From Sphingosinicella flava (GTDB lineage Bacteria; Pseudomonadota; Alphaproteobacteria; Sphingomonadales; Sphingomonadaceae), in NCBI RefSeq assembly GCF_016025255.1, contig NZ_CP065592.1:1221122-1285121 (forward strand): a stretch of DNA of 64,000 nucleotides, given 5' to 3'. A program made the position numbers and the translations under genes. This document shows positions 1 through 64,000 of this stretch, piece by piece (position 1 is the first letter of the stretch; each line of letters begins with the position of its first letter). The notes beneath the pieces are model-generated. The model made no database searches. It saw nothing but the letters and a program-made list of their open reading frames with translations, and was not told the origin of the DNA.

Positions 1-202
1 CCGGCTCAATTATCCGGCCGGCCTCGACGCACTGGTGAGCGAAGGCTTCATCAAGCGGCTGCCGACCGATCCGTGGGGCAATGCCTATCGCTATGCCGCG
101 CCGGGGCGAAGCGGGGCGCCGTTCGACATTTACAGCCTTGGCGCCGACAATGCCGAAGGCGGCGAAGGGGACGATGCGGATATCGGCACCTTCGCGAAGT
201 GA
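1..202 (+). CDS. gspG: GspG, major pseudopilin of type II secretion (3' end only)
   Basis: Only the last 66 residues are in the window; the reading frame begins at base 2 and ends with TGA at 200-202. The visible part has the C-terminal signature of the major T2SS pseudopilin: a Leu-Pro-x-Asp-Pro-Trp-Gly-Asn stretch followed by a DIYSLGADNAEGGEGDDADIG segment rich in acidic residues, the calcium-binding loop of GspG. GspG polymerises into the periplasmic pseudopilus that pushes folded substrates through the outer membrane secretin. It is followed by gspH, whose start lies inside the gspG 3' end, so the genes are translationally coupled. gspC-F are expected upstream of the window but are not seen. 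Confidence 0.9.
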   Translation, partial: RLNYPAGLDALVSEGFIKRLPTDPWGNAYRYAAPGRSGAPFDIYSLGADNAEGGEGDDADIGTFAK

Positions 203-623
203 CGCGGGCTTCACGCTCGTCGAGCTGCTGATCGTCCTGGTCGTCATGGGCCTGCTGGCGTCGGTCGTGGTCGTCGCCATGCCCGATCCCAAAGGCTCCG
301 TGATGGCCGAGGCGCAGCGTTTCGCGGCACGCGCCAAGGCGGCGCAGGACAAGGCGATCCTGGACGGGCGCGCGGTCGCGGTGCGGGTGAGCGCCGACGG
401 CTACAGCTTCGAGCAAAGGCGGGACGGGGCGTGGCAACCGATGGCGCCGCCTTATTCCACATTCGAATGGCATGACAGGACGGCGGCGGCGATGACGGCG
501 CCGGGACGCTTCCTGTTCGACGCGACCGGCATCGCCGAACCCGCCTCGCTGACCCTCACCCGCGATGGCGAGAGGGCTCGGGTGGAGATAGACGGCGGAG
601 GGGCGGTCCGTGTCGGCGCGTAG
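174..623 (+). CDS. gspH: GspH, minor pseudopilin of type II secretion
   Basis: A 149-residue type IV pilin-like protein. I chose ATG 174 because it puts the prepilin peptidase site (SDAG before FTLVELL) 12 residues from the start, a normal class III leader. The frame remains open further upstream, but that would give an unusually long leader. After the cleavage site come about 20 hydrophobic residues, then a globular periplasmic domain. GspH is a minor pseudopilin of the T2SS pseudopilus; it lies between gspG and gspI and overlaps both (29 bp with gspG, 14 bp with gspI). Sequence conservation beyond the N-terminus is low in this family, so the assignment leans on gene order. Confidence 0.85.
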   Translation: MRISAPSRSDAGFTLVELLIVLVVMGLLASVVVVAMPDPKGSVMAEAQRFAARAKAAQDKAILDGRAVAVRVSADGYSFEQRRDGAWQPMAPPYSTFEWHDRTAAAMTAPGRFLFDATGIAEPASLTLTRDGERARVEIDGGGAVRVGA

Positions 624-987
624 AGGCGAAAGCGGCTTCACCCTCATCGAGATGCTGGTGGCGCTCGCCATCTTCAGCCTCGCCGCGCTGGCTCTGCTGC
701 GGCTCAACGGCGCCACGGTGACCAGCACCACGCGGCTGCAGGATCAGGCGATGGCGCAGATCGTCGCGCGCAACATCGCGGTCGAGACGCTGACCGATCC
801 GATCCCGCCCGCCTTCGGCACGGCGAGCGGCGAAGTGACGAACGGCAACCGCCGCTGGTTGTGGACGCGGGTCACCAACCGGTCACCGGAAGCACGCATC
901 CAGCAAATCGAGATCGAAGTGCGCAGCGTGAGCGGGCCGGAAGCGGCGAGGCTCACCGTCTTCCGATCGGCCGAGATTCCGGCATGA
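610..987 (+). CDS. gspI: GspI, minor pseudopilin of type II secretion
   Basis: A 125-residue pseudopilin starting at GTG 610, inside the end of gspH. The leader is very short (MSARRGESG) before the FTLIEMLVALAIFSLAALALL prepilin segment. In other T2SS, GspI forms the tip complex of the pseudopilus with GspJ and GspK. The TGA stop at 985-987 overlaps the ATG of gspJ. Length and position in the operon fit GspI. Confidence 0.88.
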   Translation: MSARRGESGFTLIEMLVALAIFSLAALALLRLNGATVTSTTRLQDQAMAQIVARNIAVETLTDPIPPAFGTASGEVTNGNRRWLWTRVTNRSPEARIQQIEIEVRSVSGPEAARLTVFRSAEIPA

Positions 988-1649
988 GGGTGACACGCTC
1001 CTTGTGCTCCGGCGGAGGCCGGAGCCCAGCCGCGCGGAAGGTGCCGCTGGATTCCGGCTTTCGCCGGAATACTGAAACGGGCTTCACGCTTGTCGAGCTG
1101 CTCGTCGCCTTGTTCATTTTCGGACTGCTGGCCGCGACCGGCGTGGTGCTCCTCTCCTTCAGCGTGCGGGCCGAGGACAATGCGGCGACGCGGATGGAGG
1201 AAGTGAGCCGGATGCGCCGCCTCGGCACCCTGCTGACCGGCGATCTCGCCCAAGCGATGCGGCGCGTATCGCGCGACGAAAATGCGGCGCTGCGCCCGGC
1301 CTTTGCGGGCAGTGCGAGCGGCGGGCCGCTGCTCGCTTTCGTGCGGGCCGGGTGGGACAATCCGGAGGGTGCGCCGCGCGCTTCGCTGCAGAAGGTCGAA
1401 TATCGCCTGTCCGGCAATCGGCTGGAACGCGTCGCTTATCCTCATGTCGACGGCGCCGCGCCGCTGCCGCCGATGGTGTTGGCGGAAGACGTGCGGAGCG
1501 TGCGTCTGCGCTTCCGTGACGAGAATGGCGCGTGGCTCGACCGCTGGATCGTCGACAATGCCTATGCGATGCCCCGCGTGGTTGAGTTGGAGATCGTGAC
1601 CGGGCGGGAGGGCGTAGTGCGGCAGCTCTTCCTGGTGGGTGGGGCATGA
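984..1649 (+). CDS. gspJ: GspJ, minor pseudopilin with an abnormally long leader
   Basis: A 221-residue pseudopilin if it starts at ATG 984 (ATGA overlap with gspI). The prepilin motif TETG/FTLVELLVALFIF is normal, but 33 residues precede the cleavage site instead of the usual 5-15. That extra leader is encoded by a two-hairpin palindromic repeat (1006-1070) of a family found elsewhere in this window. An alternative GTG at 1041 would give a 14-residue leader, but it has no good ribosome binding site. The globular domain after residue 60 is a typical GspJ domain with a conserved pattern of hydrophobic strands. GspJ is predicted to form the pseudopilus tip with GspI and GspK. Its stop overlaps the gspK start. 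Confidence 0.87.
   Translation: MRVTRSLCSGGGRSPAARKVPLDSGFRRNTETGFTLVELLVALFIFGLLAATGVVLLSFSVRAEDNAATRMEEVSRMRRLGTLLTGDLAQAMRRVSRDENAALRPAFAGSASGGPLLAFVRAGWDNPEGAPRASLQKVEYRLSGNRLERVAYPHVDGAAPLPPMVLAEDVRSVRLRFRDENGAWLDRWIVDNAYAMPRVVELEIVTGREGVVRQLFLVGGA
1006..1070 (+). repeat. Two-hairpin REP-like palindrome inside the gspJ leader
   Basis: Two perfect 20-nt hairpins at 1006-1025 (GCTCCGGCGGAGGCCGGAGC) and 1051-1070 (ATTCCGGCTTTCGCCGGAAT) flank a bridge that begins CCAG and ends CTGG. The element at 19874-19933 has exactly the same plan. Here the repeat is read through in frame and forms most of the GspJ leader. Confidence 0.8.
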
Positions 1650-2641
1650 GGCGCTTCCGGCCTTCGCAGCGGGAACGGGGCGCGGCGTTGCTGACCGTCC
1701 TGCTGCTCGTCGCGGTGATGGGCGCCATCGCGGTCGTCGCGCTGGAACGGATGCGGCTCGCCACTCGCCTCGCCATGAACAGCGTGGCGCTCGATCAGGC
1801 GCGGCAATTCGCCATCGGCGTCGAAGGGCTGATGACGCTCGCCATGAACGATCTGCTCGCCGCGAGCCCCGATGCAACCCTGCCCAATGGCTGGCAGGAT
1901 ACGACGCGCCAGATCCCGCTGCCGGGCGGCGGAATGGCGGAAGCGCGGGCGGCGGACGGGGGCAATTGCTTCAATCTGAACAGCCTGGCGACGGCGCCGG
2001 AGCAAGGCGGCGACCTGATCGCCAACCCAATCGCGATCGCGCAGTTCGCCGGCCTGATGCAGGTCTTGGACGTGCCGCAGGGCATCGCCGTGCGGATCGC
2101 CGATGGCGCGGCCGACTGGGTCGATGCCGACACGGCCGCGCAGCCTCAGGGGGCGGAGGACAATGTCTACCGGCAATCGGCGCAGCCCTACCGCGCCGCC
2201 AACGCGCCTTTCGCGGACAAGAGCGAGCTTCGCGCCGTCGCGGGCGTGACCGCCGAAGCCTATGATCGGGTGCGACCCTTCGTCTGCGCATTGCCGACGC
2301 ACGATCTGTCGCCGATCAACGTCAACACGCTGAAACCGGAGCAGGCGCCGCTCCTCGCGATGCTGGCGCCCGAGCAGATTCCGGTCGACCGGGCCCTGCA
2401 GGCCCTGGCGGCGCGCCCGGCGGGGGGCTGGGCGAGTATCGGCGATTTCTGGACGCGCACGATCTTGAACGGCGTGATGCTGCCGACGCAGGTGCAGGGC
2501 CAGCCGGGGGTCAAGAGCCAATGGTTCGCCCTTGACGTGACCGTCCGGCTGGGCGAGGCGGAAGTGCGCGAAGCGGCGCTGGTCGACGCGCGCGAAAAGC
2601 CCGCGCGCATCGTCGCGCGGCGATGGGGGGATGACGAGTGA
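1646..2641 (+). CDS. gspK: GspK, tip pseudopilin of type II secretion
   Basis: A 331-residue protein with a short basic N-terminus (MRRFRPSQRERG), then a pilin-like hydrophobic helix (AALLTVLLLVAVMGAIAVVAL) lacking the Glu at position +5. That absence is the hallmark of GspK. The large C-terminal part includes the DLSPINVNTL segment typical of the helix-hairpin-helix-like T2SK domain. GspK is thought to cap the pseudopilus tip. The start ATG overlaps the gspJ stop and the stop overlaps the GTG of gspL, so expression is coupled along the operon. Confidence 0.9.
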   Translation: MRRFRPSQRERGAALLTVLLLVAVMGAIAVVALERMRLATRLAMNSVALDQARQFAIGVEGLMTLAMNDLLAASPDATLPNGWQDTTRQIPLPGGGMAEARAADGGNCFNLNSLATAPEQGGDLIANPIAIAQFAGLMQVLDVPQGIAVRIADGAADWVDADTAAQPQGAEDNVYRQSAQPYRAANAPFADKSELRAVAGVTAEAYDRVRPFVCALPTHDLSPINVNTLKPEQAPLLAMLAPEQIPVDRALQALAARPAGGWASIGDFWTRTILNGVMLPTQVQGQPGVKSQWFALDVTVRLGEAEVREAALVDAREKPARIVARRWGDDE

Positions 2642-3717
2642 GTGCGGCGTTGCTGATCTTCCTGTCCCGGGGCGGCTTCGCCGGATGGATGCAGCTGGCC
2701 GACGGCGCTGTCGTCGCGCGCGGCGAAAGGCTGGAGGGTTTGCCTGTCGTCTCGGGCCGGACGTTGCCCATCACCGTCGTCGTGCCCGGCGATGAAGTGT
2801 CGCTCCATTGGGCCGAATTTCCCGAAGGATTGTCGGAGCCGCAGGCGCAGGCCGCCGGGCGGATCATGGCCGCCGATCTTGCCGCACAGCCGGTCGCCGA
2901 CCTGCATGTCGCGGTGGGTCCAGAGGGCGGCAATGGCGTGCGCTGCATCGCGCTGGTTTCCGCTTTGCAGGTGGCGGGATGGATCGCGCGGCTGGCGGAT
3001 CAGGGGATCGACCCGGACCGCATCGTGCCGGAGCCGTTGCTGCTCTTGCCGCCAGAGGAAGGCTTGATCCGTTTCGACAAGGAAGGATTGGCACTTTACC
3101 GGGGTCCGGCGGATGCGTTCAGCGTCGAGGCCGAACTGGCCGCACTGATGGCACCCGCTGTCGACGTGCAGACCATCGACGCCGAACGATTCGAAGCCGA
3201 TCTGCCGGCGGCGCTGGACGCCCTGCCGGTCAATCTGCGCCAAGGGCCGTTCGCGAAACGCCGGGCGTGGAAGATCGACTGGAAGCGCGTGCGCCGCATG
3301 GCCGTGCTGGGCGTCGTCATCCTGTTTCTCGGCGTCGCGATCCAGTTCGCGCTGATCCTGCGTTACACGTTCGCGGCGGACGCGGCGGAACAGGAACGTG
3401 CCGCCTTAGCCGAACAGGTGACGCCGGGCGGGGGGCCGGATCAGCTCGACGCCCGCCTGCGCGCGCTGGGCGGCGGGGCGCGGCTGACGCCGCTCGCCGG
3501 AATTTTGTTCGACGCCATCCGGAACACGCCCAATGTACAGCTATCCGCGCTCGGCTTCGACGAGAATGGCCTGCGGGCGACGATACTCGCCGATGCCCCG
3601 GGCAGCATCGCCGCCGTCCAACAGCAGATCGCGTCGCGCGGCTTCGCGGCGGAGGCGGGCGCGATCCGGCCGCAAGGCAACCGATCGGTCGCCGAACTGA
3701 CGATGAGGCCGCGATGA
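2638..3717 (+). CDS. gspL: GspL, inner-membrane assembly protein of type II secretion
   Basis: A 359-residue protein starting at GTG 2638. The N-terminal ~215 residues form an actin-like cytoplasmic domain. One transmembrane segment follows a run of basic residues (residues about 222-242, MAVLGVVILFLGVAIQFALI). The periplasmic C-terminal ferredoxin-like domain of about 100 residues completes the GspL architecture. GspL links the secretion ATPase GspE to the inner-membrane platform with GspM, the next gene, which it overlaps by 4 bp. Sequence similarity in this family is weak; architecture and gene order support the call. Confidence 0.85.
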   Translation: MSAALLIFLSRGGFAGWMQLADGAVVARGERLEGLPVVSGRTLPITVVVPGDEVSLHWAEFPEGLSEPQAQAAGRIMAADLAAQPVADLHVAVGPEGGNGVRCIALVSALQVAGWIARLADQGIDPDRIVPEPLLLLPPEEGLIRFDKEGLALYRGPADAFSVEAELAALMAPAVDVQTIDAERFEADLPAALDALPVNLRQGPFAKRRAWKIDWKRVRRMAVLGVVILFLGVAIQFALILRYTFAADAAEQERAALAEQVTPGGGPDQLDARLRALGGGARLTPLAGILFDAIRNTPNVQLSALGFDENGLRATILADAPGSIAAVQQQIASRGFAAEAGAIRPQGNRSVAELTMRPR

Positions 3718-4193
3718 CGACACGCTTCCTCGATTGGTGGAAGGGCCGCACCGTGCGCGAGCAGCGGATGCTGGTCGCCCTTGCCGTGGTTGCTGCCCTG
3801 GTTCTCGGCTGGCTGCTCGTCATCCGCCCGCTCGACGCAGCCTTAGCCTCAGCGAAGGAGCGGCATGGCCAGGCGGTCGCCGCGCTCGCCCAGACCCGCG
3901 CCCAGGCCAAGGCGATTAACGACCTGACGCAGCGTCCCGCGCCGGCGCTCGGCGGTCCGCTCGCGACCGTCATCGGCACGTCGGCAAGCGAAGCGGGATT
4001 CACCGTCAGCCGCCTCGACGCGGATGCGAACGGCAACGTGACGCTCGCGATTGCGGCGGCGCGGCCGCAAGCCTTTTTCGCCTGGGTCGCGGAGATGGAA
4101 AGCCGGGGCGCGATCGCCGCCAATCTCACCGCCAGCGCGAATACCGATCAGACGCTGAGCGTTCAGGCGACCTTCCGAGCGGGAGGACGGTGA
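3714..4193 (+). CDS. gspM: GspM, inner-membrane platform protein of type II secretion
   Basis: A 159-residue protein with a short cytoplasmic tail (TTRFLDWWKGRTVREQRML), one transmembrane helix (about residues 21-41), a short coiled region, and a small periplasmic ferredoxin-like domain. This matches GspM, the GspL partner. It starts within the gspL stop (ATGA). Its TGA (4191-4193) is directly followed by the ATG of gspN. Confidence 0.87.
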   Translation: MTTRFLDWWKGRTVREQRMLVALAVVAALVLGWLLVIRPLDAALASAKERHGQAVAALAQTRAQAKAINDLTQRPAPALGGPLATVIGTSASEAGFTVSRLDADANGNVTLAIAAARPQAFFAWVAEMESRGAIAANLTASANTDQTLSVQATFRAGGR

Positions 4194-4906
4194 TGCGCAT
4201 CCGCTTGCCGCTGGGCCGCACGCTCTTCTTTCTGAGCGCCTTCGCCTTTGCGACGGTAGCGCTGCTGCCGTTGCGGTTGGCGCTAGATTGGTTGGGGTTG
4301 GATGAACGCGGCTTCGCGGCGCGCGAGGCGCAGGGCAGCCTGTGGCTAGGCGCCATCAGCGAGGCGCAGTGGAACGGAGTCCCGCTCGGCGACCTTCAGG
4401 CGCGGCTGCGGACGCTCCCGCTGCTCGCCCTGCGCGCGCGCGTCGATCTCGACAGTCCCGATGCGCCGAAGCGCGTGGACGGCGGCATCACCGTCACCCG
4501 CAACACCTTCGGCGTCGACGACCTGACCGCGACGCTCGACACGGTTGGACTGCTTGGCGGTCTGCCGATCGCCCGCCTGGACCTGGCGGACGTGACGGCG
4601 CGCTTCGACGGTGGCACGTGCCGGGCCGCCGAGGGACAAGCGACGGCGACCCTCGCCCCGGTCGCAAGCCTGCCGCTTCCGGGGCAAATGACCGGCACCG
4701 CGCGCTGCGACGCGGGTGCGCTGCTCATTCCATTCCAGAGCGCGAGCGGCGCGGAACGGATGGAGATGCGCCTGATGCCCGGCGGGCAATATCAAGCGCG
4801 CGTCCAGCTCCTTTCGGCCACGCCCGCCATGGCCCCCGCCCTTACCGCCGCCGGCTTCACGGCGACGGGGGCCGGCTTCGTCCTCGAACGGCAGGGCGCC
4901 TTTTAG
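4193..4906 (+). CDS. gspN: GspN, accessory type II secretion protein
   Basis: A 237-residue protein with one N-terminal membrane anchor (TLFFLSAFAFATVALLPLRLAL) and a periplasmic domain with repeated short strands, including the 'GSLWLGAISEAQWNGVPLG' element characteristic of GspN. I chose ATG 4193, preceded by GGGAGGACGG, over the adjacent GTG 4190. GspN is present in only some T2SS operons and is not always essential. It is the last gene of the operon; the next gene is convergent, only one base away. Confidence 0.82.
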   Translation: MRIRLPLGRTLFFLSAFAFATVALLPLRLALDWLGLDERGFAAREAQGSLWLGAISEAQWNGVPLGDLQARLRTLPLLALRARVDLDSPDAPKRVDGGITVTRNTFGVDDLTATLDTVGLLGGLPIARLDLADVTARFDGGTCRAAEGQATATLAPVASLPLPGQMTGTARCDAGALLIPFQSASGAERMEMRLMPGGQYQARVQLLSATPAMAPALTAAGFTATGAGFVLERQGAF

Positions 4907-4907
4907 C

Positions 4908-6317
4908 TTAGCCTTCGCCCGCGGCGACGCTCCGGCGGCTCCCGTAGAGGAAATAGATGGCGAGGCCGACGACCTGCGCGATCAGGAAATAATGCTGGGT
5001 CTTCGCGGGCAGGCTGTAGAAGAGATAGGCGCAGCCGAGGATCGCGATCAGGCCGACCACCCAGGGCATGGGCGTACGGAAGGTGCGCTCCGCATCCGGG
5101 GCGCGGCGGCGCATGATCAGCATGCAGACGGCAACCGCCGCGAAGGCGGTCAGCGTCCCAGCATTGGCGAGCGCGGCGAGATCGGCGAGCGGGATGAAGC
5201 CTGCCAAGATCGCGACCAGGATCGCGGTGAACAGGGTGATCCGCACCGGATTGCCCCGCGCCGATACCCGGGCGAGGCCGCGCGGGAGCAGCCCGTCGCG
5301 CGCCATCACGAAGAAGATGCGGCTCTGCCCGTAGAAGAAAGCGAGGATCACGGTCGGCAGGGCGATGACGGCGGATGCCGCGAGATAAGTCGCGGCGGCG
5401 GGTTGCCCGAGCTCGCGCAGGATCAGGGCCAGCGGCTCGGGACTGTTGGCGAAGCGGGTATAGGCAAGTGCGCCGATCGCGGCGGCGGCCACGGCCATGT
5501 AGATGGCGACGCAAGCGACCATCGATCCGACGATGCCGATGGAGAGATCCCGTCCCGGATTCTTCGCTTCCTCCGCCGCCGTGGCGATGGCATCGAAACC
5601 ATAAAAGGCGAAGAAGATGATGGCGGCGGCGGCCATGACGCCACGCTCGACGCCGTCGGCGCTCATCTGCTTGTCGAAGCCGAAGGGCGCGAAGGGTTCG
5701 AAATTGGCAGCGTCGAAATAAGGCAGGGCGACCGCGACGAAGACGATGAGCGCGACGATCTTCACGACGACCAGGATGGCGTTCAACGTCGCGCTTTCCC
5801 GCGTGCCCGCGATCAGGAGGCCCGCGACGACGGCGATGATGAAGATGGCGGGCAGGTTGACGATGCCGCCAAGTTCCGGCCCCTGCATCAGGCTCATCGG
5901 CACGCCCGCCCAGGCCTGGAGCAGGGGTGCGGCATATCCGGACCAACCGACCGCGACCGCGCTCACCACCAGCGAATATTCAAGGATGAGGCTCCACCCC
6001 ACGATCCAAGCGAGCAGTTCGCCGATCACGACATAGGTGTAGGTGTAGGCGCTGCCTGAAGCCGGGATCATCGTCGCCATTTCGGCATAGGCTAGCGCCG
6101 CGCAGGCGCAGATCACGCCTGCGATGGCGAAGGACAGGATGACGGCGGGCCCGGCCTTGTCCGCGCCAACGCCGATCAGGGTCAGAATGCCGGTCCCGAC
6201 GATCGCGCCGACGCCAAGCGCCACAAGGTGCGGCCAGCCGAGGCTGCGCTTCAGCCGATGTTCCGAAGGCAGATCCTCGCTCGCGACGATCCTTTTGCGC
6301 GCATTCCATTGTGCCAA
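4908..6317 (-). CDS. APC-family amino acid permease
   Basis: A 469-residue polytopic inner-membrane protein with at least 12 hydrophobic segments. The first carries the APC motif GVGAIVGTGILTLIGVGADKAGPAV, which binds the amino acid backbone; the TM6 region 'IIFFAFYGFDAIATAAEEAKNPGRDLSIGI' is strongly like the cationic amino acid transporter (CAT) subfamily. I favour a TTG start at 6317, with AAAAGGGGA upstream. Upstream ATGs at 6428 and 6416 would overlap tamB and add a non-conserved tail. Substrate cannot be told from sequence. It lies immediately downstream of tamB, possibly co-transcribed. Confidence 0.87.
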   Translation of the reverse strand: MAQWNARKRIVASEDLPSEHRLKRSLGWPHLVALGVGAIVGTGILTLIGVGADKAGPAVILSFAIAGVICACAALAYAEMATMIPASGSAYTYTYVVIGELLAWIVGWSLILEYSLVVSAVAVGWSGYAAPLLQAWAGVPMSLMQGPELGGIVNLPAIFIIAVVAGLLIAGTRESATLNAILVVVKIVALIVFVAVALPYFDAANFEPFAPFGFDKQMSADGVERGVMAAAAIIFFAFYGFDAIATAAEEAKNPGRDLSIGIVGSMVACVAIYMAVAAAAIGALAYTRFANSPEPLALILRELGQPAAATYLAASAVIALPTVILAFFYGQSRIFFVMARDGLLPRGLARVSARGNPVRITLFTAILVAILAGFIPLADLAALANAGTLTAFAAVAVCMLIMRRRAPDAERTFRTPMPWVVGLIAILGCAYLFYSLPAKTQHYFLIAQVVGLAIYFLYGSRRSVAAGEG

Positions 6318-6384
6318 GACGCGTCCCCTTTTCCCTGTCCTGTTCGGCGCCCTTGCTGGCAGTCCGCCCCGGAATTGTCGAGGA

Positions 6385-9300
6385 TCAATAATCCTTGGAG
6401 ACGCGGACGCTCGCATTATGGCGCCCAATCGTCGAGACGCTCGACAGGAGAGAGAGCCAGCGCGTGATTTGATATTCGATGCGGGTCGCCGAATAACCGC
6501 GGCCGTCCGTCACCACCTCCACATAGAAGCGGCGGCCCAGATATTTGCCGGCCGCGAGCGACGTTCCTTGCCCCGTCACGATGTCGCCGGGGAGGATGCG
6601 GAGCCGGTCGAGCCCGACGGCTGAGCGGACGGCATTGATCGGATCGAGGCCCGCGCCCGGGTTATTGAGGGCCGCGACGGCGGCGGCGAGTTGCAACGCT
6701 TCGGGCGCGGAGAGATTGGTGATCGACGTGCCGAACAGCAGGCGGCTCAAAAGCTCGTCCTGCGGCAAAGGCGGTGTGCTGGTGAAGGCGATTTCCGGCC
6801 GGAGCCCGCTGCCCGTCACGCGGATCGTCGCATTGAGGCCCTGCACCCCGCCCTGGGCCACGATGTCGAGGATCGGGTCGGGCGGCGCGTCGCCGACGAA
6901 GCGGATCACTCCGCGTTCAAGATCGAAGGTCCGCCCGGCGAAATCGTAGCTGCCGCGCACCAGATCGGCGCGGCCGTTGATGCGCGGCGCAGTGACCGGA
7001 CCGTCGATCGACAGGTTCGCGCTCCATTCGCTCGAAATGCCGAGCCCGGTCACCTGCAAACCGTTTCGCGCGCGCACCGCCATGTCGAATTGCCAGGGGC
7101 TTGGCGTCCGCGTTTCCGTCCAATCGTCGTCGCGCCCATTCACTTCGCGCACCGGCAGACGCGGCACCTGCGCCGCCGCCGTGGCGCTGCCGAGGCGGAA
7201 GAGGCCGCTGACGAGATTGAGGTCGCCGGAAATGGTGCCGCCATCCCCGTCCGACCGGATGCGGATCGGGCCGGTCACCTTCGCTTTCAAATCGTCGCGG
7301 TCGAGTATCTGGGCGCGATTGGCGTCGACGGTGAGATCGATGCCGAGGCCGCGCGCGGACAGGAGGAAGGAGCCACGGCCCGAAACCCTGCCATCATTCT
7401 TCGTCGTGCCGCTGAAGCTGTCGAGCAGCAGGCGCGACCCGTCGAAACGGCCGGAAGCGGCGAGATTCTGGACGACTGTGCCGGTGATCGCGCTTTCGAG
7501 CCTCGCCTGCTGGGCGCGCAGGGAGCCGCGAATGGCGGGATCGTTCAGCGTTCCGGTCACGTCCGCGCCGAGGGCGACCGGACCGCTGATGTTGAACAAT
7601 TCGACGCCGGTCAGGCCCCAAAGCGTGTCGGCTGGCCCATTGTAACGGATCTGCGCGAAAAGCGGCGCCGCGCTCAGCCGGTCGATGAGCGTGCCGCCGT
7701 CCGGCAAGGGCGAAAGCCGGGCCTGGGCGCGGCCGATGGTGCGGCCCTGGCTCGCTGCGACGGCGCGGAGCGCGGCGTTGCGGCCGTCGAGCTTCGCCGC
7801 GATGCCGAGATCGACCGGAGCAGTGGACAGGACGATCCCGGCGCGGGTGAGGCCGCGCACGCGCAGGTTCAAATCCCCCTTCGGCGCGCCGCCGCCAGCG
7901 GGCACGTCGTAACGCAAGGTGCCCGACGCAATCCCGCCGAGGCCGAGATCCGGATAAGCGATATCGAGCACGGTGAGCGGCATGGCGTCGAGCCGCGCAT
8001 CAATCTGGGTTCGCGCGGAATTGAACATGCCCCCCACTTCGGCGCTGCCCCCGGCGAAGGTGATTGCGGTCGGCGCGAGGTTCCAGCCGTCGCCGGCACG
8101 GGTCAGGATGGCGGGAGACTTGAGCGCGATGGGGCGCCGGTCGACGCTGCCCCGGCCAGAGATACCAATGCGTTGCGGCGTCACGTCGGCGACGGCCGCG
8201 AAGGTGAAAGTGCGGCCGCGCGTGCCCGCGACATCGGCGCGGATCTGGCCCGAACCGCCGCGCAGGCTGGCCGAGGCGCTGATGCTGGCGAGCGACACGG
8301 CGCCGCGCGTGACGCCGCGCGCTTCCAACGTGCCTTCGATGGACGTGCCGTTCGGATCGAGCAGGATCACGCCGTCGAGGCGGCCCCGGCGGATGGCGAT
8401 GGCGGGCGGCCCCGCGAAACGCGCCTGATCGGCGACGAGATGCGCCTCGATCCGCTGGATGCCGCCAGCAGGCTGGAAGAGGAGGCCGCCACGAAGGCCA
8501 CCGCCGGAAATATTGAGCTGGCCCTGGAAGCCGCCGGGATCGGAGCGCAGGCGCCCCGTCGCGCTGGTACCGGATACTTGCAGCGCGTCGATCGCGATGA
8601 CGGCCGGGGCATTAGCGGGGAGCAGGATCGCGCCTTTAGACGTGAAGGGGCCAAGAGTCGAAAGCCCAGCCGCTTCATAAGCATAGCCCCCCGCATTGGG
8701 TTGGAGCGTCAGGTCCATGTCGCGAATGCCGAGGGCCTCGTTGGGCCGGTCGAGGCGGAGGGTGACGCGCGGCCGGGAGATGTCGCCGTCGAGGACGATC
8801 GAGAAAGGCCCATAGTCCGCCTGATTGCCGCGCCCCTCGAAATGGAAGGTGCCGTCGCGGCGGCGGTAGCCATTGCCGTTGATCGCGATCTTCGGCGCGC
8901 GCAGGCGCAGGTTCCGGAAGTGAATGACGCCGTCCGCGCCGCGCAGGAGGCCGGTCTCGATCCGCGGGAGACCCCCGGCAAGGGAAGCGAGGAATTTGTT
9001 GTCGAGGCGCCGGACCCAGGCCTTGCCGGTGCCCGTGACGATCGTGCCGCGCCCGTTCGCGCCCGGCACCACCTTCAACTCGCTCGTCACGTCGACGATG
9101 CCGAGGCCGGGAATGGAATAGCGGGTGAGGCCTCCGGAAAGGACGACATCGTATCGGCCGGTGACGAGGTCGACGAACAGGCTGACCTTGCCCTTCAACT
9201 TGTCCGAAGTCAGGGACAGGCTTTCGCCGGTCAATGCCCGGGCCGTGACCTTGAGCAGGCCGTCGACGCGCAAATTGGCGAGAATGCCGCCCGCGACGCT

Positions 9301-10575
9301 GCCGACGCCCGTCACGCGCCGCGCGGTGAAGCGGATGGGAACGGCGACCGGCGGATCGGACAGCCGCCCGCGTCCTTCGGCGCGGACATCTTCGAATCCC
9401 GTATCGTCGAAGGCGACGCGCGGCGCGGTGGCGCGATAGGAGAAAGCGGCCGTGCCGAACGGACCGTCTAAAGTCATGGCGAGGCGGATGCGGTTGCCCG
9501 TCATGTTGGGAAACAAGGCTGCCGGACGGAGCAGGTCCACGCCAAGGCGGACATTGTCGAAGCCCTTGCCCGCGAGATCGACGATCCCGGCGGCCTCAAC
9601 CTTGAGCGCGGCCGACCGCAGCGACAAACGGCCATCGAGGCGGCGGTCCTCGAACGTGCCGGCGCCCTTAAGATCAATGCGCGGGGCGGACAGGCGCATC
9701 AACTTGCCCTTCAGGAATTGGGCGGGCGCGAGCGCGCCGGACAAGCCGTAGCGGCCCGCTTCCACGCCAAGGCGCAGGTCGGCGCTGCGCCGTCCGGAAA
9801 GATCGAGCAGGGCACGGCCCGACCATTTGGTCCAGGTGCCGTCGCCCTCGATGGCGAGGCGGATCGGGCGCTTCGTGCCCACGATCGCGCCCGTGAGGCT
9901 GTTGGCCGGAGCATCGAGCTGCACGTCGAGGTCGAAGCGGTCGGCATCGGGCTGGGCGTCGAGCAGCAAGGCGAGACGATCGCCGCCGTCGCGGATCACC
10001 GCGTCGAGATCGATGAGTGCGCGCCCGTCCCGAATGTCGGCGCGGCCCTGCAGCGTGCCGGAACGCCATCGCCCGGTGACGGCGGGGCCGATGCGCAGTT
10101 CCTCCACCCGCAAGCGATCGATCCAGAGGTCGAAGCCGGGCAGGATCGGACGCGGCTCGACGCTCGGCCGGAATTTGGGCAGGCGGTGGAGGATGACGAG
10201 GCGGGCATCGAACGTATTGATATGAAGCCGGTTCGCCACCCAGCCGATCGGTTCCCAATCCAGCGCGACTTCCGGCGATTGGGCAAAGAGCCCTTGCGGG
10301 TCGTACAGGCGGACATCCTTCAACCGGGTTTCGCCCCAGATGGAGCCTTCGATGGCGCCGATGCGGATGCGGAAACCCGAACGCGGCGCCTGTTCCGCCA
10401 CCGTCTTGGCGATGAAGCGATGCCCGGCTTCGGTGTCGAGATAGACGAGGAAGGATGTGATCCCGAGCAGGGCCGCGACGAAAAACGCGAAGGCGAAGCG
10501 GCCAAGGCGCACCAGAAGATGCGCCTTCCTGCGCCCCGGCCGGGGCGCTTCCCCCATGGCCCCGGCGTCCGTCAA
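6385..10575 (-). CDS. tamB: TamB, translocation and assembly module inner-membrane subunit
   Basis: A 1396-residue protein with a single N-terminal signal anchor (about residues 25-47, LGRFAFAFFVAALLGITSFLVYL). A very long periplasmic part of repeated beta-strands follows, as expected for the AsmA-like bridge that forms a hydrophobic groove. The C-terminal ~350 residues carry the conserved TamB domain, including 'SYDFAGRTFDLERGVIRFVGD', 'PPLPQDELLSRLLFG' and a terminal strand ending 'RIEYQITRWLSL...VRVSKDY'. TamB works with TamA in outer membrane protein insertion and, in other bacteria, in phospholipid transport to the outer membrane. Its ATG overlaps the tamA stop, so the two are translationally coupled. 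Confidence 0.95.
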   Translation of the reverse strand: MTDAGAMGEAPRPGRRKAHLLVRLGRFAFAFFVAALLGITSFLVYLDTEAGHRFIAKTVAEQAPRSGFRIRIGAIEGSIWGETRLKDVRLYDPQGLFAQSPEVALDWEPIGWVANRLHINTFDARLVILHRLPKFRPSVEPRPILPGFDLWIDRLRVEELRIGPAVTGRWRSGTLQGRADIRDGRALIDLDAVIRDGGDRLALLLDAQPDADRFDLDVQLDAPANSLTGAIVGTKRPIRLAIEGDGTWTKWSGRALLDLSGRRSADLRLGVEAGRYGLSGALAPAQFLKGKLMRLSAPRIDLKGAGTFEDRRLDGRLSLRSAALKVEAAGIVDLAGKGFDNVRLGVDLLRPAALFPNMTGNRIRLAMTLDGPFGTAAFSYRATAPRVAFDDTGFEDVRAEGRGRLSDPPVAVPIRFTARRVTGVGSVAGGILANLRVDGLLKVTARALTGESLSLTSDKLKGKVSLFVDLVTGRYDVVLSGGLTRYSIPGLGIVDVTSELKVVPGANGRGTIVTGTGKAWVRRLDNKFLASLAGGLPRIETGLLRGADGVIHFRNLRLRAPKIAINGNGYRRRDGTFHFEGRGNQADYGPFSIVLDGDISRPRVTLRLDRPNEALGIRDMDLTLQPNAGGYAYEAAGLSTLGPFTSKGAILLPANAPAVIAIDALQVSGTSATGRLRSDPGGFQGQLNISGGGLRGGLLFQPAGGIQRIEAHLVADQARFAGPPAIAIRRGRLDGVILLDPNGTSIEGTLEARGVTRGAVSLASISASASLRGGSGQIRADVAGTRGRTFTFAAVADVTPQRIGISGRGSVDRRPIALKSPAILTRAGDGWNLAPTAITFAGGSAEVGGMFNSARTQIDARLDAMPLTVLDIAYPDLGLGGIASGTLRYDVPAGGGAPKGDLNLRVRGLTRAGIVLSTAPVDLGIAAKLDGRNAALRAVAASQGRTIGRAQARLSPLPDGGTLIDRLSAAPLFAQIRYNGPADTLWGLTGVELFNISGPVALGADVTGTLNDPAIRGSLRAQQARLESAITGTVVQNLAASGRFDGSRLLLDSFSGTTKNDGRVSGRGSFLLSARGLGIDLTVDANRAQILDRDDLKAKVTGPIRIRSDGDGGTISGDLNLVSGLFRLGSATAAAQVPRLPVREVNGRDDDWTETRTPSPWQFDMAVRARNGLQVTGLGISSEWSANLSIDGPVTAPRINGRADLVRGSYDFAGRTFDLERGVIRFVGDAPPDPILDIVAQGGVQGLNATIRVTGSGLRPEIAFTSTPPLPQDELLSRLLFGTSITNLSAPEALQLAAAVAALNNPGAGLDPINAVRSAVGLDRLRILPGDIVTGQGTSLAAGKYLGRRFYVEVVTDGRGYSATRIEYQITRWLSLLSSVSTIGRHNASVRVSKDY

Positions 10576-12557
10576 AAGGCCTGACCCAGCGAAACGTAGA
10601 CCGCGACCCGGCTGTCGCCGGATTGCGGATTGAGCGGGGTTCCGACATCGACGCGGATCGGACCGAAATTGGTGTGGTAGCGGACGCCGACCCCCGCGCC
10701 GAAGCGGAGGTTCGGGGTGTCGGGCAATTCGCCGGTATAAATGTTCCCCGCATCCAGGAATGGCACGATGCTGAGGCTGTTTTCGAACAAAGGCGTCCGC
10801 ACCCGCGCCTCTATCGAAAATTCGGCAAGGCTGCGGCCGCCGATCGGATCGCGGAAGACCGGGTCGCGCGGCCCCAGGGCCTGATAGCCGTAACCGCGCA
10901 CCGAGCCGCCGCCGCCCGCATAGAAGCGGCGGGACGGCGCGATCCGGTCGCGCTCCGCGCCGAGGATCGTCCCGAGCCGGACCCGCCCGGCGAAAACCAC
11001 GCGATCGTTCACCGGCCGGTAGAAGCTGGCGTCGATCTGAGCGCGGGCATAGCCGAACGCGCCGTCCTGCAACGATATCTCCGGCGACAGGCGGCCGGAA
11101 AGGCGGAAGCCGCGCGTCGGATCGAGCAGGTCGTCCGATCCGTCATAGGCAAGGCCCGCGGGCAAGGCGCCGATAAAGAAAGTGCGGCTACGCTCCTGCT
11201 CGCTGGCTAGATCGACGTCGCGCTCGTCCGACGCGAGCAGTTCGGCGCCAGCGAACCAGGTCCACGCCTTTTGCCAGATGATGTTGGATTGGCGTTCGAT
11301 ATTGCCGGACAAAGTGAAGGTATGCGCCTCATAGGCTTCGCGCTCGACATGGGTGGCGGCGACGAGGGCGTTCAGCACCTGATCCCGGCGACGGAAATTG
11401 TTGCGGCGGAGCGTGGCGGAGATAACTTGCTCGCGCGTGCCAAGGACGCCGCGAAACGTGACGGCGCCTTCGGGCGGCAGCAAATTGCGGTGCTGCCAGC
11501 TGCCTTCGACCCGCAGGCCTTCCCCCGTGCCATAACCGATTTCGCCCGCGACGGTGCGCGGCGGGGCCGGTTCGAGCGCGACGGCGACATCGACGCGGCC
11601 CGTCGCCTCGTTGGCCACCGGCCGGACCATGACGGTGGAGACTAGTCCCGTAGCGACGAGAGCGCGGCGCAGGTCTTCCAGCCGGGATTGCTCGAACGGA
11701 TCGCCTTCGTCGAAGCGCGCAATGACGCCGATATGTTCGGGCGAGAAGAGCGGCGTGCCATCGACAACGATCGCGCCGAACCGGCGGTCGCCGCCGGGCG
11801 CCACGGGCAAGCGCAACGTGGCGCTGCGCGCTTCGTGATCGACGACGATGTCGAGCTCGCCGACCGTGGCGAAAGCATAGCCCTGCTCGCCGAGCGCCAC
11901 GCGCAACGCCGCCGTTCCCGCCGTCACCGCGGCGGCATCGACCGGATCGTTTTGCCGGATGCCGAAAGCCGTGCGCAGACTGGACTCATCGGCCCCCGCC
12001 GCCTCGATGCCAGGGAGGCTCACTTCGGCGAAACGGTAGAGGGCGCCGGGTTGCGCCTCGAGGATCACGTTCACCTGGCCCGTGCCGGCACCGGATTCCG
12101 CACGCGCCTCGACGACGGCGTCGTAATAGCCCCTTGCCCGCAGCAATTGGATCAGGAGATCGCGATCCTCGTCGGCGCGGCGGTCGATCTGCGCGGCGTT
12201 GGCGGGATCGCCGCGATTGGCTTCGAGAACCGACAATTCCGCGAATTGAGCGCGGATGCCGCCGGCGTCGATGCCATCGAGGCCGCGGATCGCGACGGTG
12301 TAAGTTCGCTCCACCGCCGCGTCGGCCACGGCCGTGTCGGGTATGTCCGGAATGCCGTCATCCGCCCCGCTTTCGAGGTCCGGCCATTCCACGCCAAGGC
12401 CGGGCAGGGGATCCAGCGGCGCGGAAGGGTCGAGCGGCGCCTGCAACGCCGGGTCCAGCACCTCGGCATCCTGGCCCATGGCCGGGCTGTGACAAAGAAA
12501 AAGGGCAGTCGCGGCCATCAGCGCCGCCACTCGCCGCCCCGCCGCGACTTCCGACAT
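10572..12557 (-). CDS. tamA: TamA, Omp85-family outer-membrane assembly protein
   Basis: A 661-residue outer-membrane protein. Residues 1-29 look like a signal peptide (MAATALFLCHSPAMGQ). Three POTRA-like domains follow (about 80-330), then a C-terminal 16-strand barrel of the BamA/TamA type. The barrel contains the family motif 'RRFYAGGGGSVRGYGYQALGPRD' (lid and loop 6, VRGY) and 'LRFGAGVGVRYHTNFGPIRVDV' near the end. The last residue is Phe (GQAF), the usual outer-membrane beta-signal. It is the first gene of a tamA-tamB pair, divergent from the small gene at 12652. Confidence 0.95.
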   Translation of the reverse strand: MSEVAAGRRVAALMAATALFLCHSPAMGQDAEVLDPALQAPLDPSAPLDPLPGLGVEWPDLESGADDGIPDIPDTAVADAAVERTYTVAIRGLDGIDAGGIRAQFAELSVLEANRGDPANAAQIDRRADEDRDLLIQLLRARGYYDAVVEARAESGAGTGQVNVILEAQPGALYRFAEVSLPGIEAAGADESSLRTAFGIRQNDPVDAAAVTAGTAALRVALGEQGYAFATVGELDIVVDHEARSATLRLPVAPGGDRRFGAIVVDGTPLFSPEHIGVIARFDEGDPFEQSRLEDLRRALVATGLVSTVMVRPVANEATGRVDVAVALEPAPPRTVAGEIGYGTGEGLRVEGSWQHRNLLPPEGAVTFRGVLGTREQVISATLRRNNFRRRDQVLNALVAATHVEREAYEAHTFTLSGNIERQSNIIWQKAWTWFAGAELLASDERDVDLASEQERSRTFFIGALPAGLAYDGSDDLLDPTRGFRLSGRLSPEISLQDGAFGYARAQIDASFYRPVNDRVVFAGRVRLGTILGAERDRIAPSRRFYAGGGGSVRGYGYQALGPRDPVFRDPIGGRSLAEFSIEARVRTPLFENSLSIVPFLDAGNIYTGELPDTPNLRFGAGVGVRYHTNFGPIRVDVGTPLNPQSGDSRVAVYVSLGQAF

Positions 12558-12651
12558 GAGCGAAACCTACAGGGAGGAAGCCGCCGCCGCCAGAGAAGAT
12601 TGCATCGCCTGGGCGCTGGAAAAGACGCGGCCGACCTGCCATGGAGACCCT

Positions 12652-12831
12652 ATGGCTGACACTCCTTCCACGCAGCCCCGGTCGGCCGGGGTCTTCCTTG
12701 CGCTCGCGATGGTCGCCGGGGCGGTGATCGGGACGTTCGCGGGAGAGCCGAGCCTCGGCTTCCTGATCGGGCTCGGCACCGGAATCGCCGTGACCCTCGC
12801 CCTCTGGCTGATCGACCGCCGCCGGACCTAG
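12652..12831 (+). CDS. Small two-helix membrane protein, unknown function
   Basis: A 59-residue protein (MADTPSTQPRS...). Two hydrophobic segments (about residues 12-29 and 33-54) are separated by a short loop, and it ends in a basic tail (IDRRRT). I chose ATG 12652, with GGAGA about 6 bases upstream; the frame stays open to 12556 but that would run into the tamA start. No conserved domain is recognised. It is convergent with, and overlaps by 4 bp, the S24 repressor gene. Similar tiny membrane proteins are common in sphingomonads. Confidence 0.6.
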   Translation: MADTPSTQPRSAGVFLALAMVAGAVIGTFAGEPSLGFLIGLGTGIAVTLALWLIDRRRT

Positions 12832-13466
12832 CGGAGCGGACGGCCGACCCAAACGACGCGGCCGACAATCTCCATGTCCGACAGCGCGCAATCCGGCCAG
12901 CCCGGATAAGCGGCATTGTCGCTGACGATCGACACACGGCGCGCGGCGGGATTCATCGCGATCCGCTTCACCATCAGGACGCCGTCCACGCGCAGCACGT
13001 AAATACCATCGCGCAAGGTTTCGGCACCGTCCGATCCGTCGACCAGGATGTCGTCCCCGTCGGACAGGGTGGGAACCATCGAATCGCCTTCGACGCGGAT
13101 CATCGATAGCCTGGACGGATCGCCGCGCGTCAGCGTGCGCAGCCACGCCTTGTCGAAACCCAGCAAATTGCGCGCCTGCTCGTCACCCGTGAAAGCGCCC
13201 GGCCCTGCCGACGCGCCAATGTCGAGACGCGGCACCGAGACCAGAAGATCGCCGGACGGCGCCTCGTCCGGCGCGCCGAGCAGGCTTTCAGGGACACCGA
13301 AATAGCGGGCGAGCAGGCGCCGGTCATCTTCCGCCAGCTTCCTGGGCGTGCCGCGTTTGATGAACTGCTGCATATAAGCGGGATTGCGGCCGAGCATGCG
13401 GGACAGGCCAGCATAATCTTCCCGTCTTTCCTCGATCAAACGCTGAAGGGTCGTGCGCACGTCCAT
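12828..13466 (-). CDS. HTH/S24-family repressor (LexA/CI-like peptidase fold)
   Basis: A 212-residue regulator. Residues about 5-60 resemble a helix-turn-helix (AGLSRMLGRNPAYMQQFIKRGTPRKL). The C-terminal half is an S24 peptidase domain with catalytic Ser129 in EGDSMVPT and Lys167 in MVKRIA, the Ser/Lys pair used by LexA and phage CI for self-cleavage. The self-cleavage site (usually Ala-Gly or Cys-Gly) is not obvious; ASAG at 85-88 is a candidate. Four copies of TAGGA, or its complement, lie in the upstream region between this gene and the divergent 65-residue gene, and may be its operators. No prophage genes surround it, so it is probably a chromosomal regulator. Confidence 0.8.
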   Translation of the reverse strand: MDVRTTLQRLIEERREDYAGLSRMLGRNPAYMQQFIKRGTPRKLAEDDRRLLARYFGVPESLLGAPDEAPSGDLLVSVPRLDIGASAGPGAFTGDEQARNLLGFDKAWLRTLTRGDPSRLSMIRVEGDSMVPTLSDGDDILVDGSDGAETLRDGIYVLRVDGVLMVKRIAMNPAARRVSIVSDNAAYPGWPDCALSDMEIVGRVVWVGRPLR

Positions 13467-13482
13467 GTTCCTCCCATACGGA

Positions 13483-13519
13483 TAGGATTTTTCCTAGACA
13501 AGTAGGAAATGGCTTAGGA
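13483..13519. promoter_or_regulatory. Putative operator cluster of TAGGA sites
   Basis: A perfect inverted repeat TAGGA-TTTT-TCCTA (13483-13496) is followed by two more TAGGA copies at 13503 and 13515. They lie between the S24 repressor start (13466) and the divergent gene at 13563, where an autoregulatory operator would sit. The assignment is inference from position. Confidence 0.45.
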
Positions 13520-13562
13520 TGAGAACATATCAGGAACGATAGTGAGTCGAAAGGACGGAGGG

Positions 13563-13760
13563 ATGGATCAGGTTTTATGGAGAATAGAGCGCTATTTGCG
13601 CCGGACGAACACGCCGGCGACTCGCTTCGGGCGGGACGCACTTCGCGATCCCCGTCTGGTTTTCGATCTGAGAAATGGGCGGGAATTGCGGACGGAGACG
13701 GCGGCGCGCCTCGGCGCCTACCTCGATTCGCAAGAACATGGCTTGGAGGCGCGGCGATGA
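13563..13760 (+). CDS. Conserved small protein, unknown function
   Basis: A 65-residue protein (MDQVLWRIERYLRRTNTPATRFGRDA...). It is rich in Arg and predicted helical; the RFGRDALRDPRLVFDLRNGREL stretch looks like a compact conserved core and may be DNA-binding, but I cannot name the family. ATG 13563 is preferred, with AAGGACGGAGG upstream; GTG 13542 is an alternative. Its stop overlaps the start of the next gene (ATGA), so the two form an operon divergent from the S24 repressor and probably controlled by it. Confidence 0.65.
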   Translation: MDQVLWRIERYLRRTNTPATRFGRDALRDPRLVFDLRNGRELRTETAARLGAYLDSQEHGLEARR

Positions 13761-14083
13761 TGGCGTTGCAACGCGACGCGTCGAGCGAGTTGCTGCGCGC
13801 GATCCGCAGGCGCGCGGGGGACCGGGCCACGCTCGCGATTGAAAATCTGAGCAGCCGCCCTTGGGCCAGCGCGACATTCTCAGGCGCACGGCATCACATC
13901 GCCTTTCGGATCGAGGGCGACCATGCCGACGACATGGCGGACGCGCTCCTCACCGGCATCGAAGCCGCCGAATTCACGCTGCGCGGGCATATCGTCGCCG
14001 ACATCATCGTGCTTGGCCGGGATTTGACCGACCGGGGCGCGGTCCGCATCCGCCTGGAGGCCCTGACGGTCGAGGACGCTTAG
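13757..14083 (+). CDS. Conserved protein, unknown function, paired with the 65-residue gene
   Basis: A 108-residue soluble protein starting at ATG 13757 inside the stop of the preceding gene. It has no signal peptide or membrane segment. The sequence alternates helices and strands (SATFSGARHHIAFRIEGDHADDMADALLTGIEAAEFTLRGHIVADIIVLGR), suggesting a small alpha/beta fold. I do not recognise the family. Translational coupling with the 65-residue Arg-rich protein suggests a shared role. Confidence 0.65.
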   Translation: MMALQRDASSELLRAIRRRAGDRATLAIENLSSRPWASATFSGARHHIAFRIEGDHADDMADALLTGIEAAEFTLRGHIVADIIVLGRDLTDRGAVRIRLEALTVEDA

Positions 14084-14127
14084 CCTCCAGCGGAACGAAA
14101 TCCGCCGGGCGGCGATTACCATTGCCT

Positions 14128-15135
14128 ATGCTATGCTTCGTCGACGACGCCCTTCCCGGCATCACGCGCCGCCGCGCCGGCCGGGGATGGGCTTATTATG
14201 ACGCGAAGGGCGACCGGATTGTCGACCGCGCGGAAATCGACCGGCTGAACCGGGTGGGCCTTCCGCCAGCCTATACCGACGCCTGGTTCTGCCCGTCGCC
14301 TCATGGCCATATCCAGGCCATCGGCTATGACGACAAAGGCCGGAAACAATATCGCTATCACCTCGATTTTCGCGCGCAGCGGGAGGCCGAGAAATATGAC
14401 CGCTGCGCGAGTTTCGGCCGCTCCCTCCCCCTGCTCCGCGCCCGCGTCGCCGAGGATATCGCCGGAAGGAAACTGGGCCGCGATGCGGTCGTCGCCGCGG
14501 TCGTTCGGTTGATGGACCTCGGCTTCGTCCGGGTCGGCAACGAGGCCTATGCGCAGGCGAACAAGAGTTTCGGCGCGACCACGCTGCGGACGCGGCATGT
14601 GTCGGTCACCGGCAAGACGGTGAAGATGCGCTTCAAGGGCAAATCCGGGCAGCTCCAGGAATTGTCGATCACCGACCGCAATCTGACCCGGATGGTGAAG
14701 AAATGCCAGGATCTGCCCGGCCAGCATCTGTTCCAATATGTGGACGATCAGGGCGAGCCGCAGCCCGTCAGCTCCAGCGACGTCAACGCTTACATTCGCG
14801 ATGCGATGGGCCAAGACTTCACCGCCAAGCATTTCCGCACCTGGGGCGCGAGCGTGATCGCGTTCGAACAGATTTGCGCGGCGGGAGAAAAAGGGCTGAC
14901 CCTGAAGCGGCTGCTCGCGCCCGTCGCCAAGGCGCTGGGGAATACGCCCGCGATCAGCCGCAAATCCTATGTTCACCCCGCGCTGATCGATCTCGTCAAG
15001 GCTCATGAGGGGGAGCCCCTCGACGGGTTGCAATGCCCCCGTCCCACCAAGTATCTGTCGAGCGCCGAGCGCGGCCTGATCGACTTTCTCGACACTCTGG
15101 CCGCCGAAACGGAAGCGGGGATACAAGCGGCCTGA
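14128..15135 (+). CDS. DNA topoisomerase IB
   Basis: A 335-residue poxvirus-type topoisomerase IB. The N-terminal domain has the family pattern 'YTDAWFCPSPHGHIQAIGYDDKGRKQYRYH'. The catalytic domain shows 'RVGNEAYAQANKSFGATTLRTRHV' (catalytic Arg/Lys region), 'KHFRTWGASV' with a catalytic Arg and His, and the nucleophile Tyr in 'ISRKSYVHPALI'. It relaxes supercoils of both signs by nicking one strand through a 3'-phosphotyrosine. ATG 14128 gives the usual length; the frame is open further upstream but would overlap the previous gene. The stop overlaps the ATG of the MscS gene (TGATG). Confidence 0.92.
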   Translation: MLCFVDDALPGITRRRAGRGWAYYDAKGDRIVDRAEIDRLNRVGLPPAYTDAWFCPSPHGHIQAIGYDDKGRKQYRYHLDFRAQREAEKYDRCASFGRSLPLLRARVAEDIAGRKLGRDAVVAAVVRLMDLGFVRVGNEAYAQANKSFGATTLRTRHVSVTGKTVKMRFKGKSGQLQELSITDRNLTRMVKKCQDLPGQHLFQYVDDQGEPQPVSSSDVNAYIRDAMGQDFTAKHFRTWGASVIAFEQICAAGEKGLTLKRLLAPVAKALGNTPAISRKSYVHPALIDLVKAHEGEPLDGLQCPRPTKYLSSAERGLIDFLDTLAAETEAGIQAA

Positions 15136-16316
15136 TGACCGATCGAAGCACTGGACCGGCAGGCGCCGCGGAAGATCTATCCGCGCAGGCGGCCAGCCTC
15201 ATGCGCCAAGCATCCGCCTGGATCGCCGACAACAGCCTCGGCGTGCTGACCGCTGCCCTTGCCGGAACGGTGATCGCGCTCGCCCTGATCGGCATCCGTT
15301 CGTTCGGCGCGCGATGGGTGGCGCGCAATACCGGCGACGTTCATTGGCGCTCCGTCTTCGCGCGGACCATCGCCAGAACCAGCCTCTTCTTCATCGTCAT
15401 GTGCGCGGCGGAACTGGTCGCCGAGCATGCCGCGACGCCCCGCGATCTCCTGCGCCTCATCAACATCCTGTTCGTGATCTCGGCGACGTTCCAGGTCGCG
15501 ATTTGGGCGCGCGAGCTGATCCTCGGCGCCATCGAGCATCGGGCGGGAGGATCGGACGAACAAAGCACGCTGGGATCGGCGATCGGCATTATCCGCCTGC
15601 TCGTCACCATCGGCCTGTTCGCCATCGCCATCGTCGTCATCCTCGACAATCTGGGCGTCAACGTCACCGGCCTCGTCGCGGGTCTCGGCATCGGCGGCAT
15701 CGCCATCGGCCTCGCGGCGCAGGGCATCTTCTCCGATCTGTTCGCGGCGCTCGCCATCATCTTCGACAAGCCCTTCCGCCGCGGCGACACCATCCATTTC
15801 GGCACGATCACCGGCACGGTCGAACGGATCGGCCTCAAGACGACGCGCGTCCGATCCCTGCAAGGCGAGCAGGTCGTGATATCCAACACCAAGCTGCTGG
15901 ATGAACGCGTCCACAATTACGCGCTTTTCGAACGGCGGCGGATCGTGATGAATTTCGGCCTCGTCTACCAAACCCCGCCCGCGATGCTGGCGCGGATCGG
16001 CGCGGAGGTGAAGGAGATCGTCGAACAGCGCGATGGTGCCACGTTCGATCGCTGCCACGCCTATCAGTTCGGCGCGTCGTCCATCGATTATGAGTTCGTC
16101 TTTCATGTCGAAACCGCGGACATCGATGCCGCCATGCAGGCGCGGCAGGACATCATGATCGCGATCATGCGCCGGTTCCGGGAGCTGGGTGCGGAATTCG
16201 CCTATCCGACGCAGACGACCTTCACCGCCGCGCCGGACGGGCGCCTCGTCATGCCCTATGCGGAGCCGCGGATCGGTCCGGAAGGTCCGTCAAAGCCCCA
16301 CATCGTTCAGCGATAG
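15135..16316 (+). CDS. MscS-family mechanosensitive ion channel
   Basis: A 393-residue inner-membrane channel. It has four to five hydrophobic segments (about residues 35-58, 74-92, 105-125, 150-170), and the pore helix has the MscS pattern 'GLVAGLGIGGIAIGLAAQGIFSDLFAALAIIFDKPFRRGD'. A cytoplasmic beta domain follows (VERIGLKTTRVRSLQGEQVVISNTKLL) and then the alpha/beta C-terminal domain. These channels open on hypo-osmotic stress. The start overlaps the topoisomerase stop. The 3' end overlaps the convergent putA by 27 bp. Confidence 0.92.
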   Translation: MTDRSTGPAGAAEDLSAQAASLMRQASAWIADNSLGVLTAALAGTVIALALIGIRSFGARWVARNTGDVHWRSVFARTIARTSLFFIVMCAAELVAEHAATPRDLLRLINILFVISATFQVAIWARELILGAIEHRAGGSDEQSTLGSAIGIIRLLVTIGLFAIAIVVILDNLGVNVTGLVAGLGIGGIAIGLAAQGIFSDLFAALAIIFDKPFRRGDTIHFGTITGTVERIGLKTTRVRSLQGEQVVISNTKLLDERVHNYALFERRRIVMNFGLVYQTPPAMLARIGAEVKEIVEQRDGATFDRCHAYQFGASSIDYEFVFHVETADIDAAMQARQDIMIAIMRRFRELGAEFAYPTQTTFTAAPDGRLVMPYAEPRIGPEGPSKPHIVQR

Positions 16317-19300
16317 CAAGGTCGCATTGCCGCCCGATGAGGTGGTATCGGTGCTCGTCACCCGCTCCGCGCAGAAGCGCGGGAGATAGTGCGGGCCGCC
16401 CGCCTTCGGACCGGTGCCGGATAGGCCTTCGCCGCCGAAGGGCTGGGAGCCGACGATGGCGCCGATCATCGAGCGGTTGACGTACAGATTGCCGACGCGG
16501 GCGAGCTGTTCGACATCGTCGGCAGAGCGCGCGATGCGGCTGTGGAGGCCCATGGTGAGGCCGAAGCCGCTGCGATTGACGCGGCGGATCGTGTCTTCCA
16601 GCTGCCCCGCCTTCCAGGTCGTGACGTGGAGGATCGGGCCGAACCATTCGCGTTTCAAATCCTCGATGGCGTCGAGGCGGATAGCGGTGGGCGGAACGAA
16701 CAGGCCGTCTCTCGGCGCATCGACCGTCTTGATCCAGCGATCCCCCTGGGTCTCGCGATAGGTCATTAGGCGATCGTAGGCGCCTTGATCGATGACCGGA
16801 CCGACATCGGTGCGCGGATCGGCGGGATCGCCGACGACCAGCGTGTCCATCGCGCCTGCCAGCATTTCCAACGTCCGGTCGGCGATTTCCTCCTGAAGTA
16901 CGAGCAGCCGAAGTGCTGAACAGCGCTGGCCCGCCGAACGGAAGGCGGAGGTGACGACATCCTGCACCACCTGTTCGGGAAGCGCAGTGGAATCGACGAT
17001 CATCGCGTTGATGCCGCCGGTTTCGGCGATGAGCGGGACGATCGGGCGGTCTTCATCCTCAAGCAGGGTGCGCGCGATGCGCTTGGCGGTGGCCGTGGAG
17101 CCGGTGAAGGCGACGCCCGCGATGCGCGGATCGGCGGTGAGCGCCGCGCCCATTTCGGGGCCGCCGATGGCGAGGACAAGCGCGTCCTCTGGAATGCCCG
17201 CACTATGGGCGAGGCCGACGGCATAAGCCGCGATTTCCGGCGTCTGAGGGGCGGGCTTGGCGACCACCGTGTTGCCGGTGACGAGCGCTGCGGCGACCTG
17301 GCCCAGAAAGATAGCAAGCGGGAAATTCCACGGCGCGATGCAGACCCAGGCGCCGCGGCCTTCCATGCGGAGCAGGTTGCGTTCGCCGGTCGGGCCCGGG
17401 AGTTCCAGGGGCTGGAGGTGATCGCGCGCCTGCTGGGCATAATAGCGGCAGAAATCGACGGCCTCGCGCACTTCGCCGAGGGCGTCGGGGATGGTCTTCT
17501 TCGCTTCCTGGACGGCGATCCGCATCAGCGCGTCGCGTTCCTGTTCGAGGAGGTCAGCGAGCCGGTCGAGGCAGGCGGCGCGGTGGTCTACGCCTGCGGC
17601 TTCCCATGCGGGGTAGGCGGATAGGGCGCGGGCAACGAATCCCTGTGCAACCCCGCCCTCATCGTTCGTATCGAGCGAAGTCGAGATGCGACCGCGCGAG
17701 CGCCCCTCGACTTCGCTCGGGACGAACGAAACTTGGTGGGCGACTTTGGCAAGAATAGCACGATCGTTGAGGTCGATGCCTTCGCTATTCTTGCGCTCGG
17801 GGCCGAACAAATCCTTGGGAAGCGGGATGCCGGGGTGGCGCGTGCCGCCCACCGCCGCGATCTTTTCGACCGGATCGGCGAGGATTTCGGCGTCGGTCAT
17901 CTGCTCGTCGGCGAGCTGGTGGACAAAGCTCGAATTCGCGCCATTTTCCAGCAGGCGGCGGACGAGGTAGGCGAGGAGGTCGCGGTGGCCGCCGACCGGC
18001 GCATAAATGCGGGTGTGATACCCCTCTTCGCGCACCAGCTTCTCGTATAGCCCCTCGCCCATGCCGTGGAGGCGCTGGAATTCGAAGTCGCGGCTATCGC
18101 CCGCCCATTTGAGGATGGTGGCGACGGTGAGCGCGTTGTGGGTGGCGAAAGCCGGATAGATGTTGGGCGCGGCCAGCATGTCCTTCGCGCAGGCGAGGTA
18201 GGAGACGTCCGTCGCGGCCTTGCGGGTGAAGAGCGGATATTCGTGCAGGCCCTGTTCCTGGGCGCGCTTGATCTCGCTGTCCCAATAGGCGCCCTTGACC
18301 AGGCGTGCGGCGATGCGGCGGCCGGTGGCGCGGCCCACGGCGTCGGCCCAGGCGATGGTCGGACGCGCGCGCTTGCCATAGGCCTGGATTGCCATGCCGA
18401 GGCCGTCCCAGCCCTTGAGGGCCGGAAGCGCGGCGACGGTGCCGATGATGTCGAGGCTCATTTCGAGCCGCTCGGTTTCCTCGGCATCGATGGTGAAGGC
18501 GATGCCGTAATTGGCCGCGAGGGTCGCCAGCGCTTCGACTTGCTCGATCAGCGAGGAAACGCAGCGGTCATATTGCGCGACTTCATAGCGCGGATGGAGG
18601 GCGGAAAGTTTGACCGAGATGGAGTGGCCCGCCTCCGGCACCTTGCCGACGGCGTGGATCGCATCCTCATAGGCGCGAAAATAGCGCTCGGCGTCCGGGA
18701 AGGTGCGCGCCGCTTCCCCGAGCATGTCGAAGCTGGCGGTGAAGCCCTTATTCTCCGGCTTCTTCATCCGGCCGATTGCTTCTTCGATCGTACGGCCCAT
18801 GACGAAGATCTCGCCCATCATCCGCATCGCGGCGCCGACCGCCTGGCGGACGAACGGCTCTCCCGCGCGGGCGATGAGCTTTTTCAGGATGCTGGCCTGG
18901 CTGCTGTCGCTCACCAGCGCGCGGCCGATGACAAGGCCCCAGGTCGCGCTGTTCACCAGCTTCGAATGCGACTTTCCGGCATGGGCGCGCCAATCGGCAT
19001 TGCCGAGCTTGTCGGCGATGAGGAGATCGGCGGTTTCCGGATCGGGAACGCGCAGGAAGGCTTCGGCGAGCGACAGGAGCGCAACCCCCTCCGAGGTATT
19101 GAGGCGATATTCCTGCAGGAACTGGTTCACCCAGCCCGAGGATTGGGCGCTGCGCAGCTCAGCCAGCATGCCGAGAGCGCGATTCTCGACCCGTGCGCGT
19201 TCGCCCGAATCGAGCCGGGCATCCTTCAGCAGACCGGAAAGCACATCCGGTTCCGGCATCCGGAAAAGCCGCGAAATTTCGGCACGCGCGGTTGCCGTAG

Positions 19301-19322
19301 CGTCGCTTGGGCCAATTGCCAT
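16290..19322 (-). CDS. putA: PutA, bifunctional proline dehydrogenase / P5C dehydrogenase
   Basis: A 1010-residue enzyme that oxidises proline to glutamate in two steps. Residues about 1-500 are the PRODH barrel, with FAD-site motifs 'RLVKGAYWDSEIKRAQEQG' and 'FATHNALTV'. Residues about 560-1000 are the aldehyde dehydrogenase, with Glu in 'AETGGINAMIVD' and the catalytic Cys near residue 800 in 'GQRCSALRLLVLQ'. The ribbon-helix-helix DNA-binding domain of E. coli PutA (1320 residues) is absent, so this is the short, non-repressor type. Residues about 532-553, between the two domains, are encoded by a palindromic repeat element. The gene is monocistronic and convergent with the MscS gene. Confidence 0.95.
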   Translation of the reverse strand: MAIGPSDATATARAEISRLFRMPEPDVLSGLLKDARLDSGERARVENRALGMLAELRSAQSSGWVNQFLQEYRLNTSEGVALLSLAEAFLRVPDPETADLLIADKLGNADWRAHAGKSHSKLVNSATWGLVIGRALVSDSSQASILKKLIARAGEPFVRQAVGAAMRMMGEIFVMGRTIEEAIGRMKKPENKGFTASFDMLGEAARTFPDAERYFRAYEDAIHAVGKVPEAGHSISVKLSALHPRYEVAQYDRCVSSLIEQVEALATLAANYGIAFTIDAEETERLEMSLDIIGTVAALPALKGWDGLGMAIQAYGKRARPTIAWADAVGRATGRRIAARLVKGAYWDSEIKRAQEQGLHEYPLFTRKAATDVSYLACAKDMLAAPNIYPAFATHNALTVATILKWAGDSRDFEFQRLHGMGEGLYEKLVREEGYHTRIYAPVGGHRDLLAYLVRRLLENGANSSFVHQLADEQMTDAEILADPVEKIAAVGGTRHPGIPLPKDLFGPERKNSEGIDLNDRAILAKVAHQVSFVPSEVEGRSRGRISTSLDTNDEGGVAQGFVARALSAYPAWEAAGVDHRAACLDRLADLLEQERDALMRIAVQEAKKTIPDALGEVREAVDFCRYYAQQARDHLQPLELPGPTGERNLLRMEGRGAWVCIAPWNFPLAIFLGQVAAALVTGNTVVAKPAPQTPEIAAYAVGLAHSAGIPEDALVLAIGGPEMGAALTADPRIAGVAFTGSTATAKRIARTLLEDEDRPIVPLIAETGGINAMIVDSTALPEQVVQDVVTSAFRSAGQRCSALRLLVLQEEIADRTLEMLAGAMDTLVVGDPADPRTDVGPVIDQGAYDRLMTYRETQGDRWIKTVDAPRDGLFVPPTAIRLDAIEDLKREWFGPILHVTTWKAGQLEDTIRRVNRSGFGLTMGLHSRIARSADDVEQLARVGNLYVNRSMIGAIVGSQPFGGEGLSGTGPKAGGPHYLPRFCAERVTSTDTTSSGGNATLLSLNDVGL
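17663..17728. repeat. Palindromic repeat inserted in frame inside putA
   Basis: Two 23-nt arms (17663-17685 and 17706-17728), inverted copies of each other apart from one or two mismatches, contain CGAGCGAAGTCGAG and CTCGACTTCGCTCG and end in GTTCGT/ACGAAC. Read through on the minus strand they encode VSFVPSEVEGRSRGRISTSL within PutA. 'FVPSEVEG' is a recurrent translation of a dispersed repeat in sphingomonad genomes. Its length, a multiple of three, keeps PutA in frame. Confidence 0.8.
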
Positions 19323-19404
19323 CTTGCCTCTCCTAAGGGGCTTGAGTCCGCCGCAAATCGGGTTCTAGACCGGCGCCCTAGCGAAGCCGGAGGCGCGTGG
19401 GAAT

Positions 19405-19860
19405 ATGCCTGTTGCCAGTCTCAACGATATCAAGGCGAAAGTGGGCGCCGATCTTGGCGCGTCGCCATGGATCGAGGTGACCCAGGCGCATATCGACACG
19501 TTCGCCGACGTGACCGGAGACCGGCAGTTCATCCATGTCGATCCGGACATGGCGAAGCAGACTCCGTTCGGCGGGACGATCGCGCATGGCTTCCTCACCT
19601 TGTCGCTGCTGAGCCAGATGGGCGCGGGCGTGATGATGGTGCCGGATACCACGAAGATGGTCGTCAATTACGGCTTCGATCGCGTCCGCTTCATCGCGCC
19701 GGTCCGCTCCGGCAAGCGCGTGCGGGGCCACTTCACCCTCGCCGCGTTCGAGGAAAAGCGCCCCGGCCAGTGGCAGGCGCTGCACAATGTCACCGTTGAA
19801 ATCGAGGGTGAGGACAAGCCCGCGCTTACCGCCGACTGGATCGGCCTTATATATGTGTGA
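19405..19860 (+). CDS. MaoC-family (R)-specific enoyl-CoA hydratase
   Basis: A 151-residue hot-dog-fold protein. The hydratase-2 motif is clear: 'FADVTGDRQFIHVDPDMAKQTPFGGTIAHGFLTLSL', with the catalytic Asp and His of (R)-hydratases. Such enzymes hydrate trans-2-enoyl-CoA to (R)-3-hydroxyacyl-CoA and can feed beta-oxidation intermediates into polyhydroxyalkanoate synthesis. The gene precedes a thiolase and lies 2.4 kb from a PHA depolymerase, which fits acyl-CoA/PHA metabolism. Start ATG 19405. Confidence 0.88.
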   Translation: MPVASLNDIKAKVGADLGASPWIEVTQAHIDTFADVTGDRQFIHVDPDMAKQTPFGGTIAHGFLTLSLLSQMGAGVMMVPDTTKMVVNYGFDRVRFIAPVRSGKRVRGHFTLAAFEEKRPGQWQALHNVTVEIEGEDKPALTADWIGLIYV

Positions 19861-19873
19861 AATTGCACCTTGT

Positions 19874-19933
19874 GTTCCTGCGAAAGCAGGAACCCAGACA
19901 ATGGCGCCGCTGGGCTCTTGCTTTCGCAGGAGC
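19874..19933. repeat. Two-hairpin REP-like palindrome between maoC and thiolase genes
   Basis: GTTCCTGCGAAAGCAGGAAC (19874-19893) and GCTCTTGCTTTCGCAGGAGC (19914-19933, one mismatch) are separated by a CCAG...CTGG bridge, the same architecture as the element in gspJ. It sits 14 bases after the maoC stop and may stabilise or end that transcript. Confidence 0.75.
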
Positions 19934-19971
19934 ACGGAAAGCCAAATGAAAAGCAGAAGAGGAATCCGTAA

Positions 19972-21150
19972 ATGACCCGCGACGCAGTCATCGTTTCCAC
20001 CGCCCGTACGCCGATCGGCAAGGCCTATCGCGGCGCCTTCAACGCCACCCCGTCGCCGACGCTGGCCGCCCACGCCATCCGCGCCGCCGTCGAGCGGTCG
20101 GGCGTCGACCCGGCGGAGATCGAAGACGTGATCATGGGCGCCGCGCTCCAGCAGGGCGTGCAGACGACCATCGGCCGCACCGCCGCGCTCCGCTCGGGCC
20201 TGCCCGTCACCGTGTCCGGCATGTCGATCGACCGGCAATGTGCGTCCGGCCTCATGTCGATTGCGACGGCGGCCAAGCAGGTGATCGTCGACCGCATGGA
20301 CGTGGTGGTCGCGGGCGGCGTCGAGAGCATCAGCCTCGTCCAGACGCCGGAGATGCGCGTCAGCCCCGATCCGGAGCTGCTGTCCATGCACAACGGCGTC
20401 TACATGCCGATGATCAACACCGCCGAGGTGGTCGGCAAACGCTACTCCGTCAGCCGCGAACGGCAGGACGATTATGCGCTCCGTTCGCAGCAGCGGACCG
20501 CCAGAGCACAGGCCGAAGGCAAGTTCGACGAGGAGATCATCTCCGTCACCGCGAAAATGGCGGTGAAGAACAAGGAAACCGGCGAAATTTCCATGCAGGA
20601 AGTGACGCTGGCGAAGGACGAAGGCAATCGTCCCGACACGACGATAGAGGGCTTGCGCTCGCTCCAGCCGGTCATGGGCCCGGAGGCGATGATCACGGCG
20701 GGCAATGCCAGCCAGCTGTCCGACGGCGCTTCGGCCTGCGTGGTGATGGAAGCCGGCGTCGCGCAGGCGCGCGGCCTCCAGCCGCTCGGCCGCTATCTCG
20801 GCATGGCGGTGGCGGGCACCGAGCCCGACGAAATGGGCATCGGCCCGGTCTTCGCGGTGCCGAAACTGCTGCAGCGTTTCGGCCTCACCATCGACGACAT
20901 CGACCTGTGGGAATTGAACGAAGCCTTCGCCGTCCAGGTTCTCTATTGCCAGGACCGCCTGGGCATTCCGGACGAAAAATTGAACGTCAACGGCGGCGCC
21001 ATCTCCATCGGCCACCCCTACGGCATGTCCGGTGCGCGCATGACCGGTCACATCCTGATCGAAGGCAAAAGGCGCGGCGCGAAATATGTCGTCGTGACCA
21101 TGTGCGTCGGCGGCGGCATGGGCGCGGCTGGACTGTTCGAGGTTCTTTAA
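19972..21150 (+). CDS. Acetyl-CoA C-acyltransferase (thiolase)
   Basis: A 392-residue thiolase of normal length. The nucleophilic Cys lies in '[13 protein letters not shown]', the His in '[14 protein letters not shown]' and the second Cys in '[13 protein letters not shown]'. The long-chain degradative (FadA/AtoB-like) thiolases cleave 3-ketoacyl-CoA in beta-oxidation or condense acetyl-CoA; sequence alone does not decide. ATG 19972 follows a repeat element by 38 bases. It is followed by a MITE-like repeat rather than a gene. Confidence 0.92.
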
Positions 21151-21162
21151 ACAAATTCAATA

Positions 21163-21322
21163 CCCTCCCCCTTGATGGGGAGGCCGGGTGGGGGTGATCT
21201 AGGTCGTAGAGCGCCGCTTCTTCCGGAAACACCGCCCTCACCCAGCGCCGGGTCGGCCATGCTCCCAGCGTGGCCTGAACAGCGCGGGCGCTGTTCACCC
21301 GGCACTCCCATCAAGGGGAGGG
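21163..21322. repeat. MITE-like element with inverted ends
   Basis: The left end CCCTCCCCCTTGATGGGG (21163-21180) recurs inverted at 21307-21322 (CCCATCAAGGGGAGGG) about 160 bases away. The interior has a GC-rich inverted segment (GAACAGCGCGGGCGCTGTTC, 21278-21297). There is no coding potential. It fills most of the 207-bp gap between the thiolase and DUF1232 genes. Confidence 0.65.
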
Positions 21323-21357
21323 CTTTAATGATCGGGCTGGATGGATAAAAGCAGATC

Positions 21358-21732
21358 ATGCCTAAAAACACCTCCCTCGCCCACAAGCTGCGCATCGACG
21401 TTCACGCCGCATGGCTCTCCGCGCGCGATCCGCGCACGTCGTGGGGGGCGCGGCTGTTTGGATTAATGGTGACGGCTTATGCCTTGTCGCCGATCGACCT
21501 TATTCCCGATTTCATTCCGATCCTTGGGCTGCTTGACGACATCATCCTCGTACCGTTCGGCCTCTGGCTTTTCGTGAAAATGCTGCCCGACGGCGTGTTC
21601 GCCGAACATCGGGCGGAAGCGGAGATCGCATCCGAGCGGCCGGGCTCCTTCTGGGGCGCGGCAATCGTGGCGGCGTTGTGGGTGCTCGCGGCGTTAGTGT
21701 TGTGGCGGCTGCTCGCCTTCAACTTCGATTGA
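21358..21732 (+). CDS. YkvA/DUF1232-family membrane protein
   Basis: A 124-residue protein with the DUF1232 signature 'AYALSPIDLIPDFIPILGLLDDIILVPFGLWL' at about residues 40-70. A C-terminal transmembrane helix follows (ATIAVAALWVLAALVLWRLL-like, residues about 100-120). The molecular role of this widespread family is not established. ATG 21358. It stands alone on the plus strand. Confidence 0.85.
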   Translation: MPKNTSLAHKLRIDVHAAWLSARDPRTSWGARLFGLMVTAYALSPIDLIPDFIPILGLLDDIILVPFGLWLFVKMLPDGVFAEHRAEAEIASERPGSFWGAAIVAALWVLAALVLWRLLAFNFD

Positions 21733-21817
21733 AGTCGCGCGCTCGCGAAGCAGGAACATCCCGCTTCCGGCTCGCTGCCCCACCGCCTCTAATGCGTTGA
21801 AACCTTTCGGCGCATGC

Positions 21818-22231
21818 TCACCAAATCTCGGTCCAGTTGCCGCCGTCCATGCAAAAAAGGCCGTGCCGCTGTGCCGATGCCTTCTTGCGCACGATGGTCC
21901 ACAGCACCTGCTTGCAGGTCCACGCGCCGACCCGGTCGTTTGCCAGCAGCTCGATCGTGCCGCGATTGGTATTGGCGTTGAATTCGATCTTCGCGCCGCT
22001 CTTCAGCGCCCCGACAGCCTTGGCGAGCGCCGGCCCGCGAAGATGATCGTCGGTCGGCCGGAAGGAACCGGCCGCGACATTGTTGAAATTCTGGCGCTCG
22101 GCAATGATGGCCGGGCTGAATTGCAGCGATCTCAAACCGGTGCCCGGGCCGAGATTGACGGGATAGGGTTCCACCTTCCCCGCGGCCGGCGCGGCGAGCG
22201 ACAAAGCGGAAAGGAGAATGAACTGAAGCAT
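21818..22231 (-). CDS. Secreted protein, unknown function, surface-antigen-like C-terminus
   Basis: A 137-residue protein with a signal peptide (MLQFILLSALSLAAPAAG) and about 118 mature residues. The C-terminal half has paired Cys residues (WTCKQVLWTIVRKKASAQRHGLFCMDGGNWTEIW). Its pattern resembles the short beta domain found at the end of 17-kDa surface-antigen-like proteins: a modified Cys-containing tail ending in a Trp motif. That resemblance is weak. It is probably periplasmic. It shares no operon with neighbours except phaZ, 72 bases upstream on the same strand. Confidence 0.65.
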   Translation of the reverse strand: MLQFILLSALSLAAPAAGKVEPYPVNLGPGTGLRSLQFSPAIIAERQNFNNVAAGSFRPTDDHLRGPALAKAVGALKSGAKIEFNANTNRGTIELLANDRVGAWTCKQVLWTIVRKKASAQRHGLFCMDGGNWTEIW

Positions 22232-22303
22232 GGCAAGCCCCCGGATATGAAACGCGTCTGATTATCCTGGCGAAGCTGAACGTCAGTATAATCCCGAAGG
22301 TGG

Positions 22304-23524
22304 TCAACCGTTATGAGCGGCGATCCACCCTTCCAGAACGGGCGCGATCTTGTCGCGCCACTTACTGCCGTGGAAGATGCCGTAATGGCCGACGCCCTTG
22401 GCCATGTGGTATTTCTTCATGGCCTTGGGCAATCGCGTCGCGATATCCAGCGCGGCCTTGGTCTGGCCGATGCCGGAAATATCGTCCCGCTCGCCCTCGA
22501 TGGCGAGGATCGCGGTATCCGTGATCGCTTCCGGTTTCACACGGCGGCCGCGATGTTCCATCTCGCCTTTGGGCAGCAAATGCCGTTGGAAAACGGCGTC
22601 GACGGTCTGGAGATAGAATTCCTCCGTCATGTCGCAGACCGAGCGATATTCCTCGTAAAAAGCCTTGGTCGCGTCGGCGCTTTCGCCGTCCCCCTCGACG
22701 AGATGCTTGAACATCTCCCAATGGCTCATCAGGTGATTGCCGAGATTCATCGTCATGAAACCGGCGAGCTGCAGGAAGCCGGGATAGACCTTACGGCCCG
22801 CGCCCGGATAGCTGTAGGGCACGGTCGCGATGGCATTCTGCTCGAACCAGGCGTGCGGACGCTGGGTGGCGAGCAAATTCACCGCCGTCGGCGCGCGGCG
22901 CGTGTCGATGGGGCCGCCCATCATGGTGAGCGTCCGGGGCCGCGCGGGGTGCTTGTCTTCGTTCATCACCGCGACGGCGGCATAACAGGGCACGGACGGT
23001 TGGCAGACCGCCAGCATGTGGGCGCCCGGCCCGATATGCTCCAGGAAGGCGATGACATAATCGATATAATCGTCGAGATCGAAGCGGCCTTCGTCGAGCG
23101 GCACCAGCTTCGCGTCGCGCCAGTCGGTGATGTAGACGTCGTGTCCCGGCAGCATCCGTTCCACCGTGCCGCGCAACAGGGTCGCATAATGGCCGGACAT
23201 CGGCGCGACGATCAGCAGCCGGGGCGATCCTTCGATGCCCTCGCGGCGGAAGCGCTTCAGCTGGCCGAAGGGCTTGCGGAGCACGATTTCCTCATGCACC
23301 GCGACTTCCCGGCCATCGACGATGGTCTTGTCGAGCCCGAATTCCGGCTTGCCGCGCGGCGCCGCCGCATGGGCGAACACGTCCAATGCCGACGACACGA
23401 TCGGTCCCATCGCGCTGTAAGAGAAGGGATTGGCCGGATTCTGCATCCAGCCGGCGCCGATATTGGCCAGCGTGCTCGCCCCTGCGAGAAGCGACCTTTG
23501 GAATTCGTAAGCGTCGTAAAGCAT
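22304..23524 (-). CDS. phaZ: Intracellular polyhydroxyalkanoate depolymerase
   Basis: A 406-residue intracellular short-chain-length PHB depolymerase of the PhaZ1 (Cupriavidus) type. It begins with the family N-terminus MLYDAYEFQRSLLAG and has no signal peptide. The lipase-box position is 'AVCQPSVPCYA', with Cys as nucleophile instead of Ser, as in this subfamily. Late residues 'IEGERDDISGIGQT' (Asp) and 'GVGHYGIFHGSKWR' (His) complete the triad. It mobilises stored polyhydroxybutyrate granules. No PHA synthase is in the window. Confidence 0.93.
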   Translation of the reverse strand: MLYDAYEFQRSLLAGASTLANIGAGWMQNPANPFSYSAMGPIVSSALDVFAHAAAPRGKPEFGLDKTIVDGREVAVHEEIVLRKPFGQLKRFRREGIEGSPRLLIVAPMSGHYATLLRGTVERMLPGHDVYITDWRDAKLVPLDEGRFDLDDYIDYVIAFLEHIGPGAHMLAVCQPSVPCYAAVAVMNEDKHPARPRTLTMMGGPIDTRRAPTAVNLLATQRPHAWFEQNAIATVPYSYPGAGRKVYPGFLQLAGFMTMNLGNHLMSHWEMFKHLVEGDGESADATKAFYEEYRSVCDMTEEFYLQTVDAVFQRHLLPKGEMEHRGRRVKPEAITDTAILAIEGERDDISGIGQTKAALDIATRLPKAMKKYHMAKGVGHYGIFHGSKWRDKIAPVLEGWIAAHNG

Positions 23525-23631
23525 TCAACCTCCCGCCCGTGCTGCACCGCAATAGCGCATGGGCGCATGAAAAGACCATAGGTTTCAAACAGGAACCGAT
23601 AGGCACTGGTTCCCTCCTTCCTGACGACGTC

Positions 23632-23651
23632 ATTCCAGCGAAAGCTGGAAT
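23632..23651. repeat. Single REP-like hairpin upstream of the ABC exporter
   Basis: ATTCCAGCGAAAGCTGGAAT is a perfect palindrome with a GAAA-type loop, followed by CTCATGACG. It is the single-hairpin form of the family seen at 1006, 19874 and 56205. It lies in the 257-bp gap between phaZ and the ABC transporter, which otherwise shows only an AGGAACC/GGTTCCT inverted repeat at 23591-23613. Confidence 0.7.
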
Positions 23652-23781
23652 CTCATGACGGAAACGTATGCTTTTCGCCGGGTGACACGAACGGCACGGC
23701 GAAGCCCCCCGCCTTCCCCGGAACAGAGCGGCACCGAACGCCCCATTGAGCCCCGCGCCCCGCGCTGCTAGGCGCTGCGCC

Positions 23782-25551
23782 ATGGCCGAAACCCCTGTCC
23801 CCGCCGACCGCAAGTTCGGCAATCTCGCCATGATCTGGCGCTTCACCGCGCGCTACAAGGCGCAGATGGCAGGTGCGGCTTTTGCCCTTCTCGTCTCGGC
23901 GGGCGCGACGCTGGCCATCCCGAATGCCTTCCGCCTCATCATCGATCGGGGCTTCGGATCGGCGGGCGGCGATATCGGGCGCTGGTTCCAATATCTGCTG
24001 CTGGTCGTGATCGTCATGGCGATCGCGACTGCCTTTCGCTTCTATTTCGTGTCCTGGCTCGGGGAGCGGGTGGTTGCCGACCTTCGCATCGCGGTGCAGG
24101 AAAACCTCCTGCGCCTCGCACCGCGTTTCTTCGAGGAAAATCGCCCTTCGGAAATCGCGTCGCGCCTCACCGCCGACACGACGATCATCGAGGGCGTGGT
24201 CGGTTCCACCATCTCGGTCGCCTTGCGCAATGCGGTGATGGGCCTTGGCGGCGTCATCTACCTCTTCGCGCTGGCGCCCAAGCTCGCGGCGATGCTGATC
24301 GCGGGTATCCCGCTCGTCGTCCTGCCGATCATCCTCCTCGGCCGGAAGGTGCGCGCATTATCGCGCGCGAGCCAGGACCGGATCGCCGATGTCGGCGCGA
24401 TGGTCGACGAAGTGCTGGGCGCGATGAAGATCGTGCAGGGTTTCGGGCAGGAAAGGCGTGAGGCCGGGCGCTTCCGCACCGCCGCGGAAACCGTGTTCGC
24501 CACCGCCCGCCGCCGCATCGCGTTGCGGGCCGTCATGACCGCCATCGTGATCGCGATCATCTTCGGCGCGATCACCCTCATCATGTGGCAGGGCGCGCTC
24601 GACGTGCAGGCGGGGCGGTTGAGCGGCGGCACGATCGCCGCCTTCGTCCTCACCGGCGGCCTGGTGGCGGGCGCGTTCGGCGCGCTCACCGAAGTCTATG
24701 GCGAGCTGCTGCGCGGCAGCGGCGCTGCCGGGCGCCTCAACGAGCTCCTCAGTGAAGTGCCCGAAATTCGCGCGCCGACTTGTCCCGCCGCCCTGCCCGT
24801 GCCAGCGGCGGGAGGCCTCGCCTTCGATCGGGTCGTCTTCCGCTACCCCACGCGCCCGGAAGTTAGCGCGCTCCAGGATTTTTCGCTGGATGTCCGGCCC
24901 GGCGAAACCCTAGCGGTGGTCGGTCCGTCGGGCGCGGGCAAGACCACGCTTTTCCAGCTTGCCCAGCGTTTTTACGATCCCGCGGAAGGCCGCGTCTTGC
25001 TGGATGGCGTCGACCTTCGCGACGCCGATCCGGCGGCCGTTCGCGCCCGCATCGCTGTGGTGCCGCAGGAAACGATCATCTTCGCCGCTTCCGCGCGCGA
25101 CAACCTGCGCTATGGGCGCTGGGAAGCAAGCGACGCCGACCTCTGGAATGCGGCCGCCGCAGCCAATGCCGCCGATTTCCTGCGCGCTCTGCCCGATGGC
25201 TTGGACACCTATCTCGGCGAGGGCGGCGCGCGCCTGTCGGGCGGCCAGCGCCAACGCATCGCCATCGCCCGCGCCCTGCTACGCAACGCCCCCCTTCTCC
25301 TGCTCGACGAAGCCACGTCCGCCCTGGACGCGGAATCCGAGCGGCTGGTGCAGGCGGCGCTCGAGCGGCTGATGACGAACCGCACCACGGTCGTCATCGC
25401 CCATCGCCTCGCCACCGTGCGCAGCGCCGACCGCATCATCGTGATGGACCATGGCCGCATCGTCGAAGAGGGCACGCATGATAGCCTGAACGCCGAGCAG
25501 GGCCTTTATGCACGGCTGGCGAGGCTGCAGTTCGAGGGTGTAGGAGCTTAA
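23782..25551 (+). CDS. ABC exporter, fused membrane and ATPase domains (MsbA-like)
   Basis: A 589-residue half-transporter. Six transmembrane helices occupy about residues 1-320. The ATPase domain has Walker A 'GPSGAGKTTL', signature 'LSGGQRQRIAIARALL', Walker B 'LLLLDEATSALD' and H-loop 'VIAHRLATV'. This is the lipid/multidrug exporter (MsbA/LmrA) family and would act as a homodimer; the substrate is unknown. ATG 23782 is chosen over an upstream TTG 23746 because it begins a typical MAETPVPADRKFGNL leader. Confidence 0.9.
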   Translation: MAETPVPADRKFGNLAMIWRFTARYKAQMAGAAFALLVSAGATLAIPNAFRLIIDRGFGSAGGDIGRWFQYLLLVVIVMAIATAFRFYFVSWLGERVVADLRIAVQENLLRLAPRFFEENRPSEIASRLTADTTIIEGVVGSTISVALRNAVMGLGGVIYLFALAPKLAAMLIAGIPLVVLPIILLGRKVRALSRASQDRIADVGAMVDEVLGAMKIVQGFGQERREAGRFRTAAETVFATARRRIALRAVMTAIVIAIIFGAITLIMWQGALDVQAGRLSGGTIAAFVLTGGLVAGAFGALTEVYGELLRGSGAAGRLNELLSEVPEIRAPTCPAALPVPAAGGLAFDRVVFRYPTRPEVSALQDFSLDVRPGETLAVVGPSGAGKTTLFQLAQRFYDPAEGRVLLDGVDLRDADPAAVRARIAVVPQETIIFAASARDNLRYGRWEASDADLWNAAAAANAADFLRALPDGLDTYLGEGGARLSGGQRQRIAIARALLRNAPLLLLDEATSALDAESERLVQAALERLMTNRTTVVIAHRLATVRSADRIIVMDHGRIVEEGTHDSLNAEQGLYARLARLQFEGVGA

Positions 25552-25597
25552 AAGAGGATAGGAAGCCTTGCGAGGTGCATCCCGATGCTCCGCAAGC

Positions 25598-26086
25598 CTA
25601 CATCAGAGCGCATAGGGCGATATTCTGCGCCCTGACCGGTCCGGGAAGATGCCCCGTCGGGGTGCCCGGAAGATTCCGCAAGTCCCATGCGAACGCCTGC
25701 AGCTCGGAAGGATGCCGCAGGATGCCGAAGGCCGCCATTCGCCGGATGCCGAAGCAATCGGCCGCGGTTTCGCTGTTCTGGCTCGGATGAAGCGCATGGT
25801 GGGCGCATTCGTGCGCGAACCACCATTGCTGCACGCGCGGGGAAAATTGTGCGAGCACGTTCGGGTTGAGCTCGATGAGCGGCTGGCCGTTGAAGAGGCG
25901 TGAAGCGAGCCCCACATCGTTTATCGACGGGTCGATCTCGATCAGCACGGCCGCCCCGTCCCAGGCGTTGCAATGCATGTTGATGCCGCCAATGGCCACC
26001 GCCCAGCGATGCTCGACCTGCGCGGATGCCGGCGTCGAAGCGGCGGCGAGGCAAGCCGCCGCTGCGATGGATGCGATGTGACGCAT
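25598..26086 (-). CDS. Secreted protein with HExxH-like motif, unknown function
   Basis: A 162-residue exported protein. Signal peptide MRHIASIAAAACLAAASTPASAQ is followed by about 139 residues. The motif 'WWFAHECAHHALHPSQNSETAADCFGIR' reads as HE-C-A-H-H with downstream E-x-x-A-D. This is the arrangement of zincin metallopeptidases (HExxH plus a third ligand in ExxAD), so it may be a small zinc protease; activity is unproven. Cys residues (HECAHH, ADCFG, ALCAL) may form a disulfide. The upstream gene on the same strand, 8 bases away, is another small secreted protein. Confidence 0.7.
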   Translation of the reverse strand: MRHIASIAAAACLAAASTPASAQVEHRWAVAIGGINMHCNAWDGAAVLIEIDPSINDVGLASRLFNGQPLIELNPNVLAQFSPRVQQWWFAHECAHHALHPSQNSETAADCFGIRRMAAFGILRHPSELQAFAWDLRNLPGTPTGHLPGPVRAQNIALCALM

Positions 26087-26094
26087 GCCGCCCG

Positions 26095-26436
26095 TCAATT
26101 CTGCGTGAGGTTGATGGTGGCGTAAAGCTCTCGTATCTCGGCATTGCTGGCGCGAAGGCCATCGCCCGGTCCCGCGGTGATGAACAGGGTCGTGTTCGGA
26201 ATGTCGCAGCGAACGATGTGGCTGAACCTTCCCGCCTCGCTCGTCATCCACAGCGAGGTGGAATTGCCCTCCACACGCATATTCTTCGCGTTCGCGATCC
26301 CCATCGCCCTTTGCATGCAGACGGATTGGCTATGGGAGCGCGCGACGGTGTGATTGTAGATGCTCGGCCCTTCGGCATGGGCAGCGGCGGCCAAAATCAC
26401 GCAACCGGCCACGCCAAGACTATATTGGAAGCGCAT
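26095..26436 (-). CDS. Small secreted protein, unknown function
   Basis: A 113-residue protein. MRFQYSLGVAGCVILAAAAHA is a clear signal peptide, leaving about 92 residues with two Cys (SVCMQRAMG and IVRCDIPN) that could pair. A strong ribosome binding site (GGGGGAGGAAG) supports ATG 26436; the frame stays open upstream but without one. The C-terminus 'RASNAEIRELYATINLTQN' has no recognised motif. It is co-transcribed with the HExxH-like gene (8-bp gap), suggesting a joint function. Confidence 0.65.
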   Translation of the reverse strand: MRFQYSLGVAGCVILAAAAHAEGPSIYNHTVARSHSQSVCMQRAMGIANAKNMRVEGNSTSLWMTSEAGRFSHIVRCDIPNTTLFITAGPGDGLRASNAEIRELYATINLTQN

Positions 26437-26560
26437 GATTCTTCCTCCCCCTTTTTGAGTCGTTCCGGCGAGCTTATGCGTCCCGGACATTATGGCAAGA
26501 GACAGGCTGATCCATATCCTTGCCCAATTGGATCGGCCGGAATGAATATGAGCCGCGAGA

Positions 26561-26592
26561 AAAGAAAAGGGCGGCCCCGAAGAGCCGCCCTC
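26561..26592 (-). terminator. Rho-independent terminator of the tonB-exbBDD operon
   Basis: On the minus strand GGGCGGC-N8-GCCGCCC (26590 down to 26569) is followed by TTTTCTTTT. It lies 27 bases beyond the exbD stop. Confidence 0.85.
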
Positions 26593-26618
26593 GTTTCTGT
26601 CCGTCAAGGAGACCGGCG

Positions 26619-27044
26619 TTAGAAATTACCGTATTGCTCGTTTCCGACGAAGCCCATCTTTTCGACATTGGCGCGCTTCGTGATGGCGAGCACCCGATCG
26701 ACCACTTCGTAACGCGCGTCCGGATGCGGCTGTAGGTGCAGTTCCGGAACCGGCGTCATCGTCGTCGTGATATCGAGATACTGGCGCAGACGCGTTTCGT
26801 CGACCAATTCGCCGTTCCACATGATGTTGCCGTTGGGCTCCACCACGATCTTGTTCTTGACCGGATCGATCGGCGGCGGCGTGTTGTTCTGGCTGTCGAC
26901 CGGCAGGTCGAGCTTCACCGCGTGGGTCTGGATCGGAATGGTGATGATGAACATGATGAGGAGCACCAGCATGACGTCGATGAGCGGCGTCGTGTTGATG
27001 TCCATCATCGGTTCGCCTTCGGCCGTTCCCGCTGACATCGCCAT
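26619..27044 (-). CDS. exbD: ExbD/TolR-family protein, second copy
   Basis: A 141-residue biopolymer transport protein. It has a short cytoplasmic tail with 'MMDINTTPLIDVMLVLLIMFIIT', whose transmembrane helix carries the conserved proton-path Asp (PLIDVML), and a periplasmic domain. This is the second ExbD of the operon. Sphingomonads and other alphaproteobacteria often have two ExbD proteins behind one ExbB. With TonB and ExbB it converts proton motive force into opening of outer-membrane receptors. AGGAG precedes ATG 27044. Confidence 0.9.
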   Translation of the reverse strand: MAMSAGTAEGEPMMDINTTPLIDVMLVLLIMFIITIPIQTHAVKLDLPVDSQNNTPPPIDPVKNKIVVEPNGNIMWNGELVDETRLRQYLDITTTMTPVPELHLQPHPDARYEVVDRVLAITKRANVEKMGFVGNEQYGNF

Positions 27045-27066
27045 GGCAATTAACTCCTAGAACTGA

Positions 27067-27543
27067 TTATCGCGCGCCGCCCTTCGGGGCGGGCTCGGAG
27101 ATGAAGCCGACGCGCGAGAAACCCGCGCGCTGCATCGTGAAGATGGCACCGCCGATGCAGCGGTACGGCGTGTTGATGTCGCCGCGGATATGGGCCTCGG
27201 GAAGCTCGGTCACGTTTTCCGGACCGCCCTGACGGGCCACTTCATCCTCCAGCTTCTTCACCGCCTTGTCGAGCAGCTGCTGCGAATTCACCCGCTCGAG
27301 ACCCCAATAAACCTCGCACGTGCCGCCCACACCGCGGACGGACAGCGAAACGTTTTCGGGCTTCGTGGTAGTCGGTTCGAATTCCACTTTGGGCAGTTCG
27401 ACATCGACGGCCTGCACCACGACAGGAACGGTGATGAGGAAGATGATGAGAAGCACCAGCATGACGTCGACGAGCGGCGTCGTGTTGATGTCCGACATCG
27501 GGGATTCTTCGCCACCCTCCGCTGGGCCGACACTCATGGCCAT
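27067..27543 (-). CDS. exbD: ExbD/TolR-family protein, first copy
   Basis: A 158-residue protein with the same layout as the downstream copy (MSDINTTPLVDVMLVLLIIFLIT, Asp in the membrane helix). Its periplasmic part is different and longer, with two Cys (GGTCEVY and YRCIGGA). It lies 22 bases from the second exbD. The unequal periplasmic domains suggest that the two ExbDs form a heteromeric set with the single ExbB rather than being redundant copies. Confidence 0.9.
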   Translation of the reverse strand: MAMSVGPAEGGEESPMSDINTTPLVDVMLVLLIIFLITVPVVVQAVDVELPKVEFEPTTTKPENVSLSVRGVGGTCEVYWGLERVNSQQLLDKAVKKLEDEVARQGGPENVTELPEAHIRGDINTPYRCIGGAIFTMQRAGFSRVGFISEPAPKGGAR

Positions 27544-27611
27544 AAGATCATATTCCTATTCTGATCGTTCACTGGAGCGGCAAGCCGCACGTTCGTTCAA
27601 ACCGGAAGGAT

Positions 27612-27640
27612 GCGGCCGGACCGAAATCCGGCCCGGCCGC
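27612..27640 (-). other. Stem-loop between exbB and exbD
   Basis: GCGGCCGG (27612-27619) pairs with CCGGCCGC (27633-27640). There is no T-run on either strand, so this looks like an mRNA-stabilising or partial-termination hairpin between exbB and exbD rather than a terminator. Confidence 0.4.
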
Positions 27641-27648
27641 TTATCCCT

Positions 27649-28404
27649 TTAGGCCTTGGTCGCCGTCGCGGCGGCCGGCTTCGCAGCGGCGGCAGCGGCC
27701 GGAGCGCGGGTGGCCGACACCGGCTTCACCGCACCGTTCGACATCATGTAGCCGTGAAGGTCGTTCGAGAAGTGCGCGAGCTCTTCCAGAACCGCCTTGT
27801 TGCGGCGCATCAGCCAGTTGTAGCCGAGCACGGCCGGAACGGCCACGGCGAGGCCGAGCGCGGTCATGATGAGCGCTTCACCGACCGGACCTGCGACCGC
27901 GTCGATCGACGCCTGACCGGCGGCGCCGATCTTGATGAGCGCGCGGTAGATGCCGATCACGGTGCCGAACAGGCCGACGAACGGCGCGGTCGAACCGACG
28001 GTGGCGAGCAAAGCGAGGCCGTTCGACAGCTTGGAGGCGATGGCGCCCTGGCTGCGGGCGAGCGAGCCGAGCATCCAGTCATGCTGGTCGATCGGATCGG
28101 TGAGCTTCGTATGCTGTTCCTGGGCGACCAGGCCATCGTCGACGATCTGGCGATAGGCGCTGTTCTTATCGAGCTTGTTCGCCGCTTCACGCAGGTTCGG
28201 CGATTGCCAGAAGCTGCTCCGCGCGCGGCGGCCCTGATTGAGGATCTTCTGCTGTTCGAACAGCTTGGTGAACATGATGTACCAGGACGCGGCCGACATC
28301 ACGACGAGAATGATGAAAGTCGCCCAGGCGATCGTGCCGCCCTGTTCAAGCGCGGCCATCAGGCCATACGGGTTTTCGCCACCTGCGGGTGCTGGAGTAG
28401 CCAT
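27649..28404 (-). CDS. exbB: ExbB/TolQ/MotA-family proton channel protein
   Basis: A 251-residue protein with three transmembrane helices (about 27-47, 150-172, 190-212). The conserved 'GLFGTVIGIYRALIKIG' and 'ALIMTALGLAVAVPAVLGYN' motifs form the ion channel. ExbB makes a pentameric channel around ExbD and energises TonB. The C-terminal tail is Ala-rich (AAAAAAKPAAATATKA). Order on the minus strand is tonB-exbB-exbD-exbD. Confidence 0.93.
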   Translation of the reverse strand: MATPAPAGGENPYGLMAALEQGGTIAWATFIILVVMSAASWYIMFTKLFEQQKILNQGRRARSSFWQSPNLREAANKLDKNSAYRQIVDDGLVAQEQHTKLTDPIDQHDWMLGSLARSQGAIASKLSNGLALLATVGSTAPFVGLFGTVIGIYRALIKIGAAGQASIDAVAGPVGEALIMTALGLAVAVPAVLGYNWLMRRNKAVLEELAHFSNDLHGYMMSNGAVKPVSATRAPAAAAAAKPAAATATKA

Positions 28405-28443
28405 AAATTCAGTCCTTTTTAAAATAATGGGTTCGTATGTCGC

Positions 28444-29121
28444 TTAACGTTCCAAGCGCCATGTTATGCGATTTGACACAGTATCGGTTGTCGGATTGCC
28501 GGCACTGTCTCTAGCTGGAGTAAATCGGGCGCGACTTCTCATAATTCGACACGTAGCGTCATCCAGAGCACGCGATCCGCTAGGCGACGTCACAGTGCAA
28601 GAAGTCACACGCCCATTGGCACCCACCTCCAGACGAAATCCAGTCGTGCCCTCCTCCTCGTTGCGCACTGCAGACGGGGGATAGTCATCGTTGGAAACGT
28701 AGGATGCGAGATTCGCCTTTGCCTTGGCAGTTTCCACCTTGCGCGGCGGGGGCGGCGGTGCCGGCGGAGCGACGGGCGCTGACGGCGGTGCCGGCGGGGC
28801 CGTATAGGTGATCGGCGCGGGCGGCGCGACATTGACGGTCGACACCAAGGGCGGCGGCGTGTTCGTCCGCACGATCGGCGGCGGCGACACCACGGGCGGC
28901 GGCTGCACCGGAACGGGCGATTCCACCGGGGGCGGGGGCTCCTCCTCCGGGGGAGGCGGCTCTTCGATAACGTCGAACGTCTTCAGATCCTGCACGGCTT
29001 GCTTGGCAACCCTCAGCGCGAGACCCGAGATGAACGCGTAGCCAAGAAGAGCGTGAAGCAGGGCGACGATGACGATCGCCGTAATCCTGCTGGAGCTCAT
29101 CTTCTGGTCAACATATGCCAT
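28444..29121 (-). CDS. tonB: TonB, energy-transducing protein
   Basis: A 225-residue TonB. A single N-terminal membrane helix (about 13-35) is followed by a long Pro-rich periplasmic linker (residues about 50-130, EEPPPPEEEPPPPVESPVP and later PAPPPPPRK). The C-terminal TonB domain includes 'YPPSAVRNEEEGTTGFRLEVGANGRVTSCTVTSPSGSRALDDATCRIM' and ends TWRLER. It contacts TonB boxes of outer-membrane receptors. First gene of the operon; the upstream 246 bases contain no obvious gene. Confidence 0.95.
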   Translation of the reverse strand: MAYVDQKMSSSRITAIVIVALLHALLGYAFISGLALRVAKQAVQDLKTFDVIEEPPPPEEEPPPPVESPVPVQPPPVVSPPPIVRTNTPPPLVSTVNVAPPAPITYTAPPAPPSAPVAPPAPPPPPRKVETAKAKANLASYVSNDDYPPSAVRNEEEGTTGFRLEVGANGRVTSCTVTSPSGSRALDDATCRIMRSRARFTPARDSAGNPTTDTVSNRITWRLER

Positions 29122-29367
29122 TAATCAGCCACACTCCCTATCTAACAAAAAACGATCCGGATGCGTCGCAAAACGCTCCCGGGTCCAATACGGGTCCATT
29201 CATGTGTTACCATCTCATGGACAAGGTCTATTTCTGTATCGTGACACTTTAGGCGACGCAATCCTGCAAAGTGCCTTGCGCTCTCCCTTTGCGGAAGGCT
29301 GAAAGGTGAGGTTAATGTCGTCAAAACTAACGCAATTCCGACCAATTTGTATCATAGAGGGATCAAT

Positions 29368-30207
29368 ATGCGCATTTGGCTGGCTGCCGCGTTCATGTCC
29401 TTGGGCGGCACATTCGCCGCCATTCCCTGCGAATCACTTGCAGCGCAGGCCCTTCCGCTGACCTTCGCCGATGCTGCCGATCTGTCCCTTCAGGCGCCCG
29501 TGGTCGCCCATGTCCGCATCGCGCGCGCCAGCCGTTTGAAGCCCGCCGAGGCCATTGGCGTCGGGCCCGGCCGCACGCGTTATTATGTCGAAGCCGATGT
29601 CGTGTCTCTGATCCGCGGGGCCCAGGGCCTTCCGGCGAGGATCAGCTATCTTGCCGACATGGCCAACGATGCCGCCGGACGCGCCGTGAAGCTGCGGAAG
29701 AAGGACGAGTTTCTGATCTTCGCCGACCGTCAGGGCACGACCGGCAGCGAGGTGCGCCTTGTCGCGACGGACGCTCAGGTGCCTTACACGGCCGCGGGAG
29801 CCGATCGCGTCCGCGCCATTCTGCGCGAGGCCACCGCGCGCGACGCGGCGCCGCGCATTGCCGGCATCGGCCGCGCCTTCCATGTCCCGGGCAGCCTGCC
29901 GGGCGAAAGCGAAACCCAGATCTTCCTGATGGCCGCCGATGGCCGCCCGGTCTCGCTCAACGTCCTGCGCCGCCCCGGGGAAACGCCGCGCTGGGCGGTG
30001 TCGCTGAGCGAGATCGTCGACGAATCCGCGACCGCGCCCCGCCCGGACACATTGCTCTGGTACCGGCTCGCCTGCAGCTTGCCGCAGAGCCTGCCGCCGC
30101 AGAGCCTTGCCGAAGCCGATCCCGCGACCGCGCCCGCCATCCAGGCCGATTATCAGCTGATCAAGATGTCGCTCGGCCCTTGTACCCGGAGCCGGCCCGC
30201 CCGCTAG
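29368..30207 (+). CDS. Exported protein, unknown function
   Basis: A 279-residue protein with a signal peptide (MRIWLAAAFMSLGGTFAAIPCESLAAQ). The mature domain is alpha/beta with no recognised motif ('RYYVEADVVSLIRGAQGLPARISYLADM', 'KKDEFLIFADRQG'). ATG 29368 is preceded by AGAGGGATCA. The gene is monocistronic, transcribed away from tonB, and ends convergent with folB (4-bp overlap). I recognise it only as a type of protein common in sphingomonads. Confidence 0.7.
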   Translation: MRIWLAAAFMSLGGTFAAIPCESLAAQALPLTFADAADLSLQAPVVAHVRIARASRLKPAEAIGVGPGRTRYYVEADVVSLIRGAQGLPARISYLADMANDAAGRAVKLRKKDEFLIFADRQGTTGSEVRLVATDAQVPYTAAGADRVRAILREATARDAAPRIAGIGRAFHVPGSLPGESETQIFLMAADGRPVSLNVLRRPGETPRWAVSLSEIVDESATAPRPDTLLWYRLACSLPQSLPPQSLAEADPATAPAIQADYQLIKMSLGPCTRSRPAR

Positions 30208-30602
30208 AAGGACGACAATTCCACCCCGACGCCCGCGCAATCGGGATAGATGTCGGGCTTGCGCGTGGAAACGCGCAGCGCCGTCACGCCTTTGCGCGCA
30301 GCGACGAGGTCGTAAATGGCGCGGACGAGCGTCTCCTGCAGGTTGAACCGGCGGCTGGCGACCAGCCGTCCGATTTCCGTGCGCAGGAAATCGTAATTCC
30401 AAGCAGAGTCTTCGTGGTCTTCCGCCGCGAACGAGGCCTCGTCGACCCATACCTCGACGGTAACGCCCAGGCGCTGCGGCGCACCAATTTCAAAATCGTG
30501 GAAGCCGATGTCGGCGCTGACGCAATAATCCTCCAGCACGATCTTGCGCGTGCGCGGTTTCAGGCTTTCGGGCACCAGGCCTTGCAACGCCGCTTCGCTC
30601 AT
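30204..30602 (-). CDS. folB: FolB-like dihydroneopterin aldolase
   Basis: A 132-residue protein with the FolB/FolX fold: 'LEDYCVSADIGFHDFEIGAPQRLGVTVEVWVD' at residues about 22-54, and a later 'LQETLVRAIYDLVAARKGVTALRVSTRKPDIYPDCAGVGVEL'. The catalytic Glu and Lys of FolB are present in this pattern. It converts dihydroneopterin to 6-hydroxymethyl-dihydropterin in folate synthesis. Its ATG overlaps the stop of the SDR gene, and the pairing with a pteridine-reductase-like SDR supports a pterin role. Confidence 0.85.
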   Translation of the reverse strand: MSEAALQGLVPESLKPRTRKIVLEDYCVSADIGFHDFEIGAPQRLGVTVEVWVDEASFAAEDHEDSAWNYDFLRTEIGRLVASRRFNLQETLVRAIYDLVAARKGVTALRVSTRKPDIYPDCAGVGVELSSF

Positions 30603-31360
30603 CCTTGTTGCTCCATATATTGGACGTCGCGCGGCAGGCCGAGAAAACGCTGGCCGCCGTCGATGGTGATCGTCTGCCCCGTCAGAGTGGGGGTCGCGAG
30701 AATGAAACGCAGGGCGGCGACGATTTCCGCCACCTCGACGCCGCGTTTCAGGCCGTTCATGGCGTGCACCGCTTTGAAATTCTCGCGGCTCTGCGGCCCC
30801 GATACGAGGGTGACGGACGGCGCGATGCCGCACACCCGGATACGCCGGGCCGCGAATGAACGCGCCGTCAATTCGGTCAGCCCCGCGAGGCCCATCTTCG
30901 AAATCGTATAGGTAAAGAAGTCGGGGTTCGGCTGGGAAAGCTTGGCGTCCAGGAGATTGACGATCACGCCGCCTTCCCCCGCTTTTTCAACGAAGGCCTT
31001 CGACAGCAAGGCGGGTGCCCGCAGGTTGATCGCGTGGTGCGCGTCCCAATCCTCGACCGTGAAGCCGAGCGGAGCGTCATAGGTGAAACGCGAGGCGTTG
31101 TTGACGAGAAGGCGAAGCGGGGGAAGGCCATCGGCGGCGGCCATGATGCGCTCCGCCGCGGCCGGATCGGCGAGATCCGCGGAAACGACGGTCGCGTTGC
31201 CTATCTCCCCCGCCAACGCTTCGGCTTCCGCCCGCGACCGGTTGCAATGGATCAGGACATGCCAGCCATCGGCCGCCAGCGCCCGCACCAGCGCGGCGCC
31301 GATCCGTTTCGCGCCGCCCGTCACGATGGCCGTCCGTGGCCCTTCGAATTCCTGCGTCAT
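30599..31360 (-). CDS. Pteridine-reductase-like SDR oxidoreductase
   Basis: A 253-residue short-chain dehydrogenase with NADPH motif 'TGGAKRIGAAL' and Tyr-x-x-x-Lys (YTISK). The usual catalytic Ser is replaced by an Asp in 'NLLDAKLSQPNPDFFTYTISKMGL', the arrangement of pteridine reductase PTR1 and FolM rather than a classical SDR. It may therefore reduce dihydropterins or act as a dihydrofolate reductase. ATG 31360; the folB start overlaps its stop. Divergent from DUF1285. Confidence 0.8.
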   Translation of the reverse strand: MTQEFEGPRTAIVTGGAKRIGAALVRALAADGWHVLIHCNRSRAEAEALAGEIGNATVVSADLADPAAAERIMAAADGLPPLRLLVNNASRFTYDAPLGFTVEDWDAHHAINLRAPALLSKAFVEKAGEGGVIVNLLDAKLSQPNPDFFTYTISKMGLAGLTELTARSFAARRIRVCGIAPSVTLVSGPQSRENFKAVHAMNGLKRGVEVAEIVAALRFILATPTLTGQTITIDGGQRFLGLPRDVQYMEQQG

Positions 31361-31452
31361 GAGGGATCGCATAAGGTGTCGGCGCGGCCGCTGCCAGCCC
31401 AATCGGCGGCAAGCGGGGTGACGATCCGGGGCCGAACGCCTACATCCCTGCC

Positions 31453-32019
31453 ATGCCCGCGCCGGAACCGCCCGCTGATCTCAGCACCCTCAGCCTTGCC
31501 GCTATCGCGCGGCTGGCCGCCGAAAAGAAATTGCCGCCGGTCGAGCGCTGGAACCCCGGCCATTGCGGGCACAGCGCGATACGGATCGCGCGCGACGGCA
31601 CCTGGTTTCACGAAGGAAGCCCGATCGGGCGCATGGCGATGGTCCGGCTCTTCTCCACCATCCTGCGCCGCGAACCCGATGGCCGCTTCATGCTCGTCAC
31701 GCCCGTCGAGAAACTCGATATCGATGTCGAGGACGCACCCTTCGTCGCGGTCGAGATGAAAAGCGAAGGGCGGGAACAGGATCGCCGCCTCGCCTTCCGG
31801 CTCAACACCGGCGACATGGTGGTCGCCGGATCCGATCATCCGCTGCGGGTGGAAGACAGAGACGACGGCCCCCATCCCTATCTTACCGTTCGTCCGGGCA
31901 TCGACGCGCTGATCGCCCGGCCGGTTTATTACGAACTGGTCCGGATGGCGCTTGACGAGGAGTCCGATCCGCCGGGTCTCTGGAGCGATGGCCGCTTCTT
32001 TCCGCTGGAGAGCGCATGA
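31453..32019 (+). CDS. DUF1285-family protein
   Basis: A 188-residue soluble protein with the DUF1285 pattern ('ERWNPGHCGHSAIRIARDGTWFHEGSPIGRMAMVRLFSTILRRE'). The family has two beta-rich half-domains and no established reaction. It begins a three-gene operon, DUF1285-NUDIX-cca, with 4-bp overlaps, an order that recurs in alphaproteobacteria. ATG 31453. Confidence 0.87.
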   Translation: MPAPEPPADLSTLSLAAIARLAAEKKLPPVERWNPGHCGHSAIRIARDGTWFHEGSPIGRMAMVRLFSTILRREPDGRFMLVTPVEKLDIDVEDAPFVAVEMKSEGREQDRRLAFRLNTGDMVVAGSDHPLRVEDRDDGPHPYLTVRPGIDALIARPVYYELVRMALDEESDPPGLWSDGRFFPLESA

Positions 32020-32621
32020 GCCTGATCGACCGGATACGGCAGGTGTTCGGAAATCCGCTCGCCGCGCATCCGCTGCTGCTGCCCGGCGATCCCGTCGATC
32101 CGGCGCCGCCGGGCGAGGAGGTGACACCCTTTCCCGCCGCGGTGCTGGTGCCGGTCGTCACGCACCGCGAGCCCGCCTTGCTGTTCACGCTGCGGCCCGA
32201 AACCATGCGCCGCCATGCCGGTCAGGTGAGCTTTCCGGGGGGCCGCATCGATCCGGCCGATGCCGGGCCTGTCGAGGCCGCCTTGCGCGAGGCGGAGGAG
32301 GAGATCGCCCTGCCCCGCGCCGCCGTGGAGATTATCGGACCCGCCGACCCTTACCGCACGGTGACCAATTTTTCGGTGACGCCGATCATCGGTCTGCTTT
32401 CTCCGGGCCTGCCGCTGATTTCCAATCCGGGCGAAGTGGCGGATATTTTCGAAGCCCCCCTTTCTTATTTGCTCGACCCGAGGCACCAGATCGTCCGCAC
32501 GGCACATTACGGGGGGCGGGAGAGGCATTATTATGAAATCCTGTGGGAAGGCCGCCGTATCTGGGGCGCGACGGCCGCGATGATCGTCAATCTGAGCCAT
32601 CGCCTGGAACATGCGCGATGA
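32016..32621 (+). CDS. NUDIX hydrolase, CoA pyrophosphatase type
   Basis: A 201-residue protein with the Nudix box 'GGRIDPADAGPVEAALREAEEEIALP' (residues about 74-99, GX5EX7REUXEEXGU pattern). The preceding 'LLFTLRPETMRRHAGQVSFPGG' identifies the YeaB/CoA diphosphatase subfamily. It would cleave CoA or its derivatives to 4'-phosphopantetheine and 3',5'-ADP. It overlaps both neighbours in the operon. Confidence 0.9.
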   Translation: MSLIDRIRQVFGNPLAAHPLLLPGDPVDPAPPGEEVTPFPAAVLVPVVTHREPALLFTLRPETMRRHAGQVSFPGGRIDPADAGPVEAALREAEEEIALPRAAVEIIGPADPYRTVTNFSVTPIIGLLSPGLPLISNPGEVADIFEAPLSYLLDPRHQIVRTAHYGGRERHYYEILWEGRRIWGATAAMIVNLSHRLEHAR

Positions 32622-33832
32622 AATTGCCTGAAGGTGGCTGGCGCGCGCAGGCGGACTTGAACGCCCTGCTCGCAGCGCTCGATGCCGAATCCGGGGCTGC
32701 CCGCTTCGTGGGCGGCGCGGTGCGCGACACATTGCTCGATCTCGCCGTCAGCGACCTCGATATCGCCACGCGTCTGCTGCCCGACGACGTGATGACGCGG
32801 CTGAAGGCCCGCGATATCCGCGTCATTCCGACCGGCATCGATCATGGCACCGTGACGGCGGTCCTGCCCCACGGTCCGATCGAGATCACGACATTGCGCC
32901 GCGACGTATCGACCGACGGACGGCGCGCGACGATCGCTTTCTCCGACGATTGGCGGGAAGATGCGGCGCGGCGCGATTTTACGATCAATGCCTTGTCCGC
33001 CGATCCGTCCAGCGGCGAAATCTTCGATTATTTCGGCGGATTGGACGATCTTCGGAACGGCCGCGTCCGCTTCATCGGCGATCCCTTGCAGCGCATCGCC
33101 GAGGATCATTTGCGCATTCTGCGCTTCTTTCGCTTTCACGCCCGCTTCGGCCGCGGCGCCCCGGACGGTCCGGCGATGGACGCCTGCACCGCGCGTGCGA
33201 ACGACCTGATGGCCCTGTCGCGGGAACGCATCGCAGACGAGCTGCTGAAACTGCTCGCGCTCCCGCATCCCGCGCCGACCGTGAAGCTGATGGCGGAAGC
33301 CGGCATATTCCGTCCCGTCCTGCCTGAAATAGAAGAAGGCGGCGTTGAGCGCCTCTTCCGCCTGACGGCGCGTGAGACGGCGCTGGGCCTGCCCCCGGAA
33401 AAATTACGGCGGCTGGCGGCGTTGCTGCCGCCCGATCCGGCCGCAGCGGCGGCTGTTGCCGCGCGCCTCCGCCTGTCGAACAAGGCGCTGAAGCGGTTGG
33501 TATCGGCCGCCTCCTGGCCGCAGCCCGCCGGCGATCCCCGCCTGCTGGCTTACGCAATCGGCCGGGACGAGGCGCTCGACCGGTTGCTGCTGCGCGACAC
33601 GGATGAAGGACTTGCCGATGCCATCGCCGCGCTTGGCGACTGGGAACGGCCGCGTCTTGCCTTAAGCGGCGGTGATCTCATCGCGATGGGCCTGGAACCG
33701 GGCCCGGCCGTCGCGCGGATTCTTCAGGCCGTGGAACGGGAATGGTCGGAAGGCGGCTTCTCAGACGATGGTGAAGCGGTACGGGCGCTCGCCCGGCGTC
33801 ACGTCGACGAAGCGCTGCGCGACAAAGCATAG
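32618..33832 (+). CDS. cca: CCA tRNA nucleotidyltransferase (class II poly(A) polymerase family)
   Basis: A 404-residue enzyme. The head domain has 'ARFVGGAVRDTLLDLAVSDLDIATRL' with the DxD metal site and 'RRDFTINALSADP'. The RNA-binding neck follows ('DPLQRIAEDHLRILRFFRFHARF'). It adds CCA ends to tRNAs or poly(A) tails to RNA; this alphaproteobacterial clade is usually annotated CCA-adding. ATG 32618 overlaps the NUDIX stop. The 3' end overlaps the convergent GGDEF/EAL gene by 34 bp. Confidence 0.9.
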   Translation: MKLPEGGWRAQADLNALLAALDAESGAARFVGGAVRDTLLDLAVSDLDIATRLLPDDVMTRLKARDIRVIPTGIDHGTVTAVLPHGPIEITTLRRDVSTDGRRATIAFSDDWREDAARRDFTINALSADPSSGEIFDYFGGLDDLRNGRVRFIGDPLQRIAEDHLRILRFFRFHARFGRGAPDGPAMDACTARANDLMALSRERIADELLKLLALPHPAPTVKLMAEAGIFRPVLPEIEEGGVERLFRLTARETALGLPPEKLRRLAALLPPDPAAAAAVAARLRLSNKALKRLVSAASWPQPAGDPRLLAYAIGRDEALDRLLLRDTDEGLADAIAALGDWERPRLALSGGDLIAMGLEPGPAVARILQAVEREWSEGGFSDDGEAVRALARRHVDEALRDKA

Positions 33833-35580
33833 GCCAAGGCATCCTCGGCCGACATCGGGGCGGCATAATAATAGCCCTGGCCGTGCGAGCAGCCGAGATA
33901 GCCGAGGGTCCGGGCGAGGTCTTCGGTCTCGATCCCCTCCGCCGTCGTCGACATGCCAAGCGCGGTGGCGAGGGAGAGCACGGCACGGATGATCGCGAAA
34001 CTGTCGCGGTCGGTCATCATGTGCGACACGAAGCTGCGGTCGACCTTCAAGATGTCGATGGGCAGGCGCTGGAGATAGGCAAGCGAGGTATAGCCCGTGC
34101 CGAAATCATCCATGGCGATGCGGGCGTTCAATTCCTTGACCCCGTTCAGCACCTTTGCCGCGCGTTCCGGATCGCGCACGATGGCGCTTTCGGTCAGCTC
34201 CAGCGTCAGGCGTTCGCCCGCAAGGCCATGCCGGTCCAGCGCGCTGGAGAGGAGGCCCACGACATCGTCGCGCGCGATCTGCACCGGCGACACGTTGACG
34301 CCCATGTAGAGGGGCAAGGCGCCGCCCGATTCCCGGTCCCACTCGGCAAGGATGCGGGTCGCTTCTTCAAGCGCCCAGCGACCGAGCGGAACGATCAAGC
34401 CGGATTCCTCCGCCACTGCGATGAATTTCGACGCGTCGACGGCGCCGCCCTCCTCCTGCTCCCAGCGGGTCAGCGCTTCGAACCCCGCCACATGGCCGGA
34501 TTGCAGATCGACGAGCGGCTGGAAGGCCATGGTGAGCTGGCCGTTCTCGATCGCGCGGCGCAATTCGGTTTCCAGGCTGAACAGGCGGCGTGCGGCCTGC
34601 GCCTCGTTCGCTTCGTAGACGTGGATTTCGTTGTTGTTCTTGGCGCGCTTCACCGCGAACTGGGCGTTGCGCACCACTTCTTCGGCGAAATCGACCTTGC
34701 CGTTCACCAGCGCGCAGCCGATCGAGCAATCGACCTGGATTTCAAGCTCCGACAGGCGGAAGGGGGCGACGAGCGCCGCCTTGATCCGCGCCGCGGTCGC
34801 CAATGCGTCTTCCAGGCCGGTTTCCAGGCGCAGGAGGATGCCGAATTCGTCGGATCCGATGCGGGCGAGAACATCGCCCGGCGACAGCGCCGAAAACAGG
34901 CGGCTTGCGAAGGCGATCAGCAATTCGTCGCCGGCGATCGCGCCCACGCATTCGTTGACCCGGCTGAACCGGGCAAGATCGACCACCAGGACGGCGTGGC
35001 TGCTGTCCGACAGGCCGGTATCTTGAAGCAGCAGCTCCACCTGCTCGGCGAAGGCCAGGCGGTTGGGAAGACCGGTCAGGCTGTCGCGCAGCATCTCCGC
35101 GCGCAGGCTGTTTTCCGTATCCACCTGCGCCGTCCGATCGACGATGCTGAGGAGGCAGCGATCGGTCGCATAATTGGTGGCGGCCAGCCGGGCGATCCGG
35201 ATGCTGAAATAACGGCCGCCGACATCCTTGCCGTCGCCGCCCTCGAACTGCATGTCGTCCGCCTCATCGGCGAAAAAGCGGATAAGGCGCTCGCCGATCC
35301 GGCTGGCGGACAGGAACGCCGCCTCGCCAATCGGCAGGTCGATCGGCCCCGTGCCGAGCAGCGCCAGTCTGCGAAATGGATCGTTCGCCTTGTCGATCCA
35401 GATGTCGTCAATCCCATTGGCGCAGATGACCGCACCGGCAATGGGCAAGGCATCGAGATAGTCCTGACGCGCGGCTTCCAGCGCGGTATCGCGCGGAACC
35501 TGCCAATGACGCGGCGCGGCGGCGCCCAGCGCAAGGGCGGAATGAGGCGTGTCGAGCCGCTGGGGAGACGCGGAAGGCAT
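33799..35580 (-). CDS. GGDEF/EAL-domain protein with degenerate GGDEF (c-di-GMP phosphodiesterase candidate)
   Basis: A 593-residue cytoplasmic protein. Residues about 40-150 form a PAS-like sensor region; residues about 160-320 are a GGDEF domain with signature GSDEF (242-246) instead of GGDEF. Residues about 335-585 are an EAL domain with EAL at 368-370, 'NVSPVQI', 'ELTES', 'DDFGTGYTSLAYL', 'KVDRSFV' and 'AEGIE'. The EAL residues needed for hydrolysis of c-di-GMP look intact, while the first Gly of GGDEF is not conserved, so a phosphodiesterase is the likeliest activity. No signal peptide or membrane helix is seen. Downstream of parC by 57 bases. Confidence 0.88.
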   Translation of the reverse strand: MPSASPQRLDTPHSALALGAAAPRHWQVPRDTALEAARQDYLDALPIAGAVICANGIDDIWIDKANDPFRRLALLGTGPIDLPIGEAAFLSASRIGERLIRFFADEADDMQFEGGDGKDVGGRYFSIRIARLAATNYATDRCLLSIVDRTAQVDTENSLRAEMLRDSLTGLPNRLAFAEQVELLLQDTGLSDSSHAVLVVDLARFSRVNECVGAIAGDELLIAFASRLFSALSPGDVLARIGSDEFGILLRLETGLEDALATAARIKAALVAPFRLSELEIQVDCSIGCALVNGKVDFAEEVVRNAQFAVKRAKNNNEIHVYEANEAQAARRLFSLETELRRAIENGQLTMAFQPLVDLQSGHVAGFEALTRWEQEEGGAVDASKFIAVAEESGLIVPLGRWALEEATRILAEWDRESGGALPLYMGVNVSPVQIARDDVVGLLSSALDRHGLAGERLTLELTESAIVRDPERAAKVLNGVKELNARIAMDDFGTGYTSLAYLQRLPIDILKVDRSFVSHMMTDRDSFAIIRAVLSLATALGMSTTAEGIETEDLARTLGYLGCSHGQGYYYAAPMSAEDALAYALSRSASST

Positions 35581-35637
35581 ATCCCAGCCACTCTATCGGC
35601 CAAGCGGTTAATTGTTGGTGACCTTTGCCTGGCGCGC

Positions 35638-37884
35638 TTAAGCGAAACGGTTGTTCCGGGGAAAGCCGGTCGGCGGCATGCGTCCCGCCGCGCCGCGCGC
35701 GGTGCGCCAGTCAGAGAGGTCCGGCTCGGTCCGGACGCGGCCGCTTTCGCCGCCCATTCCCCATGATAAACCCTCTGAAAACAAGAAGGTAGCGGCATCG
35801 GACAGGCCACCGTCGCGATAGCGTTGCAGCTGCACGCCCTGCCCTCGCCCCATCTCGGGGAGCTCGCTGAGCGGGAACACCACCATTTTCCGGTTTTCGC
35901 CGATGGCCGCGACATAATCGTGCCCTTTTGGGACAGGCTTCACGACGGTCAGGCGCGCGCCGGCGCGGACGTTAACGACCTGCTTGCCCTTGCGCGTTTC
36001 CGCGATGGCCCCCCGCGCCGACGTCAGGAATCCCCGCCCGTCCGATGCGGCGAGCAGCAGCTGAACGTCCCCCGCGGGCAGCAGGGCCACGACATCGCCC
36101 GCTCCGTCGAGATCGATCATCGCCCGCACCGGCTCGCCGAAGCCGCGCCCGCCGGGCAATTTGTCGCCGGCCAGGGTGAAGAAGCGCCCCGTGTCGGTCG
36201 CCAGCAGGATTTTGTCGGTCGTCTGCGCATGAAAGGCGAAAGCCGGGCCATCGCCTTCCTTGAACTTGGCGATTTCCGGCTGGGAGAGATCGGCATGTCC
36301 CCGCAGCGCCCGGATCCAGCCGCGCTGGGACATGACGACGGTGATCGGCTCCTTCTCGATAAAGGCTTCGAGCGGAATGTCGGCGATCGGCGCCGCTTCC
36401 TTGATCTCCGTCCGGCGCCGGCCCAAGGGCGTTTCAAGGCCATAACGGTCCTTCAGGGTCGCCAAATCCTTCTTGAGCCGCGTGCGCTGACGCGCCTCGC
36501 TGTCGAGCAGCTTCTGGAGCTCGTCTTTCTCCTTTTCCAGCGCGTCTCGCTCCGCGCGCAGCTGCATCTCCTCCAGCCGCCGCAAGGAGCGCAACCGCAT
36601 GTTGAGAATCGCCTCGGCCTGACGGTCGGTCAGGCCGAACTCCGCCATCAGCACCGGCTTGGGCTCATCCTCCTCGCGGATGATCTGGATGACCCGGTCG
36701 AGATTGAGGAAGGCGACGATATAGCCGCCGACGAGCTCCAGCCGGTCGTCGATCTTGGCGATGCGATGCCGGGAACGGCGCTGCAGCACTTCGAACTGGT
36801 GCTGAAGCCATGACGTCAGCACATCCTTGAGGCCCATGACCCGCGGCGTGCGATTGGCGTCCAGCACGTTCATGTTGAGGGGGATGCGGACTTCCAGGTC
36901 GGTCAGGCGGAACAGCCGGTCCATCAGCACCTGCGGCTCCACCGTGCGGCTGCGCGGCTCGATGACGATCCGCACGTCCTCGTCCGATTCATCGCGTATG
37001 TCGGCGAGGATCGGCAGCTTCTTTTCGGAGATGAGCGCGGCGATCTGCTCGATCAGCTTGGATTTCTGGACCTGGAAAGGAATCTCGCTGACGACGGCGA
37101 CCCAGGTGCCGCGTCCCTGGTCCTCGGTCGTCCACTGCGCCCGCACGCGGAAACTGCCCCGGCCGTTCAAATAGGCCGCGGCGATCACATCCTCATGGTC
37201 GACGATGACGCCGCCGGTCGGGAAATCCGGGCCCTTCACATAAGCCATCAGCTCCTGCGGCTCGGCCCTTGGATTGTCGATCAGGTGGACGGCGGCATCG
37301 AGAATTTCGGCGACATTGTGCGGCGGGATGCTGGTCGCCATGCCGACCGCGATGCCGCTGGCGCCATTGGCGAGGAGGTTCGGAAAGAGGCCGGGCATGA
37401 CCTCCGGCTCCTCGTCCTCGCCATTATAGGTCGGCCTGAAATCGACCGTTCCGTCATCGAGCCCCGCCATCAGGTCGAGCGCGACCTGGGTCAGCCGCGC
37501 TTCGGTATAGCGATACGCGGCGGCATTGTCCCCGTCGATATTCCCGAAATTGCCCTGCCCGTCGACGAGCGGATAGCGGAGCGAGAAGGTCTGGGCGAGG
37601 CGGACCATCGCGTCATAAACGGACTGGTCGCCATGCGGGTGATATTTGCCGATGACGTCGCCGACGACGCGCGCGCATTTCTTGTACCCCGCATTGGGAT
37701 CGAGCCGCAGCAGCCGCATCGCCCAGAGCAGGCGGCGGTGAACCGGCTTCAGGCCGTCGCGGACATCGGGCAGCGAGCGCGCCGTGATCGTCGACAGCGC
37801 ATAAACGAGATAACGCTGCTCCAGCGCCTCCTTGAAAGGCTGGCGGATGATGGGGTCGAATTCATCGGTGGCGACATCGGACAT
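35638..37884 (-). CDS. parC: ParC, topoisomerase IV subunit A
   Basis: A 748-residue protein with ParC architecture: breakage-reunion domain with active Tyr126 in '[15 protein letters not shown]', coiled tower, and C-terminal beta-pinwheel blades. It lacks the GyrA-box, which separates it from GyrA. With ParE it decatenates daughter chromosomes. ATG 37884 gives the normal N-terminus [20 protein letters not shown]; the frame is open further upstream without family sequence. In the quinolone-determining region the sequence is [12 protein letters not shown], with Gln87 where E. coli ParC has Ser80. Confidence 0.95.
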
Positions 37885-38117
37885 GGGCGCAGGGATAGCA
37901 GCGGCTTCCGGGAAGTGCGAGCATGATCCTCGCCCTCTTGATCCCGAAAGGAAAGTGCCTGCGCCACGACCTAAATGGCCCGCCTCACGCTGATTGCACG
38001 TTTCGGGCAGTTGCACTATAGCATGCCGCAACCGCCCCGGCCTCGTGCGCATGCACGCGAATGCCGGGGCAATTTGTCTTTCTAGTCGCGTTCTTGACGC
38101 GTTTTTGGGGAATTGCC

Positions 38118-38894
38118 ATGTCCCGCCGCCGCCAGATTTACGAAGGCAAGGCCAAGATCCTGTACGAAGGTCCGGAGCCCGGCACGCTTATCCAATATTT
38201 CAAGGACGACGCGACCGCCTTCAACGCGCAGAAAAAGGGAACGATTTCCGGCAAGGGCGTGCTCAACAACCGGATTTCCGAACATCTCTTCACGCTGCTC
38301 GCCAATATCGGCATTCCGACCCATTTCATCCGCCGCCTCAACATGCGCGAGCAGCTGATCCGCCAGGTCGAAATCGTGCCGATCGAAGTGGTGGTGCGCA
38401 ACGTCGCGGCGGGATCGCTGTCGAAGCGCCTCGGCATCGAGGAAGGGACTCAGCTCCCCCGCACGATCATCGAATATTACTATAAGGACGACGCACTCGG
38501 CGACCCGATGATCGCGGAGGAGCATATCGCCTGTTTCGGCTGGGCGAGCCAGGACGAGATGAACGACATCGCCGACATGGCGGTGCGCATCAACGATTTC
38601 ATGAGCGGCCTCTTTGCCGGCATCGGCATCCGCCTCGTCGACTTCAAGCTGGAGTTCGGGCGGCTGTGGGAGAATGATTTCAGCCGCATCATTCTGGCCG
38701 ACGAGATCAGCCCCGACGGCTGCCGTCTGTGGGACATGACCACGAACGAAAAGCTCGACAAGGACCGCTTCCGCCGCGACCTCGGCGGCGAGGCCGAAGC
38801 CTATCAGGACGTGGCGCGGCGGCTGGGCCTGCTTCCGGAGGGCGAGAATAGCGTTCTCGACCTCGAAACGCACCGGAAGAAGCGCGGGAAATAA
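38118..38894 (+). CDS. purC: PurC, phosphoribosylaminoimidazole-succinocarboxamide synthase
   Basis: A 258-residue SAICAR synthase of the short form. It begins [18 protein letters not shown] (the conserved 'IYEGKAK' ATP-binding start) and contains '[17 protein letters not shown]', '[10 protein letters not shown]' and '[14 protein letters not shown]'. It ligates aspartate to CAIR in step eight of de novo purine synthesis. Divergent from parC; the 233-bp intergenic region would hold both promoters. The next gene is convergent. Confidence 0.95.
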
Positions 38895-38921
38895 CCGGAG
38901 GCAGGACGACCGCCCCGCCGA

Positions 38922-39701
38922 TCATTCCGCTTCGAAAGCACCTTGATAAGCCGCATCGCGCGCAAGGAAATCCTGGAATGCCGCCGCCTGCGGATGTTTG
39001 GCGCCTTTGAACCGCGCCACGAAATGGGCGATCGGCACTGCGCCATTGGTCTTGGCCTGGCTGAATTCGCGGACCTGATTGTCCGGCTGGCTCGCCTCGA
39101 AAATCCGGAGGGTCGATCCCAGGGTAATGCCCCATTCGGCGCCCCCTTCCTCCACTATGTCGACAGCTTCCCGGTCCGTTTCGGTCAGGATGATCCGGTC
39201 ACCGACCATCTCCCAAAGCCCGAGATAATCGAGCACCCTCTTGGCATAGCGGCCGCTCGCCGTCTCGTCCGGGTTGGCCATGGCGATCCGCCCGCGCAGC
39301 CCGCCATGTTCGACCTGCCGCTGAACCGCCGCGGGATTGGCGAGCATAACCGGATAACGGGCTTGCGCTCCGCCGAACAAAACGACGCTATTCTGGCGAT
39401 AGGGCTGCCGCGTGGCCGGATCGACGATGCCGCTTTCTTGAAGCGCATCCATTGAGTCCGCGTCGACCGAAATGAAAAGATCGCCTTTGGTGCCGTTGCC
39501 CAGATGCTGGAGCAGGGTCGCGGTATCGGCAAAAACAAGCACCGGCCGGGCATGTCCCTTCTCGGCCCAGCGATCGGCATGCGCGTTCAGCATGTCCTGG
39601 AAGATCAAGTCGGCGTAGACGACCGGTCCCTCCCCTTTCTGGGCGGAAGCCGGGGCCGCAGCCAGCACCAGCATGGACAGAAAAGCCCAGATATGCCGCA
39701 T
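38922..39701 (-). CDS. ModA-like periplasmic substrate-binding protein
   Basis: A 259-residue exported protein (signal peptide MRHIWAFLSMLVLAAAPASAQ). The fold is that of a molybdate/anion-binding protein: 'ADLIFQDMLNAHADRW', 'TLLQHLGNGTKGDLFISVDADSMDALQESGIVDPATR', 'ANPDETASGRYAKRVLDYLGLWE'. No ABC permease or ATPase genes lie nearby, so the transporter and true ligand are not shown. ATG 39701 is favoured by GGGGGA upstream. Single gene. Confidence 0.8.
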   Translation of the reverse strand: MRHIWAFLSMLVLAAAPASAQKGEGPVVYADLIFQDMLNAHADRWAEKGHARPVLVFADTATLLQHLGNGTKGDLFISVDADSMDALQESGIVDPATRQPYRQNSVVLFGGAQARYPVMLANPAAVQRQVEHGGLRGRIAMANPDETASGRYAKRVLDYLGLWEMVGDRIILTETDREAVDIVEEGGAEWGITLGSTLRIFEASQPDNQVREFSQAKTNGAVPIAHFVARFKGAKHPQAAAFQDFLARDAAYQGAFEAE

Positions 39702-39773
39702 CGTCATTTCCCCCTTCATATCTCTCGCGACGCCGAGAAGCCTTTCCTTCGACGCCAAAATCGGACCCGAATC

Positions 39774-39806
39774 AAAAAGGCCCGCCTTCTTGTGGAAGAC
39801 GGGCCC
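39774..39806 (-). terminator. Rho-independent terminator of the M23 peptidase gene
   Basis: On the minus strand GGGCCCGTCTTC and GAAGGCGGGCC form a long stem with a CACAA loop, followed by TTTTT. It begins 24 bases after the M23 gene stop. Confidence 0.85.
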
Positions 39807-39829
39807 TGAACGGCGGATGTCGCGGCGGA

Positions 39830-40738
39830 TCAGTTGCCGCCGGGACCGCCAAGTGCAAGGGCGGCGCGGCGCTGGACGGCGGCGAGATATTCGTTCGACT
39901 GCATGAAGGGGATCGGGTTCACGGCCTTGCCGTCGATGCGGACTTCATAGTGAAGGTGGCTGCCGGTCGAACGGCCGGTCGAGCCCATGAGCGCGATCAG
40001 GTCGCCGCGCTTCACACGCTGCCCCGGGGTGACGAGCGCCTTGGAAAGGTGGCCGTAGCGGGTCTGGATGCCCTTGCCGTGATTGAGCTCGACGAGGTTG
40101 CCGTAGCCGCCAACCCAGTTGGAACGTTCGACATAACCGTCGGCGGTCGCATAGATGGGCGTGCCGAGCGGGCCGGCGAGATCGACGCCGGCGTGCATCG
40201 CGGCGCGGCCCTGGAACGGATCCGAACGGACGCCGTATTTGGAGGTGAGCGCGGTGCCCTTCACCGGCATGGTGGAGGGAATGGCGATCGTGCCCTGCTC
40301 GAGCTGGTCGAGCTTCTTCCAGCTGGTGAACAGCGACTTGAAATTGGGATCGGCGGTCTTCAGCGGCTCGACCGCCTCGAACGGGCCGCCGGTGCCGGTG
40401 AACCGCTCTGGCGCGAGGCCGAGCTTCTCGACCGCCGCCGCGGTGCTGCCGTAACGTTGCGCGGCGTGGCGCTTCAGAGCCTGGACATCGGCCTGCATGG
40501 ACTGAACCTGACGTTCCATCTGCGCGACGCGGCCATCCGGCGCGGCGATCATGAGCTTGGCGGCAGCAAGGGCCGACCAGAGGAGAAGCGCCAGCATCAA
40601 GGCGGCACCGGAAAGCTGCGCTTCGACGCTCAGGCTGAAACGGCGTAAGCCCTTGCCATCATGGTAAAAAAATTCGCGACGCTTAAAGATCGCAGGAAAC
40701 TTTCCAGCCCGGTTGGTCGTTGAAGCAATATTCGTCAT
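39830..40738 (-). CDS. M23-family peptidoglycan endopeptidase (LytM domain)
   Basis: A 302-residue protein with an N-terminal membrane anchor (about residues 38-60, LSGAALMLALLLWSALAAA), a coiled coil (MERQVQSMQADVQALKRHAAQ), and a C-terminal M23 domain. The zinc site is seen in 'GRAAMHAGVDLAGPLGTPIYATADG' (HxxxD) and 'GRSTGSHLHYEVRIDGKAVNP' (HxH). Both ligand motifs are intact, so it is probably an active endopeptidase or a divisome-associated LytM protein. ATG 40738. Followed by a strong terminator. Confidence 0.9.
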   Translation of the reverse strand: MTNIASTTNRAGKFPAIFKRREFFYHDGKGLRRFSLSVEAQLSGAALMLALLLWSALAAAKLMIAAPDGRVAQMERQVQSMQADVQALKRHAAQRYGSTAAAVEKLGLAPERFTGTGGPFEAVEPLKTADPNFKSLFTSWKKLDQLEQGTIAIPSTMPVKGTALTSKYGVRSDPFQGRAAMHAGVDLAGPLGTPIYATADGYVERSNWVGGYGNLVELNHGKGIQTRYGHLSKALVTPGQRVKRGDLIALMGSTGRSTGSHLHYEVRIDGKAVNPIPFMQSNEYLAAVQRRAALALGGPGGN

Positions 40739-40838
40739 AACTATCCGGCGGTCCCTATCTGGTACGCACGGCCACGCGATGGCGACCAAATCGAATGACA
40801 AGCAGGCCTTTTCAGGTCGCTCTATGTCATTTGCTCTG

Positions 40839-41681
40839 TCAGGAAGTCTGCCCACCCCATGACGTGACCGGACCCTGTTCGGACTTTTTTCCAGCCGCAA
40901 CCCCTGCATAAAAATCGCGGGACAAACCGGCTTCACCGCGCGCTGAATCGTTGAATGGAGGTTTCAAAAGGCCCCGGAAGTAGGTTTCGATTAACCATTT
41001 CCAGTGACCAACCGCGTCCAATCCGCGAGATTCGCAAGCGTTTTTGAACCAGCGCGTTCCGGCCGCGACGTGGCGAATTTCATCGCGGTAAATGCGGTGA
41101 ATAATGGTCGCGGATCTTTCGTCGCCCGCAGCCCGGAAGCGTTCGATCGTCGATGGCGTCACGTCCAACCCTCTCGCTTCCAGCACCATCGGCACGACGG
41201 CGAGGCGGGCGAGCACGTCGTGCGCGGTTTTTTCCGCCGCTTCCCACAAGCCATCATGGGCGGGCAGCGCGCCATAATGGCTGCCAAGCGAGCGCAGGCG
41301 CCGGTCGAGCAAGGCGAAATGCAGCGCCTCGTCGGCGCCAACGCCGAACCAATCGTCGATGAACGCGCGCGGGAATGCGCCGCCGAAGCGGCCCGCCATG
41401 TCGAACGCCAGATCGATCGCGCCGAATTCGATGTGGGCGAGCGCGTGGAGCATGGCGATGCGGCCGCGCTCCGATCCGCCCTTGCCGCGCTTCGGCATCT
41501 GGGCGGGTGGCAGGAGGTCCGGCTTTTCCGGGCGCGCCGGCCGGGCGGGCATGGCGGCATCGAAGCTGTGCGCCAGCGCGCCCTGCCGCCAGAGCCGCGC
41601 CGCCGTACGGGCGATCTTCACCTTGTCGCGCGGCGCGGAGGCCTGCAGCACCGCCCGCGCCGCATCGGCAACGCTCTTCAT
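40839..41681 (-). CDS. DUF455 ferritin-like protein
   Basis: A 280-residue protein. Helical segments carry the di-iron pattern of ferritin-like proteins: Glu in 'ALAHIEFGAIDLAFD', Glu and His in 'GADEALHFALLDRRL', Glu and His in 'IYRDEIRHVAAGTRWF'. The family is conserved but its role is not settled. Its ATG overlaps the stop of the RNase Z-like gene (ATGA), so the two are one operon. Confidence 0.87.
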   Translation of the reverse strand: MKSVADAARAVLQASAPRDKVKIARTAARLWRQGALAHSFDAAMPARPARPEKPDLLPPAQMPKRGKGGSERGRIAMLHALAHIEFGAIDLAFDMAGRFGGAFPRAFIDDWFGVGADEALHFALLDRRLRSLGSHYGALPAHDGLWEAAEKTAHDVLARLAVVPMVLEARGLDVTPSTIERFRAAGDERSATIIHRIYRDEIRHVAAGTRWFKNACESRGLDAVGHWKWLIETYFRGLLKPPFNDSARGEAGLSRDFYAGVAAGKKSEQGPVTSWGGQTS

Positions 41682-42658
41682 GCTGCCTCGAACGCCTTTC
41701 TCACTTCCGCCATCATATGCTCCTCCCCCGCATGATGCGGCGAAAAATGGAAAGGCTCGATCCTTCGCACTCCGGCCGCGCGGGCGATCTCGCCTGCCGC
41801 CCGGGTGGTGAGATGCTCGCTCCGCCGCGCCTGATCGGCGTCGCCAGCGGCGAAGGGGGCCGCGATGAACGCCATGTCGGCGCCCCGCGCCAGCCTGACG
41901 ATCGCGTCCCGGTTCGCCTGCGTGTCGGCGGCACCGGCCACGTAGACGAGCGTCTGCCCGTCCGTCACCGTGGCGAGGTCGCGCAATTCCGCGAGCGGCA
42001 ACAGGCCCTTCGGCGTGGGGACGGGGCAATCGTCCTGCGCCCCCAGCATGATCGCTTTTTTGAGCGTCTGCAGCCACGTGCCCATGGGAAGCCCGCGTGC
42101 GTCCAGTCTTTTCTTCCATATCCGCACATGGGCGCGCTCCTGGACCGCAAAGGCGAGCGAGGGGCCATGATGGTCGAGGATCGCGGCACGCACTTCCCGC
42201 TCCGGCTCAACCAGGATCAGGCCATCCTCGATGCTGAACTCCCGCTCATCCTCCAGGCTGAATTTTCTTTGGAAGCGGAATCGCGCCGAACGGGCCCAGC
42301 CTTCGCGTTCGACCTCCAGAACGTCGAAGACAAGGTCGGCGGCACAAAGATTGGCGAGATGCCATTCGTAGGATTGGAGCTTGTGATAGAGCCGGTCGGC
42401 AAAGCCTTCGGGCCCGACCAGCCGCACCGTCTTGTCCCGCCCGACAAGCGTGCGCAGCAACGTGTCGAAACCGATGAAACGATCGATCGGCATGTGAGTC
42501 ACGAAGGCATGGCTGACCCGCAGGAGGTCGCCCGCGCCAAGTGCCGAAAGGTCGCCAAAGTCGAAGAGAAGAGCGGATCGCTGGTGCAGGGTATCGACGA
42601 ACAGCGCCGGATCGCCGGACCGGCCGTTGACGAGCGAAGGATGGAGCGTCGACCGCAT
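41678..42658 (-). CDS. Metallo-beta-lactamase fold protein, RNase Z-like, degenerate metal site
   Basis: A 326-residue protein with the overall RNase Z/MBL fold ('LLFDFGDLSALGAGDLLRVSHAFVTHMPIDRFIGFDTLLR'). The catalytic HxHxDH of RNase Z is replaced here by H55-M-P-I-D59-R60, losing two of three ligands, while 'HFSPHHAGEEH' survives near the C-terminus. Catalysis by the normal mechanism is doubtful. The frame is intact and the length normal, so it is not a pseudogene. It forms an operon with DUF455, suggesting a shared, possibly non-catalytic, role. Confidence 0.75.
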   Translation of the reverse strand: MRSTLHPSLVNGRSGDPALFVDTLHQRSALLFDFGDLSALGAGDLLRVSHAFVTHMPIDRFIGFDTLLRTLVGRDKTVRLVGPEGFADRLYHKLQSYEWHLANLCAADLVFDVLEVEREGWARSARFRFQRKFSLEDEREFSIEDGLILVEPEREVRAAILDHHGPSLAFAVQERAHVRIWKKRLDARGLPMGTWLQTLKKAIMLGAQDDCPVPTPKGLLPLAELRDLATVTDGQTLVYVAGAADTQANRDAIVRLARGADMAFIAAPFAAGDADQARRSEHLTTRAAGEIARAAGVRRIEPFHFSPHHAGEEHMMAEVRKAFEAA

Positions 42659-42751
42659 GCCGATGGTCTAAAGGGGGCTTTGCGCGCCGTCGACCCGTTG
42701 TTGTTGACCCGATGGCGGAACTGCGGCACCCGGCAAGCGAAGGAGAGAGGC

Positions 42752-43501
42752 ATGGCGGATGTTCTGATTGCCACCGACGAGCCGGTCATGACCCTAAGGC
42801 TCGACCGGCCGGACAAGAAAAATGCCATCACCGTCGCCATGTATGCGGCGCTCGCAGAGGCGCTGGAGAGGGCGGCGGCGAACGATGCGATCCGCGTCGT
42901 CGCGATCCTCGGCAGCGGCGACATGTTCACCGCCGGCAACGATCTGCACGATTTCATGGCCCAGCCGCCGGTCGGTACCGACCAGCCGGTCTACCGCTTC
43001 CTGCAGGCGATCGCCGCCTTCCCGAAAATTCTGATCGCGGGCGTGCAGGGCCGGGCGGTGGGCATCGGCACCACGATGCTGCTCCACTGCGATTTCGTGG
43101 TCGCGGCGGAGGATGCGGTCTTCACCATGCCCTTCATCGACCTGGGACTGGTGCCCGAAGCGGCAAGCTCCCTCCTCTTTCCCCGCATGGTCGGCCCCCG
43201 CATCGCCGCCAAGCACCTCATTCTCGGCGCGCCCTTCGATGCGGAGGAAGCGCTGCGCTACGGCGTCGCGAGCGAAATCGCCGCGGCCGCCGCGCTCGAG
43301 GCGCGCGTCGCCGCGCTTGCCGGCGAGGTCGCGGCCAAGCCCGCGGAAGCGGTGCGCATCGCCAAGGCGTTCATCCGCGATACCGGCGGCACAATAATGG
43401 ACCGCATCGAAGCGGAAGGCCGCGCCTTTGGCGAGAGGCTGCAATCGGCGGAAGCGCGCGCCGCCTTCCTGTCCTTCTTCGCCAAGAAATCCGCGGCCTG
43501 A
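42752..43501 (+). CDS. Enoyl-CoA hydratase/isomerase family protein
   Basis: A 249-residue crotonase-fold protein. The oxyanion-hole segment 'AGNDLHDF' (residues about 59-66) and 'AGVQGRAVGIGTTMLLHCDFV' are present. A single catalytic Glu in 'DLGLVPEAASSLLFPR' resembles the PaaG/ECI-type enoyl-CoA isomerases more than the two-Glu hydratases. It probably acts in fatty acid or aromatic degradation. AGGAGAG lies just upstream of ATG 42752. Divergent from the RNase Z-like operon. Confidence 0.87.
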   Translation: MADVLIATDEPVMTLRLDRPDKKNAITVAMYAALAEALERAAANDAIRVVAILGSGDMFTAGNDLHDFMAQPPVGTDQPVYRFLQAIAAFPKILIAGVQGRAVGIGTTMLLHCDFVVAAEDAVFTMPFIDLGLVPEAASSLLFPRMVGPRIAAKHLILGAPFDAEEALRYGVASEIAAAAALEARVAALAGEVAAKPAEAVRIAKAFIRDTGGTIMDRIEAEGRAFGERLQSAEARAAFLSFFAKKSAA

Positions 43502-43507
43502 ACGCGC

Positions 43508-43525
43508 GCCCCGCCAGAGCGGGGC
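43508..43525. terminator. Possible bidirectional hairpin terminator
   Basis: GCCCCGC-CAGA-GCGGGGC between the convergent ends of the enoyl-CoA hydratase family gene and bcp. It lacks a T-run on either strand. Confidence 0.4.
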
Positions 43526-43526
43526 T

Positions 43527-43991
43527 TCAGGTCAATTCCCGCGCCGCATCCAGCACCGTCTGGGCGTGGCCAGGCACCTTCACCTTGCGCCAGACGCCCT
43601 TCACCACGCCGTCGCGGTCGATGAGGAAGGTGGCCCGGTCGATGCCCATATATTTGCGGCCATAGAGGCTCTTTTCCACCCAGGTGCCGAAGGCTTCGCA
43701 CGCGCTGCCGTCGCCGTCGCTGACCAGCGAGACGCGCAGGCCGTATTTTTCGGTGAACTTGCGGTGCTTTTCCGGATCGTCCTTCGAAATGCCGATGACC
43801 CAGGTGCCCGCTTTCTCGAATTCGCCGGCAAGGGCCGAAAAATCCTGCGCCTCCCGCGTGCAACCGGGAGTGTCGTCCTTGGGATAGAAATAGATGACGA
43901 GCTTCTGACCGTTGAAATCGGCCGGGCTGACCCTTTTTCCATCCATGCCCAGCAATGCCAGGTCCGGAACCTTGTCACCCACTTCGATCAT
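43527..43991 (-). CDS. bcp: BCP/PrxQ-type peroxiredoxin
   Basis: A 154-residue thiol peroxidase. The peroxidatic Cys lies in 'YPKDDTPGCTREAQDF'; the second Cys that many BCPs have five residues later is absent (Gln here), as in the one-Cys-type subset. It reduces peroxides with thioredoxin or another donor. ATG 43991 begins one base from the glnE stop (TGATG), so translation is coupled to glnE. Confidence 0.92.
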   Translation of the reverse strand: MIEVGDKVPDLALLGMDGKRVSPADFNGQKLVIYFYPKDDTPGCTREAQDFSALAGEFEKAGTWVIGISKDDPEKHRKFTEKYGLRVSLVSDGDGSACEAFGTWVEKSLYGRKYMGIDRATFLIDRDGVVKGVWRKVKVPGHAQTVLDAARELT

Positions 43992-46705
43992 CACAGTTTC
44001 TCCTCGTCTGCACGCGCGCCGGACACCCGGTCCCATAACGCGCTTATGCTTTGCCGCGCCGCATCGTGCGCGGCAAGAAGCGCGTCCCAGCTTTCCTCGC
44101 CGCACGCGCGCGCAACGAGCGGGCGGGAGGCTTCGGCGGGTTCGGCCGAATTGGGCGACACCAGCCGGAACATCACCAGCATGCCGGTGAGCAACCGGTG
44201 CGCCGCCATGATGTCCGGCGGAACCAGTCCGGCGGTCGCCAGATCGGTGATCGCGGCGGGAAGCTGCGGCCGCAAGCCGGTCTGGTAGCCGAGAGCAAGC
44301 GTCTGAACCGCGAATTCGAGGTCGACCAAGCCACCCCGGCCGAGCTTGATATCGAACGGCCCGGACGGCGGCTTGTGCCGCGCCATGTCCGCGCGCATCC
44401 TTGCCGCGTCGGCGACCAGCCGTTCGACATCGCGCGGCGCGGAGAGGACGGCATCGATCGCGGCCTTCAACGCCGCTCGCCCGGCGGGGGAGCCGTAGAC
44501 CGGCCGGGCGCGGGTCAGCGCCATATGCTCCCAGGTCCAGGCATGGTCGCGCTGATAGGCTGAAAAGCTCGCCAGCGACACGGCGAGAAGGCCGTCTTCT
44601 CCCGATGGCCGCAGCCGCGTGTCGACATCGTAAAGCGGGCCGGCGGCGGTCGGCACGCTCAGCGCCGCCGAAATGCGCCGCACCAGGCGATTGAAATAAT
44701 CGGTGGCGCCGAGCGGCTTCCCGCCATCGGAACGCGCGCCATAATCGCCGGTGAACAGATAGACGAGGTCGAGGTCGGACGCATGGGTCAACGCCTCCCC
44801 GCCGAGGCGGCCAAGGCCGAGGATCAGCAATTCCGATCCCGGCACCTTGCCATGCACCGCTTCGAATTCCGCCACGGCGGCATCGGCCAGCACCTGGATG
44901 GCCGCCTCCGCGACGCGCGCATAACCGGCGGCCGCTTCCAGCGGATCGGTGCGCGCGAGCATGAGCTGGGCGCCCAAGGCAAAGCGCCGTTCGTTGACGC
45001 GGCGCCGCACCCGGTCGAGCAGCATCTGATAATCCTCGCCTTGCCGCTCGTTGCGCGCGAAGGCGGCGATGAGGCGTTCGACCGGCGGAGCGGGCAGAAA
45101 GGCGGTGTCGTCGATCAGTCCGTCAAGCAGCTGCGGCCGCCGCCCAAGCTGATCGGCCAGCACCGGCGCATGGCTCAAAAGGGTCGCCAGCACATCGGTC
45201 AAGGCGGGCCGCGCCTCGATCAGCCGGTAGAAATTGACGCCGGTGGGAAGCCGCTCGACGACGTCGTCGAAGCGGTTCATGGCGCCCATCGGGTTGGGCG
45301 CCGTGCCAAGGGCCTGGATCAGGGCGGGCAGCATCGCTTCGAACGCCTCCATCGCGGCATTGGTGCGCAGCGACCGCGCCTTGCCCGACCGCCATCCTTC
45401 GATGCGCTGCCGCGCCTCCGCAGGATCGGGGAAGCCGAATGCCGCAAGCTGCGCCTCCAGCGCCTCGACGCCGCGCGGCAGGCGGCGTTCCTCCTGCCCG
45501 GACAAGCGCCCATAAATGGCCGCCACTCCGGCCACCGGCTCTTGCATCAGCGCGAGGAGGTCGCTCCCGTCCGCAAGGCCGTGAAGACGGGCGACGTTGG
45601 TCAGCGCATCGGCCGCGACCGGCAGACTGTGAGTCTGCTTGTCGTCGACCATTTGCAGGCGATGCTCGATCGTCCGGAACAGGCGATAGGCATCGCTCAG
45701 CAGCGCCGCTTCGTCGCCGGGAATGCGGCCCGCATCGCGCAAGGCCGCCAACGCGTCGAGCGTCGCGGGCGCACGCAACGCAGGCTCCCGTCCCCCATGG
45801 ATCAGCTGATGAATCTGGGCGAAGAATTCGATCTCCCGGATACCCCCCCGGCCCCGCTTCAGGTCGAAGCCCGGTCCCAATGCCTGCCCCTGCGCATAAT
45901 GGTCGCGGATGCGGCGGCTGATCGTCTGGATTTCGCCCAGGGCGCCGTAATCGAGCGAACGGCGCCACACGAAGGGATGAATGGCGTCGAGGAAATAGGC
46001 GCCCAAGGCCTTGTCGCCCGCAACGACGCGGGCGCGGATGAAGGCGGCCCGCTCCCAGGGCAGGGCCGTCGATTCATAATAAGAGATGGCCGCGTTGACC
46101 GGGAGCGCGATCGGCGTGACTTCCGGAGAAGGGCGCAGGCGCAGGTCGACGCGAAACGCATAACCGTCGCCGTCCCGCTTCTGCAGCAGCTCGATGATCC
46201 GCTGGCCGATCCGCACCGCGCCCTGTCCGGGCTCCTCCCGGGGCTTCAGCGGCAACCGTTCCGGATCGAACAGGAAGATGAGATCGACATCGGATGAGTA
46301 ATTGAGCTCGCGGCTGCCATGCTTCCCGAGCGCCAGTATGACGAACCCTTCCGGCGTCGCGCCGGGCGTGCGTTCGGCGATGGCCATTCGCACCGCCCGC
46401 TCCAGGCAGCGGTCCGCGAGATCCGACAATTCTTCCACCACCCGTTCCAACGGCAGGAGCCCGGCGAGATCGCCGAGGCCGAGCGCGAGCGCGAACGCGT
46501 TGCGTTCACGGCGGATCGCCGCGGCCGCCGGAAGATCCGCTTCGCCTTTTCCCGCCGCTGCAAGGATAGCGGCATCCGCACCTTTCTCGATCAAGACGGC
46601 CGGGATGTCGGGAAAGGTCTCAAGCTGGAGTCTCAAATAAGGACTATGATCCCGCGCCCGGGCCAAAGCGTTGTTAATATTGGGTACATCCACTGTAGCC
46701 GCCAT
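43991..46705 (-). CDS. glnE: GlnE, glutamine synthetase adenylyltransferase/deadenylyltransferase
   Basis: A 904-residue bifunctional enzyme. The N-terminal adenylyl-removing domain has 'GKHGSRELNYSSDVDLIFLFD', and the C-terminal adenylyltransferase domain has 'GLGRLGGEALTHASDLDLVYLFTG', each a nucleotidyltransferase motif (GxG...DxD). It switches glutamine synthetase off and on by AMP transfer according to PII and glutamine. The length is typical. Followed directly by bcp. Confidence 0.95.
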   Translation of the reverse strand: MAATVDVPNINNALARARDHSPYLRLQLETFPDIPAVLIEKGADAAILAAAGKGEADLPAAAAIRRERNAFALALGLGDLAGLLPLERVVEELSDLADRCLERAVRMAIAERTPGATPEGFVILALGKHGSRELNYSSDVDLIFLFDPERLPLKPREEPGQGAVRIGQRIIELLQKRDGDGYAFRVDLRLRPSPEVTPIALPVNAAISYYESTALPWERAAFIRARVVAGDKALGAYFLDAIHPFVWRRSLDYGALGEIQTISRRIRDHYAQGQALGPGFDLKRGRGGIREIEFFAQIHQLIHGGREPALRAPATLDALAALRDAGRIPGDEAALLSDAYRLFRTIEHRLQMVDDKQTHSLPVAADALTNVARLHGLADGSDLLALMQEPVAGVAAIYGRLSGQEERRLPRGVEALEAQLAAFGFPDPAEARQRIEGWRSGKARSLRTNAAMEAFEAMLPALIQALGTAPNPMGAMNRFDDVVERLPTGVNFYRLIEARPALTDVLATLLSHAPVLADQLGRRPQLLDGLIDDTAFLPAPPVERLIAAFARNERQGEDYQMLLDRVRRRVNERRFALGAQLMLARTDPLEAAAGYARVAEAAIQVLADAAVAEFEAVHGKVPGSELLILGLGRLGGEALTHASDLDLVYLFTGDYGARSDGGKPLGATDYFNRLVRRISAALSVPTAAGPLYDVDTRLRPSGEDGLLAVSLASFSAYQRDHAWTWEHMALTRARPVYGSPAGRAALKAAIDAVLSAPRDVERLVADAARMRADMARHKPPSGPFDIKLGRGGLVDLEFAVQTLALGYQTGLRPQLPAAITDLATAGLVPPDIMAAHRLLTGMLVMFRLVSPNSAEPAEASRPLVARACGEESWDALLAAHDAARQSISALWDRVSGARADEEKL

Positions 46706-46759
46706 GTCACATCCCGGACCCGTTCCGTTCTACACGCGCAATATTTGCAACCCTCGCAA

Positions 46760-46773
46760 AGAACATACGTTCT
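46760..46773. promoter_or_regulatory. 14-bp inverted repeat AGAAC-ATAC-GTTCT
   Basis: A perfect palindrome in the gap upstream of the 49-residue reading frame and 55 bases from the glnE start. It may bind a dimeric regulator. The rest of the 359-bp glnE-ecfG gap holds that small frame and a partial repeat motif (GTTCGACAGGCTCA, 47014-47027). Confidence 0.35.
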
Positions 46774-46809
46774 ACCGGCGTGGATAGGATTAACCCGAGA
46801 AACGAAGCC

Positions 46810-46959
46810 ATGGTCAATGCCACGTCCCGGCGCTTTGTAAAGGTCGCCCCGCCGACCATACATGCCGGGCTCGGCAATGCCCTAAGAGAGGCTTTCCAGG
46901 TTGGCGGCGACTTGCGCTGCCTGAAGGGCTTTGAGGATCTTCTCGCCCGCCTCGACTAA
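46810..46959 (+). CDS. Possible 49-residue NepR-like protein
   Basis: A short frame (ATG 46810, or GTG 46780 giving 59 residues). Its last 30 residues, LGNALREAFQ...FEDLLARLD, align without gaps with the core of the NepR encoded at 49090: same spacing of G-x-A-L-R, aromatic, Q, and D-L-L-x-x-L, 9 of 30 identical. The Glu-x-x-Pro motif of classical NepR is missing, and the ribosome binding site is weak. It is convergent with ecfG, the gene encoding the sigma factor NepR would bind. It could be a second anti-sigma factor or a chance frame; the region is otherwise non-coding. Confidence 0.35.
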   Translation: MVNATSRRFVKVAPPTIHAGLGNALREAFQVGGDLRCLKGFEDLLARLD

Positions 46960-47064
46960 GCGTGCCCGCCATTTGCATTGCATAATATTGGGTACGAAAA
47001 CCTGCCGCACGTTCGACAGGCTCAACCCGCAGGCAGTCCGGAATAGAATAAGCGATCGCGCGGA

Positions 47065-47712
47065 TCAGAATTCGCGATCGCGGCTGAGGTCGTCGACTTC
47101 GTTCATGATCGTCTGAAGCGCGGTCTTGTCGCTGTCGGTCCGGTGCTCGCGACGGGACGGAAGATTGCCTTCGCTCAGCAATTGCTCGAGCGCGACACGC
47201 CCGCGCGCCACGCGGCTCTTGATGGTGCCGACGGCGCAGCCGCAAATCTCCGCCGCTTCCTCATAAGCGAAGCCGCCCGCGCCGACGAGAATCAGCGCTT
47301 CGCGCTGGGGCTGCGGCAAATGCATCAGCGCGCGCTGCATGTCGCCAAGCTCGACATGGCGATCCTGGCTCGCGGGCGCCGCGAGCAGCTTGGACGCCGT
47401 GATCTCGTCCCATTCGCCCTTGAAACGCGCGCGGCGCATCTGGGACAGGAACAGGTTGCGCAGGATGATGAAGGTCCAGGCGCGCATGTTGGTGCCCGCC
47501 TGAAAACGCTTGCGCGCGGCCCAGGCCTTGAGCAGCGTTTCCTGAACCAGATCGTCGGCGAGATCGCGGCTACCGGACAAAGAGCGCCCGAAAGCGCGCA
47601 GATGCGGGATGACCTGCGCCAGCTGGTCCTTGAATTCGTCGTCGGGCAACGGGACGAGGACGTCCGGATTGCCGTTATCTTGTACCGCGGTGGGCGTTTC
47701 GCCAACCATCAT
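47065..47712 (-). CDS. ecfG: EcfG, general stress response sigma factor
   Basis: A 215-residue ECF sigma factor. The region 2 pattern 'ADDLVQETLLKAWAARKRFQAGTNMRAWTFIILRNLFLSQMRR' includes the -10 recognition helix; region 4 reads 'LPQPQREALILVGAGGFAYEEAAEICGCAVGTIKSRVARGR', whose helix-turn-helix reads the -35 box. The adjacent phyR and nepR genes identify it as EcfG. In non-stressed cells NepR holds it; phosphorylated PhyR takes NepR away and EcfG transcribes stress genes from GGAAC-N16-17-cGTT promoters. ATG 47712 has GGGGGAT upstream; an ATG at 47745 lacks one. Confidence 0.93.
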   Translation of the reverse strand: MMVGETPTAVQDNGNPDVLVPLPDDEFKDQLAQVIPHLRAFGRSLSGSRDLADDLVQETLLKAWAARKRFQAGTNMRAWTFIILRNLFLSQMRRARFKGEWDEITASKLLAAPASQDRHVELGDMQRALMHLPQPQREALILVGAGGFAYEEAAEICGCAVGTIKSRVARGRVALEQLLSEGNLPSRREHRTDSDKTALQTIMNEVDDLSRDREF

Positions 47713-47794
47713 AAATCCCCCGTGAAGGCGGTAAGCATCTGACATCCATGGCTGATTTGGGGAGCGGACGCACCCCGTAATATGTCGTGGGTAA

Positions 47795-47932
47795 TCAACG
47801 CCAGATGAGCAGGATGATCGCGAAGAGAATGATGACGAGAAAGAGGGATATGGGAAGGATGACCCGCGTCATGCGCGGCGTTGCGCCGGCCCTTGCTTCG
47901 GTCGTTCCGATATGTTGCTCGCCTTCGTCCAT
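47795..47932 (-). CDS. Small membrane protein between phyR and ecfG
   Basis: A 45-residue protein: a polar N-terminus (MDEGEQHIGTTEARAGATPRM) then one transmembrane helix (TRVILPISLFLVIILFAIILLIWR) to the end. AAGGGGAG lies about 10 bases before ATG 47932. A near-perfect EcfG promoter (47995-47971, minus strand) is positioned to give a leader of about 30 nt. The gene would share that transcript with ecfG, 82 bases downstream. Its function is unknown; coupling to ecfG suggests a link to the stress response. Confidence 0.7.
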   Translation of the reverse strand: MDEGEQHIGTTEARAGATPRMTRVILPISLFLVIILFAIILLIWR

Positions 47933-47962
47933 GGATGGGACGCTCCCCTTCGAAATCCGTGA

Positions 47963-47993
47963 AACCCGCCAACGCGGCACGCGCTGGCGGGTT
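47963..47993 (-). terminator. Hairpin terminator of phyR, overlapping an EcfG promoter
   Basis: AACCCGCC (47963-47970) pairs with GGCGGGTT (47986-47993), extended by a few more pairs, with a 5-nt loop and a short TTT after it on the minus strand. It lies 10 bases past the phyR stop. Confidence 0.6.
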
Positions 47994-47995
47994 CC
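47971..47995 (-). promoter_or_regulatory. EcfG promoter upstream of the 45-residue gene and ecfG
   Basis: On the minus strand GGAAC (47995-47991), a 17-nt spacer, then GTT (47973-47971) match the EcfG consensus. Transcription would start near 47962, about 30 nt before ATG 47932. This predicts positive autoregulation of ecfG. Confidence 0.75.
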
Positions 47996-48003
47996 AAATG
48001 TTG

Positions 48004-48801
48004 CTAGGCCGGAACGGTCGCCGTGTCGAAGAACAGGGCTTGCGCGATCGCCGCCTTCACCGTCGAACGCTGGAACGGCTTGGTGATGAGGAAGGTCGGT
48101 TCCGGGCGTTCGCCGGTCAGCAGACGTTCCGGGAAGGCGGTGATGAAGATCACCGGCACCGAAAATTCGGCCAGGATATCCTTCACCGCGTCGATGCCGG
48201 AGCTGTCGTCGGCGAGCTGGATATCGGCCAGAACCAGGCCCGGTCGATGCGCCCGCGCCTGCGCGACCGCTTCGTCGCGCGTCACCGCGACGCCCGTCAC
48301 CGTATGGCCGAGATCGCGGACGATCGTTTCGATATCCATGGCGATGATCGGCTCGTCCTCGATGATGAGGACTTCGGCGCGCGTCTGGCGCTCGATTTCT
48401 TCCAGCGCTTCGGCGACAAGCCGCTCGACCTCGTCCGCTTCGGCACCGATCAGATAGCCGGTATCCTCGGGCGTGAAGCCTTCCATGGCCGTCAGCAACA
48501 AGGCCTGGCGGGACAAGGGCGTGATCCGCGCGAGGCGGGCTTGGGCAATGCCTTCGGCATCCTCGAAGCCGGATCCCGCGCCCGGATCCTCTTCGATATT
48601 GGCGGTCGACCAGATGGCATGGAAGGTCCGGTAAAGACCAAGGCGCGCGTCGACATCGCGTGGAAAATCGTCCGGCGCCGCGACGATCGCCTCCAGCGTC
48701 GCACGCACGAAGGCGTCGCCATGCTGCTGCGAGCCCGTCAGGGCGCGCGCATAGCGCCGCAAAAAGGGAAGGTGAGGCGCGAGTTCCTGGCCTAGCGACA
48801 T
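48004..48801 (-). CDS. phyR: PhyR, anti-anti-sigma response regulator
   Basis: A 265-residue protein with the unique PhyR arrangement. Residues about 1-125 are an EcfG-like sigma mimic domain ('LPFLRRYARALTGSQQHGDAFVRATLEAIV', 'RITPLSRQALLLTAMEGFTPEDTGYLIG'), and residues about 142-258 are a receiver domain with phospho-acceptor Asp193 (VLADIQL), acidic pair Glu148/Asp149, Thr221 and Lys241. When phosphorylated it opens and binds NepR, releasing EcfG. ATG 48801 follows AAGGAG. Divergent from nepR with a 288-bp shared upstream region. Confidence 0.96.
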   Translation of the reverse strand: MSLGQELAPHLPFLRRYARALTGSQQHGDAFVRATLEAIVAAPDDFPRDVDARLGLYRTFHAIWSTANIEEDPGAGSGFEDAEGIAQARLARITPLSRQALLLTAMEGFTPEDTGYLIGAEADEVERLVAEALEEIERQTRAEVLIIEDEPIIAMDIETIVRDLGHTVTGVAVTRDEAVAQARAHRPGLVLADIQLADDSSGIDAVKDILAEFSVPVIFITAFPERLLTGERPEPTFLITKPFQRSTVKAAIAQALFFDTATVPA

Positions 48802-48936
48802 ATTCGTTACGACTCCTTCATGACCGGGACGATAGTTGAGAACCCGCCCCGCGCTTTGCAAGCCCGCCGCGCGGCGCCTGCCCGATGACCTATCTGCACG
48901 AAGAAACCGGCCCAGCCCGCCCTTCACACGAAACAT

Positions 48937-48961
48937 GGAACCAACAGCGCAGTTTTTTGTT
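48937..48961 (+). promoter_or_regulatory. EcfG promoter of nepR inside an inverted repeat
   Basis: GGAAC (48937-48941), a 17-nt spacer, GTT (48959-48961). The flanks CATGGAA (48934-48940) and TTCCATG (48961-48967) are perfect inverted repeats, so the complementary strand reads GAAAC-N17-GTT toward phyR, one mismatch from consensus. It may act as a two-way promoter, with leaders of about 120-130 nt on each side. Confidence 0.7.
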
Positions 48962-49089
48962 TCCATGCCACTGCAGGCAATTTATTTCGCCTTGCAATTT
49001 TTCGTGCTGCCCGGGGCGGAAGCGCTTCCGCCGTCCGGGCATATTGATGATGGATTGCGGGCGCGGCCGTGCCGCGAGGGGTACAGACT

Positions 49090-49290
49090 TTGAACTTTCA
49101 CGACGACAAAGACGGCGACAGCCGGCGAAAGAGCGACAATCTGCCAGACAACGGCCCCGACTTCGCTCCGAAGAGCAAGAAGAAGCCTGCTTCGCCGGAA
49201 GTGGGCCATGCCCTGCGCTCGGTCTATCAGCAGACGATCAACGAAGATATTCCGCCCGAAATGCTCGATCTGCTCGGAAAGCTCGGCTAA
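49090..49290 (+). CDS. nepR: NepR, anti-sigma factor of EcfG
   Basis: A 66-residue anti-sigma factor. Its conserved core 'VGHALRSVYQQTINEDIPPEMLDLLGKL' (residues 38-65) contains both NepR helices; the N-terminus is polar and Lys-rich. I chose TTG 49090 because GAGGGG lies 8 bases upstream; GTG 49069 would add seven residues without one. NepR binds EcfG in resting cells and phospho-PhyR in stressed cells. It is divergent from phyR and followed by phyP, not by ecfG. Confidence 0.93.
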   Translation: MNFHDDKDGDSRRKSDNLPDNGPDFAPKSKKKPASPEVGHALRSVYQQTINEDIPPEMLDLLGKLG

Positions 49291-49294
49291 CGGT

Positions 49295-49311
49295 GCCGCC
49301 CAAAGGGCGGC
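49295..49311 (+). other. Stem-loop between nepR and phyP
   Basis: GCCGCCC-AAA-GGGCGGC, a perfect 7-bp stem in the 39-bp nepR-phyP gap, with no T-run. It could damp read-through or stabilise the nepR message, lowering phyP relative to nepR. Confidence 0.5.
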
Positions 49312-49329
49312 GAACGAGGCACTAGGCGC

Positions 49330-50889
49330 GTGAATTTTCTCAGCAACAGCCGGATCGCATCCGCTTTCGGGCGATTGCCGACAGGCCCCAAGATGCTAGT
49401 TATTCTGGCATCGTGCCTCCTCCCTCTCCTGGTCATTGCGATACTTGCTTCCGTCCAGAGCGCGCAGCAAAATCGCAACAAGCGGCAGGCCGAGGCCGAG
49501 GCCCGTTTGGAAGTGGCGGCCCAGCGCATCGATTCCGCTTTGTCTCGGATCGGCCTCACCATCGGGGCCGCCACTGCGGCGGTGGAATTCTCGCCGCCCG
49601 AATCCAAGGTCTGCGAAGCCACGCTCCGCCGGTTGAGCGGCACCCAGACCGCAGGCCGTTACGCCCTTTACGGCCAGAATAGCGAAGTGCGTTGCGCGAC
49701 CCCCGGCTTCGTGCCGCCCAACATACCGCAGAGCCTGGAACGCAGTGGAGCAGTGACCGAATTGCTTTCCACGGGCGAAGCGCTGCGCTTCACCCTGTTC
49801 GGGGCGGGCGGGCGTGTCGAAGGCGTGGGCGAACTGCCGATCGCTGCCTTGAGGCGGCTCGCCCTTCCACCGGATTCCCCGAAAGATTTCACGCTCGACA
49901 TGGTGCAGGGCGGACGATCCATATCGTTGACCGACGGATTTCGCGGCGGCCCGCTGATCGAGACGGTGAGCCTGTCGAAACCGTTGACGCCGGACGGTTT
50001 GGAGCTTCGTCTCGTCGCGGGCGCCGTGCCGATCAGCGCCAATGAATTCGTGATGATCCTGCTCCCCGTCTTGATGTGGGTCGGCGCGGCGGCCATCGGC
50101 TGGGTCATCGTCAGCCGCCTTCTTCTGCGTCCGCTCGTGCGCATGCAGAAAGTGGTGTCGGCCTACCAGCCCGGCGACCGGCAATTCTATCTGCCGCTGA
50201 TCCGCACCCCGGCGCAGGAAATACGGGATCTCGGCGACGCCTTCGAACAATTGACCCGCACCGTCGCCCGCCACGAAGCGGATCTGGAGGACGCCGTGGA
50301 GCGCCAGAGGAAGCTGGTGCGGGAGGTGCATCACCGTGTGAAGAACAACCTCCAGGTCGTCGCCTCTCTGCTCAACATCCATTCGCGCGGCTCGCCTGAC
50401 GAGGGCGTCGCGGCGGCTTACGCCTCGATCCAGCGGCGCGTCGACGCGCTCGCCGTCGTCCATCGCAATCACTATGCGGAGTTGGAGGAAAATCGCGGCG
50501 TGGCGTTGAAGCCGCTCATTTCCGAATTGAGCTCCAACCTGCGCGGCACAGCGCCTTCCAGCGCCGCCAATATGGCGATCGCCCTCAACGTCGCCCCGGT
50601 TCACGTGACTCAGGATGTCGCGGTCTCGGTCGCCTTCCTCATCACCGAAATTGTCGAATATGGCATGTTCTGCGGGGCGCGGAGCGTGATGATTTCCCTG
50701 TCCAACAGCGGCGACGGCACGGCGCTTTTGTCCATCATGTCGGACAGCTTGAAGCCGGAAGCGGCATGCGCGGACACCCTTACAGAGCGTTTTGAGCGGA
50801 TTATCACCGGATTGTCGCGCCAATTGCGCAGCACGATGCACAAGGATGTCGAAACCGGCTGCTATTCGCTCGCGATCACAATCGTCTGA
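49330..50889 (+). CDS. phyP: PhyP-like HisKA_2 sensor protein of the general stress locus
   Basis: A 519-residue inner-membrane protein: transmembrane helix about 20-42, periplasmic sensor about 43-237, second helix about 238-262, HAMP-like linker, then the HisKA_2 box 'REVHHRVKNNLQVVASLLNIHSRG' (His334/335). The ATPase domain is degenerate. The N-box position reads FLITEIVEYGMFC (437-449), with both conserved Asn replaced, and no DxGxG motif follows. That fits PhyP of Sphingomonas melonis Fr1, reported as a negative regulator of PhyR, so phosphatase rather than kinase action is likely. GTG 49330 is the first start after nepR, probably the same operon. Confidence 0.85.
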   Translation: MNFLSNSRIASAFGRLPTGPKMLVILASCLLPLLVIAILASVQSAQQNRNKRQAEAEARLEVAAQRIDSALSRIGLTIGAATAAVEFSPPESKVCEATLRRLSGTQTAGRYALYGQNSEVRCATPGFVPPNIPQSLERSGAVTELLSTGEALRFTLFGAGGRVEGVGELPIAALRRLALPPDSPKDFTLDMVQGGRSISLTDGFRGGPLIETVSLSKPLTPDGLELRLVAGAVPISANEFVMILLPVLMWVGAAAIGWVIVSRLLLRPLVRMQKVVSAYQPGDRQFYLPLIRTPAQEIRDLGDAFEQLTRTVARHEADLEDAVERQRKLVREVHHRVKNNLQVVASLLNIHSRGSPDEGVAAAYASIQRRVDALAVVHRNHYAELEENRGVALKPLISELSSNLRGTAPSSAANMAIALNVAPVHVTQDVAVSVAFLITEIVEYGMFCGARSVMISLSNSGDGTALLSIMSDSLKPEAACADTLTERFERIITGLSRQLRSTMHKDVETGCYSLAITIV

Positions 50890-50901
50890 CGCTGCCCAAT
50901 C

Positions 50902-51063
50902 CTAGGATTGACCCCCTTTCGGACGCGCGACCGTCCGTTTTTTCGCCTTCTGCAATTCTTTCGCCCCTTGGCCGGCGGCATTGGCGGCATCGATCACATG
51001 AACTCTATCCTGATGCACTCCGTCGATATCGGAATGCGGCGGCGTTTTTACGGGCTTCGACAC
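50902..51063 (-). CDS. Possible 53-residue protein, unknown function
   Basis: A frame starting at GTG 51063 with AAGGAG about 10 bases upstream. The product is basic and hydrophilic (MSKPVKTPPHSDIDG... ending GAKELQKAKKRTVARPKGGQS) with no membrane segment. The stop lies in a 14-bp palindrome (CAATCCTAGGATTG, 50897-50910). It lies opposite the general stress locus, between phyP and the small RNA candidate. No family is recognised; it may be real but weakly supported. Confidence 0.4.
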   Translation of the reverse strand: MSKPVKTPPHSDIDGVHQDRVHVIDAANAAGQGAKELQKAKKRTVARPKGGQS

Positions 51064-51174
51064 GGTTTTCGGACTCCTTCCCCAAATCAACCGCCTTTTT
51101 CCCTTAGGGTTTCCAATCCCTTCGGCGCCTGGAAAAATTATTTTTACTTTGCGCATTTTTTTGGAATTTTGTAT

Positions 51175-51199
51175 GGAACCACCCGCTGCCAACATCGTT
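51175..51199 (+). promoter_or_regulatory. EcfG promoter of a candidate small RNA
   Basis: GGAAC (51175-51179), a 17-nt spacer, GTT (51197-51199) preceded by C, exactly the EcfG consensus. The preceding 90 bases are unusually AT-rich for this genome, like an UP element. No protein-coding gene starts within 290 bases. Confidence 0.75.
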
Positions 51200-51205
51200 G
51201 TGCAG

Positions 51206-51312
51206 TTTGGATAGTGACCTTTTGCCCCCCCGCTCTCGCTATCCAAGACATGAGCCCGGACGCGCTAACCTCCCCCCCCCCCCGGTAGCGCCTCCGGGCT
51301 CAAAACTTTTTA
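51206..51312 (+). ncRNA. Candidate EcfG-dependent small RNA with two C-rich loops
   Basis: Starting about 7 nt after the -10 element, the sequence folds as two hairpins. Hairpin 1: GGATAGTGA (51209-51217) pairs with TCGCTATCC (51236-51244), nine pairs with one G-T; the loop holds C7 (51225-51231). Hairpin 2: TGAGCCCGG (51251-51259) pairs with CCGGGCTCA (51294-51302), and after a 2x2 internal loop GCGCTA (51262-51267) pairs with TAGCGC (51286-51291); the loop is T then C12 (51272-51283). T5 at 51307-51311 follows, so hairpin 2 can also terminate. There is no open frame longer than 12 codons. C-rich-loop stress RNAs are known in alphaproteobacteria (GsrN of Caulobacter, EcfG-type sigma dependent; CcsR of Rhodobacter). 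Transcript ends are estimates. Confidence 0.6.
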
Positions 51313-51403
51313 AAGCCCTTCCTTTTCATTGGTGCGCTCCGCTTACGGAGTGAAGCGACGGCGTCTTGCAAGGGCGTTTCGCTTATCCTTTCATGACGTG
51401 CGT

Positions 51404-51428
51404 GGAACCAGCAGGCGCGGCGGGCATT
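51404..51428 (+). promoter_or_regulatory. Weak EcfG-like promoter upstream of the entericidin-like gene
   Basis: GGAAC (51404-51408), 16-nt spacer, CATT (51425-51428) where CGTT is expected: one mismatch. A start near 51435 would give a leader of about 60 nt before the lipoprotein ATG. Confidence 0.35.
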
Positions 51429-51493
51429 GAAGGTGGGTCTCCCCGCACGCCGAACGCGATTGGCGCGCCAGGACGGTTTCAGGAGTGATGGAT

Positions 51494-51622
51494 ATGGTTC
51501 GTAAGATTATCGCGCTTTTCGCCCTCACCACGAGCTTTGCCCTTGGTGCGTGCAACACCATCGAAGGCGTGGGCGAAGACGTCCAATCGGCCGGTGAAGC
51601 GGTCGAAGACGCCGCGGACTAA
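51494..51622 (+). CDS. Entericidin-like small lipoprotein
   Basis: A 42-residue lipoprotein: signal peptide MVRKIIALFALTTSFALGAC with a lipobox (LGAC), then NTIEGVGEDVQSAGEAVEDAAD. The Cys-Asn-Thr-x-x-G-x-G-x-D-x-x-x-x-G motif is that of the entericidin EcnA/EcnB family. AGGAG (51481-51485) is 8 bases before ATG 51494; ATG 51488 is possible but too close to it. In E. coli entericidins are linked to stationary-phase lysis under sigma-S control. Here it follows the general stress locus, with a weak EcfG-like promoter upstream and a strong terminator downstream. Confidence 0.88.
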   Translation: MVRKIIALFALTTSFALGACNTIEGVGEDVQSAGEAVEDAAD

Positions 51623-51647
51623 GCATCCGCTGTAAATCATGTGGGAA

Positions 51648-51673
51648 AGGCGCTCCGTTCGGGGCGCCTTTTT
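51648..51673 (+). terminator. Rho-independent terminator of the entericidin-like gene
   Basis: AGGCGC (51648-51653) pairs with GCGCCT (51664-51669), followed by TTTTT (51669-51673). It lies 25 bases after the stop. Confidence 0.85.
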
Positions 51674-51677
51674 CGTA

Positions 51678-53396
51678 TCAGACGAGATCGTCTGGAACGA
51701 ACCAATAAGGCCTGCCGAAGCGGCGGGCGCGGCCCAATTGATAAGGCAGGACGAAGCCTGTGCGCTCTTCGGGCGGCGTGTCCCGGTTGCGCGCGGCCAT
51801 CGTTCGCCAGCCGGCAAGATCGTCCGGGATCTCGCCTTCGAACAGCTGGCTCCACAAGCGCCGGCGGAAGGCAGGGATTGCAGCCCCTTCTTCCTTCCAG
51901 ACGAACCCTAATTCGGTATCCCAATTGAAGCTACGACCGTTGATGTTCGCCGACGACAGGAGGCAGAGGTCGTCATCCGCGATCAGCAGCTTGGAATGGA
52001 TGTGGATCACGCCCGCGCCAAAGGCGGTACCGCGCGTGTCCTCGAATTCATGTTCCTTGCCGTGCGGCTTTTCCTGCTTGGCGAGCGTGAAGAGGCCGAC
52101 CCGGTCCGGTCCCGCCTTCTTCAGCAGGCGGCCGAGCGCGCGGGCCTGAAGATATTCGCCGTGCCGGTGCGCGAAATTGTCGACCTGCTTCTCGAAAGCG
52201 ATCTCCTCCGGCACATTGGCGATGAGGATGATCACCTCGAGCGCCGGATTGGCCCTGAGCGCCGCTTCGACCCAGTCCGCCGCCTCGCCGGACCGGAAGA
52301 ATTGCGCCTCGATATACAGGCGCTTTCGGGCCGCGGCGATGACATTGCGATGTGCCGCCTTCAATTCGCGGATATGACGGCGCGGGCCGATGGCGAAAGC
52401 GCGCTTGGACCGGCGGGACAGGGTGCGGACGATTTGTACATCGGCTCCTCCCCCCGTCTTCGCTTTTGGCAGATCGATATCGATCGGCGTCAGCGGGTCG
52501 ATCATCAGAGACTGGCCGCATCCCCCGATCCATTCGCCGATTGTCGCGCGGTAACGCGGCAATTCGCGATTCCACAAGGCGGCAAGATGATGCGCCACGT
52601 CTCCCGCAGCCTCGCCTTCGACCAAAGCCGAAATGTCGTGCCAGGTTTGGTCGCTGCGCTGGCGGTGACGCCGGTCGTCCCAGCGCCGTTCATCGAGGTC
52701 CATCCCGCCCAGGATCGCCTTCGCGCCGTCCACAACGACGACTTTCTGGTGATAGGTGGCGGGCCACAGGCGGGGCGGCGGGCCCGCTTGCCATGCCTTG
52801 GGCCGATCGCCGTCCCAGGTGAGGTAGCGCCATAGCCCCGGCCGGGTTTCCAGCCCGCCATCGTCATGCTTCTTTTTCGCGATCAACCCTTCGACGACCT
52901 TGCGGATACGCGAACGCAGGGCGAAACGGAGGAATTGGCGGATGCCCCACCCCATCTCCCCCTCATGCTGAATGACGATAAGCTGCAGGCGGCTGCGTTC
53001 CGCCTCGTCCAATTCCTCCTGGATCGCGCGGATGCGGCGATAGGTGCACCAGGATCCCGCGTGGAGATAATCGGCAAGCACCGGCTCGAAGTCGGCGAGG
53101 AGGATGCGGACCTCGACACCGCGTTTCACCGTGTCGCGCAGCAGCGCCGCCCAATCGTGCAGGCCCTGCGCCCGCGCCCGGTCCGACCGCGTCTTCGTAT
53201 CGGGATCGAAGATGCGGAAAGACATCCAGACGCTCTTCCGGGCATCCAGCACCAGATTTTCGAGCGCCGGGAACATGTCCGCCGCCTCGATCAGCGGCGT
53301 GACGCGGCAATTCCGGCGGACCGGATAGGGCCGCTCGCCGCCCGCATGCGCCTCGCCATCGATGCTGCCGACGAAAAGCGGGCGGATATCCTGCAT
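51678..53396 (-). CDS. Phospholipase D-family protein
   Basis: A 572-residue PLD-superfamily protein with two HKD motifs: 'YHQKVVVVDGAKAILGGMDLDERRWDD' (HxKx4D) and 'HIHSKLLIADDDLCLLSSANINGRSFNWD' near the C-terminus. It has no signal peptide. Close relatives are annotated as phospholipase D or cardiolipin synthase-like; the length and separated motifs fit a phosphatidyltransferase or hydrolase, not a nuclease. ATG 53396 overlaps the tatC stop (TGATG); the frame extends upstream within tatC without function. Confidence 0.88.
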   Translation of the reverse strand: MQDIRPLFVGSIDGEAHAGGERPYPVRRNCRVTPLIEAADMFPALENLVLDARKSVWMSFRIFDPDTKTRSDRARAQGLHDWAALLRDTVKRGVEVRILLADFEPVLADYLHAGSWCTYRRIRAIQEELDEAERSRLQLIVIQHEGEMGWGIRQFLRFALRSRIRKVVEGLIAKKKHDDGGLETRPGLWRYLTWDGDRPKAWQAGPPPRLWPATYHQKVVVVDGAKAILGGMDLDERRWDDRRHRQRSDQTWHDISALVEGEAAGDVAHHLAALWNRELPRYRATIGEWIGGCGQSLMIDPLTPIDIDLPKAKTGGGADVQIVRTLSRRSKRAFAIGPRRHIRELKAAHRNVIAAARKRLYIEAQFFRSGEAADWVEAALRANPALEVIILIANVPEEIAFEKQVDNFAHRHGEYLQARALGRLLKKAGPDRVGLFTLAKQEKPHGKEHEFEDTRGTAFGAGVIHIHSKLLIADDDLCLLSSANINGRSFNWDTELGFVWKEEGAAIPAFRRRLWSQLFEGEIPDDLAGWRTMAARNRDTPPEERTGFVLPYQLGRARRFGRPYWFVPDDLV

Positions 53397-54169
53397 CAGG
53401 CCTCGATAGCCTCCGCATCCTTCTTGGGCCGCCGCCGCTCCGTGAACCAAATGGCGATCAGCGACAATTCGTAGAGGAGAATCAGGGGTATGGCGAGCAT
53501 GAACTGGGACAGGATGTCGGGCGGCGTCGCGACCGCCGCGATCACGAAGGCGATGAGGATCGCATAGCGGCGCCCGGACGCCAATTGCTTGCGCGTGACG
53601 ATCCCGGCACGCTCCAGCAGGAGCAAAAGAATGGGCAGCAGGAAGGCGATGCCGAACGCCAGGATGAAATGCATGACGAGCGAAAGATAATCGCCCATCG
53701 ACGGCAGCGCCTCCTGCTGGATGCCGCCGATATTGCCTTCATATTGAAGGAAGAATTCGAACGCCGTCGGCATCACCACATAATAAGCGAGCGCCCCGCC
53801 CAACGTGAACAGCACTGGCGTCGCGATCAGGAAGGGCAGAAACGCTTTCTTCTCGTTGGCATAAAGGCCCGGCGCGACGAACGCCCAGATCTGGTTGGCG
53901 ATGATCGGGAAGGCGAGGAAGAAGGCGGCGAAGAGCGCCACCCGCACCTCGACGAAGAAGGCTTCATAGAGCTTGGTATACACCAATTTCCCCTGCCCCG
54001 GCCCGAAGGCGTGAACCAGTGGCTGAGCCAGGAAGGCGAAGATGTCGTTCGCGAAATAAAAACAGGCGCCGAACGCGGCAAGCAGGGCCAGCATCGACCA
54101 GATGAGGCGGCGGCGCAGCTCGATGAGATGCTCCATCAGAGGCGCCTTGCTGTCGTCAATGTCCCTCAT
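53396..54169 (-). CDS. tatC: TatC, twin-arginine translocase receptor subunit
   Basis: A 257-residue inner-membrane protein with six transmembrane helices. It begins with the TatC motif '[17 protein letters not shown]' and includes '[41 protein letters not shown]' and '[19 protein letters not shown]'. TatC recognises the twin-arginine signal of folded exports. Last of tatA-tatB-tatC, with a 4-bp overlap to tatB. Confidence 0.95.
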
Positions 54170-54492
54170 GGCAGCTCCCGGGACGCGTCCGTCCCGGCGG
54201 AGGGAGGCAAGGATGGCGGCGGCAACGCTTCGGGCTCGCCTGGGGCCGATGGTAGCATCGGATGCTCGCGCATGATGCGCTCATTCTCCTCGCGCCATTT
54301 TTTCTCCATTTCCTCCAGCTCGGCCTCGCGGATCATCGTGTCGATGCCAGACCGGAAATGGCGCGCCATGCCGCGCGCGCGGCCGACCCAATGGCCGACG
54401 GTCCTCATGACGCGCGGCAAATCCTTCGGCCCGATCACCACCAGGGCGACGAGGGCGATGATGAGAAGTTCGGTCGGCGCGACGTCGAACAT
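54166..54492 (-). CDS. tatB: TatB, twin-arginine translocase subunit
   Basis: A 108-residue protein with N-terminal helix '[30 protein letters not shown]', the conserved Glu and Pro-x-x-Leu-Pro of TatB, followed by an amphipathic helix ([34 protein letters not shown]) and a Pro-rich tail. It partners TatC in signal recognition. Overlaps tatC by 4 bp; 23 bases from tatA. Confidence 0.93.
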
Positions 54493-54515
54493 GACGGCCC
54501 TTCAGGTTGAAAGGC

Positions 54516-54755
54516 TCAGGGCTCGCGCCGCTCCGGATCGGCCGTGCGGACCGGCTCGACGGCGGGATCGGGGCTGCGCTCGTCCACGATGCGGCGCGGC
54601 GGCGCCGCTGTCGTATCGTCTTCCGCCATGCCCTTCTTGAAACTTTTGATGCCCTTCGCGACGTCGCCCATCATATCGGAAAAGCGTCCCTTGCCGAACA
54701 AGAGCAGGACGAGGATGCCGACGATGAGCCAATGCCAGAGGCTGAAACCACCCAT
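54516..54755 (-). CDS. tatA: TatA, twin-arginine translocase pore subunit
   Basis: A 79-residue protein, [43 protein letters not shown], with the hydrophobic helix, the Phe-Gly hinge and the amphipathic helix of TatA, then an acidic/Pro tail. Polymerises to form the translocation path. Follows scpB by 48 bases on the same strand. Confidence 0.94.
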
Positions 54756-54803
54756 GAAATTCTCCGATCACGCCTGAAATGCGAGGCGCTTGTGGAAGGA
54801 CAT

Positions 54804-55385
54804 CTAGTCCTCCTCGCGTTCCGTTTCCAGTTCCAGTTGCTGTTCCAGCGCCAAATCGACCGGATCGAGAAGCCCGGCAGCCTTTAGATCGTCGATACCG
54901 GGCAGGTCGCGGCGGCTTTGCAGCCCGAAATGGGTGAGGAAGCCCGCCGTCGTCGCATAGACGAGCGGACGCCCCGGCGCCTCCCGCCGTCCGGCGGGCC
55001 GCACCCAGCCCGCCTCCATCAGCACGTCCAGCGTGCCCTTGGAAATCTGCACGCCGCGTATCGCCTCGATCTCGGCGCGGCTCACCGGCTCGTGATAGGC
55101 GATGATCGCCAGCGTCTCGACCGCGGCGCGGGAGAGCTTGCGCGGCTCGTCCCGTTCCCTGCGGAGGAGGTGGGCGAGGTCGGCGGCGGTCTGGAAGTGC
55201 CAAGCCTTCCCGCGCTCGACAAGTTCGATCCCGCGCCCGGCATAATGCCGGGCGAGTTCGGCCAAAGCGGCCTTCACGTCGACGCCCTCACCGACATAAG
55301 CGGCGATCTCCTCGGCGGTCATCGGCGCATCGGCGGCGAACAGGGCGGCTTCGACGGCACGGACAGGGTCGGACAGCGGAGTCAT
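54804..55385 (-). CDS. scpB: ScpB, segregation and condensation protein B
   Basis: A 193-residue protein with two winged-helix domains: 'EAALFAADAPMTAEEIAAYVGEGVD' and 'LSRAAVETLAIIAYHEPVSRAEIEAIRGVQISKGTLDVLMEAGWVR...GRPLVYATTAGFLTHFGL', the ScpB signature. With ScpA and SMC it compacts the chromosome. Overlaps scpA by 4 bp (ATGA). Confidence 0.94.
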   Translation of the reverse strand: MTPLSDPVRAVEAALFAADAPMTAEEIAAYVGEGVDVKAALAELARHYAGRGIELVERGKAWHFQTAADLAHLLRRERDEPRKLSRAAVETLAIIAYHEPVSRAEIEAIRGVQISKGTLDVLMEAGWVRPAGRREAPGRPLVYATTAGFLTHFGLQSRRDLPGIDDLKAAGLLDPVDLALEQQLELETEREED

Positions 55386-56134
55386 GCCGCCCGCACGTAA
55401 AGCGGCGCGAAGGCGGCTTCCTGATCCAGTTCCAGCCGCCCTTGCTTGGCAAGCTCCAGCGCCGCGAGGAAGCTCGAAGCGAGGGCGGATTTGCGATACT
55501 CCCCATCCTGCGTCGCGGGCAGAAAGGCTTCGATCGCCGTCCAGTCGACGCTGGCGCCGATCAGCTGCTCAACCCGGCGCAAGGCTTCCTCCAGCGTCAT
55601 GACCGGACGGCGCGAGACGACATGGAAAGCAGGCTCGCTCCGCGCCTTCACCGTGCCATAAGCGGCGATGAGGTCGTAGAGATCGGCCTGCCATGCGGAC
55701 TTGCGGACGATGCGCAATCCTTCCGGCGCGCCGCGCGGAAATACGTCGCGACCAAGCCGGTCCCGCGCCATCAGCCGCGCACCCGCCTCGCGCATCGCGT
55801 CGAGCCGCTGGAGGCGAAGCTGGAGCCGCAGCGCCAATTCCTCGGGATTCGGATCCTGCTCCGGATCCTTGGGCAGCAGCAGACAGGATTTCAAATAAGC
55901 GAGCCAGGCCGCCATCACGAGATAATCGGCGGCGATCTCAAGCTTCAGCTCCTTCGCCTGCGCGATGAAGGCGAGATATTGTTCGACAAGAGCGAGGATG
56001 GAGATTTTCGTCAGATCGACCTTCTGGCCCCGCGCCAGCGTCAGCAGCAAGTCGAGCGGCCCTTCCCAGCCGTCGAGATCGAGCGTCAGCCGTTCCCCAT
56101 CGGCCGCCGATCGGAAAAGATCGTCCCCATCCAT
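55382..56134 (-). CDS. scpA: ScpA, segregation and condensation protein A (kleisin)
   Basis: A 250-residue kleisin with the ScpA N-terminal motif 'LDGWEGPLDLLLTLARGQKVDLTKISILALVEQYLAFI' (residues about 20-57), a helical middle and a C-terminal winged-helix ending AAFAPLYVRAA. It bridges SMC heads. ATG 56134 gives MDGDDLFRSAADGERLTLDL; a much longer open frame runs upstream but antisense to other features and without homology. Downstream of nagZ by 149 bases containing a repeat. Confidence 0.92.
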   Translation of the reverse strand: MDGDDLFRSAADGERLTLDLDGWEGPLDLLLTLARGQKVDLTKISILALVEQYLAFIAQAKELKLEIAADYLVMAAWLAYLKSCLLLPKDPEQDPNPEELALRLQLRLQRLDAMREAGARLMARDRLGRDVFPRGAPEGLRIVRKSAWQADLYDLIAAYGTVKARSEPAFHVVSRRPVMTLEEALRRVEQLIGASVDWTAIEAFLPATQDGEYRKSALASSFLAALELAKQGRLELDQEAAFAPLYVRAA

Positions 56135-56204
56135 GAAAGGAATGTAGGCTGAAGGCGGGGCGAAGGTGAAGCCCTCAAACTGATCGACGTAACATTCTAC
56201 CGCC

Positions 56205-56277
56205 ACCCCAGCGAAAGCTGGGGTCTCATGTCGGACACGCGCATAATCGTTCACAAGATTCCGACTTTCGCCGGAAT
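56205..56277. repeat. Two-hairpin REP-like palindrome between nagZ and scpA
   Basis: ACCCCAGCGAAAGCTGGGGT (56205-56224) and ATTCCGACTTTCGCCGGAAT (56258-56277, one mismatch), 33 bases apart. Same family as 23632 and 1006. It splits what would otherwise be one close-packed operon. Confidence 0.75.
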
Positions 56278-56283
56278 GACGCC

Positions 56284-57291
56284 TTAGGCGTAGGCCAGCA
56301 AAGCATCCCGCTTCGCGGCCAATTCCGCATAACTCGCCACCGGAGCCGCATCCTTCACCGTCGCCATGGCGCGTTCCAGCCGGGCGGCGCTGTCCGGCGT
56401 CAATGTCCCGATCGCGCTCGCAATCGCCTGCATTTCGGCCATGTCGCCCGAACAATGGAGCGCGACGTCGCAGCCCGCCGCCAGCACTTTCGCCGCGCGC
56501 ACGCCGAAATCGCCCTGAAGCGCATGCATGCCAAGGTCGTCGGACATCAGCCATCCCTCGAAGCCGATCCGCTTCCGGATGATCTCGCCGATCACATAAG
56601 GCGACTGGCTGCCGCAATTGTCCTTGTCCCACGCCGTGTAGACGACATGGGCGGTCATCCCCATCGGGGCCTCCCTGAGGCTGCGGAAGGGCCGGATGTC
56701 GGTTTCCAATTCTTCTTCGCTCGCACTCACCACGGGAAGCTCTACATGGCTGTCGCTCATCGAGCGGCCGTGTCCCGGCATGTGCTTGACGACCCCCACA
56801 ACCCCGCCCTCGCGCAAACCGTCCAGCGTGGCACGGCCGAGCGATGCGACCTGCATCGGTTCCGATCCCAAGGCCCGGTCGCCGATAATGTCGTGGGCGC
56901 CCGGCTGGCGCACGTCGAGCAGCGGCAGGCAATCGACATTGACGCCCACATCGCGCAGCAAGGCGGCGATGGCGGCGCAATTGACCCGCAACGCCTCCAT
57001 CGCGCTGATCGGCGCGGCGGCATAGAGCCTCGCGAACGCCTCCCCCGGCGGAAAAGCGGGCCAGACCGGCGGCTTCATCCGCGCCACGCGTCCGCCTTCC
57101 TGGTCGATCAGGATCGGAACATCGTCGCGGCCGTGGATCGCGCGCAGATCGTCCGTCAGCGCCCGCATCTGATCGGGACCAGCGCAATTGCGCGCGAAGA
57201 GGATATAGCCTGCCGGATCGGTATCCTTGAAGAAAGCACGTTCATCCGCGCTCAGGCTCTCTCTCGCCATGCCGAAGATGGATGCGAGCAT
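56284..57291 (-). CDS. nagZ: NagZ, beta-N-acetylglucosaminidase
   Basis: A 335-residue family GH3 enzyme, cytoplasmic (no signal peptide). The catalytic loop 'KHMPGHGRSMSDSHVELPVV' with the His/Asp dyad, and the nucleophile-region 'GFEGWLMSDDLGMHAL', are intact. It removes GlcNAc from muropeptides in peptidoglycan recycling. ATG 57291 follows the SPOR gene stop by two bases. Confidence 0.94.
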   Translation of the reverse strand: MLASIFGMARESLSADERAFFKDTDPAGYILFARNCAGPDQMRALTDDLRAIHGRDDVPILIDQEGGRVARMKPPVWPAFPPGEAFARLYAAAPISAMEALRVNCAAIAALLRDVGVNVDCLPLLDVRQPGAHDIIGDRALGSEPMQVASLGRATLDGLREGGVVGVVKHMPGHGRSMSDSHVELPVVSASEEELETDIRPFRSLREAPMGMTAHVVYTAWDKDNCGSQSPYVIGEIIRKRIGFEGWLMSDDLGMHALQGDFGVRAAKVLAAGCDVALHCSGDMAEMQAIASAIGTLTPDSAARLERAMATVKDAAPVASYAELAAKRDALLAYA

Positions 57292-57293
57292 GG

Positions 57294-57923
57294 TCAGTCC
57301 ACCGTCACGCACGTCTCGCCCGCGATGCGCAGGCGATTGCACAGGCTCGCCGCATCGGGGCCGTTGGCGCGGAGGCGGTAGAGCGTCTTGTCGCCTTGGG
57401 TCACCGCGATGATGCTGTGGCTCAAAGGTTCGAGATAGGCGAAGCGCCCGGACAGCGCCGTCCACGCCTTGTTCGCCGCCGCCTCGCTCGAAAAGGCACC
57501 GAGCTGGACCGTCGCGACCGCGCCCGGCGCGGCGCTCGCGAGGCCTCCGCCGCTCTCCGTCAGCGGCGCTTCGGGAACGGCATCGACATTGAGGCGGCCG
57601 ACCGGCTTTGCGCCTTCGCTGGCCGCGAAAGCGGTGTCGCCTTCGCCCTCGATCTCCATGCCCCCGGGATCGGGCGCCTTGACCTTATAGGGACCGGGCT
57701 CGGCCTTGATCAGCTGCACGCCCTCGCCGCCGCCATCGCCCCGGTTCATGAACCAGAAGAAGCCGCCGACCGCGGCGCCGATCAGCACGATGCCGAGGAT
57801 GACGCCAAGGATCAGGCGCATCGCGGACGGGCCTTCCGCCTCATCTTCCTCGACCGGAATCGGCTGGAGCCAGGGCGGGGTGTCCGCGTCGTTCAGTCCG
57901 CCAAGCCGCCGCCCCTCGCTCAT
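57294..57923 (-). CDS. SPOR-domain membrane protein
   Basis: A 209-residue bitopic protein: cytoplasmic 36 residues, transmembrane helix about 37-59 (LILGVILGIVLIGAAVGGFFWFM), a periplasmic linker, and a C-terminal SPOR domain (about 135-205, 'VATVQLGAFSSEAAANKAWTALSGRFAYLEPLSHSIIAV'). SPOR domains bind denuded septal peptidoglycan, so it is probably a division-site protein. It lies between argS (1-nt overlap with its stop) and nagZ, so a murein-related operon is plausible. Confidence 0.88.
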   Translation of the reverse strand: MSEGRRLGGLNDADTPPWLQPIPVEEDEAEGPSAMRLILGVILGIVLIGAAVGGFFWFMNRGDGGGEGVQLIKAEPGPYKVKAPDPGGMEIEGEGDTAFAASEGAKPVGRLNVDAVPEAPLTESGGGLASAAPGAVATVQLGAFSSEAAANKAWTALSGRFAYLEPLSHSIIAVTQGDKTLYRLRANGPDAASLCNRLRIAGETCVTVD

Positions 57924-59665
57924 CAGTGCATCTCCTCGGCGGCCTCAACACCCATGATGGCAAGGCCGTTCTTGATGATCTGCCCGATCCCGGACGCGAG
58001 TTCCAGCCGGGCACGCGTCAATTCGGGCTGGTCCGGCAACAGGAAGCGGCGGGCGGGATCGTCATTGCCCTTGTTCCATTGGGCGTGGAGCGCGCTGGCG
58101 AGATCGTGGAGGTAGAAGGCGATGCGATGCGGCTCGTGCGCGCTTGCGGCGCCTTCGACGACGCGCGGAAATTGCGCGCCCAATTTCACCAGCGCCAGTT
58201 CGTCCGCATCGAGCAGCGACAGGTCTGCCGTGCCCGAAACATCGATCCCCGCCTCCTTCGCCCGCCGGTGGAGCGAGCAGATGCGGGCATGGGCATATTG
58301 GACGTAGAAGACCGGATTGTCCTTCGAGGCTTCGACCACCTTCGCGAAATCGAAATCCATCTGCGCGTCGGCCTTGCGGGTGAGCATGGTGAAGCGGACC
58401 ACGTCCTTGCCCACTTCGTTCACCACGTCGGCGAGCGTCACGAAATTGCCCGCGCGCTTCGACATCTTCACCGGTTCGCCGCCGCGCAGCAGGCGCACCA
58501 TCTGGACGAGCTTCACGTCGAACGGCACCTTGCCTTCGGTGAGCGCGGCGACGGCGGCCTTGATCCGCTTCACCGTGCCGGCATGGTCGGCGCCCCAAAT
58601 GTCGATCAGCTGATCCGCATTCTGCGCTTTCTGGAAATGATAGGCCATGTCCGCGCCGAAATAGGTCCAGCTGCCGTCGGACTTCCGGATCGGCCGGTCC
58701 TGGTCGTCGCCATAATCGGTCGAGCGGAACAGCGGCAGCTCGACCGGCTCCCAATCCTCCGGCGTCTCTCCCTTCGGCGCTTCGAGCATGCCGTCATAAA
58801 CGAGGCTCCGTGCCCGGAGCGCCGCTTCGGCCGCCTCAGGCTTCTTCGCGGCCTGAACCTCGGCTTCGGACGAAAAGACGTCGTGATGGATGCCGAGCAA
58901 AGCGAGATCAGCGCGGATCATCTCCATCATCGCGGCGACGGCGGTTTTGCGGAACAGAACAAGCCACTCGCTTTCCGGCTTGCCGACGAAGGCGTCGCCA
59001 TGCTCGGCGGCCAGTTGCTCGCCGACCGGCTTCAGGTAGTCGCCGGGATAAAGGCCTTCCGGAATTTCGCCGATCTCCTCGCCGAGCGCCTCGCGGTAGC
59101 GCAGGTGCGCGGAGCGGGCGAGCACGTCCACTTGGCCGCCGGCGTCGTTCACATAATATTCGCGGATGACATCATGGCCGGCATATTGGAGCAGGCTCGC
59201 CAGCGCATCGCCCACCACCGCGCCCCGGCAATGGCCCATATGCATGGGGCCAGTAGGGTTGGCCGACACATATTCGACATTGACGCAAACGCCCTTCCCC
59301 ATCGTGGAACGGCCATAATCCGCGCCGCCTTTCAGAAAGGCGCGCAGCTCGTCCGCCCACACAGCTGCCTTCAGCCGGATATTGATGAAACCGGGCCCGG
59401 CGACCTCGACGCTTTCAACCTCGTCCAGCGCTTCCAGCTTCGGCTTGATGAGGTCGGCGAGCGCGCGCGGATTGGTACCCGCTTTCTTCGCCAGCACCAT
59501 CGCCGCGTTGGTCGCGAGATCGCCATGGGACGGGTCGCGCGGCGGCTCCACCGCCACGCCCTTTCGCTCGACGCCCGCCGCAAGGCTCCCTTCCGCTTCC
59601 AATGCGGAGAGAATGGCGTCGATATGATCGGCAAAGCGGGCGTAAAGCGTCACGGCATCATCCAT
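57923..59665 (-). CDS. argS: ArgS, arginyl-tRNA synthetase
   Basis: A 580-residue class I synthetase. The HIGH motif reads 'NPTGPMHMGHCRGAVVGDALA', the KMSKS position reads 'VKMSKRAGNFV', and the C-terminal DALR anticodon-binding domain is present. ArgS needs tRNA for amino acid activation. The N-terminal Add1 domain is intact. First gene of the argS-SPOR-nagZ set; divergent from hipBA. Confidence 0.96.
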   Translation of the reverse strand: MDDAVTLYARFADHIDAILSALEAEGSLAAGVERKGVAVEPPRDPSHGDLATNAAMVLAKKAGTNPRALADLIKPKLEALDEVESVEVAGPGFINIRLKAAVWADELRAFLKGGADYGRSTMGKGVCVNVEYVSANPTGPMHMGHCRGAVVGDALASLLQYAGHDVIREYYVNDAGGQVDVLARSAHLRYREALGEEIGEIPEGLYPGDYLKPVGEQLAAEHGDAFVGKPESEWLVLFRKTAVAAMMEMIRADLALLGIHHDVFSSEAEVQAAKKPEAAEAALRARSLVYDGMLEAPKGETPEDWEPVELPLFRSTDYGDDQDRPIRKSDGSWTYFGADMAYHFQKAQNADQLIDIWGADHAGTVKRIKAAVAALTEGKVPFDVKLVQMVRLLRGGEPVKMSKRAGNFVTLADVVNEVGKDVVRFTMLTRKADAQMDFDFAKVVEASKDNPVFYVQYAHARICSLHRRAKEAGIDVSGTADLSLLDADELALVKLGAQFPRVVEGAASAHEPHRIAFYLHDLASALHAQWNKGNDDPARRFLLPDQPELTRARLELASGIGQIIKNGLAIMGVEAAEEMH

Positions 59666-59718
59666 TATGGAAAGAGCGCCGCTTAGCCGATGTGGCTTGG
59701 CTCCGCAAATCGCCGCCT

Positions 59719-59789
59719 TGTATGCAATTGCTTACATTTGACGATGTATGCTATGGCTTACACACAGTCAAAGGAAGCGATCGCTTACA
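59719..59789. promoter_or_regulatory. Three operator-like repeats upstream of hipB
   Basis: Two 18-bp inverted repeats with the same arms: TGTATGCAATTGCTTACA (59719-59736) and TGTATGCTATGGCTTACA (59745-59762). A third, with a degenerate left arm (AGGAAGC-GATC-GCTTACA, 59772-59789), ends at the hipB start codon. Start-to-start spacing is 26 and 27 bp, about 2.5 helical turns. They lie where a HipB dimer would autorepress. Confidence 0.7.
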
Positions 59790-60103
59790 TGAGCATTCCT
59801 CTTCGAACCGCGGCCGATATCGGTGCCCTGATCCGCGAACGCCGCCAAGCAGCCGGGATGGATCAAGCGACATTGGCGAAGCGCGCGCGCGTGAGCCGTT
59901 TGTGGATCAACGAAGTCGAGCAAGGCAAGCCCGGCGCAGGCATCGCCCGCATATTGCGCACCCTTGCCGCCCTCGATCTGCAGGTGCGGGTACATGATCG
60001 CAAAATGAGCGAGGAGCGGACCGCGCGCGCAAGCCAGGCCTTGCGGCGCCTCTCGCGAACTACGCCTCCTCCGCCTCCTCCGCCATCGCCGAGGAAGCGA
60101 TAA
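59789..60103 (+). CDS. hipB: HipB-like antitoxin/repressor
   Basis: A 104-residue Cro/CI-type helix-turn-helix protein ('IGALIRERRQAAGMDQATLAKRARVSRLWINEVEQGKPGAGIARILRTLAAL', residues about 9-60). A basic C-terminal tail and a Pro run (TTPPPPPPPSPRKR) follow. ATG 59789 has AAGGAAG 11 bases upstream; ATG 59753 lies within an operator repeat. HipB binds operators upstream of its own gene and neutralises HipA. Overlaps hipA (TAATG). Confidence 0.85.
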   Translation: MSIPLRTAADIGALIRERRQAAGMDQATLAKRARVSRLWINEVEQGKPGAGIARILRTLAALDLQVRVHDRKMSEERTARASQALRRLSRTTPPPPPPPSPRKR

Positions 60104-61401
60104 TGAGCGAGCTTATCGCCCTCATCGACGGCGAGCCGATCGCGACCCTCACCTTCACGAACGGCAGAACCGCGCTTGCCTATGAAAAGACATGGCAGGA
60201 GGCAACCCATGCCTACCCCCTGTCGCTTTCCATGCCGCTGGCCGCCCGCCGGCACCCGCCGCAAGCCGTGGAGCCCTTCCTCTGGGGGCTTCTCCCCGAC
60301 AATGAGCTCGTCCTGGAGAGATGGGCCCGGCAATTCCAGGTGTCCGCTCGAAACGCTTTCGCACTGATTTCGCACGTCGGGGAGGATTGTGCGGGCGCCG
60401 TTCAATTCGTCCGGCCGGAAAAGGTCGAAGAATTGCGGCGGGATGGCGGTATAATCTGGCTGTCGCAGGATGAATTGCGCGAGCGTCTGCAAATCCTGCG
60501 CGAAGACGCAGCCGCAGGACGGCGCGCCCGCGATCACGGACAGTTCAGCCTTGCCGGTGCCCAACCCAAGACAGCCCTTTTGCGCGACGGAGAACGCTGG
60601 GGCATTCCGTCGGGGCGCATCCCCACCACGCATATCCTGAAGCCTACGACACAGGCATTTGCCGGCCATGCGGAAAACGAGCATCTCTGCCTTGCCGTGG
60701 CAGAGGCTCTTGGCTTGGTTTCAGCGCGTTCCGAAGTCATTCGATTTGGCGATGTCACCGCTATCGCGGTGGAACGTTATGATCGCGACATGGGCGATGA
60801 TGGATTGCCTGTCCGCATCCACCAGGAGGACATGTGCCAGGCTCTTCGCGTCCATCCGGCATCCAAATATCAGAATGAAGGAGGTCCGGGCGCTTCCAAG
60901 ATTGCCGACGCCATCCGGACCTTCGTGTACCAACCGCTTTTCGCCGGAGAGACCGTCGGAGACACCGCCAATGAGGACTTGTGGCGGTTTATCGACGCCC
61001 TTCTATTCAACTGGCTGATCGGCGGCACCGATGCGCACGCCAAGAATTATTCTCTCCTGATCGCCAGCGAGGGGCTGGTCCGTCTAGCGCCGCTTTACGA
61101 TCTCGCCAGCATCTTCGCTTATCCGGAAATCGATATCCGCGACGCCAAGCTGGCGATGCATGTGGGAGGACGGTACAGGCTGTCCGAAATTGGCCTGCGC
61201 CGTTGGCGGGCGATGGCGGCCGACCTGCGCGTCGATGAGGACGCGCTCGTCGCCCGCGCCAAGTCCTTGGGGCAGCGCTTGCCGGACTGCTTCTCCGACC
61301 AGGCTGCCCGCATGCGCGCCGAGGGCCTGGATCACCCGATTATCGATAACATGCTCAGCGGCATCGCAAGGCACGTCCGGCTGGCGATGGTCGAAGTTTA
61401 G
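60103..61401 (+). CDS. hipA: HipA-family serine/threonine kinase toxin
   Basis: A 432-residue HipA. Key residues match E. coli HipA closely: Ser149 in '[11 protein letters not shown]' (autophosphorylation site, S150 in E. coli), Lys180 in 'THILKP' (ATP contact), catalytic Asp310 in '[11 protein letters not shown]' and Asp333 in 'PLYDLASI' (metal). In E. coli HipA phosphorylates glutamyl-tRNA synthetase and causes growth arrest and persistence; the target here is not known. All catalytic residues are intact. Second gene of hipBA; 4-bp convergent overlap with dgt. Confidence 0.93.
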
Positions 61402-62606
61402 AATCCTTCCGGCAATTCCACCGGCCCGATCAATTCTTCGTGCCGCGAAATGGCATAACGGTCGGTCATACCCGCGATGAAATCGCCGATGCGGCGGATG
61501 CAGCGGGTCCGGTCGCTTGTGTCGGCAGCCCATTCGGGCGGCAGCAAGGAGGGATTGTCGCGATAGACGGCGAAGAGGCGGGCAAGCACGCCTTTGGCCG
61601 TGTCTTGCACGGCGAGGATCGGCGGCGAGCGGTAGATACGGGCGTAGAGGAAAGTCTTCAGCGCTCGCTCGCGCTCGGCCATCGCTTCCGAAAAACCGCC
61701 GAGCTGACGGCCGGCCTGCCGCACCCCGTCTGCCGAAGATACACCGGCTTCCGCCACGCGCCGCCGCGTCTCGACGAGGACGTCGTTCACCATCCGCCCG
61801 ATCTGTTCCCGGATTAGTTCGGGCCGGAGGCGTTCGGCGGGCACATCCGGATAACGCCGCCGCACTGTGTCCCAGCTGTCGGCTACGAACGGCACCTCCA
61901 GCACATCGTCGAGCGCGATCAACCCGGCGCGGATGCCGTCGTCGATATCGTGATTGTCATAGGCGATGTCGTCCGCAATGGCGGCGATCTGCGCTTCAAG
62001 GCTCGGCCAAGTCTCAAGATCGAGCGGAAAGGCCGCATTCGCTTCCCGCATCGCCCAGGTCGGCCTAGTCACCGGGCCGTTATGCTTGGCGAGTCCTTCC
62101 AGCGTCTCCCAGGTGAGGTTCAGCCCGTCGAACCGCGGATAGGGCGATTCCATCTTGGTGAGCTGGCGGATCGTGTTCGCATTGTGATCGAACCCGCCGG
62201 CTTCGGCCATCGCCTCCTGCAAGGCATCCTCGCCCGAATGGCCGAAAGGCGGGTGGCCAATGTCATGAGCAAGGCACAAAGCCTCGGTCAGATCCTCGTT
62301 GAGGCCAAGGGCACGGGCGAGCGTCCGCCCGATCTGCGCGACTTCCAGGCTGTGAGTCAGGCGGACGCGGAAATGGTCGCCATCCGGGGCCACGAACACC
62401 TGCGTCTTGTGACGGAGGCGCCGGAAGGGAATGGAATGGATGATCCGGTCGCGGTCGCGCTGGAAGGCGTCGCGCGGCCCCCGCGTCTCGCCGCCCGCTT
62501 CGGGGTGCAGCCGCCCGCGCGACCGGGCAGGATCGGACGCATAAGGAGCAAGGGGCCTTATTTGGCCGGCAATTTCTCGATTTCCTGTCCCGCCATGCTG
62601 GTCCAT
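61398..62606 (-). CDS. dgt: dGTPase-like deoxynucleotide triphosphohydrolase
   Basis: A 402-residue HD-domain protein with the Dgt metal site: '[12 protein letters not shown]' (His), '[19 protein letters not shown]' (HD and His), '[17 protein letters not shown]' (Asp). The N-terminal pattern '[27 protein letters not shown]' is also characteristic. It cleaves dNTPs to deoxynucleoside and triphosphate. ATG 62606 overlaps the end of the upstream TPR/SPOR gene by 49 bases; no better start is visible nearby, so the exact N-terminus is uncertain. Confidence 0.88.
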
Positions 62607-64000
62607 GCGAAGCCGTTCACCTTGTCCTTGGCGAGATCGTTGACGAATGCCTGCGCCTCTTTAGCGGTCTTGAACGGGCCGACAAGCAGGCGATTGGTGG
62701 CGCCCGCTTTCACGGTATAAGCGAGTTTGGAAGCCAGCTTCTTTTCGGCCTTGGCCTTCAACTTCCTATATTCGCCCGGCAGTGCGGCAATATTGGCACC
62801 ACTTGCCAACTGGACCCAGCTGCGCGCCGGATGCTCCTTCAGCGGATCCTTCTTCTTGGGCGCGGCCTTGGCGGCTTCGGTTTTCTTGACCGGCTCCTTC
62901 TTCACGGCAGCGGGCTTCGAAGCCTTCACTTCGGCGGCTGGCGCGGCCTTGGCGGGCACGTCGGTCGCGATGGGAGAAGCAAGCGGCGCGGGCAAATCCT
63001 GAACCAGGGTCACGACATCGGCAAATTGGAGCGGCCTCGATGCGCTCGCGGCCGGTGGGAACAACGTCGCCACCGGCGCGGGAGAGACGGCCTGAGGCTC
63101 TGCCTGCGCGACGGCAACCGGTTTGGACGATAGGGGCGCGGATGGCTGGACGGAAACGGGAAGCGGCTCTTGACGGGCAATATCCACCGGCGGCGCGACA
63201 GGCTTTTCGGCAATTGCTGCCGGCACTGCAGGCGCCGCTTCCGCGCCGCGCAGATTCTGGAAGGTGACGGGCATCTGACCCAGATGCACCGCAGCGGCCT
63301 TTTCAGCCGGATTGAGGGTCGCGAGGCGGGCAAGGAACGGCGCGAAGGCGGCAGCCTGGGCGGGAATGGCGGTCTTCACCGCCTGGTTCGCGCCCGCAAG
63401 GTCGCCGGTCAGCGCAAGGATGAAGGCCCGCGTGCGCCATGCCGCTTTGTCCTGATGGCGCAGCTGCACTTCGATCGTGCCCAGGGCCTGCGACTTGTTG
63501 CCGCTGATCGCCTGCGACAAGGCAAGCCGGCGCTCGACTTCCGGAGCGTCCTCTTGCGTGAGGATGGCAAGCGCATAATCCTTCTGGGCCGCCGCCTGAT
63601 CGCCCTTCAAGTCATAGGCAAGGCCGCGATAGGCCGCCACGTCGCGCTCGGGAATGCCCATCGCCCGGGCGTCCGCGAACAGGCGCAGCGCCTCGTCGGG
63701 TTGGCCCATCAGAGCAAGAACGGACGCGATCCCCGCCTTCACGCCGCCGTCGTTCGGCGCCACCGCTTCGGCCCGGGCGAAGAAGCCGCCCGCCGCCTCC
63801 GCATCGCCCAGACGCAAGGCCGCGGCACCCGCACCTTTCAATGCTGTGAGGCTCTGCGGACTGGACGACAGCTCGCGCACATAGCGGGACAAGGCCGTGG
63901 AGGGATCTTCGCGGTTCGTCGATCCCAGCTGATAGGTATAAGTGCCGATCCCCGTCTGCGTTTGCGCCTGGAGCAGGCCAGGAGCAAGCAGGGCGGCCAG
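62558..64000 (-). CDS. TPR/SPOR-domain exported protein (5' end outside window)
   Basis: At least 480 residues; the N-terminus lies beyond base 64000. The visible start ([17 protein letters not shown]) is the end of a signal peptide. TPR-like helices follow ('[60 protein letters not shown]'), then a Pro/Ala-rich linker, then a C-terminal SPOR domain ('[50 protein letters not shown]'). Probably a periplasmic or outer-membrane-associated cell wall protein. The TTG at 63892 in this frame is internal, not the start. Confidence 0.82.

Follow-up and report, generated by a model that had tools for sequence, protein, structure and literature searches.

The general stress response locus of Sphingosinicella flava raises the question of whether the short region between its sensor kinase gene and the entericidin-like gene that follows carries a regulatory RNA of its own. 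This locus is held by the window analyzed here, i.e., the whole stretch of 64,000 nucleotides. An earlier note on this DNA had proposed an unannotated, stress-induced RNA akin to GsrN of Caulobacter. Comparison with relatives demonstrates RNA structure through covariation, as well as promoter conservation, synteny, and distribution of the element. As read from sequence, the element is best explained as a small RNA (sRNA) gene in its own right, noncoding, presumably induced by stress, and part of the general stress locus in sphingomonads.

Locus and anatomy of the element

The features of the locus are collected in Table 1. For the gene of the extracytoplasmic function (ECF) sigma factor, the best NCBIfam models remain under their cut-offs, and the name ecfG is taken from its place and domains. 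Similarly, the nearest NCBIfam model for the sensor kinase, PhyK, scores 102 bits against a cut-off of 750, and the kinase is called PhyP-like from its position. The entericidin-like gene is a neighbor, lying outside the RNA.

Table 1. Features of the stress locus and of the predicted RNA gene in the window.
Feature	Position	Strand	Basis or details
ECF sigma factor gene ("ecfG")	47065..47745	-	Pfam Sigma70_r2, Sigma70_r4_2, PhyR_sigma2 above cut-off
phyR	48004..48966	-	NCBIfam PhyR family NF006623, 375 bits (cut-off 240)
nepR	49069..49290	+	Pfam NepR, 27.8 bits (cut-off 25.7)
PhyP-like sensor kinase gene	49330..50889	+	Pfam HisKA_2, HWE_HK
Terminator-like hairpin with T6, directly 3' of kinase gene	50920..50937	+	Consensus match
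AT-rich stretch 5' of promoter	51131..51173	+	23% G+C (window, 65%)
EcfG-type promoter, GGAAC-N17-GTT	51175..51199	+	GGAAC 51175-51179, spacer 17 nt, GTT 51197-51199
Predicted RNA, ~106 nt	51206..51311	+	Start inferred from promoter distance; end, T-run
Hairpin 1	51209..51244	+	9-bp stem; loop 51218-51235; C7 at 51225-51231
Hairpin 2, terminator-like	51251..51302	+	10+6 bp; loop 51268-51285; C12 at 51272-51283
Second-kind box, GGAAC-N16-CATT, before entericidin-like gene	51404..51428	+	Read from sequence
Entericidin-like lipoprotein gene	51494..51622	+	Pfam Entericidin, 39.6 bits (cut-off 23.3)
Phospholipase D-like gene	51678..53450	-	
tatC	53396..54169	-	

The promoter motif, the two hairpins, the C7 and C12 loops, and the T5 run described in the earlier note were all found where it had placed them. 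Its count of 9 bp for hairpin 1 also stands, whereas the 9+6 bp given for hairpin 2 fall short of the 10+6 that can form. The arms of hairpin 1 are GGATAGTGA (51209-51217) and TCGCTATCC (51236-51244), and the stem grows to 12 pairs, with one G-U among the added ones, when 51206-51208 and 51245-51247 are included. After a 6-nt linker, hairpin 2 is built from TGAGCCCGGA (51251-51260) and GCGCTA (51262-51267) on the 5' side and TAGCGC (51286-51291) and TCCGGGCTCA (51293-51302) on the 3' side, followed by AAAC and TTTTT (51307-51311). The element folds with a minimum free energy of -47.4 kcal/mol, whereas 200 dinucleotide shuffles average -25.7 (z = -7.0, or -6.99 unrounded). Terminator consensus matches number 1, against a shuffle mean of 1.6; hairpin 2 is missing from the scanner's listing because its 18-nt loop exceeds the accepted range of 3-8 nt. 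The AT-rich stretch in front of the promoter is possibly an UP-like element, to judge from its composition and place: the same 43 nt average 46% G+C in 119 relatives, against 66% for the loci, with a deficit exceeding 10 points in 105 of the 119.

Conservation of promoter, fold, and setting

Boxes of the form GGAAC-N16-18-GTT occur 4 times in the window, against a shuffle mean of 3.12. This is chance level, so that a box by itself proves nothing and conservation decides; the box count was accordingly discarded as evidence. Three of the four boxes fall within the stress locus, at 47971-47995 (minus strand, on the sigma factor side), 48937-48961 (plus strand, before nepR), and 51175-51199 (plus strand, before the element). 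When a C6 run is required 14-38 nt after the box, the 2.42-Mb genome contains 1 match, at the element, and the reversed control contains none.

A BLASTN search with 191 bases against 199 genomes of the family matched 119 genomes at a loose E <= 1, and the best 30 of these, a sample biased to close relatives, were retrieved and aligned (alignment A1). GGAAC-N17/18-GTT is present in 30 of these 30 best loci, even though in 27 of them the BLASTN match leaves out the -35 element, starting no earlier than query base 54. The genomes of named species were also searched with a pattern of loop 1 that contains no promoter letters. This yielded at least 120 loci, and all 120 were analyzed; they are not independent, one assembly occurring twice and some strains being shared with A1. 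Among 80 tabulated rows, 76 bear the name of a sphingomonad taxon and 4 that of "Alphaproteobacteria bacterium." The spacer between GGAAC and GTT is 17 nt (91 loci) or 18 nt (27 loci) in 118 of the 120 loci listed, the remaining two having ATT, and the distance from GTT to the G preceding the C-run is exactly 24 nt in 118 of the 120. The EcfG-type promoter claimed for the window thus recurs, in sequence and at a fixed distance, throughout nearly the whole set, and from its sequence we infer that it depends on EcfG.

Compensatory changes in the stems among relatives, the lack of which would have counted as a refutation by the earlier note, were found in both hairpins. In A1, both sides changed in 16 of 24 pairs, 13 of these being among the 15 pairs of hairpin 2. 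None of 500 shuffles matched any of five covariation measures, and the true structure was 97.8% paired, against 27-47% for slid structures. Hairpin 1 hardly varies, in loop or stem, within this core group of 30 sequences. Covariation of hairpin 1 was assessed in a second alignment, A2, of divergent genera in which its stem is rewritten, with arms such as GGATAGCGA/TCGCTATCC, GGATAGCAA/TTGCTATCC, GAGCAGCG/CGCTGCTC, AGGACGGCA/TGCCGTCCT, and GGATGGCGG/CCGCCATCC. Across these genera (30 sequences, 24 distinct), pairing is kept, with both-side changes in 8 of 9 pairs. None of 500 shuffles reached four of the five measures; the fifth, further pair types, ran in the opposite direction, with 499 of 500 shuffles equal or higher. 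Stem ends in A2 were set by a search for complementary arms, which inflates the percentage paired, and L185, a second and odd candidate in G005, was excluded. Three of the 30 divergent loci (L195, L196, and L323) failed the automated filter; G151 (L195) was accepted after its box and hairpins had been read.

Across genera, the C-run is the best-kept part of the element, and the stem and other loop letters vary. In loop 1, the run is C7 in 112 of the 120 loci listed, C6 in 6, and C8 in 2, and in loop 2, it spans 5 to 13 C across 117 of the loci listed. Such shifts by single bases argue against a reading frame. That the element is a conserved RNA gene is, in our judgment, nearly certain.

A covariance model, R1, scores the element at 115.9 bits in its own genome, where it is single copy. 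At E <= 0.01, R1 reported 129 of 397 Sphingomonadales genomes in 24 of 82 genera and had no match in the other 268. The match fell under E 1e-7 in 117 genomes; among the remaining 12, all weaker, three (G087, G151, and G157) were accepted after reading of box and hairpins, and nine, with partial, uncertain, or other hairpins, were left uncounted. The accepted total is 120 genomes in 18 of the 82 genera. In R1-negative genera, the box followed by C6 occurs in 13 of 19 genomes, with 24 matches against 9 in the control. In a sample of 289 genomes across the class, R1 matched 2, both in the family of the window, and none outside it.

The placement of the element in the stress locus downstream of a PhyP-like gene, as first seen in the window, recurs in most loci: in 113 of the 120 loci listed, a same-strand PhyP match precedes the element by no more than 1.5 kb (median, 114 nt), and 3 of the other 7 sit within 450 nt of the end of the locus. 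In several genera with divergent copies, the element lies on another contig than phyR or at least 0.9 Mb from it (G001, G042, G087, G122, G151, G181, and G297), which makes the element an independent unit. Some of the copies in divergent genera precede an entericidin-like gene and tatC.

Comparison with known RNAs

GsrN of Caulobacter (ccna_R0081) is described (PMC5869019) as an RNA of about 100 nt driven by SigT/EcfG, whose exposed 5' loop carries six C and pairs with the G-rich leader of katG; it is stabilized by Hfq, processed to a stable 5' form, and ends in a 3' intrinsic terminator. The same paper places GsrN relatives usually, with exceptions, near ecfG, nepR, and phyR, limits those detected by BLASTN to the Caulobacteraceae, presents those of Rhizobiaceae as inferred, and reports a gsrN-like gene as absent from the outgroup Erythrobacter litoralis (PMC5869019). 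By this description, the window element resembles GsrN in its predicted length of about 100 nt, EcfG/SigT-type promoter, 5' loop with a C-run (six in GsrN, seven here), and 3' terminator hairpin. The setting in the stress locus is also alike in the window, whereas divergent sphingomonad genera hold the element elsewhere. Unlike GsrN as so described, the window element has a second C-run, in the loop of its terminator-like hairpin, and resides in a genome without a katG match. The putative Rhizobiaceae RNAs, as described there (PMC5869019), likewise combine an EcfG box, a place near the stress locus, and an exposed C-rich 5' loop. The earlier label "GsrN-like" is borne out for anatomy, promoter type, and location; the likeness is not supported for katG as a target, with no katG match in the genome and no nearby G5 run in congeners. 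C-rich loops are also a feature of the CcsR or "cuckoo" RNAs. These are stress-related alphaproteobacterial sRNAs as well, and in Rhodobacter an RpoHI/RpoHII promoter drives the cotranscription of four CcsR RNAs and a DUF1127 gene (PMC10253847); in contrast, the window element is single, not one of several RNAs in tandem behind a DUF1127 gene, has its own EcfG-type box, and follows a kinase gene.

Among Rfam models, ar14 (RF02344) represents an alphaproteobacterial sRNA with C-rich loops, and membership was rejected at 13.4 bits against a gathering threshold of 58.8. Neither the window nor ten relative loci gave an Rfam match at gathering, four matches remaining below it. Among the open-access matches listed, no paper names a general stress sRNA of sphingomonads, and a study of EcfG in Sphingopyxis (PMC7083833) contains the sRNA terms looked for only in its reference list. 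Taken with PMC5869019, our results suggest that in sphingomonads, too, the general stress response includes a C-rich-loop sRNA under the control of its sigma factor, beside Caulobacteraceae and, as inferred there, Rhizobiaceae. The family definition, comprising a covariance model, a DNA pattern, and named strains, is sufficient for experimental testing.

Mode of action, alternative readings, and other C-rich loops

The element very probably specifies an sRNA that is driven by EcfG and acts in trans, in the manner of GsrN of Caulobacter, as judged from its promoter and fold and by analogy. Under stress, PhyR would bind NepR and free EcfG to start transcription from the conserved box, and hairpin 2 is predicted to end the RNA. 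Pairing with G-rich mRNA segments would be the role of the C-run in loop 1, perhaps along with the one in loop 2, candidates being leaders and Shine-Dalgarno regions of mRNAs elsewhere in the genome. Pairing would probably be assisted by Hfq, which in this genome is a single protein with two tandem Hfq domains (C1:688523-688954; L242 ~1486-1970), and would change how the mRNA is translated or how stable it is, the kind of effect that GsrN has in Caulobacter. As a separate observation, one congener (G781, L312) has a G6 run between 30 and 24 nt ahead of its hfq start, a run absent from the hfq leader of S. flava as read.

As a target, katG is unsupported. Matches to katG were found in 10 of 13 genomes searched, including most same-genus relatives, and in none of seven congeners does a G5 run occur in the ~200 nt before katG, although two of the seven have one or more farther upstream. 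Since the RNA gene is present in a genome with no katG match, its occurrence there must have another reason than the best known target of GsrN. Three further searches, covering G6 sites before ATG, the stress locus, and a 12-nt complement, uncovered no convincing conserved site. G6 sites before ATG numbered 77 in five congeners, against 15 in the reversed control, and 11 against 7 in the genome itself; 40 of the 77 rows were read, and frames proved alike in two pairs, the first over ~58 aa (doubtful) and the second at 41% identity over 180 aa, and the excess may only reflect Shine-Dalgarno composition. In the stress loci (120 listed), 184 strong ungapped sites included 11 near the tblastn start of a checked protein (PhyR 6, PhyP 3, EcfG 1, and TatC 1), with no place in common. 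The exact 12-nt complement GGGGGYAAAAGG gave 40 matches in 30 of 61 genomes of one genus, against 44 in the control, and at least 4 of the matches fall on the RNA gene itself. A broader proposal, possible but doubtful, is that this so far unnamed Sphingomonadales RNA family serves the general stress response as its posttranscriptional arm, with both C-runs broadly competing for G-rich Shine-Dalgarno and leader sequences and so shifting the translation of many mRNAs, not that of one main target such as katG.

The outcome of the target searches would also fit an RNA that acts mainly by binding a protein, as a decoy or scaffold, and so would the near invariance of loop 1 and its stem in the core group. 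We consider this improbable, given that across genera the C-run stays while its surroundings change, as expected of a pairing seed, and that C-rich loops of known sRNAs pair with G-rich mRNA (PMC5869019). Still less probable is a regulated 5' leader, or attenuator, of the downstream entericidin-like gene. An entericidin-like frame, recognized by a loose motif, follows in 73 of the 120 loci listed (9 of the 120 end there), also in several divergent genera with phyR elsewhere, but 47 lack it; moreover, the gene has its own GGAAC box in the window, and a GGAAC-N15/16-GCATT-type box recurs before it in 36 of the 73 relatives having the frame. In the window, 182 nt separate the end of the unit, formed by hairpin 2 and the T-run, from the entericidin ATG. 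Finally, since the element directly follows the kinase gene in 113 of the 120 loci listed, it could be read as no more than the terminator region of the nepR-kinase operon, next to a chance box; this is hardly credible in view of the box distance fixed in 118 of the 120 loci listed, the separate terminator-like hairpin of the kinase gene (50920-50937), and the copies away from phyR in divergent genera.

Other C-rich loops were seen in passing. The second candidate in G005 (L185 ~1885-2040, reverse orientation) lies before another gene and has an EcfG-type box and two hairpins, the first long-looped with C8 and the second C-rich. Between apparent ahpC and ahpF genes, S. flava carries a further C-rich-loop hairpin (C1:175417-175500; L181 1501-1584), as do three relatives (L186, L192, and L193), with R1 scores of 25-32 bits. 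These ahpC-ahpF hairpins, along with other hairpins that matched R1 weakly, were read and left uncounted; the ahpC-ahpF hairpin could be a second C-rich-loop RNA, derived from an mRNA end.
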